Assembly (NCBI GenBank): GCA_022822365.1
Contig: JAJEBV010000001.1
Location: 1-64,000, forward strand
DNA from: Thermoanaerobaculia bacterium
GTDB lineage: Bacteria > Acidobacteriota > Thermoanaerobaculia > Multivoradales > Multivoraceae
Length of the DNA stretch: 64,000 nucleotides
Reading direction: 5' to 3'
In this document: piece by piece, positions 1 through 64,000 of the stretch
Position numbering within the stretch: position 1 is the first letter of the stretch
How the letters are laid out: each line of letters begins with the position of its first letter
Made by a program: the position numbers and the translations under genes
Notes under the pieces: generated by a model
What the model was told of the DNA's origin: nothing
Databases searched by the model: none
Seen by the model: the letters and a program-made list of their open reading frames with translations, nothing else

Positions 1-5
1 CTGGG

Positions 6-737
6 ATGGCTGGCACGCTGGCTCGAACCGTGAACCGACCCTTCGGGAGGCCTGCGGCCGTCGCCGCGGCGGTGGTGGCCGCGCTGGCGTTCGGGTTCTC
101 CCCGGCGGCGGCCCAGACCGCCGACGAACCCGGCGTCTACAAGGGCCGGAAGATCGCCGAAGTGATGTCGTTTCAGGGCGCCGGTTGGCTGGAGCGCGCC
201 TCGCGGATCGAAGAGGAGAACCCCGACGCGCTGATGGCCGCCCTGCCGATCGAGGAAGGGATGCTGGTCGTCGACATCGGTTGCGGCTCGGGCTACTACG
301 CCCGCCGCCTGGCCGCGGTGGTCGGCCCGGAAGGCAGCGTGCTGTGCAACGACATTCAGCCGCAGATGCTGCGGATCGCGGAGGAACTCGCCCGCCGCGA
401 GGGCGTCACGAACGTGTCGACGGTGCTGGGCACGGAGGACGATCCGAAGCTGCCCGAGGGCGAGGTCGACCTGATGCTGCTGGTCGACGTGTACCACGAG
501 TTTTCGGAGCCCGAGGCGATGCTCGAGGCGATGCGGGAAGCGCTTTCGCCCGACGGTGTGATCGCCCTGGCGGAGTTCCGGCTCGAGGGCCGCACGGCGG
601 CTCACATCAAGCTCGATCACCGGATGTCGATCGATCAGGTGATGAAGGAGTGGATTCCGGCGGGCTACGAACTCGTCGAACGGATCGACTCGCTGCCGAC
701 CCAGCACCTGTTCCTGTTCCGCGCCGCCCGCGACTAG
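6..737 (+). CDS. Exported class I SAM-dependent methyltransferase
   Basis: The 243-residue protein starts with a hydrophobic, Ala-rich signal-peptide-like segment (about residues 14-36, likely cut after AAAQ), so the enzyme probably acts outside the cytoplasm. SAM-binding motif I, VVDIGCGSGYYA, lies at residues 88-99, followed by a DxVxxxxV-like acidic loop (NDIQPQML) and a motif near 'LLVDVYHEF'. This order is that of the Methyltransf_11/25 families; the substrate is not evident. An exported methyltransferase is unusual because SAM is cytoplasmic, although similar annotated proteins are common in environmental Acidobacteriota-like genomes. The gene is convergent with the sulfatase, 8 bp apart. 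The start is 5 bp from the window edge, so an upstream partner cannot be seen. Confidence 0.8.
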   Translation: MAGTLARTVNRPFGRPAAVAAAVVAALAFGFSPAAAQTADEPGVYKGRKIAEVMSFQGAGWLERASRIEEENPDALMAALPIEEGMLVVDIGCGSGYYARRLAAVVGPEGSVLCNDIQPQMLRIAEELARREGVTNVSTVLGTEDDPKLPEGEVDLMLLVDVYHEFSEPEAMLEAMREALSPDGVIALAEFRLEGRTAAHIKLDHRMSIDQVMKEWIPAGYELVERIDSLPTQHLFLFRAARD

Positions 738-745
738 AGAAGGCC

Positions 746-2350
746 CTACCGGCTCTGCGGCATCGCCGCCGACACGGACTCGCGCCAGGCGTGGAGCCGG
801 TCACGCAGTTCAGCGGCTTTCGCGGACTGCTCGGCGGCGAGATCGCGCCGCTCGCCCGGGTCGTTCTCCAGGTCGAAGAGCTGCACCGTGCCGTTCTCGA
901 AGTACTCCAGCAGCTTGTAGGCGCCGTCGCGGACCGCCCCGCCGGGGCTCTGCATCCCGTGATTGCTGTAGTGGGGGAAGTGCCAGTAGATCGCTCCGCG
1001 CTCGAAGTCCTCGCCCCTGACGGCCGCGGCGAAGCTCATGCCGTCGAGGTGCTGGTCGGGCCGGGGCGGCAGACCGGCCATCTCCAGCAGCGTGGGGTAG
1101 AAGTCGGGGCTGATGACCGGCTCGTCGCGGACCGCGCCGGCTTGCCCCGCGCCCGGCCAGCGGACGATGAGCGGAACGCGGATCCCGCCCTCGTACAGCC
1201 AGCCCTTGGCGCCGCGCAGCGGCAGGTTCGACGTGGAGTAGGCGACGTCCAGCAGGTCGGCGGGTATCTTCCTCGCGGGGTTGCCGAGATTGGCCGCCGC
1301 CATTCCTCCGTTGTCCGAGTAGAAGACGACGATCGTGTTTTCGGTCAGTCCCAGCCGGTCGAGTGTGCTCTGCACGCGTCCCAGGCTGTCGTCGATGGCG
1401 GTGACCATCGCCGCGAACTCGACGTTGTCCTGGTGCTGCTTGATCTTGACGGTGTTCTGGGGCAGTACGCTGTGCTCTTGATGCGACGGCTGCTCCAGCA
1501 GAGCGTTCAGTTGCGCGCGTGAAAGCGGTTCGGGATCGTCGGGGTTGCCTTCCAGGAGAAAGGCCGGCCCGGCCGGAGGCTCCATTCGCGCCGCCTTCTC
1601 GCGGTACTTCAGGACGAGATCCGGGCGTCCCTCGATCGGGTCGTGCACGGCGAAGTGCGACAGGTAGACGAAGAAGGGGCCGTCCTGGCTCTGCTCGATG
1701 AACTCGACGGCGAAATCGGTCAGGCGGTCGGTCAGGTACTCGTCTTCCTCACCTTCGACGACCAGGCCGGCCATCAGGTACGGCGGGAAGTAACCGCCGC
1801 GAGGGGTCGAGCCGGGGAAGTCGGGCGCCTGCACGTCGAAGCCCTGGTGGAGCGGTCCTGCTTCGTCGCCGCCGAGGTGCCACTTGCCGAAGATCGCCGT
1901 GCTGTAGCCGTGTTCCCTGAGGGCTTCGGCGAGCGTCACTTCCTCCAGCGGCAGGGCCGCCAGCTTCTCGGCGCTCAACAGCCGTTCGAAGGCATGCGCC
2001 CTTCGGCCCGGCAACCAGTCCGTCAGGCGCAGCCTTGCCGGGTACTTGCCGGTCAGGAGCGAGGCCCGCGTGGGCGAACAGACGTGCGTCGCCGCGTACG
2101 CGTTCGTGAAGCGCACGCCCCGCTCGGCCAGGGCGTCGATGTGGGGCGTGTCGTAGAACGTGCTGCCGAAGACGCCGACGTCGCTCCATCCCATGTCGTC
2201 GACCAGGAAGAAGACGATGTTCGGCGGTCGCTCCGCCGCAACCCCGGCAGCCGGCGAGGACGCCGGCGCATCCGGTTCCGCAGCGCAGGCTCCCAGGACG
2301 AGAGGCACGCCGAGCGCGGCGAGCCAGGCTGGGAACAGCCCGCGTTTCAC
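746..2350 (-). CDS. Sulfatase (arylsulfatase family), predicted lipoprotein
   Basis: A 534-residue alkaline-phosphatase-superfamily sulfatase. The N-terminus has a short basic stretch, a hydrophobic core and a lipobox (LGAC, Cys22), so a lipid-anchored envelope enzyme is likely. The metal-binding DD pair is at residues 51-52 (FFLVDDMGW). The sulfatase signature CSPTRASLLTGKYP starts at Cys91, the residue normally converted to formylglycine. Downstream, GKWHLGG and YSDNGG are typical sulfatase blocks. It hydrolyses a sulfate ester, possibly of a polysaccharide, but the substrate cannot be read from sequence. The GTG start overlaps the hemB stop as GTGA, so it is probably translated from the same transcript as hemB, although the two functions look unrelated. 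No sulfatase-maturating enzyme is seen in the window. Confidence 0.9.
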   Translation of the reverse strand: MKRGLFPAWLAALGVPLVLGACAAEPDAPASSPAAGVAAERPPNIVFFLVDDMGWSDVGVFGSTFYDTPHIDALAERGVRFTNAYAATHVCSPTRASLLTGKYPARLRLTDWLPGRRAHAFERLLSAEKLAALPLEEVTLAEALREHGYSTAIFGKWHLGGDEAGPLHQGFDVQAPDFPGSTPRGGYFPPYLMAGLVVEGEEDEYLTDRLTDFAVEFIEQSQDGPFFVYLSHFAVHDPIEGRPDLVLKYREKAARMEPPAGPAFLLEGNPDDPEPLSRAQLNALLEQPSHQEHSVLPQNTVKIKQHQDNVEFAAMVTAIDDSLGRVQSTLDRLGLTENTIVVFYSDNGGMAAANLGNPARKIPADLLDVAYSTSNLPLRGAKGWLYEGGIRVPLIVRWPGAGQAGAVRDEPVISPDFYPTLLEMAGLPPRPDQHLDGMSFAAAVRGEDFERGAIYWHFPHYSNHGMQSPGGAVRDGAYKLLEYFENGTVQLFDLENDPGERRDLAAEQSAKAAELRDRLHAWRESVSAAMPQSR

Positions 2351-3327
2351 CGGTTCAGAACTTCCGCGCAGTGGCGTGCGAAGTAGGTCAGGATCATGTC
2401 GGCGCCGGCCCGGCGAATCGAGGTCAGGGTCTCCAGCATCAGGGCGTCGCCGTCCATCCAGCCGTTCGCGGCGACCGCCTGAATCATCGCGTACTCGCCG
2501 CTCACCTGGTAGGCGGCGACCGGCAGGTCGACCGCCTCGCGGACCGCGCGGATCACGTCGAGGTAGGCGAGGGCGGGTTTGACCATGACCACGTCGGCCC
2601 CCTCCTCGACGTCGAGGCGGGCTTCGCGCACCGCCTCGCGGACGTTCGCCGGGTCCATCTGGTACGTCTTCTTGTCGCCGGCGCGCGGCGCCGAGTCCAG
2701 GGCGTCGCGGAACGGCCCGTAGAAGTTCGACGCGTACTTGGACGTGTAGCTGAGGATCCCGACCTGGTCGTGGCCGGCGCCGTCGAGGGCGGTGCGGATG
2801 GCTCCCACCCGGCCGTCCATCATGTCCGAGGGGGCGATGACGTCGGCGCCGGCGTCGGCCTGGGAGACGGCGGTGGCGGCGAGGATCTCGAGCGTCGGGT
2901 CGTTGAGGATCTCGCCGTCCTCGACCAGTCCGTCGTGGCCGTCGCTGGAGTACGGATCCATCGCCACGTCGGTGATGACGAGCAGGTCGGGCAACGCAGA
3001 CTTCAGTTCACGCACGGCGCGCTGGACCAGACCGTCCGGGTCCAGGGCGCCGGTGGCGGAGCGGTCCTTCAACTCGTCGTCCACGGCTGGAAACAGCGCC
3101 ACGGCCGGCACGCCGAGCGTGTGGGCCGCGCGGCTCTCGGCGACGAGCCGATCGATCGTCAGCCGTGCCTGGCCGGGCATCGAGTCGATCGGCTCGGCCG
3201 CGTTCCGGCCCTCCATGACGAAGAGCGGGTAGATCAGCCGGTCCGGGCCGAGGTCCGTTTCGCGGACCAGGGAGCGGATCGCCGCGGAGCGCCGGTTGCG
3301 GCGGGGACGGATGGGCAACTGGCGCAT
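2347..3327 (-). CDS. hemB: Porphobilinogen synthase (delta-aminolevulinate dehydratase)
   Basis: Condenses two 5-aminolevulinate molecules to porphobilinogen in tetrapyrrole synthesis. I chose the ATG at 3327, which gives 326 residues beginning MRQLPIRPRRNRRS, the usual family length; the frame stays open further upstream but that extension is not family-like. The Schiff-base lysines are visible in YTSKYASNFYG and VMVKPALAYLD. The metal-binding segment reads DVAMDPYSSDGHDG, the aspartate-rich version found in Mg/K-type plant and Pseudomonas-like enzymes, rather than the cysteine triad of Zn-type HemB. Its stop overlaps the GTG start of the downstream sulfatase. The divergent DUF4336 gene starts 99 bp away, so both promoters should lie between 3328 and 3426. 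Confidence 0.95.
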   Translation of the reverse strand: MRQLPIRPRRNRRSAAIRSLVRETDLGPDRLIYPLFVMEGRNAAEPIDSMPGQARLTIDRLVAESRAAHTLGVPAVALFPAVDDELKDRSATGALDPDGLVQRAVRELKSALPDLLVITDVAMDPYSSDGHDGLVEDGEILNDPTLEILAATAVSQADAGADVIAPSDMMDGRVGAIRTALDGAGHDQVGILSYTSKYASNFYGPFRDALDSAPRAGDKKTYQMDPANVREAVREARLDVEEGADVVMVKPALAYLDVIRAVREAVDLPVAAYQVSGEYAMIQAVAANGWMDGDALMLETLTSIRRAGADMILTYFARHCAEVLNR

Positions 3328-3426
3328 GGCCGGGGATTCTACGCGCATGGAGCCGGCCGCGACCGCGTGCGCCGGCGCGCCCTTCGACGCCGTCGGTTCC
3401 ATGGGAGCGGACCTATACTTGCCGCC

Positions 3427-4158
3427 ATGGCGCTCAGGGAGATATGCCGGGATCTCTGGATCGCCGACCACGACCAGAAGATCCCCATGGGCTTCACGGT
3501 GCCCGCCCGCATGACGGTTGTTCGCCTGGGCGACGGGGAGCTGTGGTTGTACTCACCGGGGCCGATCGACGACCGGATGGCGGAGGAGATTCAGAGCCTC
3601 GGCCCGGTCCGATACCTGGTCGCGCCGAACCGCTTCCACCACCTTCATCTGCCCGCGGCCGTGGCGCGCTTTCCGGAGGCGGATGTTCTTGGCGCTCCCG
3701 GTTTGGCGGAGAAGCGCAAGGACGTGGCTTTTTCCGGAACCCTGGGCGTCGCCTCCGCGTGGGGCACGGAATTGCAGCCGATTCCCATCGACGGCATGCC
3801 CTCCTTCAACGAGGTCGCCTTCTGCCACCGCACGAGTGGGACACTGCTCGTGGCCGACCTGCTGTTCAACCTGCAGCAGGACCTGGGCTGGCTTGCGTCC
3901 CTCTACTTTCGACTCACCGGAGTCAGCCGTCGGGTCGCGATGAGCCGGATCTTCCGGCTCTCCATCCGCGACCGCGCGGCCTGCGCGGCGAGTTGTCTGC
4001 GCCTGTTGCAGTGCCCGTTCGACCGTCTGATTCCGTGCCACGGCGATGTGGTGGAGGAAGGAGCGAAGCCGCAGGTCGAGGCGGCGCTTGCGTGGATCTT
4101 CAAGGAACTTGAGACGCCTCCCGAGCCGACGCCGGCCGGGGCGGTGCCCGAAGTCTGA
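3427..4158 (+). CDS. DUF4336 / metallo-hydrolase-like protein
   Basis: A 243-residue cytoplasmic protein starting MALREICRDLWIADHDQ. The opening (protein 'wiad...', then PGPID and LVAPNRFHHLHL) and a late CHGDVV motif resemble the DUF4336 family, which has a beta-lactamase-like fold with a reduced set of metal ligands. Visible candidate ligands are the HHLH cluster (about residues 65-68) and the His in 'IPCHGDVV'. Function is unknown. The reading frame remains open for more than 1 kb upstream, but that part is antisense to hemB and has shadow composition, so the ATG at 3427 is preferred. The gene is followed 9 bp later by the CoA-transferase gene and may be cotranscribed with it. Confidence 0.65.
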   Translation: MALREICRDLWIADHDQKIPMGFTVPARMTVVRLGDGELWLYSPGPIDDRMAEEIQSLGPVRYLVAPNRFHHLHLPAAVARFPEADVLGAPGLAEKRKDVAFSGTLGVASAWGTELQPIPIDGMPSFNEVAFCHRTSGTLLVADLLFNLQQDLGWLASLYFRLTGVSRRVAMSRIFRLSIRDRAACAASCLRLLQCPFDRLIPCHGDVVEEGAKPQVEAALAWIFKELETPPEPTPAGAVPEV

Positions 4159-4167
4159 GCCCTCGCG

Positions 4168-5346
4168 ATGTCACTTCCCCTGGCGGACCTGCGGGTCCTC
4201 GATCTGACGATCGCACGCGCCGGGCCGACCGCGGTGCGGCAGCTCGCGGACTGGGGCGCCGACGTGGTGCGGATCGAACGCCCGCCGGCGCCCGGCAAGG
4301 AGATCGGGATCTCCCGCCGGCTCGGCCACGACTACCAGAACCTCCACCGCAACAAGCGCTGCCTGACGCTGGACCTGAAGAAGAACGAGGGCCGCGAGGT
4401 GCTGCTGCGCCTGGCCCGCGACGCGGACGTACTGGTCGAGAACTACCGCGCCGACGTGAAGCACCGCCTCGGTTTCGACTACGAGACCGTGCGGGGGATC
4501 AACCCGCGCATCGTCTACGCCAGCGTGTCCGGCTTCGGCCAGACGGGTCCGTACCGGGAACGCGGCGGCGTCGACCAGATCGCCCAGGGCCTGGGCGGCT
4601 TGATGTCGGTGACCGGCCTTCCCGGTCAGGGTCCGGTGCGGGTGGGCACGGCGATCTCCGACCTGGCGGCCGGGCTCTACCTCGCCTTCGGCATCATGGC
4701 GGCCCTCCGCGAGCGGGAGCGGTCGGGTGAGGGGCAGTGGGTGAGCACGTCCCTGCTCAAGGCAATGATCGGCATGCTCGACTTTCAGGCCGCGCGTTAC
4801 CTGGTCGAGGGCGAAGTTCCCGGCCAGCAGGGCAACCACCACCCGACGATCTCGCCGATGGGGACGTTCCCTGCGGCCGACGGCTGGGTGAACATCGCGG
4901 CCACCAGCGGCAAGCACTTTCGGGCGATGTGCCAGGCGCTCGGAGGCGAGGAGCTTCTCGAGCGTCCGGAGTACCGGAACTCGGCCGGACGAGTCGCCAA
5001 CCGGGACCGGCTCGAAGCCGAAGTCGCGGAGCTGACGCGCCGCTTCAAGGTGGATGAGCTCGTCGAGCTGCTCAACGAAGCCGGTCTGCCCTGCGGTCCG
5101 GTCTACGACGTGGGACAGACATTCGCCGACCCGCAGGTCGAGCACTCCGGGATTGCCGTGCCGCTGGAGCACCCCGACCTCGGCCCGGTGCGGCTCGTGG
5201 GCCAGCCGGTCCGGCTCCGGCGGACGCCCTTCGAACTGCGGAGCCGGGCGCCCGGTCTGGGCGAGCACAGCGACGAGATCCTCGCCGAGGCGGGGCTGGA
5301 AGACACCGAGATCGAGGCTCTGCGAGCCGCGGGAGTCGTCACGTGA
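4168..5346 (+). CDS. CaiB/BaiF family (class III) CoA-transferase
   Basis: A 392-residue family III CoA-transferase that moves CoA between acyl-CoA donors and carboxylate acceptors. Typical features are the N-terminal 'LADLRVLDLT', DLKKNEGRE, the SGFGQTGPYRERGG block and the catalytic aspartate in AISDLAAGL (Asp165), which forms the aspartyl-CoA anhydride in this family. The C-terminus contains PCGPVYDVGQTFADPQV, also conserved. Its TGA overlaps the GTG start of the next gene, a crotonase, implying coupled translation and a shared acyl-CoA pathway. The acyl substrate is unknown; carnitine, succinyl, formyl or racemase-type (AMACR-like) activities all occur in this family. Confidence 0.9.
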   Translation: MSLPLADLRVLDLTIARAGPTAVRQLADWGADVVRIERPPAPGKEIGISRRLGHDYQNLHRNKRCLTLDLKKNEGREVLLRLARDADVLVENYRADVKHRLGFDYETVRGINPRIVYASVSGFGQTGPYRERGGVDQIAQGLGGLMSVTGLPGQGPVRVGTAISDLAAGLYLAFGIMAALRERERSGEGQWVSTSLLKAMIGMLDFQAARYLVEGEVPGQQGNHHPTISPMGTFPAADGWVNIAATSGKHFRAMCQALGGEELLERPEYRNSAGRVANRDRLEAEVAELTRRFKVDELVELLNEAGLPCGPVYDVGQTFADPQVEHSGIAVPLEHPDLGPVRLVGQPVRLRRTPFELRSRAPGLGEHSDEILAEAGLEDTEIEALRAAGVVT

Positions 5347-6146
5347 ACGCGATCGAACTGCCGACGACGAAGATCAGGGCGAGGATCGACGACGGCGTCG
5401 GTTGGCTCACCTACAACAACCCGGAGCGGCGGAACGCGCTCTCGTTCGAGATGCAGGTCGCTTCGGCTCTCGCCCTGCGCCGGTTCCAGGAGGACGACGC
5501 GGTGCGCGTCGTCGTGCTGCGTGGAGCGGGCGACCGGGCCTTCGTCTCCGGCGCCGACATCTCCGAGTTCGAGAAGCTGCGGACGACCGTCGAGGCGCGC
5601 CAGCGCTACGACCAAGCCGGTCGCGAGACCGGCCGGGCGTTCGCCGCGCTGGAGAAGCCGCTGATCGCGATGGTCCGCGGCTACTGCCTGGGCGGCGGTC
5701 TGGCCACGGCACTCAACGCGGACCTGCGGATCGCCTCGGAGGATTCGCTGTTCGGGATCCCGGCCGGCCGCCTGGGCGTGGGTTACGGTTTCGCCGGGAT
5801 CAAGGTGCTGGTCGATCTCGTGGGGCCGTCCCGCACCAGCGAGATTCTGCTGACGGCGCGGCGGTTCACGGCCGCCGAGGCGCACCACATGGGGCTCATC
5901 GACCGGGTCACGACCGTCGATGACCTGGAGGCCACCGTCCGCGACCTGGCGGGAAGAATGGCAGCGAACGCCCCGTTGACTCTCCGGGCCGCCAAGCGCG
6001 CGATCAAGGAAGCCACGAAGGACCCGGAACGCCGCGACCTGGACCGCGTGAAGCAACTCGTCGAGGCCTGCTTCCGCTCCGATGACTACGTCGAAGGCCG
6101 GAAGGCGTTCCTCGAGAAGCGGCCGCCGCGGTTTCGGGGACGGTGA
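5343..6146 (+). CDS. Enoyl-CoA hydratase/isomerase (crotonase) family protein
   Basis: A 267-residue crotonase-fold protein. The oxyanion-hole segments are present: SGADISEFE and YCLGGGLATALNADLRIA. The segment that in canonical hydratases holds the first catalytic Glu (PE..LG..PG) reads IPAGRLGVGYG, with Ala in place of Glu, so simple hydratase chemistry is doubtful and an isomerase, hydrolase or ring-hydrolase activity is possible. It starts with a GTG overlapping the stop of the CoA-transferase by 4 nt, so the pair probably acts in sequence on the same CoA thioester. The C-terminus (GRKAFLEKRPPRFRG) is typical for the family. Confidence 0.88.
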   Translation: MNAIELPTTKIRARIDDGVGWLTYNNPERRNALSFEMQVASALALRRFQEDDAVRVVVLRGAGDRAFVSGADISEFEKLRTTVEARQRYDQAGRETGRAFAALEKPLIAMVRGYCLGGGLATALNADLRIASEDSLFGIPAGRLGVGYGFAGIKVLVDLVGPSRTSEILLTARRFTAAEAHHMGLIDRVTTVDDLEATVRDLAGRMAANAPLTLRAAKRAIKEATKDPERRDLDRVKQLVEACFRSDDYVEGRKAFLEKRPPRFRGR

Positions 6147-6186
6147 CGACACCTCCCGTCCTGCCGGAGCGGGCACGACGACCGCT

Positions 6187-6972
6187 GTGAACGAAGCGCT
6201 GCTCGAGCTCGCCAACGTGACGGTCGTGCGCGGCGGCCGCCGGGCGCTCGACGGCGTGACGCTTTCGATCCCGCGCGGACAGAACACGGCCGTCCTCGGT
6301 CCGAACGGCGCCGGCAAGTCGACCCTGCTGCGGATGCTGAACGGCGAGTTCTTTCCGGTTCGGGGACCCGGCGTCCGGATGCGGTTGCTGGGCCGGGATC
6401 GATGGAACGTGTTCGACGTGCGCCGTCAGCTCGGCGTCGTGTCGCACGAACTGCAGGCGACGCACCACGGCTGGCTCAAGGGCAGGGATGTGGTCTGCTC
6501 GGGTTTCTTCGCCAGCGTCGGCGTCTACCGGCACCAGGGCCTGACGGACGCGCAGCGGCGCCGAGCCGCGGCGGCGGCGGCGAGCCAGGGCGCCGGCGAG
6601 CTGCTGGAGCGCCGCTTCGACACGTTGTCCTCCGGAGAGCAACGTCGCCTGCTGCTGGCGCGGGCCCTGGTCCATGAGCCGCACACGCTGCTGCTCGACG
6701 AGCCTGCCACCGGCCTGGACCTGCGGGCCGCGTTCGGGCTGATGGAACGGCTGCGGGCCCTGGTGTCGGCTGGCACGACGCTGATCATCGTCACCCACCA
6801 CGTCGATCAGATTCCGCCCGAGGTCGAGCGGATCGTCCTGCTCAAGGCGGGTCGAGTGTTCGCGGAAGGGCCGAAGGATGAAGTCCTGACGAGCGCGACG
6901 CTGTCCGACCTGTTCGAGGTCGGCGTGCAGTTGGTGGAGCGCGACGGCCACTTCCAGGTGCTCCCCAGCTAA
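6187..6972 (+). CDS. ABC transporter ATP-binding protein (ModF/YlmA-like)
   Basis: A stand-alone ATPase of about 261 residues when started at the GTG at 6187 (VNEALLELANV); the open frame extends further upstream but would overlap the crotonase gene. Walker A is GPNGAGKST, the ABC signature is LSSGEQRRLLLARAL, and Walker B with D-loop is LLLDEPATGLD; a switch His follows in IIVTHH. The signature has Ser in place of the first Gly (LSSGE), a common variant. No permease gene is adjacent, so it may pair with an unlinked permease or be a soluble ABC-type regulator. The gene is followed by a hairpin repeat rather than another operon member. Confidence 0.85.
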   Translation: MNEALLELANVTVVRGGRRALDGVTLSIPRGQNTAVLGPNGAGKSTLLRMLNGEFFPVRGPGVRMRLLGRDRWNVFDVRRQLGVVSHELQATHHGWLKGRDVVCSGFFASVGVYRHQGLTDAQRRRAAAAAASQGAGELLERRFDTLSSGEQRRLLLARALVHEPHTLLLDEPATGLDLRAAFGLMERLRALVSAGTTLIIVTHHVDQIPPEVERIVLLKAGRVFAEGPKDEVLTSATLSDLFEVGVQLVERDGHFQVLPS

Positions 6973-6982
6973 CCGCCGTCCA

Positions 6983-7052
6983 CTGGGTGCGCCGGCGCCC
7001 CCGCCGGCTGCCGCCGAAGGCGGCCTGAAACTCGCCGGCCGAAGGCCGGCAC
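6983..7052. repeat. Dispersed hairpin repeat, locus 1
   Basis: Begins with the family core CTGGGTGCGCCGGCGCCCCC followed by GCCGGC (6983-7008). Two further palindromes follow: TGCCGCCGAAGGCGGC and GCCGGCCGAAGGCCGGC (7034-7050). Related modules recur near 31205, 33384, 42271 and 50723. It sits between the ABC-ATPase stop and the next gene's start and could act as a transcript-end stem-loop. Confidence 0.7.
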
Positions 7053-7083
7053 CTTTCTCCTGGCCGCGCTACGATGCCGGTAA

Positions 7084-8130
7084 GTGCTCCCACGCCGACT
7101 GTTCCTTCTCGCGACGACCGCAGCGCTACTGGCCGTCGCGGGACCGCTCGCCGCAGCCGACAGCGCGGGCTGTTCGGCCGGCACCGGCAGCGTGTCGGCC
7201 GAGCCCGGCGCCAGCGTCGACCTGGAGCTCGCCCACGGCGGCCTGATCCGGAGCTACAGACTCCACCTTCCGGTCCGCTACGACGGCGCCTCGCCGGCGC
7301 CGCTGTGGCTGCACGTCCACGGCTACACAGGCAGCGCCCGGCACAGCGACGGCTGGACGGGGCTGTCGGAGCTCTCCGACCGCGAGGGCTTCGTCCTCGT
7401 GTACCCGCAGGGCACGTCCTTCGAGGCCTCCGTGGGTCCGCCGGGCCGGAGCCGGAACGCGACGATCACGTCCTGGAACGATCTCGCCTGCAGTGCGCCG
7501 GTACAGCCAGGCGCGCCCGCCTGCCGGGAGGACGCGGACTCGTACCCCTGTCCGCCGGAGTGCGGCGAGTGCGGCCCGTGCAACTGGTGCTCCTGTCACG
7601 ACGACGTCGGCTACCTCGCCGCCCTGATCGACCACCTCTCGGCGGAGCTCTGTATCGACACCGACCGCGTGTTCGCCTCCGGCTACAGCAACGGCGGCAT
7701 GTTCGTCCACCGGCTCGGCTGCGCCCTCGGTGAACATCTGGCCGCGGTGGCGCCGATGCACGGTTACCTGGCGCGCGGCTTCAACTGCGCCGCCGAGGCG
7801 CCCGGCCCGTCCATGCTGCTGGTCGGCGGCACGAGCGATCGCACCGTCCCGATCGACGGTTCGCACGCCAGCGACGGCTACATCTACACGTCGCAGGAGG
7901 CGGTGGCAGAGCAGTGGGCCGCGTCCCAGTCCTGCAGCGCCGAACCGGTCGCGGTCGAGACGCCCTGGGACGGCCGGCGGGAGTTGAGCTGCGTCGAGTA
8001 CCCCGGCTGCGCCGCTGACCGCGCCGTTCGCAGTTGCTCCTGGAACGGCGCCCACGTCTGGCCGCGCGACGACGCCGGCAACTTCGGCGGCGAGTTGATG
8101 TGGCGCTTCTTCAGCGAAGCGGAGCGCTAG
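7084..8130 (+). CDS. Secreted PHB-depolymerase/feruloyl-esterase-like hydrolase
   Basis: A 348-residue alpha/beta hydrolase of the LpqC / esterase-PHB-depolymerase type, with a GTG start and a clear signal peptide (MLPRRLFLLATTAALLAVAG, cut near AAADS). The nucleophile elbow is GYSNGG, with the serine in FASGYSNGGMFVHRLG; the oxyanion strand LWLHVHGYTG is also typical. A cysteine-rich insertion around residues 140-180 (CSAP, CREDADSYPCPPECGEC, CNWCSC) and further cysteines near the C-terminus (CAADRAVRSCSW) indicate several disulfides, consistent with export. Likely substrates are aromatic esters or polyesters; the exact one is unknown. Its stop codon overlaps the stop of the convergent Ldh gene. 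Confidence 0.83.
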   Translation: MLPRRLFLLATTAALLAVAGPLAAADSAGCSAGTGSVSAEPGASVDLELAHGGLIRSYRLHLPVRYDGASPAPLWLHVHGYTGSARHSDGWTGLSELSDREGFVLVYPQGTSFEASVGPPGRSRNATITSWNDLACSAPVQPGAPACREDADSYPCPPECGECGPCNWCSCHDDVGYLAALIDHLSAELCIDTDRVFASGYSNGGMFVHRLGCALGEHLAAVAPMHGYLARGFNCAAEAPGPSMLLVGGTSDRTVPIDGSHASDGYIYTSQEAVAEQWAASQSCSAEPVAVETPWDGRRELSCVEYPGCAADRAVRSCSWNGAHVWPRDDAGNFGGELMWRFFSEAER

Positions 8131-9200
8131 GCCGCGACCGCTTCGAGCCGCCCGGCCTCTACGCCCAGCCGCTCGCCGGCGGCGACGATCTGACGCCAGG
8201 ACTCGGCGTCGACCGGGATCGCTTCGGCCCGCTCGACGCGCATCGCACGTTCCGGGTCGCCGGGCACGAGCACGGGCTCTTCCGGGTCGGCCGCCGGCGA
8301 TGCCTTGACGTGGGCGACCAGGGCGGCGAGTTCGTGCTCCATCGCCGAACGTGGGACCAGACGTTCCGGATCGAAGACGATCATGAACATGTTGTTGCAG
8401 ATCGTGCCCTCCACCTCGTGCTCGGGCTGGGAGGTGCGGCCGCCGCTCAGCATGCCGCCCAGGAGTTCGCAGAACACGGCCAGGCCGTAGCCCTTGTGGT
8501 CGCCGAAGGAAGTGAGCGCGCCGACAGGCTGCTTGAACAGGACGCCCGGGTCGCGGGTCTTGCGGCCGCGGTGGTCGATCAGCGAACCTTCGGGCGTCTG
8601 CTCGCCCTTGTTGTGCGCCACCCGGGCCTTGCCGTGGGCGATCCGGCTGGTGGCCATGTCGAGGAGAATCGGCGGCTGGGCTTCGCTGCCGGGCAGCGAC
8701 AGGCAGATCGGGTTGGTCGAGTAGCGCGCATCGGTGCCCCGGTAGGGCGCGACCAGGGCCTGGTGGCCGACCACGTTGACGAAGTGGAGCGAAGCCAGGC
8801 CGGCGTCAGCCACCTGCTCGCCGTAGGTGCCGATCCGGCCGAGATGGTGGCAGTAGCGGACCGGCGCCAGAACCACGCCGGTACTCCGGCAGCGCTCGAT
8901 CGCCGCCGCCGTCGCCTGGCGGCCGACCACCTGGCCGTAGCCCATGCCGCCGTCGAACATCATGATCGCGCCGTCGTCACGGACCAGTTCGACGGTCCGG
9001 TTCGGCTTCAGCGTGCCGTTGCCGAGGCTCCGTTCATAGGCGGGAAGCATGCCGACGCCGTGGCTGTCGTGTCCCGAGAGGTTCGCCAGCACGAGGTGGT
9101 CGGCGACGATCCGGGCTTCCTCCCGCGCGCTGCCGCCGGCTTCGAGGATCATCGTGGCTGCTTCGCGCAGCGCCCGTGGGCGGATGTCGATCGATTCCAA
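8127..9200 (-). CDS. Malate/L-lactate dehydrogenase (Ldh) family oxidoreductase
   Basis: A 357-residue NAD(P)-dependent 2-hydroxyacid dehydrogenase of the Ldh/ComC/YlbC type, a fold distinct from classical LDH. The family active-site His region is clear in SGHDSHGVGMLPAY (about residues 42-55). Other conserved blocks are DGGMGYGQVVG, NPICLSLPG, DMATS and DHKGYGLA. Substrates in the family include malate, sulfolactate, ureidoglycolate and 2,3-diketogulonate; none can be chosen here. It is divergent from the DUF1080 gene with 103 bp between starts and convergent with the esterase, where the stop codons overlap. Confidence 0.88.
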   Translation of the reverse strand: MESIDIRPRALREAATMILEAGGSAREEARIVADHLVLANLSGHDSHGVGMLPAYERSLGNGTLKPNRTVELVRDDGAIMMFDGGMGYGQVVGRQATAAAIERCRSTGVVLAPVRYCHHLGRIGTYGEQVADAGLASLHFVNVVGHQALVAPYRGTDARYSTNPICLSLPGSEAQPPILLDMATSRIAHGKARVAHNKGEQTPEGSLIDHRGRKTRDPGVLFKQPVGALTSFGDHKGYGLAVFCELLGGMLSGGRTSQPEHEVEGTICNNMFMIVFDPERLVPRSAMEHELAALVAHVKASPAADPEEPVLVPGDPERAMRVERAEAIPVDAESWRQIVAAGERLGVEAGRLEAVAA

Positions 9201-9246
9201 GGCTGCCTCCTCGCCATGGCCGAACGGCCGGAAGCGGCGATCCTAG

Positions 9247-9262
9247 CCGGGTGTGCACCCGG
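9247..9262. promoter_or_regulatory. Inverted repeat in a divergent intergenic region
   Basis: CCGGGTG-TG-CACCCGG: 7-bp perfect arms around 2 nt, midway between the starts of the Ldh-family gene and the DUF1080 gene. The position and symmetry fit an operator for one or both genes; a small cruciform with no function is equally possible. No regulator gene is adjacent. Confidence 0.35.
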
Positions 9263-9303
9263 TAAGGCGCACTTGGGACAAGGGACGGTAAGCTGACGCT
9301 TCG

Positions 9304-10695
9304 ATGCGCCCCTTCGCAGCTTCGTCGTTCCCGCTGGCCGGTTTGTTGCTGGTCCTGCTCGGCGTAGCCGCGCCCGGGCTTTCCCAACCCGATCCCGATT
9401 CGGGCTGGATCGACCTGACCGCGGGTGGCCTCGAGGAGGGATGGAGGCAGCTCGGCGGCGCCGCCGAGTACGCGCTGGAGGACGGGGTCGTCGTTGGCAC
9501 CGCGGTGATCGAGACGCCGAACTCCTTCCTGGCGACGAAGGAAGAGTACGGCGACTTCGCCTTGCAACTGGAGTTCAGGATCGACGAGGGGCTCAACGCT
9601 GGAGTCCAGATCCGCAGCCACAGCGATCCGGACTACTGGAACGGAGCCGTGCACGGCTACCAGGTCGAGATCGACCCCAGCGAGCGTGCGTGGAGCGCCG
9701 GCATCTACGATGAGGCCCGGCGCGGCTGGCTGTTCCCGCTGTCCGTGAACCCCGCGGCGAGCCGGGCGTTCCGGCAGGGAGACTGGAACCACCTCTACAT
9801 CGAGGCGATCGGCCCCGAGATCCGGACCTGGCTGAACAACGTCCCGGCGACGTTCCTGATCGACGAGATGACTGCGAGCGGCTTCATCGCGCTGCAGGTT
9901 CACTCGGTCGGACCGGACGACGGCGGCTTGCAGGTCCGCTACCGGAACGTCCTGCTGCGAACCGAAGACCTGGTGCCGAGCGGACGGTCGTTCCCTTACG
10001 TCGTTGACACGCGGCCGAATCAGCTCTCGGAGGCGGAGGCCGCGATGGGCTGGGAGTTGCTCTTCGACGGCGAGAGCACGAAGGCCTGGCGGGGCGCCCA
10101 CCGCGAGGACTTTCCGGAGACGGGCTGGGAGGTCCGCGACGGCGAGTTGACGGTTCTTGCGTCGCAGCCAGGCGCCGAGCGCGGCGGCGGCATCGTGACC
10201 CGCGAGACTTTCTCCGCGTTCGAGCTCCAGTTGGAGTTCCGGATGACCGAGGGCGCGAACAGCGGCATCAAGTACCTGGTCACCGAGGGCTACGGCTCGG
10301 CTCCGGGCACGGCGGTTGCCTTCGAGTACCAGATCCTGGACGACATGCGCCACCCGGACGCCGAGGCCGGGCGCGACGGCAACCGGACGCTCGCCTCGCT
10401 CTACGATCTGCTGCCCGCGACCAAGGTCGGCCGTTTCGTCAAGGGACCGGGCCGCTACAACCACGCCCGGATCGTCGTTCGCGCCGACGGCGCCGTGGAG
10501 CACTGGCTGAACCACCAGTTGGTGCTGGCGTTCGACCGGAAGTCGGCGGAACTCGACGAAGCGATCGCGTTGAGCAAGTTCGCCAACCGGGACGGGTTCG
10601 GCAGGTGGCCGGAGGGCCGCATCCTGCTCCAGGACCACAGCGACGAAGTAGCCTTCCGCAGCATCAAGGTGCGCCGGCTCGACGAAGCGGACTGA
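9304..10695 (+). CDS. Secreted protein with two DUF1080 (3-keto-disaccharide hydrolase-like) domains
   Basis: A 463-residue exported protein with a signal peptide (hydrophobic core about residues 8-26, cut near GLSQ). It has two DUF1080/LamG-like sandwich domains: one about residues 35-222 starting GWIDLTAGGLEEGW, and a second about residues 243-460 starting GWELLFDGESTKAW. Both contain the DUF1080 pattern 'F.LQLEFR...G.N(A/S)G(I/V)' (ALQLEFRIDEGLNAGVQIR and LQLEFRMTEGANSGIKY) and an end block with a H.LN or R.NV motif. Some DUF1080 proteins hydrolyse 3-keto-glycosides; others bind glycans. Context (sulfatase, TonB receptor nearby) suits glycan degradation but is not proof. The two copies have diverged clearly. 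Confidence 0.87.
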   Translation: MRPFAASSFPLAGLLLVLLGVAAPGLSQPDPDSGWIDLTAGGLEEGWRQLGGAAEYALEDGVVVGTAVIETPNSFLATKEEYGDFALQLEFRIDEGLNAGVQIRSHSDPDYWNGAVHGYQVEIDPSERAWSAGIYDEARRGWLFPLSVNPAASRAFRQGDWNHLYIEAIGPEIRTWLNNVPATFLIDEMTASGFIALQVHSVGPDDGGLQVRYRNVLLRTEDLVPSGRSFPYVVDTRPNQLSEAEAAMGWELLFDGESTKAWRGAHREDFPETGWEVRDGELTVLASQPGAERGGGIVTRETFSAFELQLEFRMTEGANSGIKYLVTEGYGSAPGTAVAFEYQILDDMRHPDAEAGRDGNRTLASLYDLLPATKVGRFVKGPGRYNHARIVVRADGAVEHWLNHQLVLAFDRKSAELDEAIALSKFANRDGFGRWPEGRILLQDHSDEVAFRSIKVRRLDEAD

Positions 10696-10721
10696 GACGG
10701 CCGGCAGCGTAGGATTCGCCG

Positions 10722-12002
10722 ATGCGCGTCCGCCTCGCCTACGGCCGCAGCGGCCTCGAGATCGAGGTTCCGCGTGAGCGGACGACCGTCATCGAGCCGG
10801 TCCAGGCGCCGGCGCTCGCGGATCCCGACGCCGCTCTGACCGCGGCGCTACGCGCTCCGGTGGCCGGGCCGCCGCTGCGGCAACTGGCGAGACCCGGGCA
10901 GACGGTGGCGATCTCGGTCTGCGACATCACCCGGGCGCAGCCCCGCCGGGAGATGATCGGCGCCGTGTTGCGGGAACTCGACGGTGTGGTCCGTCCGGAG
11001 GACGTGACCATCCTGATCGCCACCGGCACCCACCGGGCGAACACGCCGGGAGAACTCCGGGCGATGCTGGGCGAGGAGATCCTCGGCGCCTGTCGCGTGA
11101 TCAACCACGACGCCCGCGACGACTCCTCGCTGGTCGATCTGGGGCAGAGCGGCAAAGCCGTTCCGACCCGGCTCTGCCGTCACTGGCTGGAGGCGGACCT
11201 GCGGATCACGACCGGCTTCGTCGAGCCGCACTTCTTCGCCGGGTTCTCGGGCGGCCCGAAGATGGTCGCCCCTGGGCTCGCCGGGCTCGAAACGGTGCTT
11301 ACCCTGCACGACGCCGCCCGCGTCGGCGATCCACGTTCGACGTGGGGGATCATCGACGAGAATCCGATGCACAGCGACATCCGGGCGATCGCGGCGCGGC
11401 CGGAAGCGAAGCCGCACATGAGCGTCGACGTTCTGCTGGACCGCCAGCAGCGGATCACGCACGTCTTCGCGGGCGAGCTCTTCGAGATGCACGCCCGGGC
11501 CTGTGCGGCCGCGAAGCCGATCGCCATGCGGGAGACCGGCCACCGCTTCGAGGTCGTGGTGACGACGAACTCCGGCTACCCGCTGGACCAGAACCTGTAC
11601 CAGGCGGTCAAGGGCATGTCGGCGGCCGCGCAAGTGGTCAAGGATGGCGGCACGATCCTCTGCGCGGCGGAATGCAGCGACGGCATCCCCGACCACGGCC
11701 GCTACGCGGACCTGCTCGGACGCGGTGGTTCGCCGGAAGAACTGCTGGCGCAGATCGAGGCTCGTCCCGTGACCGAGCCGGACCAGTGGCAGGTCCAGGT
11801 CCAGGCGCTGATCCAGCGCCGCGCCCGTGTGCTGGTCAAGGCGGACGGACTGAGCGGGGAGCAACTCGCCGCGGCGCACTTCGAGCCGGCGACGGACCTC
11901 GATGCGGCGCTTGCCGAATGCGTGGAGGCTCAGCCCGACGCGCGCGTCTGCGTGCTGCCGGAGGGTCCGCAGACGATTCCGTACGTCGCGGACGCGTCGT
12001 AG
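10722..12002 (+). CDS. larA: Nickel-pincer lactate racemase family protein (LarA)
   Basis: A 426-residue LarA-family protein. Family blocks visible are DITRAQPRREMI, ATGTHRANTPGE, the catalytic-core EPHFFAGFSGGPKMVAPG (about residues 167-184; the Lys is the residue that covalently holds the nickel-pincer cofactor in LarA) and NSGYPLDQNLYQAVKGM. The reaction is racemisation or epimerisation of a 2-hydroxyacid; many LarA homologues do not use lactate. The cofactor-making genes larB, larC and larE are not in this window, so it depends on genes elsewhere. It shares orientation with the DUF1080 gene (26 bp upstream). Confidence 0.88.
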   Translation: MRVRLAYGRSGLEIEVPRERTTVIEPVQAPALADPDAALTAALRAPVAGPPLRQLARPGQTVAISVCDITRAQPRREMIGAVLRELDGVVRPEDVTILIATGTHRANTPGELRAMLGEEILGACRVINHDARDDSSLVDLGQSGKAVPTRLCRHWLEADLRITTGFVEPHFFAGFSGGPKMVAPGLAGLETVLTLHDAARVGDPRSTWGIIDENPMHSDIRAIAARPEAKPHMSVDVLLDRQQRITHVFAGELFEMHARACAAAKPIAMRETGHRFEVVVTTNSGYPLDQNLYQAVKGMSAAAQVVKDGGTILCAAECSDGIPDHGRYADLLGRGGSPEELLAQIEARPVTEPDQWQVQVQALIQRRARVLVKADGLSGEQLAAAHFEPATDLDAALAECVEAQPDARVCVLPEGPQTIPYVADAS

Positions 12003-12130
12003 GCTTCGCCGGGTCGTCTATCATCGGCAAACCGTCCCTTGGCCGACGTCGCCCCGCGGCTGGCTTCCCGGTGTTCCCGCTTCGACTGGAGCAGGCGCCC
12101 TCCGACGCTTCTCAAAGGAAGGAGACAGAG

Positions 12131-12805
12131 ATGACGGAGAGCCATTTGCCGGAAGGACCGCACCCGTCGGCGGTGGAGCAGCGGGTGTGGGCGATGATGG
12201 AGCGGCATTCTGCGGAGATGGAGGATCTCCGCGAAAGACAGAAGGAGACGGCTCAGCAGCTGAAGGAGACGGCTCGGGAGTGGAAGGAGACGGCTCGGCA
12301 ACTGAAGGAGGCGGCTTTGGAGACGGACCGGCTCCTCACCAAGCAGGCCAAGGACGCCGACCGGCGGTTCAGGCAGGCGGACGGGAAGTTCGATTCCCGC
12401 TGGGGCCAGTTCATGGAGAGCCTCGTGGAGGGCGATCTCGTTCCGCTGCTGCAGGCGCGGGGGATCGAGGTGGACACGACTTCGGGGCGTTACAAGAAGA
12501 AGCGCAACGGCGAGCACATGGAGATCGACATCGTGGCCCTGAACGGCGGGGAAGCGGTCGTCGTCGAGGTCAAGACGAAGTTGAGGGCCGGGGCCGTGAC
12601 GCGGTTCGTGGAGAAGCTGCAGGTGTTCCAGGACTGGTTCCCGGACCACCGGCACCGCACGATCTACGGCGCGATGGCCTACCTGGAGGGCAGCGAGGAC
12701 GTTGCCCGGTACGCTGAGCGTCAGGGCCTGTTCCTGATCCGCGCCACCGGCAACAGCGCCAGCATCGTCAACGCGCCGGACTTCAAGCCGCGCGACTACT
12801 CCTGA
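12131..12805 (+). CDS. Coiled-coil protein with PD-(D/E)XK nuclease-like domain (DUF3782-like)
   Basis: A 224-residue protein preceded by a strong ribosome-binding site (AAGGAAGGAG) 6-7 nt before the ATG at 12131. Residues about 20-85 form a charged coiled coil with heptads of the type KETAQQL/KETAREW/KETARQL. Residues about 95-215 carry a nuclease-like core: an early Glu (ESLVEGDL), then the Asp in EIDIVALNGG and EVKTK, which fits the D...ExK catalytic pattern. Such DUF3782-type proteins are common in many copies in cyanobacteria and other environmental genomes; no biological role is established. It follows larA after a 128-bp gap and has no evident partner. Confidence 0.75.
   Translation: MTESHLPEGPHPSAVEQRVWAMMERHSAEMEDLRERQKETAQQLKETAREWKETARQLKEAALETDRLLTKQAKDADRRFRQADGKFDSRWGQFMESLVEGDLVPLLQARGIEVDTTSGRYKKKRNGEHMEIDIVALNGGEAVVVEVKTKLRAGAVTRFVEKLQVFQDWFPDHRHRTIYGAMAYLEGSEDVARYAERQGLFLIRATGNSASIVNAPDFKPRDYS
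12242..12325 (+). repeat. Four tandem 21-bp coding repeats
   Basis: Four consecutive 21-bp units starting at 12242, 12263, 12284 and 12305, each opening AAGGAGACGGCT (the fourth AAGGAGGCGGCT). Each codes one coiled-coil heptad in the nuclease-like protein. The unit length keeps the frame, so copy-number changes would lengthen the coil without breaking the gene. Confidence 0.85.
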
Positions 12806-12901
12806 GCCCGTTCGGGAGCGGCGACCCGACCCCTGTTGTCCGCGCAGGCGGACCCGTGCAGGCCGCCGGTGAGGGCATCGGCGCAGCTAGAGGAAGAAAG
12901 A

Positions 12902-12931
12902 AAGGGCCTCTCCGTTGCCGGAGAGGCCCTT
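12902..12931 (-). terminator. Intrinsic terminator of the TonB receptor gene
   Basis: A 13-bp perfect stem (12902-12914 with 12919-12931) with the 4-nt loop TTGC. Read on the minus strand it is followed by a pyrimidine tract rich in T (TTTCTTTCTTCC). It lies about 50 nt past the stop of the receptor gene, so it should end that transcript. Confidence 0.8.
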
Positions 12932-12941
12932 GATTCTCGAT

Positions 12942-12964
12942 GCTGCCGCGTCAGACGCGGCAGC
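12942..12964 (-). terminator. Second stem-loop after the TonB receptor gene
   Basis: A 10-bp perfect stem GCTGCCGCGT / ACGCGGCAGC around a 3-nt loop, between the receptor stop (12984-12982) and the main terminator. It lacks its own T tract, so it may stabilise the 3' end or add to termination. Confidence 0.5.
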
Positions 12965-12981
12965 TTACGGTTCCGTTCAGC

Positions 12982-15912
12982 CTAGAAGCTGAACCGGCCG
13001 CCGATCTGCAACTGGCGCGGGCTTGTCGTCAGGAACGACGGGATCCCGAAGTCGTCGGGGACGCTTCCGTTTCGGATGTTCCGCTGATTGAACCCGACGC
13101 CGAAGCTGTTCTCGTCGAACAGGTTGAACGCCTCGACGAAGACGTCGAGCCGCATGCCGTCGCCGAAGCGGAAGAACTTGCCGACCCGGAGGTCGATCGT
13201 CTGGATCGACTCGTTCCGTTCCGTGTTCCGGCCGACGACGACGCCGTTCATTACCGCGCGGTAGTCCGGGCAGTTCCAGCCGACCGAGCTGCAGTAGGCA
13301 AAGTCGACTCCGTTGTCGACCAGTGTGTAGGGATAGCCCGACTGGTAGTTCAGGATGCCCGAGATCTGGAAGTCGGCCGGCAACTGGATCATGCCGGTGA
13401 CCACCAGCCGATGCTCGATGTCACGGTCCGAGAGTCCCCAGTCGTAGTCCAGGTTGCCCGTGTCGGAGATCGTGACGCCCGTTGCCGAACGCTCGTTCGA
13501 GTCGGTGTCGCGGTCCTTGCCCCAGGTGTAGTGGGCGCCGAACTGGTAGCGGCCGGTGAAGCGCCGATTCACCTTCAGGGTGACCGCCTGGTACTCGGAA
13601 TCGCCGCGCGATTGCCGCACGAGAATCTCGGCGCATTCGGCGCCCTCGACGCCCGGGCACCCGCCGGTCCGGCCGTTCCACATGGGTCGACCGTATTCGT
13701 CGTAGCCGCCGAAGACACGGTTGAAGTCCGTGTTGCGCTGGAGGCCGGTCGCCTCGGCGTAGACGGCGTCGACGCCGCCGCTCCAGCCGCCACCGAGTTC
13801 CCGCTCCCAGCCAACGCTGGCGCGCAGAGTCTGGGCGTCGTCGAACTCGGGGTCGACGTACGAGATCGCGGGGATGATGCCCGGCGGCGGGTTCTCGTTG
13901 TTGATCGGCGTCCCGAGCGGCACGTAGCCGTTCTCGCCGGGACCGACGGTAATGCGGCCGTAGTTCGGCGGCACGCCGTTGGCCTGGACCTGGTTGGCGA
14001 ACAGCAGCGTCGGCGTGCGGCCGAAGAAGAAGCCGATGCCGCCGCGAATGACCGACCGGCCCTCGTCCTGGGCCAGGGCGAAGCCGAAGCGCGGCGCCAG
14101 GTTCTCCGTGTCCGGGATCTGGCGGCCGTCCGGGTGCAGGTGATCGAGGCCGTCCGGGTTGTCCGTGGACGTGTAGCGGAGACCGTAGCTCAGCGTCAGG
14201 TTGTCACGCTTCAGACTGTCCTGGCCGTAGAAGGCGAGAGCCTTCTGGGTCTCGTCGTAGTTCGGATAGGTCGAGTCACCGAACCAGATCCGGGCGGCGC
14301 TTGCCTCGTTGTTCAGGAAGTCCTCCGCGGACCGGAAGTCGTAGCGGCCGTCGCGGCTGCCCGCGAAGAGCTGCGCCAGGTCGTCCTTCGAGTAGTCGAC
14401 GCCGAACTTCAGGTCGTGGGCGCCGAACAGGTACGAGAAGTCGTTCTTGACCTGGAGCTGCGACTCCTCCACGAAGATCGGCAGGAAGTCGAACTTGCCG
14501 ACGCTGGCGCCGTTCCAGCGGAAGCGGACCTGGGCCTCGATCGGCGTGCCGACGCGCAGCGAAAGGCGGTCCAGATTGTCGTCAGCCGACTGGATCCGGA
14601 ACTCGTTCACGCCGCGACTGCCGACGACGGAAGTCATCGACGCGATGAAGGACAGCGTGTCCTCCGTCTTCAGGGACTCCTCGTCCAGATAGTCGCTCGT
14701 CCGCTCGAAGTCGGTCCAGTTGGCCCGCAGGGTGATCAGGTTGGCGTCGCTGATCTGGTGATCCAGCTTGCCGAACAGGATCTGGTTGCTGACGGAGCGC
14801 GTGAAGAGACCGGTGGCGGAGCCGTCGGCGTTGCGATCGAAGCCGTCGACCAGGGCGGCGAAAGCCGGCTCGGTCTGGGCCCGCTGCATGATCAGGTCAT
14901 AGACGCTGCCGCCGCGGTTCGTGAGGAACCGGGTGAACGGGATGTCCTGGTCGCGCTGGTCGATACCGAAGTAGTAGTGGGTGCGATCGCGCTTGAACGG
15001 ACCGCCGATCGAAACGCCGTAGTTCTGCGTGTCGAACGTATCCACCGGCCGCGAGCCGTCGCGTCCGTTGAAGTCGTCGAGCGGCGACGAGGGCAGATCC
15101 TCGGCCATGCCGTCATCGCGGAAGAAAGCGAAGGCGGAACCGCGAACCTCGTTGGTGCCGGACTTGGTGACCACGTTGACGAAGGCGCCGCCGTGCCGCC
15201 CGTACTCGGCCGAGAAGCCGTTGGTGATGACCTGGAACTGGCGAACCGTGTCCTGAGCGATGATCAGGCCGTCGTTCTCGGTCGCCTCACCGCCCCGGCC
15301 GTATCCGAAGAAGGTGCTCTTGTTGTCCGCGCCGTCGACCGAGAGGCCGCTGTACATGCCGCGCTGGCCGGCCATCGTCAGGAAGCCGCGGGAGCGGTCG
15401 CGCTGGACGCCGGGCGTCAGGATCGCGAAGTCGGTGAAGTCGCGGCCGACGGTGGGCAGGCTTTCGATCGCCACCTCGTCGATGTAGTTGGCGGCGCCGG
15501 AGCGGCTGACCTCGATGATCGGAGCCTCGGAGGTGACGGTGATGACCTCGGAGGTCGACTCGACTTCGAGGGTCAGGTTGACGTCCTTGATCTGGCCGAC
15601 CAGGACGGAGACATCGCTCTGCTGCGTCGTCTGCATGCCGGAGAGCTCGGCCGTCACCGTGTAGGTGCCGACCTGGAGCGCCTTGGCGCTATAGAAGCCG
15701 TTGGCGTCCGAGATCACGGCGCGGGCGATGCCGGTGTCCTGGTTGGTGGCGGTCACCGTGGCGCCGGGAATGGCGTCGCCCTCGACATCCGAGATGAAGC
15801 CTTGGACGGTGCCGGTGATCGTCTGGGCAAGCCCGGCGCCGCCGATCAGGAAGGCGCAGGTCGATGCCAGGAGGATTGCAAGAAGACGTGCCCGGGGGCG
15901 GGTCGACTGCAT
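12982..15912 (-). CDS. TonB-dependent receptor, Oar-like, with carboxypeptidase-regulatory-like domain
   Basis: An outer-membrane receptor of 976 residues from the ATG at 15912; that start has a good ribosome-binding site (GAGGAG, 8-9 nt away) and places a signal peptide (RLLAILLASTCAFLIGGAGLAQ) at the N-terminus. An ATG 48 nt further upstream is less suitable. After the signal comes a carboxypeptidase-D regulatory-like beta-sandwich (TGTVQGFISDVEGDAIPG... to about residue 95), then a plug (TSEAPIIEVSRSGAANYIDE... VDGADNKSTFFGYGRG) and a long Asp/Gly-rich beta-barrel ending in GGRFSF, the aromatic C-terminal signature of barrel proteins. This architecture is typical of the Oar/SusC-like receptors amplified in Acidobacteriota. 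The ligand is unknown. It has its own promoter and terminator and is thus monocistronic. Confidence 0.93.
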   Translation of the reverse strand: MQSTRPRARLLAILLASTCAFLIGGAGLAQTITGTVQGFISDVEGDAIPGATVTATNQDTGIARAVISDANGFYSAKALQVGTYTVTAELSGMQTTQQSDVSVLVGQIKDVNLTLEVESTSEVITVTSEAPIIEVSRSGAANYIDEVAIESLPTVGRDFTDFAILTPGVQRDRSRGFLTMAGQRGMYSGLSVDGADNKSTFFGYGRGGEATENDGLIIAQDTVRQFQVITNGFSAEYGRHGGAFVNVVTKSGTNEVRGSAFAFFRDDGMAEDLPSSPLDDFNGRDGSRPVDTFDTQNYGVSIGGPFKRDRTHYYFGIDQRDQDIPFTRFLTNRGGSVYDLIMQRAQTEPAFAALVDGFDRNADGSATGLFTRSVSNQILFGKLDHQISDANLITLRANWTDFERTSDYLDEESLKTEDTLSFIASMTSVVGSRGVNEFRIQSADDNLDRLSLRVGTPIEAQVRFRWNGASVGKFDFLPIFVEESQLQVKNDFSYLFGAHDLKFGVDYSKDDLAQLFAGSRDGRYDFRSAEDFLNNEASAARIWFGDSTYPNYDETQKALAFYGQDSLKRDNLTLSYGLRYTSTDNPDGLDHLHPDGRQIPDTENLAPRFGFALAQDEGRSVIRGGIGFFFGRTPTLLFANQVQANGVPPNYGRITVGPGENGYVPLGTPINNENPPPGIIPAISYVDPEFDDAQTLRASVGWERELGGGWSGGVDAVYAEATGLQRNTDFNRVFGGYDEYGRPMWNGRTGGCPGVEGAECAEILVRQSRGDSEYQAVTLKVNRRFTGRYQFGAHYTWGKDRDTDSNERSATGVTISDTGNLDYDWGLSDRDIEHRLVVTGMIQLPADFQISGILNYQSGYPYTLVDNGVDFAYCSSVGWNCPDYRAVMNGVVVGRNTERNESIQTIDLRVGKFFRFGDGMRLDVFVEAFNLFDENSFGVGFNQRNIRNGSVPDDFGIPSFLTTSPRQLQIGGRFSF

Positions 15913-16232
15913 GGTTGGGTTTCTCCTCTGTGTCTGAGTGGGCGCCGTCGAACTCAACACGAGTTCACCGGCGTGCTGTTCACGCGTGGAAAGTTCGTCG
16001 ATTGTCCGGGGGGTGGCGGTGGTGGGGCGCTCGCGCGCAAGGCCACGAACCGGACACGACTATAAAGATCGCTTCGCCCCCCGTCAAAGGAGCGGGGTTC
16101 GCTTCAAGATGTTGAATCGTCGGGTCGAGCCGAGGCCCCATGCCGCGAGTCTCGACCGGGGCGTTGAAGCCATCGTGAAGGGATGCCTATGCGGGCAGGG
16201 ATGCCCGCGTTACGAGGGTCGTACGGCACACC
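15913..16232. other. 320-bp intergenic region upstream of the TonB receptor
   Basis: Holds the receptor promoter (16059-16087) and a leader of about 140 nt that is C-rich on the transcribed strand (the plus strand has the G-run stretch 16008-16027). From 16088 to 16232 I see no gene or recognisable element; gltD ends at 16233 on the same strand and its transcript could read into this stretch. Confidence 0.6.
16059..16087 (-). promoter_or_regulatory. Sigma-70-type promoter of the TonB receptor gene
   Basis: On the minus strand, TTGACG (16087-16082), a 17-bp spacer and TATAGT (16064-16059). Five of six bases match consensus in each box and the spacing is optimal. Transcription should begin near 16052, giving a leader of about 140 nt. 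The two boxes are the only AT-rich islands in this stretch. Confidence 0.75.
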
Positions 16233-17732
16233 CTAAGTCGTTGAGCAAACTGGCAGTTCGGTGCTGCCGGTCAGGTATTCGTCGATCCGGGCTGCCGCGC
16301 CGCGGCCCTCGTTGATCGCCCAGACGATCAGGCTCTGGCCGCGGCGGCAGTCGCCGGCGGCGAACACGCCCTCGGCCGAAGTGGCGTACTGCCCGGGCTC
16401 GGCGGCGAAGTTGCTGCGCTGGTCCGTGGCGAGTCCCAGTTGCTCGCCAAGGGTTGCCTCGGGGCCGAGGAAGCCCATGGCCAGCAGCACGAGTTCGGCT
16501 TCGAAGGTCTCCTCGGTGCCCGGTATCTCCTCCATCGCGAACCGGCCGGCGCTGTCCCGCCGCCAGCCGACGCGGACGGTCTCGATGCCGGCGACACCGC
16601 CGGCGCCGTCGTCCACGAAGCGCTTCGAGAGGACGGAGAAGACCCGCGGGTCGGCGCCGAACCGGGCCGCCGCTTCGGCGTGCGCGTACTCGACACGGAA
16701 GATGCGCGGCCACTCCGGCCAGGGGTTGTCGGGCGCCCGGTCGTCCGGCGGCCGGTCCAGCAGTTCGAAGTTGACGAGCGAAGCGCAGCCGTGCCGGACC
16801 GCGGTGGCGATGCAGTCGGCGCCGGTGTCGCCGCCGCCGATCACGATGACGTTCCTGCCTTCGGCGTGAATCGGCGCTTCGACCGCCTGGGCGCCGTCGC
16901 TCGGCAGGTCAGCGTCGAGCAGCGCGCGGGTGTGTTCGGTCAGGAAGTCCATCGCGAAGTGAATGCCCGAGAGCTCGCGGCCCGGGATCCCCAGGTCGCG
17001 CGGCCGCGTCGCGCCGGAAGCGAGCAGGATGGCATCGTGGTCGCGCCTCAGATCGCCGACGTCGACATTCACGCCGACATGGGCGCCGGTGACGAACTCG
17101 ATCCCCTCCGCGCGCATCAGGTCGATCCGCCGGTCGACGACGAGGCGCTTGTCGAGCTTCATGTTCGGGATGCCGTACATCAGCAGGCCGCCGATGCGGT
17201 CTTCGCGTTCGAACACGGTGACTGTGTGGCCGACGCTGTTCAACTGCGCGGCCGCGGCGAGGCCCGCGGGTCCTGAACCGACGACGGCCACCTTCCTGCC
17301 GGTCCGCTTCGCCGGCGGCCTGGGGACGATCCAGCCTTCCTCGAAGCCGCGGTCGACGATCGCGTTCTCGATGTTCTTGATCGTCACCGCCGGGTCGGTG
17401 ATCCCGAGGACGCATGCGCCCTCGCACGGCGCGGGGCAGACGCGGCCGGTGAACTCGGGGAAGTTGTTCGTCTGCTCGAGTCGGCGCAACGCCTCGCGCC
17501 AGCGCCCCTGGTAGACGAGGTCGTTCCATTCCGGGATCAGGTTGTCGATCGGGCAGCCGTCGTTCGACTGGCAGAAGGGGACGCCGCAGTCCATGCAGCG
17601 GGCGCCCTGCGTGGCCAGGTGCTCTTCGGGCACCGGTCGGAGGAACTCGTCGTAGTGGGCGAGGCGAATGAGCGGGTCCTGGTAGGGAACCGCGACCCGC
17701 GCGTACTCCTTGAATCCCGTGTCCTTGCCCAT
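16233..17732 (-). CDS. gltD: Glutamate synthase small subunit (NADPH)
   Basis: A 499-residue beta subunit of GOGAT that passes electrons from NAD(P)H through FAD and Fe-S centres to the large subunit. The N-terminal cysteine region [19 protein letters not shown] and [13 protein letters not shown] carries the [4Fe-4S] ligands. The FAD Rossmann motif is [15 protein letters not shown], and the NADPH motif is [15 protein letters not shown]; the second FAD block [19 protein letters not shown] is near the end. It lies 52 bp downstream of gltB in the same direction, the last gene of the LysR-gltB-gltD run. Confidence 0.96.
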
Positions 17733-17784
17733 TGCCTGCCGCGTCCCCTGCCTCTGATCCCGATCCGCCGAACCGCCCTCGGCC

Positions 17785-22358
<4,574 letters not shown>

Positions 22359-22362
<4 letters not shown>

Positions 22363-23279
22363 GCCGCTTCTCCCTGCTCGACGATTTCCTCGTCGTCTCC
22401 GGGCATCGGCCCCGCGTTCTCGACCAGAAACGCGGCGAAGTCCTCGGCGGCCGGGCGCAGCCGGCCACGGGCGAAGACGATCCCCATCGGCCGTTCGAGT
22501 TTCGGCTCGAGCGGCACGGCCGCGAGCAGGCCGCCGCGTACCTCGGCGAGGAAGGTCCTGAGCGGCAGGATCGCCGCGTAGTCGGTCGCCTGCAGCATGC
22601 TCTTGAACGTGTCGATGTTGTCGAGACGCTGGGCGAACACGGCTTCGGCCCCGTTCTCAACCAGGTAGCTGCGGATGTGGCGCGCGGCGGGGAGTTCGTG
22701 GGTGAAGTGGATCAGTTCGCGGCCGTCGAGGTCGGCGGCCCGGACGCGCTCGGCGCCGGCCAGTTCGTGGCCTACCCCGCAGGCCAGGCACATCCGCTCC
22801 TCCCGCAGCGGGCGCGACTGCAGACCGGGCCACTGCTCCGGGTAGGAGACGATGCCGAAGTCGCAGCGGCCGGTCCGCACCGCCTCGGCCACCGCGGCCG
22901 GCGGCTCGTACTCGATCTGCACTTCCAGTTCCGGCCGTTGAAGCTGGAACTCGGCCCGCAACTGGTTGAGCAGTGCGATGCCGGCGGAGTAGATCGCGTG
23001 GATCCGGACCGTCCCGCCCCGCTCAGGATCGAGACGGGAGACGCTCCGCGCCAGCGCGTCGTAGCGCGCAACGAGTTCGCGCCCCTCGCGGGACACGAGT
23101 TCGCCGGCGGGAGTCAGCACGAACGGCCGCTTGGAGCGGTCGAGGAGCCGCGTGCCGAAGAGCTCTTCCAGGTGCTGAATCCGCTGGCTGACCGCCGACT
23201 GCGTGATGCCGTGAAGCTCGGCTGCGCGGCTGAAGCTGCGCAGGTCGGCCACGTCGCAGAAGATGCGGAGCCCTTGCAT
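22359..23279 (-). CDS. LysR-family transcriptional regulator upstream of gltBD
   Basis: A 306-residue LTTR. The N-terminal winged HTH is clear (FCDVADLRSFSRAAELHGITQSAVSQRIQHLEELFG; quoted here only as residues 7-43, with key ITQSAVSQRI recognition helix), followed by a two-lobed effector domain. Unlike the usual divergent LTTR layout, it is cotranscribed with its probable target, overlapping the gltB start by ATGA. GltC of Bacillus is a LysR protein controlling gltAB, so nitrogen or 2-oxoglutarate sensing is a reasonable guess but only by analogy. Candidate binding sites lie just upstream of its own start, which suggests autoregulation of the whole operon. Confidence 0.92.
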
Positions 23280-23296
23280 CGGAAGTGCAAGAGCCT

Positions 23297-23347
23297 ACAT
23301 TAGCTGCGACTCATGAGCAACCGTCGAACATTAGCGAAGCTGATGTT
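23297..23347. promoter_or_regulatory. Candidate LysR boxes upstream of the LysR-gltBD operon
   Basis: ACATTAGC occurs twice as a direct repeat (23297-23304 and 23328-23335), 31 bp apart, about three helical turns. The distal copy is part of a near-perfect dyad, AACATTAGC-GAA-GCTGATGTT (23327-23347, 8 of 9 paired bases), which contains CAT-N11-ATG, the T-N11-A pattern of LTTR sites. The set lies 18-68 bp before the LysR start, consistent with a recognition site plus an activation site. Confidence 0.5.
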
Positions 23348-23370
23348 GCGGGGCCGCCTCCCGCACTCCG

Positions 23371-25155
23371 CTAACCCAAACGCCAGTAGAAGACGACGAG
23401 GTACGCCGCCAGCAGCACGGCGACCCACAGCGCCATCGACGCCGTGAGCCAGGAGCGCCCGAGGAACCCCTGCGGGCCCAGGTGACGCTGCGCCGTTTCG
23501 AGAGCCACGGCGGCGAGCCGTCCGGCAGCGGCATAGCCGGCACGGTGCACCGCGACGAATGCCGTGGCGACGCCGTCCCAGATGCGGAGGCCGACCCGGC
23601 GGTAGAGCCAGTCGGCGTCCAGATTCACCGAGCGCAACTCCGGCGGATAGAGGCCGGTGCGCATGAGCGTGGCGAAGGCCAGGGCCGAGAAGAACAGGAG
23701 CTGGCTCTGCGTGATGACGTGGGTGGTCGTGTACACCTCGTAGTGGACCGGGTAGGGCAGCAGCTCGTAGAAGGGGTTTGCCGTGCCGAACCACATCTCC
23801 GCCAGCGGGAACAGGCCGATCGCCATGCTCGCGGCGGCGGCCAGCACCATCGCGACGATCATCGACCGCGGCGCCTCCTTGCAGCGGATCCCGGAGTCGT
23901 GGTGGAAGAAGGCGAAGAAGGGGATCTTGATCCCGGCGTGGTGGAAGACGCCGGCGGAGGCGAACAGGAGCACGAGCCACAGCCAGAAGTACTCCTTGTA
24001 CACGGCGGCGCTCATGATGAGCGACTTGGTGGCGAAGGCGGAGAACAGCGGGAAGGCCGAGATCGAGGCCGCGCCGACGATGCAGAGCCCGGTCGTGATC
24101 GGCATCGACTTGTAGAGCCCGCCGAGATCCGAGCCGTTCACGTGGCCGACCCGGTAGAGCACCGCCCCCATCGCCATGAACAGGAGCCCCTTGAACAGGA
24201 TGTCGGCGAAGGCGTGGGCGACGGCGCCGTTGATCGCCAGCTCGGTGCCGATGCCGATGCCGACGACCATGAAGCCGAGCTGGTTCGTCATGCTGTACGC
24301 GAGCACCCGGCGCAGGTCGTTCTCGATCACGGCGAAGAAGATCGGGAAGGCGGTCATCAACCCCCCGATCCAGATCAGCTCGGACTGGCCGGGGAAGGCC
24401 CTGGCCAGCGCGTAGATCGCGAACTTCGTCGTGAACGCCGACAGGAACACGGCGCCGGCCGGGGTCGATTCGGGGTACGCGTCGATCAGCCAACTGTGCA
24501 GCAGGGGGAAGGCCGCCTTGAGACCGAAGGCGAGGAAGATGAGGGTCGCCGCCAGGTTCGAGAAGCCGAGCCCGCCGTCTTCGAGGAAGCCGGTCAGGTT
24601 GCGGAACTCGGTCCAGCCGGGAGCGGCGCCGACTTCGTGGCGGAGCAGCACGATGCCGGCGAGCAGCAGGACGCCCGAGACCATCTGCATCCCCAGGTAG
24701 CGGAGGCCGGCGCCGGCCGCTCGCCCGCTCCTCCGCACCCAGACCAGGAGCGCCGACGACACCGCGGCCACTTCCCAGAACAGGAACAGGCTCCAGAGGT
24801 CGCCGGCCAGCACCACGCCGAGAGCGGATCCGGCATAGAAGACGCCCACGAGCGGCTGGAAGTTGTCGCGGACGTAGAACGAGTAGATGCTGCCGATGAG
24901 CGCCGCCAGGTGGAAGATGACGACGAAGATCCGGCTCAGCGGGTCGATCCGGACGAGCGTCAGGGTCTGGCCGAAGAGTTCGAACTGGGCGTAGTCGCCG
25001 AAGTCGAGACCCCAGAAGCGCCAGAGGGAGTAGACCGGCAGAGCCAGGAGCAGCGCCCGCAGCACGGTCCGGGGCAGCACGTTGCGCGGCGCCGCGGCCA
25101 GGACCACGCTGCCGAGCATGAGCAGCAGCGGCGGCGACAGCAGGAACTCGGCCAT
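23371..25155 (-). CDS. Proton-conducting membrane subunit, NuoL/MrpD-like
   Basis: A 594-residue polytopic protein of the complex I antiporter-like family (Proton_antipo_M). The core shows LFWEVAAVSSALLVW with the conserved Glu, the FGLKAAFPLLHSWLIDAYPESTPAGA block with the conserved Lys, and FTTKFAIYALAR with the second Lys. The C-terminal third has additional helices and a final helix as in NuoL/MrpA-D proteins. No other nuo or mrp genes flank it except a 102-residue membrane protein 7 bp upstream, so it looks like a reduced two-gene transporter or a module serving a complex encoded elsewhere. Such orphan subunits are often annotated Na+/H+ antiporter subunit D; the coupled ion is unknown. 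Confidence 0.85.
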   Translation of the reverse strand: MAEFLLSPPLLLMLGSVVLAAAPRNVLPRTVLRALLLALPVYSLWRFWGLDFGDYAQFELFGQTLTLVRIDPLSRIFVVIFHLAALIGSIYSFYVRDNFQPLVGVFYAGSALGVVLAGDLWSLFLFWEVAAVSSALLVWVRRSGRAAGAGLRYLGMQMVSGVLLLAGIVLLRHEVGAAPGWTEFRNLTGFLEDGGLGFSNLAATLIFLAFGLKAAFPLLHSWLIDAYPESTPAGAVFLSAFTTKFAIYALARAFPGQSELIWIGGLMTAFPIFFAVIENDLRRVLAYSMTNQLGFMVVGIGIGTELAINGAVAHAFADILFKGLLFMAMGAVLYRVGHVNGSDLGGLYKSMPITTGLCIVGAASISAFPLFSAFATKSLIMSAAVYKEYFWLWLVLLFASAGVFHHAGIKIPFFAFFHHDSGIRCKEAPRSMIVAMVLAAAASMAIGLFPLAEMWFGTANPFYELLPYPVHYEVYTTTHVITQSQLLFFSALAFATLMRTGLYPPELRSVNLDADWLYRRVGLRIWDGVATAFVAVHRAGYAAAGRLAAVALETAQRHLGPQGFLGRSWLTASMALWVAVLLAAYLVVFYWRLG

Positions 25156-25162
25156 CCCGGAC

Positions 25163-25471
25163 TCAGGTCGAGGAGCCGCCGCCGCGGCGCCGCTCGTAGT
25201 AGTCCTCGGACCGCATCAGCACGCGCCGCATCTGCTTCGCCGCCAGCACCAGCAGGAAGGCGCCGACGAAGCCGTACACGGGGTAGAACCCGAAGCCGCC
25301 GTCGGCCCAACCGCCCCAGGCATCGAACTCCGCCTTCTTCTTGTAGAGGGAGTCCGCCGCCAGCCACAGGACGTCGATGAGGATCAGCGCGTAGAAGACC
25401 TTGGCGACGTTTCCCTTCCGGTCGAGCCAGTACGTCTTGCCGCCCTGTTTCCCGTGGTCCTCGTGCGCCAT
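25163..25471 (-). CDS. Small two-helix membrane protein, partner of the NuoL/MrpD-like subunit
   Basis: A 102-residue protein starting MAHEDHGKQGGKTYWLD at the ATG at 25471; the open frame runs further upstream but into lhr on the other strand. It has two predicted membrane helices (about residues 23-42, KVFYALILIDVLWLAADSLY, and about 62-80, GFYPVYGFVGAFLLVLAAKQM) and a basic C-terminal tail. I do not recognise a characterised family, although small proteins of this type accompany orphan antiporter subunits. The stop is 7 bp before the start of the transporter gene, so the two are almost certainly one operon. It may be an assembly or anchoring subunit. Confidence 0.8.
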   Translation of the reverse strand: MAHEDHGKQGGKTYWLDRKGNVAKVFYALILIDVLWLAADSLYKKKAEFDAWGGWADGGFGFYPVYGFVGAFLLVLAAKQMRRVLMRSEDYYERRRGGGSST

Positions 25472-25538
25472 CGCTCGGGGGAGGTTAGCAGCCGGGCTCG
25501 CGCTCCACGGACCCCGCGCGGAGCGCGTAGCATGACCC

Positions 25539-28500
25539 GTGGACTCGTTCTCGGAACCGGTGCGCCGGTGGTTCGACGGCGCCTTTCCCGGACCGACCCG
25601 GGTGCAGGAGTCGGGCTGGCCGGTGCTCACCCGGGGCAGGAACGCGCTGCTGGTCGCGCCGACCGGCAGCGGCAAGACGCTGGCGGCGTTCCTGTGGGCG
25701 ATCGACCGGCTGTGTTTCGGCGCGGCGGCGCCCGGCAAGAAGGGCGAAGCGGAGGGAACCGAAGCCCGGCCGGGCATTCGCGTGGTCTACGTCTCGCCGC
25801 TCAAGGCGCTCGCCTACGACATCGAGCGGAACCTGCAGGCGCCTCTTGAAGGCGTCGTGCACGCCGCCCGGAAACTGGACGTCCCGGCGCGGCCGGTCAC
25901 GGTCGACGTCCGCACCGGCGACACGACGCCTCACGAGCGCCGCCGGCAACTGCGGCGGCCGGCCGAGATCCTGGTGACGACGCCGGAGTCGCTGTTCCTG
26001 GTTCTCGGGTCGCGGGCCGCGGCCAACCTGCGCACTGTGGAAACAGTGATCGTCGACGAGGTTCACGCGATGGCGGCGACGAAGCGCGGCGCCCACCTGG
26101 CGCTGTCGCTGGAGCGGCTGTCTGAACTGGTGGACGGCCAGGATCCGCAGCGCATCGGCCTCTCGGCGACGGTGCGGCCGATGGACCTGGCCGCCGGGTT
26201 TCTCGGCGGCGACCGGCCGGTCGAAGTCGTCGACGCCTCCGAGCCGCCGAACATCGACCTGCGGGTCGTCGTGCCCGTGCCGGACATGGAGGCCCCGCCG
26301 CCGGCGCCCGAGTCTCTTTCCTCCGGCGAAGGATGGCCGCGCGGCATGGAGACGTCGGGGCTGTGGCCGTCCGTCTTTCCGCGCATCCTGGAGGCGGTCC
26401 GCCGCCATCGCTCGACGATCGTCTTCGTCAATAGCCGTTCCCTCTGCGAACGGCTGGCGCAGCGCCTGAACGAGCTGGACGACCGGACCCGCGCCGCCGC
26501 GGACGACGAAGAAGAGGATGACCGGGCGCCGCTGGCCCGGGCCCACCACGGCAGCATCTCCCACGAACGGCGGCGGGAGATCGAGGGCGCGCTCAAGGCG
26601 GGCCGCCTGCGCTGCATCGTGGCGACGAGCTCGCTCGAACTGGGGATCGACATGGGCAGCGTCGACCTGGTCCTGCTGGTCGAGGCGCCGGGGTCCACCG
26701 CCAGCGGACTGCAGCGCGTGGGCCGCTCGGGGCACGCGGTCGGAGAACGCAGCCGCGGTCTGATCTTCCCGAAGTTCCGGGGCGATCTCCTGGAGTGCAC
26801 GGTGACCGCGATCCAGATGCAGCGCGGCGCGATCGAGTCGATGCGCCTACCGGAGAATCCGCTCGACGTTCTGGCGCAGCAGATCGTCGCGATGTGCTGC
26901 GGCCGGGAGTGGACCGTCGACGGGATCCTGGCCCTGGCGCGGCGCGCCCGGCCCTACCGCGGCCTGACCCGCAACCTGCTCGCCGCGGTGCTCGACATGC
27001 TGGTCGGCCGCTTTCCCTCCGAGGAGTTCGCCGACCTGCGGCCCCGGCTGTCGTGGGACCACGGCCGCGACGTGCTGACGGCCCGGCGCGGCGCCGAGTT
27101 CCTGGTGCGCATGAACGCCGGCACGATTCCGGATCGCGGCCTGTTCACGGTCCACCTGGGGCCCGAGGGTCCGCGGGTGGGCGAACTCGATGAGGAGATG
27201 GTCTACGAGTCGCGCGCCGGCGACACCTTCCTGCTCGGGGCTTCCGCCTGGCGGGTGACCGAGATCACCCGCGACCGGGTCATCGTCCGGCCGGCGCCGG
27301 GCGAGCCGGGGCGGATGCCCTTCTGGCACGGCGATGGCCCCGGCCGGCCGCTGGAACTGGGCCGGGCGCTCGGCGCCTTCGTGCGCGAGCTCGGCCAGAG
27401 ACAGGGCGCCGCCGCCAGACGCTGGCTCGAAGACGAAGCGCCGCTCGACCCGCACGCCGTCTCGAACCTCTGCGCCTACGTCGAAGAGCAGCGGGACCGC
27501 ACCGGCGTGCTGCCGACCGACCGCGCGGTGACGATCGAGCGCTTCCGGGACGAGGTCGGCGACTGGCGCGTGTGCATCCTGACCCCGTTCGGTTCCCGCA
27601 TCCACGCTCCCTGGGCGATGGCGCTCGAGCGCAGGATAGGCCGGCGCTACGGCTTCGAGGTCCAGACCCTCTGGACCGACGACGGGCTGGCGCTTCGCTT
27701 CGCCGACACGGACGAACTGCCGGCGGGGCGGGAGTTCCTGCTCGATCCCGACGAGGTTGAGGACCTGGTCGTCGAGCAGGTCGCTTCCTCGCCCATGTTC
27801 GCGAGCCGGTTTCGCGAGAACGCGGCCCGGGCTCTGCTCCTGCCGCGCAACCGGCCCGGCAAGCGGACGCCGCTCTGGCAACAGCGCCAGCGCTCGAAGA
27901 ACCTGCTCTCCGTCGTCCGCAGGTACCCCGACTTCCCGATTCTGCTCGAGACCTACCGCGAGTGCCTGAGCGATCTCTTCGATCTGTCGGGCCTGGTCGA
28001 GCTGATGGCGGAGGTCGCGGAAGGGAACGTCCGGGTCGACGACGTGGAGACCCCGGCCCCGTCTCCGTTCGCCCGCTCCCTCGTCTTCTCCTACGAAGAG
28101 CGCTTCCTCTACGACCAGGACGCGCCCGCGGCCGAGCGCCGGGCGCAGGCGCTGACTCTCGACCGGGAGCTCCTTAGGGAACTGCTCGGTACGGCCAGTC
28201 TGCGCGAGCTGCTCGACCCGGACGTGATCCAGGCCGTCGAAGAGGAGTTCCAGGGGCTTTCGCCGGACCGCCGCGCGCGGCACGAGGACGACCTCTACGA
28301 TCTGCTGCGGCGAACCGGCGGTCTGACCCGGGAGGAGATCGAGGCGCGGGCGCCGGGAGACGCTGGGGACTGGCTGGCGCATCTGGCGCGGCAGAAGCGC
28401 GCGGTCCAGGTCGAGTTCGACGGCGGCGCGCGGATGTGGACGGTCGCGGAGGACGCCGCGCTCTACCGCGACGGCATCGACGCGGCGCTGCCCGAAGGCC

Positions 28501-30197
28501 TGCCGGGCGAACTGCTGGCCTCGCGGCCCGCGCCCCTCGAGAGCCTCCTGCGGCGCTACGCGCACAGCCGGGGTCCCTTCACGGCCGCCGATGCCGCGGC
28601 CCGCTTCGGCCTGCCACAGGGAGCGCTCGGACCGCTGCTGACGACTCTGGAAGAGACCGGCCGGCTCACCCGGGGCGAGTTCCGCAGGGAAGGCGATGTG
28701 GTCGAGTGGTGCGACCGCGACGTGCTCCGCCGGATCAAGCGGCGGACGCTGGCCAGGCTGCGCCGTGAAGCCGAGTCGGTCGACGGAGCGGCTCTGGCGC
28801 GCTTCCTGACTCGCTGGCAGGGCGTTGACACGGCCGCAGCGGTCCCGGCTCTTCCAGCGACGCGGGCCCGCGGGCGTTCGGTGGCGCCGGTAGCGTCGGA
28901 CGGCGCCCTGGTTCGTCTTCGGGAGGCCGTGGCGCAGCTCGAAGGCGTGCCGCTTTCCTGGCGGAACCTGGTCGGCCACGTGCTCCCGGCGCGGGTGCCG
29001 GGATTCCGGGTCGAGATGCTCGATCGCCTTGCGGCCGCCGGAGAGATGCTGTGGGTGGGCGACGGCAGACTCGGGTCGAGAGACGGCCGGGTCGCGATCT
29101 ACCGTCGGGAGCGGTTCCAGGTTCTCGCGCGCGGGAGCGCGTCCTCCGAGCCGTCGGAGGAGTGGCCGGCCGCGGCGCCTCATGGCGCGGTCCTCAAGCG
29201 TCTGGCGGCGCGCGGCGCCTGCTTCACGTTCGACCTGGTCGGCGGGGTGGTGGGCGACGGCGACTGGGGCGAAACGGAGGTCGAAGCGGCGATCTGGGAT
29301 CTCGTGTGGGCCGGCCGGATCACGAACGACACCTTCCTGCCGCTCGCGGCCCTCGGCAAACGGCGGCGGTCGGCCGCCGGGCGTGCGTCTCGCGGGCTCC
29401 CCCGTGGCTGGCGTCGCGGGCCGCGGGCCGGGACCGCGCAGGCTGGCATGCGCGCGGGTGTGTCGGGCGCTCGGCGTGGCCGGGCCGGGATGCTGGCGGG
29501 CGGCCGCTGGTCTCTGGTCGGCGATCTGGCTCCGGCAGCCGGGCGGGTGAGCGACACGGAATGGTCGCACGCCATGGCGACGCTGCTGCTCGACCGCCAC
29601 GGCGTGGTCGCGGCCGAGACGGCCCGCAGCGAGAACGTGCCGGGCGGTTTCGAGGCGCTCTATCCGGTACTGCGCGAGATGGAGGAGGCGGGCCACATCC
29701 GCCGGGGTTACTTCGTTCACGGCCTGGCCGGCCGCCAGTTCGCCCTGCCCGCGGCGGTCGAGCGCCTGCGGCGGGAGCGGCGAGGATCGGCAAAGCGCGG
29801 GGCGATCGGGATCCTGCCCGCCGTCGACCCGGCGAGTCCGTGGGGCGCCGTGCTGCCCTGGCCCCAGCTCGGAACCGAGCTCGATCCCCGAAGGCGCGGC
29901 CCTCGCCGGATCGCCGGTGCCTGGCTCGTCCTCCGAGCCGGCTCTCCCTGCCTCTTCCTGGAAGCCGGCGGCCAGGGCATCTGGACCTTCGCCGCGCTCG
30001 GCGGCGACCCGGAACCCGGGGACGCCTGGGCCGCGCTCCGCGACCTCGCCGGCCGCCGCCGGCGCCGAACGCTACGGGTCCTGCGCATTGACGGTCGTCC
30101 CGCTCGCGAGTCCCCGTGGACCGCGACCCTCGACGAATGCGGCTTCGAGAAGGACCCGGACGGCTACCGCGTCAGCCGGTTGCTGCCTGCGGTTTAG
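25539..30197 (+). CDS. lhr: Lhr-family ATP-dependent DNA helicase
   Basis: A 1552-residue superfamily 2 helicase with a GTG start. A Q-motif-like RVQESGWP precedes Walker A APTGSGKT (residues 40-47); motif II is DEVH (173-176); motif III SAT (209-211); motif VI lies in GLQRVGRSGH. Then come the winged-helix and beta-barrel parts of the Lhr core and a long Lhr C-terminal region (from about residue 880), as in full-length Escherichia coli Lhr, rather than the short archaeal core. Around residues 1280-1335 is an Arg/Gly/Ala-rich stretch that looks like a poorly conserved linker. Lhr proteins unwind DNA and DNA:RNA hybrids during repair; in mycobacteria lhr is induced by damage. Divergent from the small membrane protein gene, 67 bp apart. 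Confidence 0.93.
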   Translation: MDSFSEPVRRWFDGAFPGPTRVQESGWPVLTRGRNALLVAPTGSGKTLAAFLWAIDRLCFGAAAPGKKGEAEGTEARPGIRVVYVSPLKALAYDIERNLQAPLEGVVHAARKLDVPARPVTVDVRTGDTTPHERRRQLRRPAEILVTTPESLFLVLGSRAAANLRTVETVIVDEVHAMAATKRGAHLALSLERLSELVDGQDPQRIGLSATVRPMDLAAGFLGGDRPVEVVDASEPPNIDLRVVVPVPDMEAPPPAPESLSSGEGWPRGMETSGLWPSVFPRILEAVRRHRSTIVFVNSRSLCERLAQRLNELDDRTRAAADDEEEDDRAPLARAHHGSISHERRREIEGALKAGRLRCIVATSSLELGIDMGSVDLVLLVEAPGSTASGLQRVGRSGHAVGERSRGLIFPKFRGDLLECTVTAIQMQRGAIESMRLPENPLDVLAQQIVAMCCGREWTVDGILALARRARPYRGLTRNLLAAVLDMLVGRFPSEEFADLRPRLSWDHGRDVLTARRGAEFLVRMNAGTIPDRGLFTVHLGPEGPRVGELDEEMVYESRAGDTFLLGASAWRVTEITRDRVIVRPAPGEPGRMPFWHGDGPGRPLELGRALGAFVRELGQRQGAAARRWLEDEAPLDPHAVSNLCAYVEEQRDRTGVLPTDRAVTIERFRDEVGDWRVCILTPFGSRIHAPWAMALERRIGRRYGFEVQTLWTDDGLALRFADTDELPAGREFLLDPDEVEDLVVEQVASSPMFASRFRENAARALLLPRNRPGKRTPLWQQRQRSKNLLSVVRRYPDFPILLETYRECLSDLFDLSGLVELMAEVAEGNVRVDDVETPAPSPFARSLVFSYEERFLYDQDAPAAERRAQALTLDRELLRELLGTASLRELLDPDVIQAVEEEFQGLSPDRRARHEDDLYDLLRRTGGLTREEIEARAPGDAGDWLAHLARQKRAVQVEFDGGARMWTVAEDAALYRDGIDAALPEGLPGELLASRPAPLESLLRRYAHSRGPFTAADAAARFGLPQGALGPLLTTLEETGRLTRGEFRREGDVVEWCDRDVLRRIKRRTLARLRREAESVDGAALARFLTRWQGVDTAAAVPALPATRARGRSVAPVASDGALVRLREAVAQLEGVPLSWRNLVGHVLPARVPGFRVEMLDRLAAAGEMLWVGDGRLGSRDGRVAIYRRERFQVLARGSASSEPSEEWPAAAPHGAVLKRLAARGACFTFDLVGGVVGDGDWGETEVEAAIWDLVWAGRITNDTFLPLAALGKRRRSAAGRASRGLPRGWRRGPRAGTAQAGMRAGVSGARRGRAGMLAGGRWSLVGDLAPAAGRVSDTEWSHAMATLLLDRHGVVAAETARSENVPGGFEALYPVLREMEEAGHIRRGYFVHGLAGRQFALPAAVERLRRERRGSAKRGAIGILPAVDPASPWGAVLPWPQLGTELDPRRRGPRRIAGAWLVLRAGSPCLFLEAGGQGIWTFAALGGDPEPGDAWAALRDLAGRRRRRTLRVLRIDGRPARESPWTATLDECGFEKDPDGYRVSRLLPAV

Positions 30198-30212
30198 CCG
30201 GGCGCCTGCTAC

Positions 30213-31163
30213 TCAGGTCGAGGCGCCAAAGGCCTCGCGCAGCGCCGCGCATGCCTCGTCGACCGCCCTGCGGCCGCCGTCGAGGATCGGGGAGAGCTGG
30301 AAGAAGACGTGGACCTGGCCCTCGTAGTTCGAGAGGGTCGCGTCGACGCCGGCTGCCTGGAGCGTCTCCGCGTAGTCCCGGCCTTCGTCGCGGAGCGGGT
30401 CGAACTCGGCGGTGATGACGAGGGCCGACGGCAGGGCGCTGTGGTCGGAGGCAAGTAGCGGGGAGGCGCGGAAGTCGGCGCGGTCGGCTTCGGACCGCAG
30501 GTAGTGGCCGCGGAACCAGATCATGTGGTCCTTCGTCAGGACGTAGCCGTCGGCGTTCTCGTCGATCGAGGGCCGGCTGAACTCCATGTCGACGGCCGGG
30601 TAGACGAGAAGCTGGAAGGCCAGGTTCGGACCGCCAGCGTCCCGTGCGAGCAGGCTCATCACGGCTGACAGGTTGCCGCCGGCGCTGTCGCCGCCGACGG
30701 CGATCCGGGCCGGGTCCCCGCCGAGACTCTCGGCATTGGCGGCCACCCACTGGAGGGCCGCCCAGGAGTCGTCGACCGCGGCCGGGAACCGCGCTTCCGG
30801 GGCCAGACGGTAGTCGACGGAGACGACCAGGCAGCCGGCGCCCGCGCACAGTTGGCGGCAGGCGTAGTCGTGGGTGTCCAGATCGCCGATCACCCAGCCG
30901 CCGCCGTGGTAGTAGACGAGAATCGGCAGGGCGTCGCCGGCATCCCGGGGCCCGTAGATGCGGACCGGAACGTCGCCTGCCGGCCCGGGAACGGCGGAGT
31001 CCTCGGTGTCCACGTCCGGGCCCTGGCCGAGCATCTCGGCGACCGCCAGATAGCCGGCCCGGGCCATCTCCACGGTCTGCTCCGTGATTGGCGGAACCTG
31101 GTTCTCGATCGCGGCCTGCTCCTGGGCTGCGAGGAAGGCCTGTACCTGGGGGTCGACTGGCAT
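30213..31163 (-). CDS. HSL-family alpha/beta hydrolase (esterase/lipase)
   Basis: A 316-residue hormone-sensitive-lipase-type esterase, started at the ATG at 31163 (MPVDPQVQAFLAAQEQ), the usual N-terminus for this family. The oxyanion-hole motif HGGG is at residues 86-89 and the nucleophile motif GDSAGG at 158-163 with Ser160. The acid is likely the Asp in EFDPLRDEG and the base the His in GQVHVFF. No signal peptide is seen, so it is probably cytoplasmic and acts on short-chain acyl esters. It converges with lhr, 15 bp apart. A frame extension upstream (to 31232) crosses a hairpin repeat and is not family-like. Confidence 0.92.
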   Translation of the reverse strand: MPVDPQVQAFLAAQEQAAIENQVPPITEQTVEMARAGYLAVAEMLGQGPDVDTEDSAVPGPAGDVPVRIYGPRDAGDALPILVYYHGGGWVIGDLDTHDYACRQLCAGAGCLVVSVDYRLAPEARFPAAVDDSWAALQWVAANAESLGGDPARIAVGGDSAGGNLSAVMSLLARDAGGPNLAFQLLVYPAVDMEFSRPSIDENADGYVLTKDHMIWFRGHYLRSEADRADFRASPLLASDHSALPSALVITAEFDPLRDEGRDYAETLQAAGVDATLSNYEGQVHVFFQLSPILDGGRRAVDEACAALREAFGAST

Positions 31164-31204
31164 CTGCGCGCTCCGTAGGTCGTGGAAAGGAGCGCGTAGC
31201 CTAA

Positions 31205-31250
31205 CTGGGTGCGCCGGCGCCCTCGCCGGCATCCGGCGCGAAGCGCCGGT
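31205..31250. repeat. Dispersed hairpin repeat, locus 2
   Basis: Core CTGGGTGCGCCGGCGCCCTC followed by GCCGGC (31205-31230), then a second hairpin ATCCGGCGCGAAGCGCCGG. It lies upstream of the esterase gene and downstream of the Trp/Glu-repeat gene, both on the minus strand. One base differs from the locus 1 core. Confidence 0.7.
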
Positions 31251-31268
31251 CTGCTGTAGTCCGGCGGC

Positions 31269-31892
31269 CTAGGCGTCGACCGCGTCCGCGGCCTCTTCGG
31301 CAGCCTCCTCCGCCGCTTCCTCGGCGTGCTCGACCGCCTCCTCGACCGTGTCGCTGACGAGATCGGCGAAGCCGCTCCAGTCGGCGTTCTCGACGCTGGC
31401 CGCGATCAGTTCGGCCAGTTCGCCCATCTGCTCACCCAGCGCGCCGAGCGCTTCGCCGAACATCTCCCAGTCGGCGCCCTCCATGGCTTCCCCGAGAGAG
31501 GTGCCGAAGCGTTCGCCGAACTCTTCCCAGAACTCTTCGAAGCGGTCCCAGTCGACCTCGCCGTCAGGGTGCTCCATGTCCTCGAACTGTTCCGCCCAGG
31601 CGTCCCACTCCTCCTCGTCGAAGGCCTGCTCGAACGACGCGGCGAACTGCTCGCCCCATTCCTCCCAGCGCCTGCCGAACTCTTCCCAGTCCTGGCCGTG
31701 GGCTTCCCAGTCGGCTTCCTCGAAGCTGCGGCCGAAGCGCTCGCCCCACTCCTCCCAGCGCTGGCCGAGCTCTTCCCAGCGCTCGTCGTGACTCGACTCG
31801 GCGTTCTCCTGGGACAGGAGCGCTCCGGGAACGAGGGCGATCAGAAAGGCGAACGCCAGCGTCGCCCAGCGATGGTGGTGGAGGTTCTTCAT
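31269..31892 (-). CDS. Secreted hyperacidic protein with Trp/Glu-rich 30-residue repeats
   Basis: A 207-residue protein of unrecognised family. An N-terminal signal peptide (residues about 1-28, ending GALLSQ) precedes a region with no Cys and no Lys. I count 61 Asp/Glu, 8 Arg and 13 Trp in residues 29-207. Four repeats of exactly 30 residues are readable: 39-68, 69-98, then after a 16-residue insert (99-114) 115-144 and 145-174. The consensus is WEEFG.RWEEWGE.F..SFE with a late Trp (62, 96 shifted, 142, 172). The tail (184-207) is an Ala/Glu helix. The repeats predict amphipathic helices with an aromatic face, perhaps membrane- or cation-binding. The ribosome-binding site AGGGAG sits 7 nt before the ATG. 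It is a single gene, divergent from murA. Confidence 0.8.
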   Translation of the reverse strand: MKNLHHHRWATLAFAFLIALVPGALLSQENAESSHDERWEELGQRWEEWGERFGRSFEEADWEAHGQDWEEFGRRWEEWGEQFAASFEQAFDEEEWDAWAEQFEDMEHPDGEVDWDRFEEFWEEFGERFGTSLGEAMEGADWEMFGEALGALGEQMGELAELIAASVENADWSGFADLVSDTVEEAVEHAEEAAEEAAEEAADAVDA

Positions 31893-32058
31893 GTTCGGTC
31901 TCCCTGGCTGTCGGAGGGGCAGGCGACCTGACTGGGCCGCACCTCTCTAACAACGTCGCGGCGTCGCGGGAGTTTCACGAGCGGGCATATCGGAAGAGTG
32001 AGCACTTTCCTTGGTGTTCCTGTGGTCAACTAGCCGCGCGATGGAGACAGCCGGACAC

Positions 32059-33366
32059 ATGCCGCGTTCCCAGTTCGTGATCGAGGGTGGTCAACCGATC
32101 GCGGGCACGCTGCGCGCGCGGGGCAACAAGAACGCGGCGTTGCCGCTCCTTGCGGCCGCGCTCCTCACGGACGAGGAGGTCACGCTCCGGAACGTACCCC
32201 GGATCCGCGACGTCGAGGCGCAGATCGAATTGCTGCGCCAGCTCGGCGCCGAAGTGGCGTTCGTCGGCAGCGACATGGTGCGCGTCCGCGCCGCGGGCCT
32301 CGGCGACGAGGATCCGGACCCGGACCTCTGCCGGGCGATCCGTGCCTCGATCCTGCTGGCCGGGCCGCTGCTGGCGAGGCGCGGGCGCGTGAACATGCCG
32401 GCTCCGGGCGGCGACGTCATCGGCCGGCGGCGGCTCGACACCCACCTGCTGGCGCTCGAGGGCCTGGGCGCCGCCATCGAGCTATGCCCGCGCGGCGGAC
32501 TTCAGTGTCGCGTCGAGGGTTCGGGGGAGCGACTGCGCGGGGCCGAGATCTTCCTGGACGAAGCCTCGGTCACGGCGACCGAGAACGCGGTGATGGCGGC
32601 TTGTCTGGCGGAGGGCGAGACGAGGATCCTGAACGCGGCGAGCGAGCCCCATGTACAGGATCTCTGCCGCCTCCTGCAGGCGATGGGGGTGCCGATCGAA
32701 GGTGTCGGCACGAACCTGCTCGTCGTCCAGGGCGTGGAGCGGCTGGGCGGGGCGGAGTTCGAGATCGGTCCCGACTACATCGAGGTCGGGTCGCTCATCA
32801 CGCTGGCGGCGGTAACCGGGGGCGAGTTGCGTATTCCGGACGCCCGGCCGCAGGAGCACCGCGCAACCCGGCTCGCCTTCGGCCGTCTGGGCATCGACTT
32901 CCGTGTCTCCGACGATGGCCGCGACCTGTTCGTGCCCGGCGGCCAGGAACTCCGCGTGCGGACCGATCTTCAGGGCGCGATCCCGAAGGTCGAGGACGCG
33001 CCGTGGCCCGGTTTCCCCGCGGATCTCACGTCGATCGCAGTTGTTGGAGCAACCCAGAGTCGCGGGTCGGTGCTGATCCACGAGAAGCTCTTCGAGTCCC
33101 GCATGTTCTTCGTCGACCGCCTGGTGGCGATGGGCGCGCAGATCGTGCTCTGCGACCCCCACCGGGTCGTCGTCAGTGGGCCGTCGAAGCTCTATGGACG
33201 GGACATGGTGAGCCCGGACATCCGTGCCGGCATGGCGATGCTGATCGCCGCCCTATGCGCCGAGGGCCGCAGCGTGATCGACAACGTGCAGCAGATCGAC
33301 CGCGGCTACGAGCGGATCGACGAACGGCTCAGGTCCCTCGGCGCGAACATCGAACGCGTCGGCTGA
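32059..33366 (+). CDS. murA: UDP-N-acetylglucosamine 1-carboxyvinyltransferase (Asp-type)
   Basis: First committed enzyme of peptidoglycan synthesis, joining phosphoenolpyruvate to UDP-GlcNAc. From the ATG at 32059 ([16 protein letters not shown]) it is 435 residues, the normal length; in-frame starts at 32041 and 32011 only add non-conserved residues. The substrate-binding GNKNAA motif (residues 22-27) and [13 protein letters not shown] are present. The active-site loop reads [10 protein letters not shown] where most MurA have PGGCAIGARP, so the catalytic/fosfomycin-target Cys is Asp119 (codon 32413-32415). The same replacement occurs in Mycobacterium and Chlamydia MurA and gives intrinsic fosfomycin insensitivity. 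No other murein gene is adjacent. Confidence 0.94.
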
Positions 33367-33383
33367 AGTTGCGCGGGCCGGCA

Positions 33384-33461
33384 CTGTGTGCGCCGGCGCC
33401 CCCGCCGGCATGTAGCCGCGGGTCTTCTGACCCGCGGACAACAGCGCGCCGCGAAGCGGCG
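33384..33461. repeat. Dispersed hairpin repeat, locus 3
   Basis: Three modules in a row: core CTGTGTGCGCCGGCGCCCCC plus GCCGGC (33384-33409); CCGCGGGTC-TTCT-GACCCGCGG (33416-33437, 9-bp stem); and CGCCGC-GAA-GCGGCG (33447-33461). The second module recurs in locus 4 and the third in inverted form at the start of locus 4. It lies between murA and the MaoC gene. Confidence 0.7.
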
Positions 33462-33488
33462 ACGATCGGGCCGCGCTAAGGTTCGCGC

Positions 33489-33953
33489 ATGGCAGGCCTC
33501 TACTACGAGCAGTTCGAAGTCGGTCAGCTCTTCGACCACGCGTTGAGGCGCACGGTGACCGAGGCGGACAACGTCTTCTTCACCGCGATGACCCACAACC
33601 CGGCCGCGCTCCACCTCGACGCCGAGGCGATGAAGAACAGCGAGTTCGGCGAGCGGATCGTCAACAGTTGCTTCACCCTGAGCCTGATGGTGGGTATCTC
33701 GGTCGGCGACACGACCCTCGGCACGACGGTCGCGAACCTGGGTTGGAACGACGTCGTCTTCCCCCGGCCCGTGTTCCACGGCGACACCTTGCGGATCGAG
33801 ACCGAGGTAAAGGATAAGCGGGAGAGTCGCTCACGGCCCAACGCCGGCATCGTGACCTTCGAGCACCGCGCCTTCAACCAGCGGGACGAGCTGGTGGCTC
33901 GCTGCACCAGGCTGGGACTGATGCTCAAGCTGCCGGAGGGAGAAGGCTCATGA
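33489..33953 (+). CDS. MaoC-family dehydratase
   Basis: A 154-residue single hot-dog-fold protein. It contains the hydratase-type segment [26 protein letters not shown], where the Asn-Pro-x-x-x-H arrangement matches the (R)-hydratase catalytic loop, and a later [19 protein letters not shown] strand pair typical of MaoC proteins. It resembles the mesaconyl-C4/beta-methylmalyl-CoA dehydratase-like subgroup, but the substrate is not defined. Its stop overlaps the ATG of the DUF2007 gene (ATGA), suggesting coexpression. Confidence 0.87.
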
Positions 33954-34204
33954 AGTTCGTCGAACTCGCCACCTTCGATTCCCGGCTGGAGGCCGAGACG
34001 ATCGGCCACGCCCTGGACCAGTACGACATTCCGTTCCTCGTGCAGAGCGCAGGGGTCGGCATGTTCGGCATGGGGATGGTGGGGAAGTCGCCGGTGCCGG
34101 TGAAGCTCTGCGTGCCGGACAACCGGCTGGACGAGGTGAAGGAACTGCTGAGTTGCTTTGCCGAGCCGCTCGGGGAGGGCGAGGAGCCCCCGGCCGACGG
34201 CTGA
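33950..34204 (+). CDS. DUF2007 domain protein (putative signal-transducing)
   Basis: An 84-residue protein that fits the DUF2007 pattern: an N-terminal beta-alpha unit [20 protein letters not shown], then a strand ([10 protein letters not shown]) and a C-terminal [15 protein letters not shown] helix unit. The Phe/Gly/Met-rich loop [11 protein letters not shown] is in the variable part. DUF2007 has a ferredoxin-like fold and is annotated as putative prokaryotic signal-transducing, but no activity is proven. It overlaps the MaoC gene by 4 nt and converges on the inositol-phosphatase-like gene. Confidence 0.8.
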
Positions 34205-34207
34205 GGC

Positions 34208-34990
34208 TCAATCCCCGAGCAGTTCCAGGGTCTCCGGCAGCAGCCTTCGGGTGGTGCTGAAAGCCCGGTCGCCGTGGATCGTCTCGTTGCCGTCCCAGTC
34301 GCCGAAGTAGCCGCCGGCTTCCCGCAGGATGACGGGAAAGGGCCCGCAGTCCCAGGCGCTCATCTTCGGGTCGACCATCAGTTCGAGGCGGCCGGTGGCG
34401 ACCAGGGCGTGGCCGTAGGCGTCGGACCAGCCGACGCGGTAGGCGGTGTTCTCCATCATCCGCTGCCACGCCTTGCGGTGGCGGTCGTCGACGAAGAGGC
34501 CGGGGTCACCGAAGGACACGTAGCCTTCGCTCAGGTTGCTCGTCGCGCACACATGGGCCGGCTCGCCGTTCAGCGTGCAGCCGTGGCCGGAGGCGGCGGC
34601 CACCGTCTCGCCAATGCCCGGGAAGTGGGCGACGCCGACCTCGACCCGTCCGTCGACTTCAAGGCCGATGAGGATGCCGTAGAGCGGCACGCCGCGGACG
34701 AAGGAGCGGGTACCGTCGATCGGGTCGACGTACCAGTGGCGGCCACCGCCGCCTTCCGTGTTCGTCGAGCCGTCGCTCGTCCCGAACTCCTCGCCGACGA
34801 CGACGTCGCCGGGAAAGGCCTCGGCGATCCGTGAGCGGATCAGTTCCTCGGCGCCCCGGTCCGCCTCGGTGACCGGCGTCCTGTCGCTCTTCAGTTCCGG
34901 GTCGACGCCGAGGCGGAAGAACTCCAGCGTCAACTGGCCGGCGATCCAGGCGGTCTCGACGGCGAAGTCGAGTTCGGCCTCGTAGTCCAC
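34208..34990 (-). CDS. Inositol monophosphatase family phosphatase (possibly HisN-like)
   Basis: A 260-residue Mg-dependent phosphatase. Metal ligands are visible in GEEF (Glu67), DPIDGTRSF (Asp89, Asp92) and the late SAWDCGPFPVILREAGG. The family covers inositol-1-phosphatase, histidinol-phosphatase (HisN) and 3'-phosphoadenosine phosphatase (CysQ); the WDCGPFPVILREAGG block is closest to HisN-like members, but no histidine genes are nearby. The start is a GTG directly abutting the stop of the upstream metallo-beta-lactamase-fold gene, so these two are likely cotranscribed. Confidence 0.86.
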   Translation of the reverse strand: MDYEAELDFAVETAWIAGQLTLEFFRLGVDPELKSDRTPVTEADRGAEELIRSRIAEAFPGDVVVGEEFGTSDGSTNTEGGGGRHWYVDPIDGTRSFVRGVPLYGILIGLEVDGRVEVGVAHFPGIGETVAAASGHGCTLNGEPAHVCATSNLSEGYVSFGDPGLFVDDRHRKAWQRMMENTAYRVGWSDAYGHALVATGRLELMVDPKMSAWDCGPFPVILREAGGYFGDWDGNETIHGDRAFSTTRRLLPETLELLGD

Positions 34991-36040
34991 CTAGAACGTC
35001 TCGATCGTCCGCTCGTCGCTGTTCGCCGGCAGGGCGATGTGCATGCCGTCGGCGCCGACGACCGCATCGTTCGGCGCGTCCTCGGCCCGGCCGCGCATGA
35101 ACACGCCCTCTGCCTGCGCCGCGGGCAGGGGCGGCACGAGGTGGCTCAGCACCAGGAGCTTGACCTTCGCGTCGGCTGCCAGGGCGTGCACGTCGGCGGG
35201 GAAGGTGTGGTAGTCGAGCGTGTCCCGGATCAACGTTCCCTGTGGGTTGCCGGCGCTCTCGAGCGCCTGCGCCGCCGCGCTGATCAGAGCGCCGGACAGG
35301 ACCTCGTGAACCAGGACGTCGACGCCCTGGCTGGCCGCCTCCACGTTGGCCGAACGGATCGTGTCGCCGCTGACGACGACAGACCTGCCGCCGTAGTCGA
35401 TCCGATAGCCGATCGCCGGCGCGATCGGTTCATGCTCGACCAGGAAGGCGGTGAGCTTGAGGCCGTCCTCGTCGTAGAAGACGCGGGAAGAGGCGTCCTC
35501 TGCCAGTTCGATCGTGTGCGCGGCCATCTTGCCGCCGTCCGGCGGCAGCAGATCGGCGCCGTGGTGAGCGATCCGGTAGGAGACGTCCAGCTCGTAGGCG
35601 GCCTGGAAGCCGGCCACGACCCGGTCGACGCCGGCGGGGCCGTAGACATCGAGCGGCACGGCTCTGCCCGAGGTCCAGCTCGCGAAGACGACCTCGCCGA
35701 GTTCGCCGATGTGGTCGGAGTGGAAGTGGGTCAGCAGGACGCCGGCCAGACGGCCGACCGGCAACCCCCAGAGGCGCAGGTTCTCGGTCGAACCGGGACC
35801 GACATCGATCAGGAACATCCGTCCGCCGGCGATAACCGCCGTGCAGGGACCGGCGCGCTCGGCGCTTGGCAACGGCGAACCGCTGCCGCAGATGACGACG
35901 TGAAGGGCGCCGTCGTCGAGCAGGGACGACCGGTTCGGCGGCCTGGCCCCGAACTGAGCCTCGACGGCCGAAGCGAGGAGGAGGCAGGCCGCGCCCGCCG
36001 CGGAAAGGACGGTCGCCGCGGAGTGGCGCGTGGGTCTCAT
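34991..36040 (-). CDS. Exported metallo-beta-lactamase-fold hydrolase (RNase Z-like)
   Basis: A 349-residue protein with a signal peptide (VLSAAGAACLLLASAVEAQ). The Zn-binding motif THFHSDHIGEL and a later HEVLS, plus SHLVPPLP, fit the RNase Z/ArsF-type branch of the MBL fold. Because it is exported, tRNA processing is not its role; a secreted esterase, lactonase or phosphodiesterase is more likely. VICGSGSPLPSAERAGPCTAV near the N-terminus is the typical beta-hairpin of this branch. It directly precedes the inositol-phosphatase gene with no spacing. The DUF819 gene diverges 83 bp away. Confidence 0.85.
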   Translation of the reverse strand: MRPTRHSAATVLSAAGAACLLLASAVEAQFGARPPNRSSLLDDGALHVVICGSGSPLPSAERAGPCTAVIAGGRMFLIDVGPGSTENLRLWGLPVGRLAGVLLTHFHSDHIGELGEVVFASWTSGRAVPLDVYGPAGVDRVVAGFQAAYELDVSYRIAHHGADLLPPDGGKMAAHTIELAEDASSRVFYDEDGLKLTAFLVEHEPIAPAIGYRIDYGGRSVVVSGDTIRSANVEAASQGVDVLVHEVLSGALISAAAQALESAGNPQGTLIRDTLDYHTFPADVHALAADAKVKLLVLSHLVPPLPAAQAEGVFMRGRAEDAPNDAVVGADGMHIALPANSDERTIETF

Positions 36041-36123
36041 GTGGTCAGCCTTTCGGAGAGTGCAGCACCGGGCGAAGGTGGCGTCGGAACATAGCAGTCA
36101 GCCGACAACTACAATCCCCCGCG

Positions 36124-37332
36124 ATGGCGGAGCAGGCGCTGATCAACGATCCGACCGCCCTGCTCGTCTTCTTCGCCGGCTTCGTGGCCCTGATCTTCGC
36201 CCTGGCGCGGACGCCGGCCTTCGAGCGGCTGTTCAGGACCCTCCCGCCCATCGTCTGGATCTACCTGCTGCCCGTGGTCCTGACCACGGTTGGCATCACC
36301 CCGGCCGAGTCGCCGTTCTACGACTGGTGCACGGACTACCTGATGCCGTGCTCGTTGCTACTCCTCGTACTGGCGACCGACGTGCCGGCGATCAAGCGCC
36401 TGGGACCGCTGGCGGCGGCGATGCTGCTCGCGGGCTCGGTCGGCATCGTGATCGGCGGTCCGATCGCCCTGGCCATCTTCCAGCCCATCCTCGATCCGCA
36501 GGCCTGGAAGGGCCTGGGGGCGCTCGCCGGCTCCTGGATCGGCGGCCTGTCGAACATGATCGCGATCAAGGAGGGCGTCGGCGCACCGGACGACATCTTC
36601 GCGCCGATGATCATCGTCGACTCGGTCGTCGGCTACGGCTGGATGTCGATCATCATCCTGCTCAGCGGCCACCAGAACCGGATCGACCGTCGCCACCGGG
36701 CACGCCGCGAGGAACTCGACCGGCTGAACGAGCGGCTGCAGAAGGTGCAGCAGGAGAAGGCCCGGCCGATCACGCTGCCGGCCTTCGCCACGATGCTCGG
36801 CGTCGGCCTCGTGGGGAGCTGGCTCTGCATGCGCGGTGGGGAACTCTTGCCGCAGGTGGGCTCCGTGCTCTCCCACTTCACCTGGGGCATCCTGCTCGTC
36901 GTGGCGGTCGGCCTGGGGCTGTCCTTCACGCCGATTCGCCGTCTCGATCACCGGGGCGCGACGCCGGTGGCCTATGGCGGCCTCTACCTGATGGTCGCGA
37001 CGATGGGCGCCGGCGGCAACCTGGCCGCGGTCGCCGAGGCGCCCCAGGTGCTCGCGGTCGGCGCCGTGTGGATCGGCATCCACGTCGCCTGTCTGTACGT
37101 GGCCATGCGCCTGCTGCGGGCGCCGCTCTTCCTGTTCGCCACCGGCAGCATGGGCAACGTCGGCGGCGTCATTTCGACGCCGGTCGTCGCCGGCGTGTTC
37201 CAGCCGGCCCTCGCCGCGGTCGGCGTGCTGATGGGCGTCCTCGGCAACCTGGTCGGCACGCCGCTGGGCCTGCTGTGCGCCCAGCTCATGGCGTGGGTGG
37301 CGCGGGCGTACCACGGCGCCGCGGCGCTGTAG
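36124..37332 (+). CDS. DUF819 family membrane protein
   Basis: A 402-residue polytopic membrane protein of the DUF819 (YjcL-like) family, with about ten or eleven hydrophobic helices. Family blocks include ALAGSWIGGLSNMIAIKEGVGA, GGNLAAVAEAPQVLAVG and ATGSMGNVGGVISTPVVAG; the GSxxG and GNxGG stretches fall in broken helices that resemble transporters with inverted repeats. A hydrophilic loop around residues 185-220 separates the two halves. The transported compound is unknown. It converges on the DUF1232 gene. Confidence 0.85.
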   Translation: MAEQALINDPTALLVFFAGFVALIFALARTPAFERLFRTLPPIVWIYLLPVVLTTVGITPAESPFYDWCTDYLMPCSLLLLVLATDVPAIKRLGPLAAAMLLAGSVGIVIGGPIALAIFQPILDPQAWKGLGALAGSWIGGLSNMIAIKEGVGAPDDIFAPMIIVDSVVGYGWMSIIILLSGHQNRIDRRHRARREELDRLNERLQKVQQEKARPITLPAFATMLGVGLVGSWLCMRGGELLPQVGSVLSHFTWGILLVVAVGLGLSFTPIRRLDHRGATPVAYGGLYLMVATMGAGGNLAAVAEAPQVLAVGAVWIGIHVACLYVAMRLLRAPLFLFATGSMGNVGGVISTPVVAGVFQPALAAVGVLMGVLGNLVGTPLGLLCAQLMAWVARAYHGAAAL

Positions 37333-37348
37333 GAGGCCGCCTGGTCGC

Positions 37349-37780
37349 CTACGCGGGCTCCGGCTCGGGTCCATCGTCGCCCGCGGTCAGGGCCCGGAAC
37401 AGGTCGATCTCCGTCTTGCAGGTCTTGACGACCCAGGCAATGACGGCGGCGTCGTCGATGAAGCCGGCGACCGGGACGAAGTCGGGGATGACGTCGATGG
37501 GGATGACGAAGTAGAGGACGGCGCCGGCGATGAGGATGAGGGTTTCCTTCCGGAGACGGTAGTCACCGCGGGCGACCGCCCGGAGCAGTTCGAACATCGT
37601 TCTCAGGTCTTCGATCACGGCGCCAAGGGGGCTCGAGGTGCCGCCGGCGTTTCTTGCCTTCTCGCGGGCCTCGTCGACGATCTCGCGGAGTTTGTCCGGC
37701 GATTCGACAATCTCGGCGGCCTGGTTCCTTGCGTGGAGGGGCAACTCCATCTCGCCGGTCAACTCCCGATCGGATGCCAT
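37349..37780 (-). CDS. DUF1232 (YkvA-like) membrane protein
   Basis: A 143-residue protein with the DUF1232 core KETLILIAGAVLYFVIPIDVIPDFVP and GFIDDAAVIAWVVK; the IDxIPD motif defines the family. The N-terminal 75 residues are soluble and partly coiled. Function unknown. Its first 22 nt overlap the 3' end of the upstream truncated aldehyde-dehydrogenase gene, so it may be the last gene of the deoC-aldehyde-dehydrogenase run by position only. Confidence 0.85.
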   Translation of the reverse strand: MASDRELTGEMELPLHARNQAAEIVESPDKLREIVDEAREKARNAGGTSSPLGAVIEDLRTMFELLRAVARGDYRLRKETLILIAGAVLYFVIPIDVIPDFVPVAGFIDDAAVIAWVVKTCKTEIDLFRALTAGDDGPEPEPA

Positions 37781-38643
37781 GTCGTCTTCACTTCCTGCAG
37801 GTCGGTGATTTCGTAGGGGCTCTGGACATCGGTCCAGTCCTCGTGGGGCCGGACCGCGACGCGTTTCAGGTTGTGGACCGCTTCGATCTCGGCGGACCTG
37901 GCGACGTCCGGGTCCGGGGAGCAGAGGAGCAGCCCGTCGACGTCGCGGTGCGCGGCGAGCGGCGCGAGCATCTCGTCCGAGCGACCGGTGAGGACGTTGA
38001 CGACGCCGCCGGGGACATCGGACGAGTTGAGGACTTCGCCGAACGTCGTGGCGGGAAGCGGCTGGCTGCCGGTGACCAGAACGACGGTCGTGTTGCCTCC
38101 GGCGATCGCGGGGGCGACAGCGGAAGTGAGGCCGAGCAGCGGCGACTCGGGCGCCAGGACACCGATGACGCCCATCGGTTCGAGGATCGAGAAGTTGAAG
38201 TGCGAGGTGGCCACCGGGTTGACGCTGGAGAAGACCTGCTGGAACTTGTCGGTCCAGCCGGCATAGTGGACGAGGCGGTCGACGGCGGCCTGGACTTCGA
38301 TCGCGGCTTCGTCCGGAGCCGTGCCGCCGGCCGCGAGCAGGGTTTCGAACTGCGCGCTCCGGCCCTCCAGCATCTCGGCGATCCGGTAGAGGATCTGGCC
38401 CCGGTTGTAGGCGGTGCGGCCGGCCCAGCCGGCCTGCGCGGCGCGGGCCGCGGTCACCGCGTCCCGCACGTCCTTGCGCGAGCAGCGGCAGATGTTCGCG
38501 ATCGGCGTGCCGTCGGGCCCCAGTGCCCGGTCGAAGCGGCCGGACTCCGAACGCGGGAACCTGCCGCCGACGTAGACCTTGTGGGTCTTGAGCACAGGCA
38601 GACGGTCGGCCGCAGCCGCTCCCGCGGGTCGCTGCTCGCTCAT
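37759..38643 (-). CDS. Catalytically incomplete aldehyde dehydrogenase homologue (ALDH16 C-domain-like)
   Basis: A 294-residue protein starting MSEQRPAGAAAADRLPVLKT. It aligns in pattern with the N-terminal, coenzyme-binding half of the ALDH fold (KVYVGGRFPRSESGRF, ILYRIAEMLEGR, YAGWTDKFQQVF, APESPLLGLTSAVAPAIAGGN, VVNVLTG) but lacks the general-base Glu motif ELGG and the catalytic Cys block. It then jumps to a short C-terminal oligomerisation-like end (EIEAVHNLKRVAV). This layout and length match the second domain of ALDH16 proteins. It overlaps the stop of the complete ALDH gene by 4 nt (ATGA), so the two products are probably made in equal amounts and may form one heteromeric enzyme. Confidence 0.82.
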   Translation of the reverse strand: MSEQRPAGAAAADRLPVLKTHKVYVGGRFPRSESGRFDRALGPDGTPIANICRCSRKDVRDAVTAARAAQAGWAGRTAYNRGQILYRIAEMLEGRSAQFETLLAAGGTAPDEAAIEVQAAVDRLVHYAGWTDKFQQVFSSVNPVATSHFNFSILEPMGVIGVLAPESPLLGLTSAVAPAIAGGNTTVVLVTGSQPLPATTFGEVLNSSDVPGGVVNVLTGRSDEMLAPLAAHRDVDGLLLCSPDPDVARSAEIEAVHNLKRVAVRPHEDWTDVQSPYEITDLQEVKTTWHPIGS

Positions 38644-40145
38644 GCCGCTCGCTCCGGCTGCAGGTAGGCGTGGAGCCCGGCGAGTCCGCCCTCGCGGCCG
38701 ATGCCGCTCTCCTTGTAGCCGCCGAACGGAGCCGTCGGATCGAACTTGTTGTACGTGTTCGCCCACAGCACGCCGGCGCGGATCCGGCTGGTGACCCGGA
38801 ACGCCTTGGCGCCCTTGTCGCTCCAGACGCCGCCCGAGAGGCCGTAGGGCGTGTTGTTCGCCATCGCGATGCCCTCGTCCACGGTGCGGAACGTCTGCAC
38901 GGCGAGCACCGGGCCGAAGATCTCCTCCTGTACCACCCGGTGCGACTGGGATGCCTGCAGGAACAGGGTCGGCCGGCACCAGTAGCCGCGCTCCGGCACC
39001 GGGCAGGATGTCTGGAACGGTTCGGCGCCTTCCGCCTCGCCGATCTCGAGGTACTCCTCGATCCTGTCGAGCTGGGCGCGGGAGTTGATCGCGCCGATGT
39101 CCGTGTTCTTGTCGAGCGGATCGCCGACGATCAGGGTCTCCATCCTGTCCTTCAGCTTCGAGATCACCTCGTCGGCGACGGATTCCTGGACCAGCAGCCG
39201 GGAGCCGGCGCAGCAGACGTGGCCCTGGTTGAAGAAGATGCCGTTGACGATGCCCTCGACTGCCTGGTCGACGGCGGCGTCCTCGAACACCAGGTTCGCC
39301 GCCTTGCCGCCGAGTTCCAGCGTGTAGTGCTTGCCGCTGCCGGCGAGGGCGCGGCGGATCAGCTTGCCGACCTCGGTGGAGCCGGTGAAGGCGACTTTGT
39401 CGACGTCGGGGTGCTGGACAACGGCGGCGCCCGTCTCGCCGGCGCCGGTGACGATGTTGACGACGCCGGGCGGTACGCCGGCTTCCCGGATGATCTCGGC
39501 CAGCTTGAGCGCCGTGAGCGGCGTCGTCTCAGCCGGCTTGAGGACGACCGTGTTGCCGGCGGCGATCGCCGGCGCGATCTTCCAGGCCGCCATCAGCAGC
39601 GGGAAGTTCCAGGGGATGACCTGCCCCGCGACGCCGAGCGACCGGGCGCCCCGGCCGGGGAAGGCGTAGTCCAGCTTGTCGGCCCAGCCGGCATAGTAGA
39701 AGAAATGCGCCGCCGCCAGCGGGATGTCGACGTCGCGGGACTCGCGGATCGGCTTGCCGCCGTCGAGCGACTCGGTGATCGCGAGTTCCCGGCCCCGTTC
39801 CTGGAGCACGCGGGCGATCCGGTAGACGTACTTGCCGCGTTCCCGCGGTGCAAGCTGTGACCAGACGTCCTCGTAGGCGCGCCGCGCGGCCGCCACGGCG
39901 CGGTCGACATCGGCGTCGGAGGCCAGGGCGACGTCGGCGATCTTCTCCTCGGTGGCCGGGTTCGCCGTTTCGAACGTGCGGCCGCCTTTGGCGTCCACAA
40001 ACTCGCCGTCGATGAACAGGCCGTAGCGGTCCCGCAACTCGACGTGGTCGGTCGACTCGGGCGCCGGCGCGTAGCCCCAGCCGTCGTCGCCGCCGAGGCG
40101 GAGCTTCGGGGCCGCTGTTCCGGCCGATGGAGTGGAGTCCGTCAT
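38640..40145 (-). CDS. NAD(P)-dependent aldehyde dehydrogenase
   Basis: A 501-residue complete ALDH. The Rossmann-type block VIPWNFPLLMAAWKIAPAIAAGNTVVLKPAE, given here by its residues about 175-205, GSTEVG, the general-base Glu in TLELGGKAANLVF and the catalytic Cys in GHVCCAGSRL are all present, as is the late EEIFGPVLAV. It lies 18 bp downstream of deoC, which releases acetaldehyde from deoxyribose 5-phosphate, so acetaldehyde oxidation is the likely job; deoC-ALDH-ALDH clusters are known in actinobacteria. The gene is followed by an overlapping incomplete ALDH gene. Confidence 0.94.
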   Translation of the reverse strand: MTDSTPSAGTAAPKLRLGGDDGWGYAPAPESTDHVELRDRYGLFIDGEFVDAKGGRTFETANPATEEKIADVALASDADVDRAVAAARRAYEDVWSQLAPRERGKYVYRIARVLQERGRELAITESLDGGKPIRESRDVDIPLAAAHFFYYAGWADKLDYAFPGRGARSLGVAGQVIPWNFPLLMAAWKIAPAIAAGNTVVLKPAETTPLTALKLAEIIREAGVPPGVVNIVTGAGETGAAVVQHPDVDKVAFTGSTEVGKLIRRALAGSGKHYTLELGGKAANLVFEDAAVDQAVEGIVNGIFFNQGHVCCAGSRLLVQESVADEVISKLKDRMETLIVGDPLDKNTDIGAINSRAQLDRIEEYLEIGEAEGAEPFQTSCPVPERGYWCRPTLFLQASQSHRVVQEEIFGPVLAVQTFRTVDEGIAMANNTPYGLSGGVWSDKGAKAFRVTSRIRAGVLWANTYNKFDPTAPFGGYKESGIGREGGLAGLHAYLQPERAA

Positions 40146-40163
40146 GGTCCTCGCCGTGACCTC

Positions 40164-41069
40164 CTAGAGCGAGAAGTCGTCGAACGACTGGTAGATGCCG
40201 CTGCGTTGCTTGACGATCTGGCGCAGGACGTCGTTTGCGAGGGAACTCGCTCCGAACCGGTACAGGTCGGGATCGAGCCAGTCCTGGCCCAGCGTCTCGC
40301 GCACCATGACCAGGTGCCGGATCGCATCCTTCGCCGTGGAGATGCCGCCGGCGGGCTTCATGCCGATCTTCTCGCCGGTGCGCAGGTAGTGGTCGCGGAT
40401 CGCTTCCAGCATGACCAGGACGACGGGCATCGTGGCGGCCGGCTTGATCTTGCCGGTCGAGGTCTTGATGAAGTCGGCGCCCGAGCGCATCGCCAGGTCC
40501 GAAGCGCGCCGTATCGCGTCGAGGGTGCCCAGTTCGCCGGTCTCGAGAATCACCTTGAGGTGAGCGTCGGCGCATGCCTCCTTGACCGAGGCGATTTCGT
40601 CTCCGGTGTAGGCGAGGTCGCCGGCCAGGAAGCGGCCGCGGGAGATCACCATGTCGACTTCGTCCGCGCCGGCCTCGACGGCCTTTCGCACCTCGAGCAG
40701 CTTGATCTCCAGCGGCGCCTGTCCGGCGGGGAAGCTCGTGGCGACGGAAGCGACGTGGATGCCGCTGCCCTCGACCGCCCGTTTGGCGACGCCGACCAGT
40801 GCGGGGTACACGCAGACCGCGGCCACATGCGGCAGATCGGGCAGCGCCGCGTGAAGCTGTAGCGCCTTGGCGCAGAGCTGCCGCACCTTGCCCTCCGAGT
40901 CGGCGCCCTCGAGGGTCGTCAGGTCGATCATCGACAGGGTCAGGTGAAGCGCCTGGAGCTTCGCTTCCTTCTTGATCGAGCGGGAGCAGAGCCGGGCCAC
41001 CCTCTCCTCGACGCCGACCGCGTCGATGGGCGGCGACTCGACCGGCGCGGCTGTGGTCGACATCTGCAT
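40164..41069 (-). CDS. deoC: Deoxyribose-phosphate aldolase
   Basis: Splits 2-deoxy-D-ribose 5-phosphate into glyceraldehyde 3-phosphate and acetaldehyde. The 301-residue protein has the Schiff-base Lys202 in DFIKTSTGK, the proton-relay Lys238 in GMKPAGGI and the acidic residue in DEVDMV (Asp139). It belongs to the longer DeoC type with an N-terminal extension of about 40 residues. Two in-frame ATGs (41069 and 41063) are equally possible. It is the first gene of a run with two aldehyde dehydrogenase genes that would remove the acetaldehyde. Confidence 0.95.
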   Translation of the reverse strand: MQMSTTAAPVESPPIDAVGVEERVARLCSRSIKKEAKLQALHLTLSMIDLTTLEGADSEGKVRQLCAKALQLHAALPDLPHVAAVCVYPALVGVAKRAVEGSGIHVASVATSFPAGQAPLEIKLLEVRKAVEAGADEVDMVISRGRFLAGDLAYTGDEIASVKEACADAHLKVILETGELGTLDAIRRASDLAMRSGADFIKTSTGKIKPAATMPVVLVMLEAIRDHYLRTGEKIGMKPAGGISTAKDAIRHLVMVRETLGQDWLDPDLYRFGASSLANDVLRQIVKQRSGIYQSFDDFSL

Positions 41070-41164
41070 GACTCACCAGTCTACGCCCGTTCGCCGGGTT
41101 GCGGGCGGCGGCGCCGCTCCCATCGGCACGATCCGCGGCGTGGCTGTGGCAGAGTGCCCCTGTC

Positions 41165-42256
41165 ATGGCTGGGAACACGTTCGGAACCGCTCTGCGGCTC
41201 ACCACGGCCGGCGAGAGCCACGGGCCGGGCTACGTCGGCATCCTCGACGGCATTCCGCCCGGTCTCGAACTGTCCGAAGCGGATCTGCAGCCGGACCTCG
41301 ACCGCCGCCGGCCGGGCCAGTCGAGACTGACGACACAACGGAACGAACCGGACGAGTGCCGCATCCTTTCCGGCGTGTTCGAGGGCAGGACGACCGGCAC
41401 GCCGATTGGCTTCCTGATCGAGAACCGCGACCAGCGGCCCAGGGACTACAGCGAGATCAGGGACAAGTACCGTCCCGGCCACGCCGACTACACGTTCGAC
41501 GCGAAGTACGGCTTCCGGGACTACCGGGGCGGCGGCCGCTCAAGCGCCCGCGAAACCTCGGTGCGGGTGGCGGCCGCGGCGGTGGCGAAGAAACTGCTGC
41601 GCGAGCGCTGGGGAGTCGAGGTCGTGGGCTACGTGAAGAGCATCGGCGACATCGAGGGGCGAATCGACGATCCGGCCGCGGTAACCCTGGAGCAGGTCGA
41701 GTCGAACCCCGTGCGCTGCCCGGACGAGGAGGCCGCGGCGCGGATGGCGGAACTGATCGAGCGAATGCGCTCGGAACGGGATTCGGTTGGCGGCATCTCG
41801 GAACTCGTCGCCACCGGGGTGCCGCCGGGTTGGGGCGAGCCGGTGTTCGACAAGCTGAAGGCGGACCTGGGCAAGGCGCTGTTCAGCCTGCCGGCCGTGC
41901 TCGGCGTCGAGTACGGGGCCGGCTTCGGCGTGGCGACAGCGCGCGGCAGCGAGAACAACGATCCGTTCGAGATGCGGGAAGGCCGCGTCGCCACCCGTGG
42001 CAACCGCCACGGCGGCATGCTGGGCGGCATTTCGTCAGGTCAGCCGATCGTGCTCCGTTGCGCGGTCAAGCCGACGAGCAGCCTGCCGCGGCCGCAGGAC
42101 ACGGTGACCCGGGCCGGTGAGCCGACCACGATCGCCACCAGGGGCCGGCACGACCCGTGCCTCCTGCCGAGATTCGTGCCGATGGGCGAGGCGATGATCG
42201 CCCTTGTGCTGGCCGATCACGCGCTGCGGCAGGTGACGCAGGGCGTCCTGGAGTAG
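41165..42256 (+). CDS. aroC: Chorismate synthase
   Basis: Converts 5-enolpyruvylshikimate 3-phosphate to chorismate with reduced FMN. From the ATG at 41165 (MAGNTFGTALRLTTAGESHG) it is 363 residues, the standard length; an upstream extension to 41099 is not conserved. Signature 1 GESHGPGYVGILDGIP, signature 2 with RGGGRSSARETSVRVAAAA (about residues 123-141) and signature 3 (RHDPCLLPRFVPMGEAM) are complete. It is divergent from deoC with 95 bp between starts and is the only shikimate-pathway gene here. A hairpin-repeat cluster follows the stop. Confidence 0.96.
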   Translation: MAGNTFGTALRLTTAGESHGPGYVGILDGIPPGLELSEADLQPDLDRRRPGQSRLTTQRNEPDECRILSGVFEGRTTGTPIGFLIENRDQRPRDYSEIRDKYRPGHADYTFDAKYGFRDYRGGGRSSARETSVRVAAAAVAKKLLRERWGVEVVGYVKSIGDIEGRIDDPAAVTLEQVESNPVRCPDEEAAARMAELIERMRSERDSVGGISELVATGVPPGWGEPVFDKLKADLGKALFSLPAVLGVEYGAGFGVATARGSENNDPFEMREGRVATRGNRHGGMLGGISSGQPIVLRCAVKPTSSLPRPQDTVTRAGEPTTIATRGRHDPCLLPRFVPMGEAMIALVLADHALRQVTQGVLE

Positions 42257-42270
42257 CGCGGCAATAGGGT

Positions 42271-42438
42271 CGCCGCTTCGCGGCGCCGACGTGGGCGGGG
42301 CTGGTCTTCGGCTGGGTGCGCGGGTCTTCTGACCCGCTGCCGCCGAAGGCGGCCAGAAACACGCGCCGGCCGCCAGGCCGGCTCCATCTGGGCGGCCAGT
42401 TCCATACAACCCGGCGGGGGCGCCGGCGCACCCAGTGT
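42271..42438. repeat. Dispersed hairpin repeat cluster, locus 4
   Basis: The largest repeat locus, between convergent aroC and the HadB-like gene. In order: CGCCGC-TTC-GCGGCG (42271-42285); CTGGGTGCGCGGGTC-TTCT-GACCCGC, a fusion of two module types; TGCCGCCGAAGGCGGC; GCCGGCCGCCAGGCCGGC; and an inverted copy of the core (about 42410-42435, ending GGCGCACCCAG). Each palindrome also appears in at least one other locus, so the cluster looks assembled from mobile or recombining units. Confidence 0.72.
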
Positions 42439-42439
42439 C

Positions 42440-42862
42440 TTACGGGTCGATCTTGGCCGTCGCCTTCCCCATGACTACGACATCCCCGTCCTGGTTCACC
42501 GTCGAGACGGACAGGTCGACCAGGTTCTGGCCGTCCTCTTCACGGACCGCGTCGATCTTCGCCGTCGCCGTCAGCGCGTCGCCCGGCCAGACCTGGCGGG
42601 TGAAGCGGACGCCGTAGGCGGTCAGCCGACCGTCGCCGACGTAGTCGGTGACCATCCGGCCGGTCATGCCCATCGTCAGCATGCCGTGGGCGAAGACGGT
42701 CGGGTAGCCGGCCACCTTCGTCGTGAAGATCTCGTCGGAGTGCAGCGGGTTGTAGTCGCCCGAGGCGCCCGCGTACTGGACGATCTGCGTCCGGGAGAGG
42801 TCGTCGGTCAGCTTCTGCGTGTGCGTGTCGCCGACCTGGATCTTGCTTGCCTGAAGTGCCAT
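42440..42862 (-). CDS. MaoC-type (R)-hydratase, HadB-like subunit
   Basis: A 140-residue hot-dog protein with the catalytic (R)-hydratase loop YAGASGDYNPLHSDE, carrying the Asp and His dyad, and AHGMLTMGMTGRMVTDYVGD. Both blocks match the catalytic HadB subunit of mycobacterial (3R)-hydroxyacyl-ACP dehydratase. It lies 12 bp downstream of a non-catalytic partner of the HadA/HadC type, so the two most likely form a heterodimer that dehydrates a (3R)-hydroxyacyl thioester (ACP or CoA). No fatty-acid synthase genes flank the pair. Confidence 0.88.
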   Translation of the reverse strand: MALQASKIQVGDTHTQKLTDDLSRTQIVQYAGASGDYNPLHSDEIFTTKVAGYPTVFAHGMLTMGMTGRMVTDYVGDGRLTAYGVRFTRQVWPGDALTATAKIDAVREEDGQNLVDLSVSTVNQDGDVVVMGKATAKIDP

Positions 42863-42874
42863 TTGGTTCTCTCC

Positions 42875-43366
42875 TCAGTCGCTCTCGACAACCTTCTCGG
42901 TGCGCACGCCAACGCCGGTGGCGCGCACGACGAGTTCGCCGGATTCGTCGAAGTACTCGGTGATGTTCTCGCTGAACGTGAGCTTGCCGCCGCGCTTGCC
43001 CTGCCGCTCCCAGGTCTTGCCGGGGCGGGTCTTGATCGTCAGGGTTTCGCCCGGGCTCACGTGGCGGAAGTACTCGAAGCGCTGCTCGGCGTGAAGGCCG
43101 GTGCCGCCGTCGCCGCCGGTCCGCTTGGGCGGCACGCCGGTGGGATTCTTGCCGGAGCCGAACCAGGGCTCGCCGATCTTCGGGCGCAGGAAGTAGTCCG
43201 GGTCGTACTGCGCCGAGGACTGGTAGAAGGTCGGCGGCGCGATGACGTTGCCGGGCTCGGTGTCCGCCGCCGCGTCGGCATCGTGATAGATCGGGTTCGG
43301 GTCGCCGACCGCACGCGCGAACATCATGATGTGGCCGGCCTCGATCGGGAACTTCTTTGCTGCCAT
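42875..43366 (-). CDS. MaoC-type hydratase, HadA/HadC-like partner subunit
   Basis: A 163-residue hot-dog protein started at the ATG at 43366 (MAAKKFPIEAGHIMMFARAVGD). It has the overall HadA/FAS1-dehydratase N-domain pattern (NPIYHDADAA, IAPPTFYQSSAQ, EQRFEYFRHVSPGETL) but the catalytic His/Asp dyad is less clear than in the downstream HadB-like gene. A Gly/Lys-rich insertion (about residues 70-90) is in the substrate-loop position. The frame extends far upstream, antisense to rsmE, but that part is shadow. The pair presumably acts as one enzyme. Confidence 0.85.
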   Translation of the reverse strand: MAAKKFPIEAGHIMMFARAVGDPNPIYHDADAAADTEPGNVIAPPTFYQSSAQYDPDYFLRPKIGEPWFGSGKNPTGVPPKRTGGDGGTGLHAEQRFEYFRHVSPGETLTIKTRPGKTWERQGKRGGKLTFSENITEYFDESGELVVRATGVGVRTEKVVESD

Positions 43367-43442
43367 TGCCGTTCCGTCCTCCTCTTCAAGTGGTGTCTGG
43401 AGCGCAGTTCTGTGCGTCGTTTGAGCGGGTGACTGTAGCAGG

Positions 43443-44180
43443 ATGAATCTGCTTCTAGTGGAGGAGGGGGACCTCGACTCGGCACCCGGCACGGAGCGTT
43501 CCGGCGCGGCGCGTGCGGTGGTCGGTGGCGAACGCCTCCGGCACGTCCGGAAGGTGCTGCGCGCGGATGTCGGCGACACGCTGGAAGTGGGCCGGTTGGG
43601 CGGCGGCATGGGCCGCGGGCGAATCGTCGAACTGAGCCGGGAGCGCGTCGTCCTGGAGCTTGGACCGCTCGATCGGGAGCCGCCGAAGCCGTTGCCGGTG
43701 ACGCTCGTCCTGGCCCTGCCGCGGCCGAAGTTCGTGGGCCGCATTCTGCAGGCCGCCGCGGCGATGGGAGTCAAGCGGATCCTGCTCGTCCACACGGCGC
43801 GGGTGGAGAAGAGCTACTGGCAGAGTTCGGTGATGCGCCCGGAGGCTCTGCGGCGGCACCTGATGCTGGGCCTGGCGCAGGCGCGGGACACGGTGCTGCC
43901 GGCGATCGAGTGTCTGAGAGGGTCGCGGGATCTGACCGACGCGCTGCCCGGCCTCGTGCAGGCTCACGAGCAGGTGCTGGTTGCGGACGCCTCCGGCTCC
44001 GAGCCGTGTCCGCTGGGCGTCGATGGCCCGACCGCGTTGCTGGTCGGCCCCGAAGGCGGTTTCCTCGTTGGAGAACTTGACGCCTTCGCGGCGTCCGGTG
44101 CGCGAAGGGTCAGCCTGGGACCACGCGCTCTTCGCGTGGAGCAGGCGGTGGTCGCGTTGCTGTCGCGGCTCGCCGCTTGA
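43443..44180 (+). CDS. rsmE: 16S rRNA (uracil-1498-N3)-methyltransferase
   Basis: A 245-residue SPOUT-class methyltransferase that methylates U1498 of 16S rRNA. The N-terminal PUA-like part has HVRKVLRADVGDTLEV; the SPOUT knot has KRILLVHTARVEKSYW, the SAM-binding LLVGPEGGF and the C-terminal SLGPRALRVEQAVVALLS. All are RsmE signatures. Divergent from the HadA-like gene (76 bp) and convergent with pheT, 9 bp apart. Confidence 0.95.
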   Translation: MNLLLVEEGDLDSAPGTERSGAARAVVGGERLRHVRKVLRADVGDTLEVGRLGGGMGRGRIVELSRERVVLELGPLDREPPKPLPVTLVLALPRPKFVGRILQAAAAMGVKRILLVHTARVEKSYWQSSVMRPEALRRHLMLGLAQARDTVLPAIECLRGSRDLTDALPGLVQAHEQVLVADASGSEPCPLGVDGPTALLVGPEGGFLVGELDAFAASGARRVSLGPRALRVEQAVVALLSRLAA

Positions 44181-44189
44181 GGGACGCCT

Positions 44190-46735
44190 CTACTCCCGCA
44201 GCCTGGCGCCGACGGACCTCTCGACCTGCCCCAGGATCCGCCGCCGCAGCTTCTTTGTGTCGCGGTCGCGCAGGGTGCGGTTCGGTGCCCTGAGCGTGAG
44301 GTGGTAGGCGAGGCTCTTCGAGCCTTCGCCGATCGCCTCGCCTCGGAAGACGTCGAACAGCTCGACGGCGCACAACAGGGGCTTGCCGGCCTTGAGCAGG
44401 GCGGCTTCAACGGACGCGGCCGGCGTCGACTCGTCGACGATCAGCGCCAGGTCTTCCCGCACTTCGGGGTAGACGGGCACGGGTTCGACCTGGAGGGACG
44501 CCGGAATCCGTTCGAGGATCCGGTCCAGATCGAGTTCGGCGGCCAGCACCGGACTTCCTGCCGCGGGTTCGAGGCCAAAGTTCGCGGCTACTGCCGGGTG
44601 CACCTCGCCGAGCAGGCCGACCGGTTCGCCCTCGCCGCCGAGGAGGACTGTGGCTGAGCGGCCGGCACGGTACGGCGTTGCCGCCGAGGCCGCCTCCGCC
44701 GCGGCGAACTCGACTCGGAGACCGAGCCGGTCGAGGACGGTCTCGACAACGCCCTTCATGTCGAAGAAGTCGAAGCAGTCGTCCGGGTTGTCGGCGGCCT
44801 GCCAGTGGCTGCTCCGGCGAGGACCGCTGAGAACTATGGCGGCACGTTCCCGCTCTTCGGGCAGCGCATCGCCTTGCTCGACCGGAAAGACGCGGCCGAC
44901 CTCGAACAGGGCGAGCCGGTCCTCGAAGCGGCTGTTCGACGCCGCCGCCTCCAGCACGGACGCGAGCAGGCTGCGGCGCATGACGACGCGGTCCTGGGTC
45001 GAGGGATTGGCGAGCCGAACGTAGGGCGGCGGCTCGGCGTCCTCGAGGTGCAGCTTCGCTTCCGCCTCCGGCGTGGTCAGCCGGTAGCTGACCACTTCCT
45101 GCAGTCCCAGGTCGGCGAGCGTGTCCTTCACGCGGTCCTCGAAGGACTGCTCGCGGTTTCCGCGCTGGGGCGGCAGCACGTCGCTGAGCACGGTGGAGGG
45201 GATCCGGTCGTAGCCGTAGATGCGGCAGACCTCCTCCACCAGGTCGTGCTGGCCTTCGATGTCGAGGCGGTGGTCCGGGACGGTGACCCGGAGCGGGCCC
45301 GAATCCGTCGCGGCGTCGACCCCGAACTCGAGGCGCCGCAGCAGATCCGCGGTTTCCTCCGCGCTGAGGTCGAGGCCGCTCAGTCGGCGCAGGTAGCCGA
45401 GATCGAAGTCGACGGCGACATCAGGCGCCGGCTGCGGGTAGTGGTCGACGATCCCCTCCGCGATCGTGCCGCCGGCATGGAGTCGCAGCAGTTCGGCGGC
45501 CCGCCGGGCGCCGAGCAGCGCCTGGCTCGGGTGGACGCCGCGGCTGAAGCGGAAGCCGGCTTCGGTGTGGACCCCGAGCTGGCGCTGGGTGCGCCGGATG
45601 CTCCGCCGTTCCCAGGCAGCCGCTTCGAGCAGGACGTTGCGGGTCTCCGGGCCGATCTCGCTGTCCCGGCCGCCCATCACGCCGCCGACGCTCAGGGAGC
45701 CGGCCGGGTCGGCGACCATGATCTGGTTCGTCCGCAGTTCCCGTTCCGTGGCGTCGAGTGTCGTCAGGCGCTCGTCCTCGTGCGCCAGCCGGGTGACGAT
45801 CCGCACCGGGCCGCTCTTCGCGTACGAATCCGCCCGCTGGCGCAGCAGGTCGTAGTCGAAGGTGTGGTTCGGCTGGCCGACCTCGAGCATCACGTAGTTG
45901 CTGATGTCGACCACGTTGCCGATCGGCCGCTGGCCGGCGAGCTGCAGCCGGTGCTGCATCCAGTACGGGGACGCGCCCTGCTCGATGCCTTCGATCAGCA
46001 GGGCGACGAAGCGGGGGTTGAGTTCGGGGTTCTCGGTCGTGACTTCGACCCGGCCCTCGATCGGCGGGCCGTCCATCGTCAGCGGGACGGCGGGCGGCCG
46101 GAACTCCGCGCCGGTAAGCGCCGCGACTTCGCGCGCGACGCCCATGATCGAGGCGCAGCGGGCGATGTTGGGGATCACGTCGATGTCGAGGACGACGTCG
46201 CCGAGCACCTCTGTCAGGGGCCGGCCGGGCTCAAGCGTCGGCAGTTCATCGGCCGGCTCGAACAGGATGATTCCCTCGTGGTCCTCGCCCAGGCCCAGCT
46301 CCACCGCCGAACAGAGCATCGCGTCGCTGGTGATGCCGCGCAGCTTCTTCGGCTTGAGCCGCGTGATCTTCAGGTCGCGGTACGGGTTGCGGTAGCTGGC
46401 GCCCGCGAGCAGCAGGGCGCCCCAGAGATCGGCGCCGCCCAGGTCCTGATCCAGGTACGGGAACAGGTTCGGCGCTCCGGTGATGACCTGCCGCGTCGAG
46501 TCGGCGCCGTAGTCGACCGTCGCCAGCACCAGGCGGTCGGCGTCGGGCACCGGGTCGACGCGCAGGACCCTGGCCGCCATGACCAGGTCGGCGGGCCACG
46601 GCAGTTCGGCGCCGTCGACGCCGAAGCGGTCGATCGCCTTGACCTCCAGGCCGGCGTTGGTGAGCAGTTCAGCGAGTTCGTCCGGGGAACCGTCCAGCTC
46701 GACGAAATCGCCGAGCCAGTTGAGTGGAACGCGCA

Positions 46736-46736
<1 letters not shown>
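44190..46736 (-). CDS. pheT: Phenylalanyl-tRNA synthetase beta subunit
   Basis: An 848-residue beta chain starting MRVPLNWLGDFVEL at 46736. Domain order is the standard one: N-terminal part with an EMAP-like tRNA-binding domain (LVMAARVLRVDPVPDADRL), B3/4 editing domain, B5 (DLGYLRRLSGLDLS), a catalytic-like core and a C-terminal anticodon-binding FDX-ACB domain (YPEVREDLALIVDE... LTLRAPNRTLRDRD). The frame stays open upstream but that portion overlaps pheS out of frame. Its ATG shares one base with the pheS stop (TGATG), so translation is coupled, as needed for the alpha2-beta2 enzyme. Confidence 0.96.
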
Positions 46737-47773
<1,037 letters not shown>

Positions 47774-47874
47774 GGCGGGGTCAGGCGAGTGGTGCGGGAA
47801 CGGACAGTCGGCCCGTCGCGGCGCCCGACTCTACAAGCCAGTACGGGGTAGCGACGGAGCCCGCGTCCTTCGGG

Positions 47875-48594
47875 TCACATGGCGGGGGCAACCAGCAGGA
47901 TCTCCAGGAGCGCGCCGACGAACAGCAGCAGCGGGAGAATCGCGGCGAGCAGGGCCGCTCTCGATGCCTTCACCCCCTGGAGTACGTGAAGGCCTACCGC
48001 GAACAGCCCTGCGCTTCCGACGATGGCGAGAATGTCGCCGGCAACCGGGACGGCGTTGAACAGAAAGGCGCCTGCCGCGTAGCCGGCGGCGACCCATGTG
48101 CCGCGAAAGCCCTCCGGCCTTGGCGAGCGGGTGACGATCAGAAGCAGGTGCAGGAAGCCGGCGCTGAAAAGCGGCAGGAGCAGGCTGAGGACGAAGACGA
48201 ACGGAAGGAACAGCAGGAGGACCTGCAGACCGAGAAACGGGAGAATCCGCCGAAGGAAGGGAAAGCCCTCCAGGCCGGAAACGTCCGCCGGCTCGCCGAG
48301 CAGCTCCATTCGGTTGACCAGTTCCAACAACGCGTCGGGCAGTGTCAGCGCCAGGACGATAAGGACCAGGCCGTTCAGGAAGAAGCCGAGCGTGAGGACC
48401 AGACCGGCGAAGACGAGCGGCCCCCACCAGCCCGCGTTGGCCCGGGTGCCCTCAAAGAACTTGCGGGGGGAAGTCGCCAGCAGAGCCAGAGTAGCGACGA
48501 AGGCGGATACCCTGCCCCGGTCCTTCCGCTCCTCCCACGGATTGACGACCCCGGTGCCGTTCCGGACGCCGGTGCTATCGTCCCCGGAGTTCAC
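47875..48594 (-). CDS. Yip1-family membrane protein
   Basis: A 239-residue protein from a GTG at 48594 (VNSGDDSTGVRNGTG); another in-frame GTG three codons upstream is possible. After a soluble N-terminus with NPWEERKDRG and SPRKFFEG, typical of bacterial Yip1 proteins, there are five or six hydrophobic helices (about residues 60-238). Bacterial Yip1 proteins have no defined role. The gene is divergent from the first Fe-S protein gene with 27 bp between starts, so the two promoters must overlap or one gene is read from further away. Confidence 0.8.
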   Translation of the reverse strand: MNSGDDSTGVRNGTGVVNPWEERKDRGRVSAFVATLALLATSPRKFFEGTRANAGWWGPLVFAGLVLTLGFFLNGLVLIVLALTLPDALLELVNRMELLGEPADVSGLEGFPFLRRILPFLGLQVLLLFLPFVFVLSLLLPLFSAGFLHLLLIVTRSPRPEGFRGTWVAAGYAAGAFLFNAVPVAGDILAIVGSAGLFAVGLHVLQGVKASRAALLAAILPLLLFVGALLEILLVAPAM

Positions 48595-48621
48595 GAGGAG
48601 CACCTTACCGGAGCGATCCTG

Positions 48622-49485
48622 ATGGCGGACGCCCGACAGCAGCGAACGGCGGCAGTACGCGACGTCGGCGCTAGCGCCGGGGCTCTCGTGGTCGGCGTCG
48701 CTGCCGCCAGCGCCTTCAACGAGTTCGTGCCGGAGGGGCATCGGCCGGAGGACGTTCTGCCGGGCGCCCGCAGCGTCGTCGTCGCTGGCAACCAGGGCCC
48801 GACGGCCGGCGCCTGGCGGAGTCCCGATCACCGGGTGATGGAGATCACGGGCTACGACTTCCGGGAGAACGTCGCGGTCCACGTCATGTGCGACTACATC
48901 GAGCGGGAGCACGGCCACCGCGCGCTGCAGGCGCCGTCCCTGCCCACCGCCGGACACAACCCGCCGATGAGCATGATGCTGGCCGCCGTGCTCGCGGGGC
49001 TGGGCACGCGGTCGCTGGCAGCGAACATCATCCTCCACCCCCGTTACGGCCTGCTGTACTACGCCGCCCTGGTCACGACGCTCGACCTCGAGCCGGACCA
49101 CCCGCTGGAGGAGGACGTCTGCCCGTCCGAGCCGTGCATCCAGATGTACGAGAAGCTGGGCACCACGCCGTGCCTCGCCTCCTGCCCGAAGGACGAGGGC
49201 GGCTGCCTGGACGGCGCCCTCGACGGCGACGGCCGGATCAGCTACTCGTACTACGACCGCGAGCGCTGCACCTCGCGGTCGATGAACTTCGGCATCGGCT
49301 CGATCCAGAAGTCCCTGGTCCAGATCACGACGGAGGACGACCGTGAACGCCGCAGGTCGATGATCTACTCGGATTTCTTCAGCCAGTCCCTGTCGTCGCT
49401 CAGCTACTACAAGGAGAGCGTCGCCCAGTGCTTCGAGTGCATGCGGGTGTGCCCGGTCGGCATGCACGAAAGGCGGCTCCAGTGA
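48622..49485 (+). CDS. Nine-cysteine Fe-S protein A, distantly QueG/reductive-dehalogenase-like
   Basis: A 287-residue protein; GGAG lies 8 nt before the ATG at 48622. The N-terminal half resembles the QueG/RdhA core: a GVAAASAF segment, PEGHRPEDVLPGARSVVV, AAVLAGLGTRSLAANI and YGLLYYAALVTTLDLEPD. The C-terminal half has cysteines at 167, 172, 184, 188, 195, 216, 270, 273 and 277, ending CFECMRVCPVG. That is enough for two [4Fe-4S] clusters, but the spacing is not that of a classical ferredoxin. The corrinoid-binding residues of QueG cannot be assigned. It overlaps its paralogue by GTGA; a small HTH gene follows. Function unknown; a redox enzyme with a bound cofactor is inferred. Confidence 0.75.
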   Translation: MADARQQRTAAVRDVGASAGALVVGVAAASAFNEFVPEGHRPEDVLPGARSVVVAGNQGPTAGAWRSPDHRVMEITGYDFRENVAVHVMCDYIEREHGHRALQAPSLPTAGHNPPMSMMLAAVLAGLGTRSLAANIILHPRYGLLYYAALVTTLDLEPDHPLEEDVCPSEPCIQMYEKLGTTPCLASCPKDEGGCLDGALDGDGRISYSYYDRERCTSRSMNFGIGSIQKSLVQITTEDDRERRRSMIYSDFFSQSLSSLSYYKESVAQCFECMRVCPVGMHERRLQ

Positions 49486-50366
49486 CCGTCTCCGCGGCGG
49501 CCTCCGCGCCGACGGCGGACGAGGCGGCGGCTGCCCGCGACCGGCTGGCCGCGACGATGGAGCGGGGCGGCGCGCTGGCCTGGGGCGTCGCCGACGCCGG
49601 CGCCTTCGACGAGGCGCCCGAGGGCTTCCGGCCCGGCGACCTGCTGCCGGGAGCGCGTCGCGTCGTGGTCGTTGGCGGAAGTCCGCCGCGCGCCGCGGAC
49701 TGGGCGAGCCCGGTCCACGAGCACCTGGAGACGATGGGCACCAGCGACCGGATCAACTCCCTCGGCCTGAAGACGGCGAAGTTCATCGAGGCCGAGTTCG
49801 GCTACTACGCGCTGTTCGTGCCGCCGGGCGTGCGTCGCGGCAACCGGCCCTTCCTGAGCGTGGCGCTGGCCGCGGAACTGGCGGGCTGCGGATCCCGCAG
49901 CCTGGCCGGGCCGGTGCTGCACCCGGAGTACGGCCTGCTGTTCTACTCGGCGATCATCACGACCTATCCGTTCCCGGTCACGCCGCCGCTGGCCGAGCCC
50001 GCCTGCCCGGCGCCCGCCTGCGTCGAGATGTGGGAGGCCGAGGGCGCCACGCCCTGCACACGGGTATGTCCCCTGGGCGACGGCGGTTGCCTGGACGGGC
50101 GGATCGAGGACGGCCGGCTGGTCGAGCGCCGCTACGACGCGGCGCGTTGCACCTCCCGCGTCTACACGCACTGGATACCGGGCTTCCAGAAGGGGCTTGA
50201 ACTCGCCCTCGACCAGGACGATCCGGAGGCCCGCAAGATGGTCCTCTACTCCAGCCACTTCACGAAGACCCTGTGGTCGATGACCTACGCCGCGCAGAGC
50301 CAGGGCCAGTGCTGGGAGTGCATGCGGGTCTGTCCCGTGGGCGCCGAGTTCCGGCAGAAGGCGTAG
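49482..50366 (+). CDS. Nine-cysteine Fe-S protein B, paralogue of protein A
   Basis: A 294-residue paralogue starting at a GTG that overlaps the previous stop. It repeats the same plan: WGVADAGAFDEAPEGFRPGD, LLPGARRVVVVGG, AELAGCGSRSLAGPVLHPEYG, LLFYSAIITTYPF, then Cys175, 180, 192, 196, 203, 223, 277, 280 and 284, ending CWECMRVCPVG. All nine positions and nearly all spacings agree with protein A. Sequence identity outside these blocks is modest, so the duplication is old and both copies appear maintained. The simplest model is a heterodimer made by coupled translation. Confidence 0.75.
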   Translation: MTVSAAASAPTADEAAAARDRLAATMERGGALAWGVADAGAFDEAPEGFRPGDLLPGARRVVVVGGSPPRAADWASPVHEHLETMGTSDRINSLGLKTAKFIEAEFGYYALFVPPGVRRGNRPFLSVALAAELAGCGSRSLAGPVLHPEYGLLFYSAIITTYPFPVTPPLAEPACPAPACVEMWEAEGATPCTRVCPLGDGGCLDGRIEDGRLVERRYDAARCTSRVYTHWIPGFQKGLELALDQDDPEARKMVLYSSHFTKTLWSMTYAAQSQGQCWECMRVCPVGAEFRQKA

Positions 50367-50386
50367 GACCGAGCGAGGAACCGAAC

Positions 50387-50695
50387 ATGGCTTTCTTCTT
50401 CATCGATCCCGAGACCTACCGCCGGCACAGGAAGGAAATCCTGGAGCTGTCGAACTCGATCCAGGTCGACATCCACGAGCACCTGCCGGGCGAGAAACGG
50501 CAGCGAGGTCTCTCCGACCGCGAGATCGCGGAGCACCTCGACCTCGACGAGCGCACGGTGCGCGAGATCCGGGTCGTCGCCGAGCGTGACTACTACGACA
50601 TCGAAGAGTGGGACAAGGCAGTCGAGTTCAAGGACAAGGCCTGCCGCGCCTTCGCCGAGGAGGGGCTGTCCTACGTGTTCAAGCGCCGTTCCTGA
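50387..50695 (+). CDS. Small helix-turn-helix protein following the Fe-S pair
   Basis: A 102-residue protein starting MAFFFIDPETYRRHRKEILE, 20 bp after Fe-S protein B, with GAGGAA upstream of the ATG. The central LSDREIAEHLDLDERTVREIR (about residues 42-62) reads as a helix-turn-helix of the sigma-region-4/Xre-like sort, followed by a Tyr/Asp-rich segment (DYYDIEEWDKAVEF). I do not recognise the family. Position and orientation make it the third gene of the Fe-S operon; it may be a DNA-binding regulator or an adaptor that uses an HTH fold for protein contact. Confidence 0.72.
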   Translation: MAFFFIDPETYRRHRKEILELSNSIQVDIHEHLPGEKRQRGLSDREIAEHLDLDERTVREIRVVAERDYYDIEEWDKAVEFKDKACRAFAEEGLSYVFKRRS

Positions 50696-50722
50696 CCGCG
50701 GGCTGGAGACGGTCCGGCTGTC

Positions 50723-50761
50723 GGTGCGCCGGCCCTCTGGCCGGCATCCGGCTCCGGCAGG
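50723..50761. repeat. Dispersed hairpin repeat, locus 5
   Basis: GGTGCGCCGGCCCTCTGGCC then GGCATCCGG: a diverged core in which the central stem is GCCGGCC-CTCT-GGCCGGC, followed by the same CATCCGGC tail seen at locus 2. It lies between the convergent HTH and luciferase-like genes. Confidence 0.6.
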
Positions 50762-50800
50762 GGGCCCGGTCGCAGTAGAGCCTCCCGCCGGCCGCCGTGT

Positions 50801-51838
50801 TCACGCGACGCGGGGCAGCACTTCGTCCGTGAAGAGCACGAAGGAGCTGTGGCTGAGCGGTGCCAGCAGCAGGTAATCGAGGAACATCTCTTCCTTCAGG
50901 CGCGCGATCTCGTCCACCAGCTCGTCCGGCGTGCCGAAGATGATCACGCCGTTCATGTAGCGGTCGATCGCGGATTGCGTCGCCGAGTCGACGAAGAGGT
51001 GGTCCTGGGCCATGTCGCTGAGCTCGCGGTTGAGCTTGCTCTCGACCCTGGCCGGCCGTACGCCCTTCTTGCGGTGCGAGCCGACCGTCCACTCGGCTCC
51101 CTGACGGGCGATCTGCTCCGCTTCGGCCCGGGTCGGCGCGCAGGCGACGAGGCGGGCCATCGGGATCTCGCGGCCCTCGATCGAGTGGCCGTGGTTCTCC
51201 AGGATCCCCCGGTACAGCTCCCGCTTATCAGCGAGCCGCGCGTGGTCAGCGTGCGGGTCCATCATGATCGAAAACCCGTTCTCGGCCGCCCAGTTCATCG
51301 CCTCCGGCGACGAGGCGGCGAGCCACACCGGTGGATGCGGCTTCTGCGCCGGTTTCGGCAGTACCTCCACGCCGTCGCACTGGAAGTGATCGCCCGCGAA
51401 GGTCACGCGCTCCTCCGTCCAGGCGGCGATCACCGTCTGGACGTGCTCGCGGAAGACCCCGTAGCTGTGCTGCGGGTCGACGCCGAAGGCCTTGAACTCG
51501 GCCTCCTGGTAGCCGCGGCCGACGCCCCAGTTCACCCGGCCTCCGGAAAGGACGTCGAGCAGCGCCACCTCCTCGGCCAGCCGCAGCGGGTTGTAGAACG
51601 GCGCCAGGGAGACGCCGGTGCCGATGCGGAGGTTCTTCGTCCGGGCGGCCACGTGGGTGCCCATGAGGTGAATCGAAGGGCAGATGCTGAACGAGCTGAA
51701 GTGGTGTTCCGCCAGCCACACGGCGTCGTAGCCGTTCTGCTCCATGATGTCGATGCGCTGGAACGCCCGGTGGTAGACCTGATCCAGCGGAATCCGCCGG
51801 TCGGGCCAGGAAAAGAACTGGAGCACGCCGACCTTCAT
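50801..51838 (-). CDS. LLM-class flavin-dependent oxidoreductase (luciferase-like)
   Basis: A 345-residue TIM-barrel flavoenzyme of the bacterial luciferase superfamily. Typical blocks are DAVWLAEHHFSSF, LRIGTGVSLAPFYNPLRLAEEVALLDVLSGGRVNWGVGRG (by position, residues about 70-110) and PPVWLAASSPEAMNWAAENGF. Such enzymes use FMNH2 or F420 to oxidise aldehydes, alkanes, sulfonates or aromatics; the substrate is not evident. The N-terminus MKVGVLQFFSWPD supports the ATG at 51838. Divergent from pdxH, 79 bp apart. Confidence 0.9.
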   Translation of the reverse strand: MKVGVLQFFSWPDRRIPLDQVYHRAFQRIDIMEQNGYDAVWLAEHHFSSFSICPSIHLMGTHVAARTKNLRIGTGVSLAPFYNPLRLAEEVALLDVLSGGRVNWGVGRGYQEAEFKAFGVDPQHSYGVFREHVQTVIAAWTEERVTFAGDHFQCDGVEVLPKPAQKPHPPVWLAASSPEAMNWAAENGFSIMMDPHADHARLADKRELYRGILENHGHSIEGREIPMARLVACAPTRAEAEQIARQGAEWTVGSHRKKGVRPARVESKLNRELSDMAQDHLFVDSATQSAIDRYMNGVIIFGTPDELVDEIARLKEEMFLDYLLLAPLSHSSFVLFTDEVLPRVA

Positions 51839-51917
51839 CGGCCGGCAATCGTTTCACACGGCGGCAGAGCCGCCCTGCGGGGTTGGCCCGCGCCGCAGGA
51901 TCGGTCAGAGTTCGGCC

Positions 51918-52502
51918 ATGACGCCCGCAGCCGACCCCTTCGAGCGCTTCCGCGACCTCTTCGAGCGCGCTTCGGCCACCGGTCTCACCGAGCCGAACGC
52001 GATGGTCGTCTCGAGCGCCGATGAGCAGGGCCGCCCGTCGTCCCGGGTCGTGCTGCTAAAGCACTTCGACCGCGACGGCTTCGTCTTCTACACGAACCTC
52101 GAGAGCCGCAAGGGCCGGGAGATCCTGGCTCGGTCGGATGTGAGCCTGAACTTCTTCTGGCGCGAACCGAAGGAGCAGGTATGCGTCTTCGGCCGCGCCG
52201 AACTGGTTAGCGACGAGGAGGCCGACGCCTACTTCGCGACCCGGGACCGGAACAGCCAACTCGGCGCCTGGGCTTCTCAGCAGAGCCGGCCGCTGGCAAG
52301 TCGCGAACAGCTCGTGGCCGGCTTCGAGCAGGTGACGGAGCGTTTCGCCGGCCGCGACGTGCCGCGCCCGCCGCACTGGACGGGGCTGCGGGTCGTGCCC
52401 CGGCGCTTCGAGTTCTGGGTCGCCCGGGAGCACCGCCTCCATGACCGGACGTTCTACGAGCGGGACGGCGACTCCTGGCGGATGGGCCTGCTGTACCCCT
52501 AG
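51918..52502 (+). CDS. pdxH: Pyridoxamine 5'-phosphate oxidase
   Basis: Makes pyridoxal 5'-phosphate from pyridoxine or pyridoxamine phosphate with FMN and O2. The 194-residue protein has the FMN-binding RPSSRVVLLKHFDRDGFVFYTN, the SRKGREI substrate-phosphate loop, FFWREPKEQVCVFG and the C-terminal GLRVVPRRFEFWVAREHRLHDR; only the last residues (MGLLYP instead of the usual RLAP) differ. It is convergent with the sterol-reductase-like gene, 9 bp apart. PLP would serve the dehydratase at 62276 among others. Confidence 0.94.
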   Translation: MTPAADPFERFRDLFERASATGLTEPNAMVVSSADEQGRPSSRVVLLKHFDRDGFVFYTNLESRKGREILARSDVSLNFFWREPKEQVCVFGRAELVSDEEADAYFATRDRNSQLGAWASQQSRPLASREQLVAGFEQVTERFAGRDVPRPPHWTGLRVVPRRFEFWVAREHRLHDRTFYERDGDSWRMGLLYP

Positions 52503-52511
52503 CGCTGGTTG

Positions 52512-53600
52512 TCAGTACAACCGCGGCACGATGCGCCAGGGCACGCGCCGGCGGTACTCGTCCCACAGCGGGCCGTACTTCGCGGCGCAGCGGCGGTCGT
52601 CGTCGCGCTCGCGTGGCACGAGGAGGAGGACGTAGTACAGCGGATAGAGCCAGGGTGCCACGAGCGTCGGGTAGCCGAGGCTGAGGGCAAGCCCGGTCGC
52701 CATCAGGATCTCGCCGAGATAGTTCACGTGGCGCGAGACGCCCCAGAAGCCGCTACACAGGACGCGCTGCTCGCCGTCAGAGATGCTCTCCGGCCGGAAC
52801 CGGCCGAGGAAGGTCCGTTCCGGATCGAGCTTGAAGTGGAACTTCTGCATGTTCGCGCCGCGCGCCAGCGACCAGCCGGCGAAGAAGACGACGCCGGCCA
52901 GGAGGAGCAGCCAGACCGGGGCGTGGGGATTGGGCAGGTCGGCGGCGGCCCATAGCCCGGCTCCGTAGCAGTAAGGGTAGAAGAAGAGGCAGCCCCAGAC
53001 GAGCTTGAAGCCGACCCGCTCGGCGAAGAGGTCGTAGGTGTAGAGGTGAACCCGCTCGAAGAACAGGTAGTCGCAGATGAACCAGGTGAAGAGCGCGACG
53101 TAGAGAACGACGGCGGGCGACGGATCGCCGGGATACGTCGAGTGGTGATGAACGGCGAACGAGAGCAGGTTCAGTTCGAGCAGGGTGGCGCCGAAGACGT
53201 AGAGGAACATCTTCGCATCGACGCAGCCGCCGAACAGGCGCGGGTTGGCGCGCCTGCCGAGGTAGAACTCCTTCAGGACGGAACCGCCGCGGCCCGGCGT
53301 CGTCACGACGACCGCCGCCGAAGCGAGGATGCCGAGCGCCAGTGCCCCCGCGGCGCCGCTCCAGCGGTGGGTCCATAGCCAGTCCCAGGGCATCACGCCG
53401 CTGTAGCCGGCCAGGAGCCACAGGCCGATCGTGACGGCGAAGACCAGCAGCCCGTTCAGGCGGTACCGGAGAAGCTGGCCGGTCCGCTCGTCACGGACGT
53501 AGCCCGTGACCCGGCGGGCCGGCAGCAGGGCGCTGAGACCGAGGAGGACGGCGCAGATGAGCCAGGGCGTCAGAAAACCGGGATAGCCGATCAGGTCCAG
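52512..53600 (-). CDS. ERG4/ERG24-family sterol-reductase-like membrane protein with a CTG start
   Basis: The frame codes a polytopic reductase. A GTG at 53396 gives 294 residues, but conserved sequence continues upstream in the same frame to a stop at 53604 (including RRVTG..., LLRYRLNG and a membrane helix). The only sensible start there is CTG at 53600, preceded by TGAGGA, giving 362 residues. Family marks, in that numbering: EFYLGRRANPR (about 110-120), SGFWGVSRHVNYLGEI (283-298), RDDDRRCAAKYG (332-343) and a VPWRIVPRLY end; these are hallmarks of delta14/delta7/delta24 sterol reductases (NADPH-dependent). It is shorter than eukaryotic members. No sterol-cyclase genes are seen; it follows boxB by 14 bp, so another polycyclic or aromatic-derived substrate is possible. 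Confidence 0.72.
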   Translation of the reverse strand: MDLIGYPGFLTPWLICAVLLGLSALLPARRVTGYVRDERTGQLLRYRLNGLLVFAVTIGLWLLAGYSGVMPWDWLWTHRWSGAAGALALGILASAAVVVTTPGRGGSVLKEFYLGRRANPRLFGGCVDAKMFLYVFGATLLELNLLSFAVHHHSTYPGDPSPAVVLYVALFTWFICDYLFFERVHLYTYDLFAERVGFKLVWGCLFFYPYCYGAGLWAAADLPNPHAPVWLLLLAGVVFFAGWSLARGANMQKFHFKLDPERTFLGRFRPESISDGEQRVLCSGFWGVSRHVNYLGEILMATGLALSLGYPTLVAPWLYPLYYVLLLVPRERDDDRRCAAKYGPLWDEYRRRVPWRIVPRLY

Positions 53601-53612
53601 GAGTTAGTCCTC
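53598..53612 (-). promoter_or_regulatory. Ribosome-binding site and CTG start codon of the ERG4/ERG24-like gene
   Basis: On the minus strand GAGGA (53612-53608) is followed by 7 nt and CTG (53600-53598). No ATG, GTG or TTG exists in this frame between the stop at 53604-53606 and codon 69. A GTG at 53614 lies in another frame and meets a stop after seven codons. Spacing and complementarity to the 16S 3' end are good, which favours CTG initiation; a one-base sequence error is the alternative. Confidence 0.55.
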
Positions 53613-53614
53613 AC

Positions 53615-55078
53615 CTACGCCTCGGCCAGCTTGACCCATTCGAAGTCGCCGGGCTTGTGGTTGATCCGGATTCGCGGCTCGGCGATCCAGGAGGCGTAGT
53701 GGCCGGGCCGGAACTCCGGCTTCATCAGCGACTCGATGAAGGCGCGGTCGCTGTCGTCGGGCAGCCATTCGTGTCGGCGCCGGGTCCATTCGTCTTCCGG
53801 GACGATCCCGCCCGCCGGCGTGGCGTGCAGGTCACGGTAGACGCCGATCTGCCGGTGGAAGGCCACGTGTGGCAGCGTGATCTCGAAGTCGACTCCGGCC
53901 TGGCGGATCGTCTTGTTCCAGCGGCCGACGCCGAGGCTGCAGTCGCCGGTGAAGTCGTCGCGCAGGCGTGCGTTCAGCGCGTTCAGGGCCGGGTGCTGCA
54001 CGATCTGCCAGCCGCCGTTCGCCGGTTGCGGGATGCCGTACGTCGCTTCGTGCAGCCGGTGGTCGTCCTCCAGCCGGTGTTCGCGAAAGCGGCCCTTGAG
54101 CCCGGCGTTGAAGAAGTTGGCCGAGTTCGTGGACAGTTCGGAGCCGAACAGGTCGAGTGTCAGGGAGTAGTGGAGGTTCACTTTCTTCTGGATCGTCGGC
54201 AGGTCGATCACGCCGAGCGCCCGCACCGCCTCGATGTCGGTCGGGTCGTCGAGCCCGGCTTCCCGCATCGCTTCGCAGGTGCGCTGAACGATGCGGGTCA
54301 CGCCGGTCTCGCCGACGAACATGTGGAACGCCTCCTCCGTGAGCATGAAGCGGCAGGTGCGGGACAGCGGGTCGAAGCCCGACTGCGCTAGGGATTCGAG
54401 CTGCATCCTGCCGTCGCGGTCGGTGAAGAAGGTGAACAGGAAGAAGGAGAGCCAGTCCGGCGTCTCCTCGTTGAAGGCGCCGAGCATCCGCGGGGCGTCG
54501 TCGGAGCCGGAGCGGCGGCGCAGCAGCTCGCCGGCCTCCTCCCGGCCGTCCCGTCCGAAGTACTTCTGGAGCAGGTAGACCATCGCCCAGAGGTGACGAC
54601 CCTCCTCGACGTTGACCTGGAACAGGTTGCGCATGTCGTAGAGCGAGGGAGCGGTCTTGCCGAGGAAGCGCTGCTGCTCGACGGAAGCCGGCTCCGTGTC
54701 GCCCTGGATGACGATCAGGCGCCGGAGCATCGCCCGGTACTCGCCCGGAACCTCCTGCCAGGCGGGCTCGCCGGCGTGGCGACCGAAGGGGATCTTCCGG
54801 TCCGGGTCCTGCGGTGCGAGCAGGATGCCCCAGCGGTAGTCGGGCATCTTCACGTAGTCGAAGACGGCCCACTTGTCCGCGCCCTTCGACTCGACGCGGA
54901 CCGCCGTGCGGAGATAGACGTCGGATGTCTGGAAGCCGTCGGGGCCCATGTCCATCCACCAGTCGATGTAGCCGGGGTGCCAGCGTTCCAGGCCGCGGCG
55001 GACGCGAGCGTCCGACGCCAGCGCGACGTTGTTCGGAATCAGGACGTCGTAGTCGACGGTGCTGTCTAGCGTGGTCAT
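53615..55078 (-). CDS. boxB: Benzoyl-CoA 2,3-epoxidase subunit B
   Basis: Diiron oxygenase component of the aerobic benzoyl-CoA (box) pathway, forming benzoyl-CoA 2,3-epoxide. From the ATG at 55078 (MTTLDSTVDYDVLIPNN) it has 487 residues, close to known BoxB. Iron ligands by family are visible: Glu129 in GDTEPASVEQQ, Glu159 and His162 in VNVEEGRHLW, and the Glu/His pair in LTEEAFHMFVGE. The reductase BoxA is not in the window. It lies 11 bp downstream of boxC in the same direction and is followed closely by the ERG4/ERG24-like gene. Confidence 0.95.
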   Translation of the reverse strand: MTTLDSTVDYDVLIPNNVALASDARVRRGLERWHPGYIDWWMDMGPDGFQTSDVYLRTAVRVESKGADKWAVFDYVKMPDYRWGILLAPQDPDRKIPFGRHAGEPAWQEVPGEYRAMLRRLIVIQGDTEPASVEQQRFLGKTAPSLYDMRNLFQVNVEEGRHLWAMVYLLQKYFGRDGREEAGELLRRRSGSDDAPRMLGAFNEETPDWLSFFLFTFFTDRDGRMQLESLAQSGFDPLSRTCRFMLTEEAFHMFVGETGVTRIVQRTCEAMREAGLDDPTDIEAVRALGVIDLPTIQKKVNLHYSLTLDLFGSELSTNSANFFNAGLKGRFREHRLEDDHRLHEATYGIPQPANGGWQIVQHPALNALNARLRDDFTGDCSLGVGRWNKTIRQAGVDFEITLPHVAFHRQIGVYRDLHATPAGGIVPEDEWTRRRHEWLPDDSDRAFIESLMKPEFRPGHYASWIAEPRIRINHKPGDFEWVKLAEA

Positions 55079-55089
55079 CGTGTGCTCCG

Positions 55090-56802
55090 TCAGATCCGTT
55101 CGCTGTCGAAACGGGGGCGCCGGCCGGTGCCGTAGAGGCGGAGCGCCCCCTCCTCGCCGACCGCGTTCGGCCGCTGGAAGATCCAGTTCTGCCAAGCGCT
55201 GAGGCGTCCGAAGATCTTGCTCTCGAGGGTTTCAGGACCGGGAAAGCGGAGGTTGGCCTCCAGCGCGGTCAGCGCGTCGGGCGAGAAGCTGGCCCGCTCC
55301 TCCAGGGCGATCCGGACCTCGTCTTCCCAGTCCAGGTCGTCCAGGATCTCGGTGACCAGGCCGGCCGCCTCGGCGTCGGCGGCTTCCAGAGGCCTGCCGA
55401 TGAGTCCACGAAGGGAATCGATCGCGTCCTCCCGGCCGAGGAACCGGGTCTTGAGGCGGGAGAGCCCGTTCGGCGTGGGGAACGCTCCGAAGTTCAGTGC
55501 GCCGAGCTGGATGGAGGGCGCCGGTGCGCCGTCCTCGCTCTCACCCTCGAACATGTAGGAGCGGTCGGAGGCCAGCGCGAGTTCGAGCAGCAGACCCGCG
55601 AAGCAGCTCCCCGGCGCGATCAGCGTGAACACGCTGCGAGCGGTCAGGTCGAGGCGCTTGAGCACCCGCTTCCAGTACAGCAGCACCTCGCGCATGAACC
55701 AGTGCGAGCGTTCCCGGTGGAGGAACGCGTCGAACGCGGCCACCGTGCCGAGGTCGCCTTCGGACTCGATGACGAGTTGCCCGATCCGCGTCTCGTTCAG
55801 CCGCAGATGGAGCAGCGCGTCGTCGAGTTCCCGGGCCAGAAGGAGAGGCCAGAAGGCCGCGCTCCCGGCGAGTGCTTCCGGCGCGTCGCCCGGTGGCGGA
55901 TCGGTCGGGCCGAGGACGGTGAGACGGGCGGCGCCAAGCGCGCGGTCTAACTCGATGCGTAGCGTTGTGTAGACGATCGAGTTTCCCTCCAGCCTCGGTT
56001 CGAACTGGGGCCAGTCCGCGCCTCCGGCTGCGGCGGGACGGTCGCTGGAGGCGGCGAGTTCCAACGCCCGTGTCTTGGCACCGTCGTCGAAGGACGATCG
56101 CGGCAGCAGTTCGTCGACCAGGTTCCAGTCGACGGCCCGCCGGCCCTTGACGCCCTCCTCCAGGGTGCAGAAGAGGTCGGCCCGGTCGCGGCGGACGCGG
56201 CGCTTGTCGAGCAGCCGGGTCAGTCCGCCGGTACCGGGAAGGACGCCGAGCAGCGGCACTTCGGGCAGCGAGACCGCCGAACTCCCGTCGTCGGCGAGAA
56301 GGATGCGGTCGCAGGCGAGCGCCAGCTCGTATCCGCCGCCCGCGGCCGTGCCGCGGATCGCGCAGAGGTAGCGCTGGCCCGAGTGCTGGCAGGCGTCCTC
56401 GATCGCCAGCCGGGTCTCGTTCGTGAACTTGCAGAAGTTCACCTTCAACTGGTGCGAGGAAGCTCCCAGCATGCCGATGTTGGCGCCGGCGCAGAAGATC
56501 CGGTCGCGATCGGAACGGAGCACGACGGCGTGAACCTCCGGATGCTCGAACCGCAGCCGCTGCGTCGCGTCGTAGAGCTCGAAGTCGACGCCGAGGTCGT
56601 AGGAGTTCTGCTTGAGCTGATATCCCGGCCGGAGTCCCGCCTGCTCGTCGACCTCCAGGGTCAGGAAGGCAAGCGGTGGTTCGATCCTGAGCCGCCAGTG
56701 CCGGTAGCGGTCGGGGTCAGTGCGGAAGTGAATGGGCTCTGCCGCGGCGGTCTCACCGGCCGGGTGCCCGGAAGGTCCGTCCGCGGTGGCCTGCTTGGAC
56801 AT
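55090..56802 (-). CDS. boxC: 2,3-epoxybenzoyl-CoA dihydrolase (benzoyl-CoA-dihydrodiol lyase)
   Basis: A crotonase-related ring-opening enzyme that cleaves 2,3-epoxybenzoyl-CoA to a dehydroadipyl-CoA semialdehyde plus formate. I prefer the ATG at 56802 (MSKQATADG), giving 570 residues; a GTG at 56865 is possible but leaves only 5 bp to the divergent transporter gene. Crotonase oxyanion blocks are FCAGANIGMLG and RGTAAGGGYELALACDRILL. The C-terminal half is BoxC-specific (FRGEAIG-like segments are absent; RGLIGRPLEAADAEAAGLV and SAWQNWIFQRPNAVG present). First gene of boxC-boxB-reductase. Confidence 0.94.
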   Translation of the reverse strand: MSKQATADGPSGHPAGETAAAEPIHFRTDPDRYRHWRLRIEPPLAFLTLEVDEQAGLRPGYQLKQNSYDLGVDFELYDATQRLRFEHPEVHAVVLRSDRDRIFCAGANIGMLGASSHQLKVNFCKFTNETRLAIEDACQHSGQRYLCAIRGTAAGGGYELALACDRILLADDGSSAVSLPEVPLLGVLPGTGGLTRLLDKRRVRRDRADLFCTLEEGVKGRRAVDWNLVDELLPRSSFDDGAKTRALELAASSDRPAAAGGADWPQFEPRLEGNSIVYTTLRIELDRALGAARLTVLGPTDPPPGDAPEALAGSAAFWPLLLARELDDALLHLRLNETRIGQLVIESEGDLGTVAAFDAFLHRERSHWFMREVLLYWKRVLKRLDLTARSVFTLIAPGSCFAGLLLELALASDRSYMFEGESEDGAPAPSIQLGALNFGAFPTPNGLSRLKTRFLGREDAIDSLRGLIGRPLEAADAEAAGLVTEILDDLDWEDEVRIALEERASFSPDALTALEANLRFPGPETLESKIFGRLSAWQNWIFQRPNAVGEEGALRLYGTGRRPRFDSERI

Positions 56803-56870
56803 CTGGTTGGTAGGGGAGCCCTGTTCCTGTTCGAGAGGCCCTTGCCGGTTGGTGAGTATAGTCACGCCTC

Positions 56871-58013
56871 GTGAGCGTCCCGGCCCCTGACGATCGCGGC
56901 GAGAGCCGCGTTCCGCACGTCGAGTTCGCTGGCGTGGACAAGAGCTACGACGGTGAGAACCTCGTCGTGCGCGGGCTCGATCTCGCCGTGGAGCGGGGCG
57001 AGTTTCTGACCCTGCTGGGTCCCTCCGGCTCGGGCAAGACGACCTGCCTGATGATGCTGGCGGGCTTCGAGGCGCCGACCGCGGGGACGATCCGCATAGC
57101 CGGCCGGCCGATCCAGGATCTGCCGCCCCACAGGCGCGGTATCGGCATGGTGTTTCAGAACTACGCTCTCTTCCCCCACATGACGGTTGGCGGCAACCTG
57201 GCCTTCCCGCTCGAGGTACGCGGCGTTGAGCCGTCCCTGCGGCGGGAGCGGGTCAAGCGGGCGCTCAGCCTGGTGCAGCTGGAGGGGTTGGAAGACCGGA
57301 GACCGGCCCAGCTCTCCGGCGGCCAGCAGCAGCGGGTGGCGATCGCCCGCGCCCTGGTGTTCGAGCCGGAGATCGTCCTGATGGACGAGCCGCTCGGCGC
57401 TCTCGACCGGCGTCTGCGCGAGGAGATGCAGTACGAGATCCGTCGCATCCATTCCACTCTGGGAGTGACGGTCGTCTACGTGACGCACGACCAGCAGGAG
57501 GCGATGACGCTCTCCGACCGGGTGGCGGTGTTCCACAACGGCGTCATCGAGCAGGCGGCGTCGCCGGAGGTCCTGTACGAGGAACCCGAGAAGGCTTTCG
57601 TGGCCCGGTTCATCGGCGAGAACAACCGGCTCGACGGCGTCGTGGTCAGCGACGAGGACGGCGTCTGCGAGGTGGACATCGGCGGCCAGAAGGTCCGCGC
57701 GATGAGTCTGGGTCTGTGCCCTCCGGGCGCTCGAACCACGGTCGTGATCCGGCCCGAGCGCGTCGCGGTGGCGCCGCCGGACGGCCGCTACCGGAACGAG
57801 ATCGAGACGCGGATCGACGACATGATCTTTCTCGGCGACCATCTGCGCCTTCACATGACGGTCGGCGGCGCCTCCGACTTCATCGCGAAGATCCCGAACG
57901 TGGTGGGTCACGGTGCCGTGCTGCCGGGCGACACGGTGCGGGTCGGCTGGGCGGCGCTCGACTGCCGGGCGCTGGTGCCGGAGGAGTTGGCGGAAGGCGA
58001 AGAAGAGTGGTGA
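56871..58013 (+). CDS. ABC importer ATPase, polyamine/iron type (PotA-like)
   Basis: A 380-residue ATPase with a GTG start. Walker A is GPSGSGKTT (from residue 50), signature [15 protein letters not shown], Walker [11 protein letters not shown] and switch His in [14 protein letters not shown]. The C-terminal 130 residues form a TOBE domain ([16 protein letters not shown]), as in PotA and related importers. The next three genes supply the binding protein and two permeases, giving a complete transporter. It is divergent from boxC, so a role in importing an aromatic acid or a polyamine are both possible; the family favours polyamines or similar cations. Confidence 0.92.
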
Positions 58014-59125
58014 GGGCGGCCGCCGCCTCGGTCGCAGCACTGCTGGCCGGCTGCGCGCCGCAGGCGGGAGATGGGACGGCTCCCGGCTCTCCGGGTCCGG
58101 GCGCGAGCGAAGAGTCGATCACCGTCGTTTCCTACGGAGGCTCCTATGCCCGCGCCTGCGTTCTGGGCTACCACGAGTCCTTCACCGAGGAGACCGGCAT
58201 CCGGGTCGACCTGGAGGACTTCAACGGCGGCCTCGCGCAGATCCGCGCCCAGGTCGAGGCCGGCGCCGTCCATTGGGACGTCGTCGATCTGGGCGTCGCC
58301 GACACGATCACCGGTTGCGACGAGGGCGTTCTGGAGCTGATCGAACCGGAGCTGCTGCCGCCGGGCCCGAACGGCGAGCCGCCGGCGGACGACTTCCTGC
58401 CGGAGACGAACACCGAGTGCGGCGTGGGCACGCTGCTCTACTCCACGATCTACGCCTACAACCCGGAGACCCTGCCGGGTCCAGCGCCGGCGACGCTCGC
58501 CGATTTCTTCGACCTGGAACGCTTCCCGGGGCGCCGGGGCATGCAGCGGAAGCCCGAGGCGAACCTGGAGTTCGCGCTGATGGCCAACGGCGTGCCGAAG
58601 GAGCGGATCTACGAGTTGCTCGGAACGGAGGAGGGTCTCGATCGCGCGTTCCGGAAGCTGGACACGATCAAGGACGACGTCGTGTGGTGGGAGGCGGGCG
58701 CGCAGCCGCCGCAGCTCCTCGCTGACGGCGAGGTCATCATGAGCACGGCCTGGAACGGACGGATCTTCAACGCCCAGGTCCTGGAGGACCAGCCCTTCGT
58801 CATCGTCTGGGACGGGCAGGTCATGGACCGGGGCCAGCTCGTGGTCGTCGCCGGCACTCCGCACCTCGAGGGCGCCCTGCGCTTCATGCGCCATGCCGCC
58901 CGCTCCGAGTCGATGGCGGGTGTGGGGAAGTACATCGCCTACAGCCCCGCGCGCCGTTCCGGCCAGGCGCTGATCGACCGGCACGCCGAGACGGGCACGG
59001 AGATGTGGCCGCACATGCCGACGAACCCGGCGAACATGAAGAACTTCCTGATGAGCGACTGGGAGTGGTGGGCCGACCACAGGGACGAGATGCAGGAGCG
59101 GTTCGCCGCCTGGCTGGCGCGATGA
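58010..59125 (+). CDS. ABC importer substrate-binding lipoprotein (PotD-like)
   Basis: A 371-residue binding protein starting at a GTG that overlaps the ATPase stop. The lipobox is LLAGC (Cys20), so it is a lipid-anchored periplasmic protein. The body follows the PotD/SBP_bac_8 plan: ITVVSYGGSYARACVLGYHESF at the first strand, VDLGVADTITGCDEG, LYSTIYAYNPETL and a WWEAGAQPPQLLADGEVIMSTAWNGR hinge region (positions about 225-250). The acidic pocket residues of spermidine/putrescine binders are not certain here. Second gene of the importer operon. Confidence 0.9.
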   Translation: MRAAAASVAALLAGCAPQAGDGTAPGSPGPGASEESITVVSYGGSYARACVLGYHESFTEETGIRVDLEDFNGGLAQIRAQVEAGAVHWDVVDLGVADTITGCDEGVLELIEPELLPPGPNGEPPADDFLPETNTECGVGTLLYSTIYAYNPETLPGPAPATLADFFDLERFPGRRGMQRKPEANLEFALMANGVPKERIYELLGTEEGLDRAFRKLDTIKDDVVWWEAGAQPPQLLADGEVIMSTAWNGRIFNAQVLEDQPFVIVWDGQVMDRGQLVVVAGTPHLEGALRFMRHAARSESMAGVGKYIAYSPARRSGQALIDRHAETGTEMWPHMPTNPANMKNFLMSDWEWWADHRDEMQERFAAWLAR

Positions 59126-59143
59126 GAGGTTAGGGGTCGAGCC

Positions 59144-60421
59144 GTGAGGTCCCAGGAATCCCCAGGCGTGAGCCCGCCGGCATCCAGACCGCTGTGGCGC
59201 CGGGCGATGGGGCCGCGGTTGCGGGCGGCCGGTCTCGCCCTGCCGTTGGTGGCGTTCGTCTCCGTGACGTTCCTCGGTCCGATGGTCAACCTGCTGACGA
59301 AGAGCTTCTACGATCCGGAGGTCGCCGACGCGCTGCCGGAGACGATGGCCGCGTTGCGCGACTGGGATGGCCAGGGAACTCCGTCCGACGAGGCGTTCGC
59401 GGCCACCGCCCGTGAGTTCGTCGCGGCGCGCACGGAGCGCACCCTCGGGCGTACGGCGAACCGCGTCAACCGGGTCGCGAGCGGCATGCGCAGCACGATC
59501 ATGGGCGGTTCGCGGGAGATGGCCGAGGCGGCCGCCGTTGCGGAGGATGCCGGCGTCGAGATGGGCGGCGCCTTCTGGCGCGAGACGATGATCGGCATCG
59601 ACTCGCGCTGGGGCGGACCGGAACCCTGGCGGGCGCTCCGAGCCGCCGGCCAGCGGTTGACGGCCCGCCACTACCTCAAGGCGCTCGACTTCGAGCGCGG
59701 TCCGGATGGCGGCTACCAGCGCGCGCCGGAGGCCTGGCGGATCTACGTGCCGCTGTTCTGGCGGACCTTCCTCGTCAGCCTGGGCGTCACCCTGCTCTGC
59801 CTCGTCATCGGCTATCCGGTGGCGCACATGATCGCCAACTCGCCGCCCAAACGCGCCAACGTCCTGCTGCTGCTCGTCCTGCTGCCGTTCTGGACCTCGC
59901 TGCTCGTGCGGACCACGTCCTGGATCGTCCTGCTTCAGAACCAGGGCATCGTGAACGACTTCCTGGTCGCCATCGGCCTGATCGGCGACGACGGCCGGAT
60001 CGCGATGATCTACAACATGACGGGCACGTTCGTCGCGATGACCCACGTGCTGCTGCCGTTCCTGGTGCTGCCGCTCTACTCGGTCATGCGGGCCATCCCG
60101 CCCGCCTACATGAACGCCGCCGTGTCGCTGGGCGCGACCCCGTTCCAGGCGCTGCGCCGGGTCTACTGGCCGCAGACGCTGCCGGGCGTCGGCGCCGGCT
60201 GTCTGCTCACCTTCATCCTGGCGATCGGCTACTACATCACTCCGGCCCTGGTCGGCGGCCAGAGCGGCCAGTTGATCTCGAACATGATCGCCTACCACGT
60301 CCAGACCTCGCTCAACTGGGGTCTGGCCGCCGCTCTGGCGGCGCTGCTGCTGGGCGGCGTGACCCTGCTCTACGTGGTGTACGACCGCCTGGTCGGCATC
60401 GACCGGATCGGACTCGGATGA
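59144..60421 (+). CDS. ABC importer permease 1 (PotB-like) with a large periplasmic insertion
   Basis: A 425-residue permease with a GTG start and AGAGG upstream. The core from about residue 200 has six helices and the EAA loop (SLGATPFQALRRVYWPQTLPG). Between the first helix (about 30-50) and the second lies an extra soluble segment of about 140 residues (PEVADALPETMAALRDW... to about 195), rich in Ala, Arg and Glu. Similar extended PotB-type permeases exist in marine alphaproteobacteria, where the loop may contact the binding protein. The stop overlaps the next permease start by ATGA. Confidence 0.88.
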   Translation: MRSQESPGVSPPASRPLWRRAMGPRLRAAGLALPLVAFVSVTFLGPMVNLLTKSFYDPEVADALPETMAALRDWDGQGTPSDEAFAATAREFVAARTERTLGRTANRVNRVASGMRSTIMGGSREMAEAAAVAEDAGVEMGGAFWRETMIGIDSRWGGPEPWRALRAAGQRLTARHYLKALDFERGPDGGYQRAPEAWRIYVPLFWRTFLVSLGVTLLCLVIGYPVAHMIANSPPKRANVLLLLVLLPFWTSLLVRTTSWIVLLQNQGIVNDFLVAIGLIGDDGRIAMIYNMTGTFVAMTHVLLPFLVLPLYSVMRAIPPAYMNAAVSLGATPFQALRRVYWPQTLPGVGAGCLLTFILAIGYYITPALVGGQSGQLISNMIAYHVQTSLNWGLAAALAALLLGGVTLLYVVYDRLVGIDRIGLG

Positions 60422-61266
60422 TGGTCGGCGGCGCGCTCAGCCCCGGCTACCGGGTCGCCCGCTGGGGCTACCTCGCGTTCTGCGTCGCCGCCTTCGTCTT
60501 CCTGATCGCGCCGATTCTCGTCCTCGTGCCGCTCAGCTTCAACGCCGAGCCGTATTTCACCTTCACGGAAGGCATGCTGCGGCTCGACCCGGAGGCCTAC
60601 TCGCTCCGCTGGTACCGCAGCATCCTCGACGGCGACGAGTGGACGCGGCCACTCGCCAACAGCCTGATCATCGGTATCTCGGCCACGGTCGTCGCCACCG
60701 TGCTCGGAGCGGCCGCGGCGCTGGGCCTCGCCCACCCGGCGATGCCGGGCCGGAAGATCGTCACGGCGCTGCTCATCTCGCCGATGATCACGCCCGTGAT
60801 CATCGCCGGCGTCGGCATGTTCTTCTTCTATTCGAGCCTGGGCCTGGCGCAGACCCACGTCGGGATCATCCTGGCGCACGCCGTCTTCGGCGCGCCCTTC
60901 GTCGTCATCACGGTGAGCGCGACGCTGGCCGGCTTCGACTGGACCGTCATGCGCGCGGCCGCGAACCTCGGCGCGAATCCGCTCGTCGCGTTCCGCCGCG
61001 TGCAACTGCCGCTCATCCTGCCCGGCGTCATCTCGGGCTCGCTGTTCGCCTTCGCGGCGTCCTTCGACGAGCTCGTCATCGTCCTGTTCATGGGCGGTCT
61101 GGAGCAGCGCACGCTGCCGCGCCAGATGTGGTCCGGCATCCGCGAGGAGATCAGCCCGACGATCCTGGCCGTGGCCACGTTCCTGATCGTCTTCGCGCTG
61201 CTGGCGCTGAGCACGGTGGAGTGGCTGCGCCGACGAGGAGCGTCCGGAGGACAGAGGGCGGGTTAG
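60418..61266 (+). CDS. ABC importer permease 2 (PotC-like)
   Basis: A 282-residue permease with six membrane helices. The EAA loop is ANLGANPLVAFRRVQLPLILPGVI, by position about residues 180-205. The N-terminal periplasmic segment FNAEPYFTFTEGMLRLDPEAYSLRWY is typical of PotC/YdcV proteins. It is the last gene of the importer operon, overlapping permease 1 by 4 nt. The next gene starts 8 bp downstream and could be read through. Confidence 0.92.
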   Translation: MMVGGALSPGYRVARWGYLAFCVAAFVFLIAPILVLVPLSFNAEPYFTFTEGMLRLDPEAYSLRWYRSILDGDEWTRPLANSLIIGISATVVATVLGAAAALGLAHPAMPGRKIVTALLISPMITPVIIAGVGMFFFYSSLGLAQTHVGIILAHAVFGAPFVVITVSATLAGFDWTVMRAAANLGANPLVAFRRVQLPLILPGVISGSLFAFAASFDELVIVLFMGGLEQRTLPRQMWSGIREEISPTILAVATFLIVFALLALSTVEWLRRRGASGGQRAG

Positions 61267-61274
61267 GACCGGAA

Positions 61275-62255
61275 GTGAAGATCTGGCGATCCTTTGCTAC
61301 TCGGAAGAGAGTCGTTAACCAGGGTCGCGGGCATGGGTCCGTCAGTGGCCGGATTCAACTGGGCCGTCCGTTGGGGGCGGTGCTGAGACGGCGGCTGGCA
61401 GGCCGGGCGGCTGCGCGTCCGTTGGCGTTCGCTCCGGTCGTCGTTTGGGCCGCCGGCGTGTTCACGCTCTTCTCCGTCTGCTACTTCACTGTCTGGGTAG
61501 CGAGGGGTGTGGCTGGGGTTGCCCGCCTGGAGCGGGAGGAGGAGCGTGCAGGGATGATCGGGTACGTCCTCGGGCAGGCCATGGAGCGGTCGGACGTGGA
61601 TGTTCATCGGGTAGTCAACGTGATCGGCGGAACACCTGGAGTACCGCGACATCACTTCGTGCCGGCAGCGGAGCGGGCTCGCGCCTATCACGGCCCTGAG
61701 CTGCCGATCGGCTGGGGTCGGACGACGCCGGATGCCTACATCGTGGCGTTGATGGCCGAACTCGCGGTGCCGCTCCGTACCCACGAAGTAGAGATCGGTG
61801 CCGGAAGCGAAGCGAAAGTGTTCACTACGCCCACGTTGCCTGTTTCCGGCCACGACGTACTGGAAATCGGTACCGGTACCGGCTATCTGGCGGCCGTACT
61901 GTCCGAGATGGTCGAGCACGTCTACACGATCGAGCCTGTTGAAGCGCTGGCGGAGAAGGCCGCCGCCACCCTCGGCGATCTCGGCTACGGCAACGTAACG
62001 GTGGGGGTCGGCGAACCCTTCGAGGGTTGGCCGGAGTTCGCGCCGTTCGACTCGATCGTGATCAAGGCGCCGGTGGACGCCGTACCGCAACCGCTGATCG
62101 ACCAGCTCGACGTGGGCGGGAAGCTCGTGGCGCCAGTGGGACCGCCGGAGGGACCTCAGGTACTCAATGTGTTGGAGAAGCTGCCGGAAGGCTCGGTGGC
62201 GGTGAGATCGGTGCTGGAAGTGCGCTTCCCACCGCTCGCCTATGTCCGACAGTAA
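61275..62255 (+). CDS. Membrane-anchored PCMT-like methyltransferase
   Basis: A 326-residue protein from the GTG at 61275 (AGGA 6 nt upstream). A basic N-terminus and one hydrophobic helix (residues about 50-75) precede a protein-L-isoaspartate methyltransferase domain: VPRHHFVP, LPIGWGRTTPDAYIVALMAEL, SAM motif LEIGTGTGYLAAVLSEMVEHVYTIE (195-220, key GTGTGY) and LGYGNVTV. Later motifs depart from PCMT: GEPFEGWPE where GDG..GWP is usual, and IVIKAPVDAVP where VTAA is usual. About 25 residues (RTHEVEIGAGSEAKVFTTP...) are inserted before motif I. The protein probably sits in the inner membrane and may not repair isoaspartate in the usual way. Confidence 0.78.
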   Translation: MKIWRSFATRKRVVNQGRGHGSVSGRIQLGRPLGAVLRRRLAGRAAARPLAFAPVVVWAAGVFTLFSVCYFTVWVARGVAGVARLEREEERAGMIGYVLGQAMERSDVDVHRVVNVIGGTPGVPRHHFVPAAERARAYHGPELPIGWGRTTPDAYIVALMAELAVPLRTHEVEIGAGSEAKVFTTPTLPVSGHDVLEIGTGTGYLAAVLSEMVEHVYTIEPVEALAEKAAATLGDLGYGNVTVGVGEPFEGWPEFAPFDSIVIKAPVDAVPQPLIDQLDVGGKLVAPVGPPEGPQVLNVLEKLPEGSVAVRSVLEVRFPPLAYVRQ

Positions 62256-62275
62256 ACCAGGAGGGACGGCCGGCC

Positions 62276-63340
62276 ATGGCTAGCGGCAGTAATCGTTGGA
62301 CCTCCGAGCCGCATGACGCGCGCCCGGCGCCGAATGCGGTGAGCGACGACGACCATGGCATCACGCTGGAGGCAGTCGAAGACACGCTCGCGCTGATCGC
62401 TCGTCACATCGTTGAAACGCCGGTCGTCGAGTGGTCGGGCGCTGAGATGCGGGCGATGCTGCCGGGGAACAGCCGCGTCCACGCCAAGCTGGAGCTTTTT
62501 CAGCGCTCCGGTACGTTCAAGGCGCGAGGGGCGCTGTCGAATGTCCTGCGACTGAGCGCTGAACAACTGCGGGCCGGCGTGACGGCCATGAGCGCGGGCA
62601 ATCACGCGGTCGCCGTGGCGTATGCGGCGAAGGCGGCCGGCACCAGCGCGAAGGTCGTCATGCAGCGATCGGCGAATCCGGCGCGCGTCGAACTGGCCGC
62701 GGCGCTTGGCGCCGAGATCCTGATGGCGGAGGATGGCCCCAGCGGATTCGAGATGGTGGCCGGGATCGCGGCCGCGGAAGGCCGGGCGATGATCCATCCG
62801 TTCGACGGCGTGGCGACGGCCCTCGGCGCGGCGACGCTCGGTCTCGAGATGCATCGGCAGCTTGGAGACCTCGACGTGCTCGTCGTCGCCATCGGTGGCG
62901 GCGGTCTGGCTGGGGGCGTGTCGGCGATCACGAAGCGACTGAACCCCGATTGCCTCGTTGTCGGCGTGGAACCCGTGGGCGCCGACGCCATGCACAGGAG
63001 CTTCAGGTCGGGCAGACCGGAGCGCCTTGAAGGCGTGGACACCATCGCGGACAGTCTGGCGCCGCCCATGACCGAACGGCTGCCCTTCACGCTCTGCAGA
63101 AGCAACGTGGATCGGCTCGCCCTGGTCACCGACCGCGAGTTGGCTCAAGCCATGGGGCTCATCTTCAGAGAACTGAAGCTTGCCGTGGAGCCCGCCTGCG
63201 CCGCCACCACGGCTTCCCTGCCGGGTCTCGCCGAGGAGCTCTCGGGTGCGCGTGTCGGGCTGATCCTCTGCGGGTCGAACATCGACCGGAGCACGTACGA
63301 TCGGTACTGCGAGCTCGGCGAGGGTCGATTCCGTTCCTGA
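62276..63340 (+). CDS. PLP-dependent threonine/serine ammonia-lyase family enzyme
   Basis: A 354-residue fold-type II PLP enzyme, preceded by AGGAGG 11 nt before the ATG. The PLP Lys82 is in FQRSGTFKARGALSN; the phosphate-binding GGGGLAGG is at 207-214; SAGNHAVAVAYAA binds the substrate carboxylate. There is no C-terminal ACT regulatory domain, so it is like the catabolic (TdcB) or serine-racemase branch and not feedback-inhibited IlvA. It likely deaminates threonine or serine to the oxo acid. Downstream of the PCMT-like gene by 20 bp, same direction. Confidence 0.9.
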   Translation: MASGSNRWTSEPHDARPAPNAVSDDDHGITLEAVEDTLALIARHIVETPVVEWSGAEMRAMLPGNSRVHAKLELFQRSGTFKARGALSNVLRLSAEQLRAGVTAMSAGNHAVAVAYAAKAAGTSAKVVMQRSANPARVELAAALGAEILMAEDGPSGFEMVAGIAAAEGRAMIHPFDGVATALGAATLGLEMHRQLGDLDVLVVAIGGGGLAGGVSAITKRLNPDCLVVGVEPVGADAMHRSFRSGRPERLEGVDTIADSLAPPMTERLPFTLCRSNVDRLALVTDRELAQAMGLIFRELKLAVEPACAATTASLPGLAEELSGARVGLILCGSNIDRSTYDRYCELGEGRFRS

Positions 63341-63360
63341 TGGGCGTTCGGGCGGTGGAC

Positions 63361-63386
63361 CACGTCTACACGATCGAGCCCGTTGA
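63361..63386 (+). pseudogene. Short remnant matching the PCMT-like gene
   Basis: CACGTCTACACGATCGAGCC then CGTTGA matches 61917-61942 of the PCMT-like gene at 25 of 26 bases and keeps the same reading sense (HVYTIEPVE). Flanking bases diverge. It lies 20 bp after the dehydratase stop and looks like the leftover of a second pcm copy or a recombination scar. Confidence 0.6.
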
Positions 63387-63398
63387 GCCCAGCGAGCT

Positions 63399-63656
63399 TC
63401 AGCGTCGCGGCAGCTGAGGGACGTACCTCCGGGCGCAATCAAGGTCGATGTCGAGAACGTCAACGAGCTGCTCGACCTTTCCCGTCCAGACTTCGAAGAC
63501 CTGATGGCGCCCGGGGCCCTTCGGCAGCCAGGGGTAGGTCTTTCCCCTGTACTTGACGCTCCAGTGGTGTGTCTTCAGCGTTCTCTCGTGTCCGGGCGCA
63601 CACCGATTCAGCATCTTCCAGACCTGGGAGATGCGAACTGTTCCCCTGGTGGCCAA
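63399..63656 (-). CDS. Small HicA-like protein
   Basis: An 85-residue basic protein. I chose the TTG at 63656 because GGAGG lies 5 nt upstream; an ATG at 63614 would give 71 residues. The core VWKMLNRCAPGHERTLKTHHWSVKY, then GKTYPWLPKGPGRHQVFEVW, and a final VLDIDLDCARRY end resembles small HicA-type toxin-like proteins with a H..W.V.Y strand pair and a conserved 'YP.LPKG' loop, but I cannot assign the family firmly. It follows the partial gene at the window edge by about 17 bp, so the two may form a toxin-antitoxin-like cassette. Confidence 0.6.
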   Translation of the reverse strand: MATRGTVRISQVWKMLNRCAPGHERTLKTHHWSVKYRGKTYPWLPKGPGRHQVFEVWTGKVEQLVDVLDIDLDCARRYVPQLPRR

Positions 63657-63673
63657 CCGAACCTCCGCAGCGA

Positions 63674-64000
63674 TCAGGCCGCGAGTGCGGCCGGAGTCTG
63701 GTGCTGCGGGGCCGAGTTGGCCGCTGGCGTCGCTTCCTCGAGAAGCTCGACATCGATACCCAGGTCGGGATCGTGGCGTTCGATGCGTAGCCCGAGTTCC
63801 GTGTCGATATCCCCCCGGCGGGCACGGGCCCGGGCCTCGTCCCATCTCGCCTCGGTTCGGCTGCCGGTGGTGGCGAAGAGCTCTCCGGCCTGGCGGCGGA
63901 ACTCCTTGAACTCGCAGCCTTCGGCGGCTATATCGACCAGCGCGAGCCGCAGATCTTCGACGAACTTCACGTAGGCCTCGTTGAGCGTCGGACCATGTAC
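63674..64000 (-). CDS. Acidic protein, 5' end outside the window; possible antitoxin-type partner
   Basis: The frame is open from the right edge to the stop at 63674, about 108 residues visible. A GTG at 63970 is in frame, but upstream codons (GPTLNEAY before VKFVEDLRLALVDIAAEG) continue the same helix-like pattern, so the true start is beyond the edge. The visible part has two amphipathic helices (KFVEDLRLALVDIAAE and EFKEFRRQAGELFATTG) and an Ala/Pro-rich end. The family is unknown; position ahead of the small HicA-like gene suggests a cognate partner. Confidence 0.55.
   Translation of the reverse strand, partial: VHGPTLNEAYVKFVEDLRLALVDIAAEGCEFKEFRRQAGELFATTGSRTEARWDEARARARRGDIDTELGLRIERHDPDLGIDVELLEEATPAANSAPQHQTPAALAA

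Follow-up and report, generated by a model that had tools for sequence, protein, structure and literature searches.

The window, the whole stretch of 64,000 nucleotides analysed here, contains on its minus strand a gene for an acidic protein with Trp/Glu repeats, whose family is real, conserved and undescribed in light of the sequence searches and comparisons. The protein is very probably a genuine, exported member of an ECF regulon, and we lean, if only slightly, towards a reading in which it would be a small exported effector of envelope stress, controlled by an ECF factor and binding amphipathic clients. Sequence comparison supports the gene and the selection acting on it, the amphipathicity of its product, the promoter, the occurrence of the same promoter before a DUF4097 gene, and the fusion of related repeats to PDZ domains. 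An undescribed and strongly conserved family thereby gains a testable place in an envelope-stress regulon of uncultured Acidobacteriota. Neither the link with PDZ proteins nor the ECF promoter was visible to the author of the preliminary description of this DNA, and both go beyond it.

Reading frame, conservation and genomic context

The features of the locus, in window coordinates, are as follows:

31269–31892, minus strand: gene for the probably secreted acidic Trp/Glu-repeat protein (stop codon to 31269; coding 31272–31892), recognised by its open frame and ribosome-binding site
31900–31905, minus strand: ribosome-binding site AGGGAG, kept as A(A/G)GGAG in orthologues
31950–31977, minus strand: predicted ECF-sigma promoter TGAAAC-N16-CGTTGT, conserved in 19 of 19 aligned orthologues
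31809–31892, minus strand: putative signal peptide, residues 1–28, MKNLHHHRWATLAFAFLIALVPGALLSQ, read by eye
31713–31778, minus strand: repeat unit 1, residues 39–60, WEELGQRWEEWGERFGRSFEEA, 71% amino acid identity to unit 2
31623–31688, minus strand: repeat unit 2, residues 69–90, WEEFGRRWEEWGEQFAASFEQA, from self-comparison
31482–31550, minus strand: repeat unit 3, residues 115–137, WDRFEEFWEEFGERFGTSLGEAM, 52% amino acid identity to unit 1
31389–31472, minus strand: degenerate fourth unit, residues 141–168, DWEMFGEALGALGEQMGELAELIAASVE, with an ADW motif before it
31272–31382, minus strand: C-terminal helix, residues 171–207, with an ADW motif followed by an Ala/Glu-rich tail

The frame starts at an ATG codon and encodes 207 amino acids plus a stop codon (protein P0002); a few bases 5′ of the ATG, many relatives have AAGGAG instead of AGGGAG. 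Orthologues were present in 20 of 21 congeneric genomes, the sole genome without one being an 86% complete assembly. Orthologue comparison gave a dN/dS of 0.114 for the core of the gene, variable sites were distributed 29/10/82 over the three codon positions, and Trp was invariant at most sites. The alternative that the frame is a spurious ORF in GC-rich DNA could appeal to the long overlapping ORFs that are also found on the opposite strand. However, purifying selection operates in this frame, with changes falling mostly on third positions, the ribosome-binding site and promoter are conserved, and the tail tolerates indels yet stays in frame, which together make the probability of a spurious ORF practically negligible. 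Judged by the selection analysis, which has in practice already refuted that alternative, the gene is real. The preliminary description had tied doubts about the frame to a lack of purifying selection in relatives, and those doubts fall away because the selection found is strong.

In one orthologue (locus L020 of genome G015), the frame is shifted over approximately residues 28–60, within repeat 1, and then returns; the DNA still encodes a normal repeat in the other frame, as could result from an assembly error or from real compensated indels.

The gene is neighboured by a divergent murA and a MaoC-like gene, then by alpha/beta hydrolase and helicase genes, an arrangement retained in nearly all loci to the extent that contigs reach. 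Although murA is adjacent, a functional link with it was not retained, because the two genes are divergent and distant relatives sit in other neighbourhoods. A second strongly conserved block is located in the divergent intergenic region near the start of murA (~32020–32042, minus strand, AGTTGACCACAGGAAC) and is possibly the murA promoter or an operator. Scanning around the Trp/Glu gene revealed no sigma-70 promoter and, 3′ of it, no terminator-like site, and a tblastn search of plasmid records returned no match.

Composition, repeats and predicted helices

After position 28, the window protein comprises 179 residues, including 61 Asp and Glu, 8 Lys and Arg (all of them Arg), 4 His and 13 Trp, with no Lys and no Cys; the acidic, basic, Trp, Cys and Lys counts are exactly those given previously. 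Freedom from Lys is true of the window protein but is not a family trait, since several congeners have Lys inside their repeats (for example, HGKHWEEVGKRWEEWG). Residues 1–28 display a basic n-region, a hydrophobic core and small residues before the end, and were judged by eye to be a putative signal peptide, the alternative being an uncleaved anchor. The earlier statement that the protein is secreted can be upheld as probable on this basis.

Self-comparison revealed 71% identity between residues 39–59 and 69–89, and 52% between residues 38–60 and 114–136, against 12% expected by chance in each case. The best self-match at offsets of 15–80 exceeded those of all 3000 composition-preserving shuffles. 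The preliminary description had proposed four repeats of 30 residues. Its first three units are real, but the fourth was degenerate and mis-phased: as first delimited (145–174), it has only 17% identity to unit 3, whereas a better register at 141/142–170/171 (142–171 fits) gives 27–40% identity and is Trp-poor (residues 61–90 versus 141–170, 40% amino acid identity). The protein therefore has three clear units and one degenerate unit rather than four equal ones. In relatives, the basic unit is 11 residues long. The Ala/Glu-rich C-terminal tail differs in length among orthologues.

AlphaFold predicted six helices (residues 37–59, 66–87, 93–106, 115–137, 142–166 and 175–206), albeit with low confidence (pLDDT of 49.6 in both of two runs), so that the structure prediction suggested earlier yielded the helices but not a confident model. 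The helices are short and are broken by conserved ADW and PDG motifs. In helical-moment analysis, hydrophobic and acidic residues pointed, on average, in directions ~165–195 degrees apart in each of the six predicted helices, and moments were greater than those of shuffled sequences in five of the six (p ≤ 0.024); the C-terminal helix (residues 171–207) was amphipathic with p < 0.001. An aromatic face opposite an acidic one, as originally proposed, is thus confirmed, and the opposition of hydrophobic and acidic directions holds regardless of AlphaFold confidence.

Family and distant relatives

Sequence searches of Pfam, NCBIfam and PDB, the last also with a profile, returned no credible family for the window protein, in agreement with the earlier remark that no described family has this pattern. 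A profile search of 297 genomes across the phylum matched nothing beyond the window's genus and one relative from the same family, which makes the Trp/Glu family look lineage-restricted, apart from a short stretch of a DUF4097 protein in Chloroflexota. In that protein (L043, 4476–5924), the embedded Trp/Glu segment WEEYGKQWEEWGEQFGEQ may be homologous or convergent, and the C-terminal end displays a weak SHOCT-like match.

More distant relatives, found within the same order, are secreted and carry repeats 11 residues long (e.g. GERWAEWGEQF), and a DW motif opens the helices that follow. PDZ-less representatives occur in G025 (185 aa) and G040 (166 aa). A PDZ-type region followed by Trp/Glu repeats is found in G021, G022, G023 and G056, and Pfam identified PDZ in the two proteins tested (G021 and G023, E-values of 1e-15 to 1e-17). 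The window protein itself has no PDZ domain according to Pfam, this domain occurring in relatives only. Pairwise E-values to P0002 were 4e-15 (G023), 2e-8 (G040) and 3e-6 (G025), which composition may inflate, and a profile search reached E = 5e-37 for the Trp/Glu repeats and DW-motif helices with P0002 among the profile's own rows. Because low-complexity acidic/Trp helices can converge, the distant relationships (28–38% identity) may partly reflect composition.

Several observations were made around these relatives. In three sister genera (L112, L113 and L117 of G022, G021 and G023, respectively), the PDZ + Trp/Glu gene adjoins a large gene whose product has glycosyl hydrolase family 3 and beta-lactamase domains, as determined by Pfam on L112 only. 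A gene of the Toastrack-clan DUF2807 (L117, 995–1750, E = 5.2e-27) is positioned directly upstream of the PDZ + Trp/Glu gene in G023. Genome G038 encodes a secreted acidic protein (L116, 4317–4868) with repeats such as EVDFAEISAEVQAELA, possibly a further-diverged cousin; its gene is near sigma-factor-like and putative anti-sigma genes and has GAAAC-N17-CGT upstream. Searching the literature on Candidatus Multivorans gave no result.

ECF-type promoter and probable regulon

Hallmarks of ECF promoters are AAC at −35 and CGT at −10 (PMC8103513), and the consensus for Bacillus subtilis SigW is TGAAACN16,17CGTA (PMC2375139). Both hallmarks, at a spacing of 16–17 nt, are present upstream of the window gene. 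Alignment of the upstream regions of 19 orthologues revealed that TGAAAC-N16-CGTTGT is kept within variable flanking DNA, the −35 element being TGAAAC, perhaps plus C or T, and no other exact match to the site occurs in the 4.38-Mb genome. A divergent orthologue in G008 has TGAAAC-N16-CGTCGA. The looser pattern G[AG]AAC-N16/17-CGT was found up to 200 nt upstream in 8 out of 8 distinct genes compared, versus 7 out of 104 control ORFs. This pattern was drawn up once the sites had been inspected, the position of the signal peptide guided the choice of some start codons, and the weakly related G038 gene is among the eight; the shuffle probability obtained for this count is accordingly not to be read literally. 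On the strength of these sequence patterns, the Trp/Glu protein is a probable member of an ECF regulon.

Across 21 genomes, one to five strict sites (TGAAACY-N15/16-CGTYNT) were found per genome, against six sites in all 21 genomes together for the reversed control. Recurrent strict sites within the genus precede two genes, the Trp/Glu gene and a gene for a secreted DUF4097 (Toastrack) protein (PF13349, E = 8.7e-19); a few further strict sites are found repeatedly, in part of the genomes, with no recognised gene downstream. Genes downstream of strict sites were checked directly in some loci, and other assignments were made by matching spacer sequence. A regulon that includes both genes is well supported at the sequence level.

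The ECF factor encoded on contig C47 appears to be the best candidate for the regulator. In 21 of 21 genomes its own gene is preceded by a matching autoregulatory promoter, GGAAC-N16-CGTT(AC/GT), and it is followed by genes for a single-TM protein, putatively the anti-sigma factor by position, and for a secreted PDZ protein whose tail is a coiled coil. A second ECF factor, encoded on C45 and with a related promoter, was also considered; C47 was preferred as the candidate, given that the −10 element of C45 (CGTCTT) fits worse.

Proposed function and alternatives

In the reading we favour, envelope stress would act through an ECF factor, C47 being the best candidate, to drive the TGAAAC-N16-CGTTGT promoter, and the secreted Toastrack (DUF4097) protein would be driven by the same promoter type. 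The Trp/Glu protein would be exported, probably to the periplasm, and some six short helices would make it up, arranged as a string or a bundle, each with Trp, Phe and Leu on one side and Glu and Asp on the other. The aromatic faces may bind amphipathic clients, and the acidic faces may hold the protein in solution and draw positive charge, so that the protein would buffer stress or hand clients to its PDZ and Toastrack partners. We infer export, the acting ECF factor, the inducing signal and client binding; the candidate clients, membrane-active (stress) peptides or unfolded envelope proteins, are a matter of inference entirely. Taken separately, client binding as the function of the protein is a tentative possibility.

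The same opposed faces could serve a structural or oligomerising role, in which the protein would self-assemble through its aromatic faces into a bundle or a fibre, bracing the envelope or keeping partners together, with no soluble client. The 11-residue (hendecad) period of the relatives, typical of coiled coils, is consistent with this, as are a weak Spectrin match in PDB (E = 0.053) and the plain coiled-coil tail that PDZ proteins of the genus have at the matching position. However, conserved ADW and PDG breaks interrupt the short helices, and the high net negative charge disfavours dense self-packing; we regard such a role as unlikely. It appears quite unlikely that the protein acts as an exchangeable apolipoprotein does, attaching to lipid or membrane surfaces and stabilising the stressed membrane. 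Its amphipathic helices with a Trp/Phe face would suit this, and 3 out of 18 aligned members showed weak PF01442 matches (best E-value of 0.00096), but P0002 has no PF01442 match (E ≤ 10), the interface is almost devoid of Lys and Arg, and anionic bacterial lipids would repel an acidic protein. The apolipoprotein comparison made in the preliminary description is accordingly weak, with the interfacial Lys/Arg of class A helices absent.

The acidic content (61 of 179 residues) would also fit a buffer for Ca2+ or other metals, the aromatics then serving folding only. Against this, Pfam recognised no EF-hand or other metal motif, Cys is absent and His scarce, and Trp is as strongly conserved as the acidic residues, which renders a cation buffer improbable.

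Comparison with known systems

Spy and CpxP, periplasmic stress chaperones, are small helical exported proteins under envelope-stress control, as is proposed for the protein described here, but searches of Pfam and NCBIfam (E ≤ 10) did not place the window protein among them. Relatives of the window protein share an 11-residue amphipathic helical period with apolipoproteins A1/A4/E (PF01442); unlike those, the window protein has an acidic-only polar face and Trp instead of a Leu-rich face, and where class A helices have basic interface residues, it has 8 Arg and 0 Lys in 179 residues. The undescribed PDZ + Trp/Glu 11-mer proteins (L021, L023, L053 and L055) resemble it in repeat type, DW motif, export signal and ECF-type promoter, and differ in having a PDZ domain together with C-terminal repeats.

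Toastrack unifies DUF2154, DUF4097 and DUF2807; envelope-stress systems recurrently have Toastrack proteins as partners, and the domain is predicted to be intracellular (PMC11237479). The protein co-regulated with the Trp/Glu protein belongs to Toastrack (PF13349), and a DUF2807 gene is found beside the G023 PDZ fusion, but the DUF4097 protein appears to carry a signal peptide. The main text of the survey mentions neither PDZ nor tryptophan, and the association of amphipathic Trp/Glu repeats with both PDZ and Toastrack domains suggests a recurrent module of which it makes no mention.

LiaX combines a beta DUF4097 part with another that is mostly helical and has been reported to bind antimicrobials (PMC10269926). 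The likeness to LiaX/YvlB of Firmicutes consists in a helical protein that has one ECF promoter type in common with a secreted DUF4097 protein, and in the Trp/Glu repeats found inside the Chloroflexota DUF4097 protein. In contrast to LiaX/YvlB, there are two separate secreted proteins here, control would be by ECF rather than LiaFSR, and the helical parts have no demonstrated sequence relation. Membership of LiaX is not claimed, because Pfam finds no DUF4097 (PF13349) in the window protein, this domain being encoded by the separate co-promoted gene. The broader idea that envelope stress in Acidobacteriota is met by a LiaX-like module split in two, with a new secreted Trp/Glu hendecad family as the half that binds clients, working with Toastrack and an ECF-linked PDZ protein, we consider rather doubtful. 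By analogy, LiaX would be the nearest functional precedent for the Trp/Glu protein.
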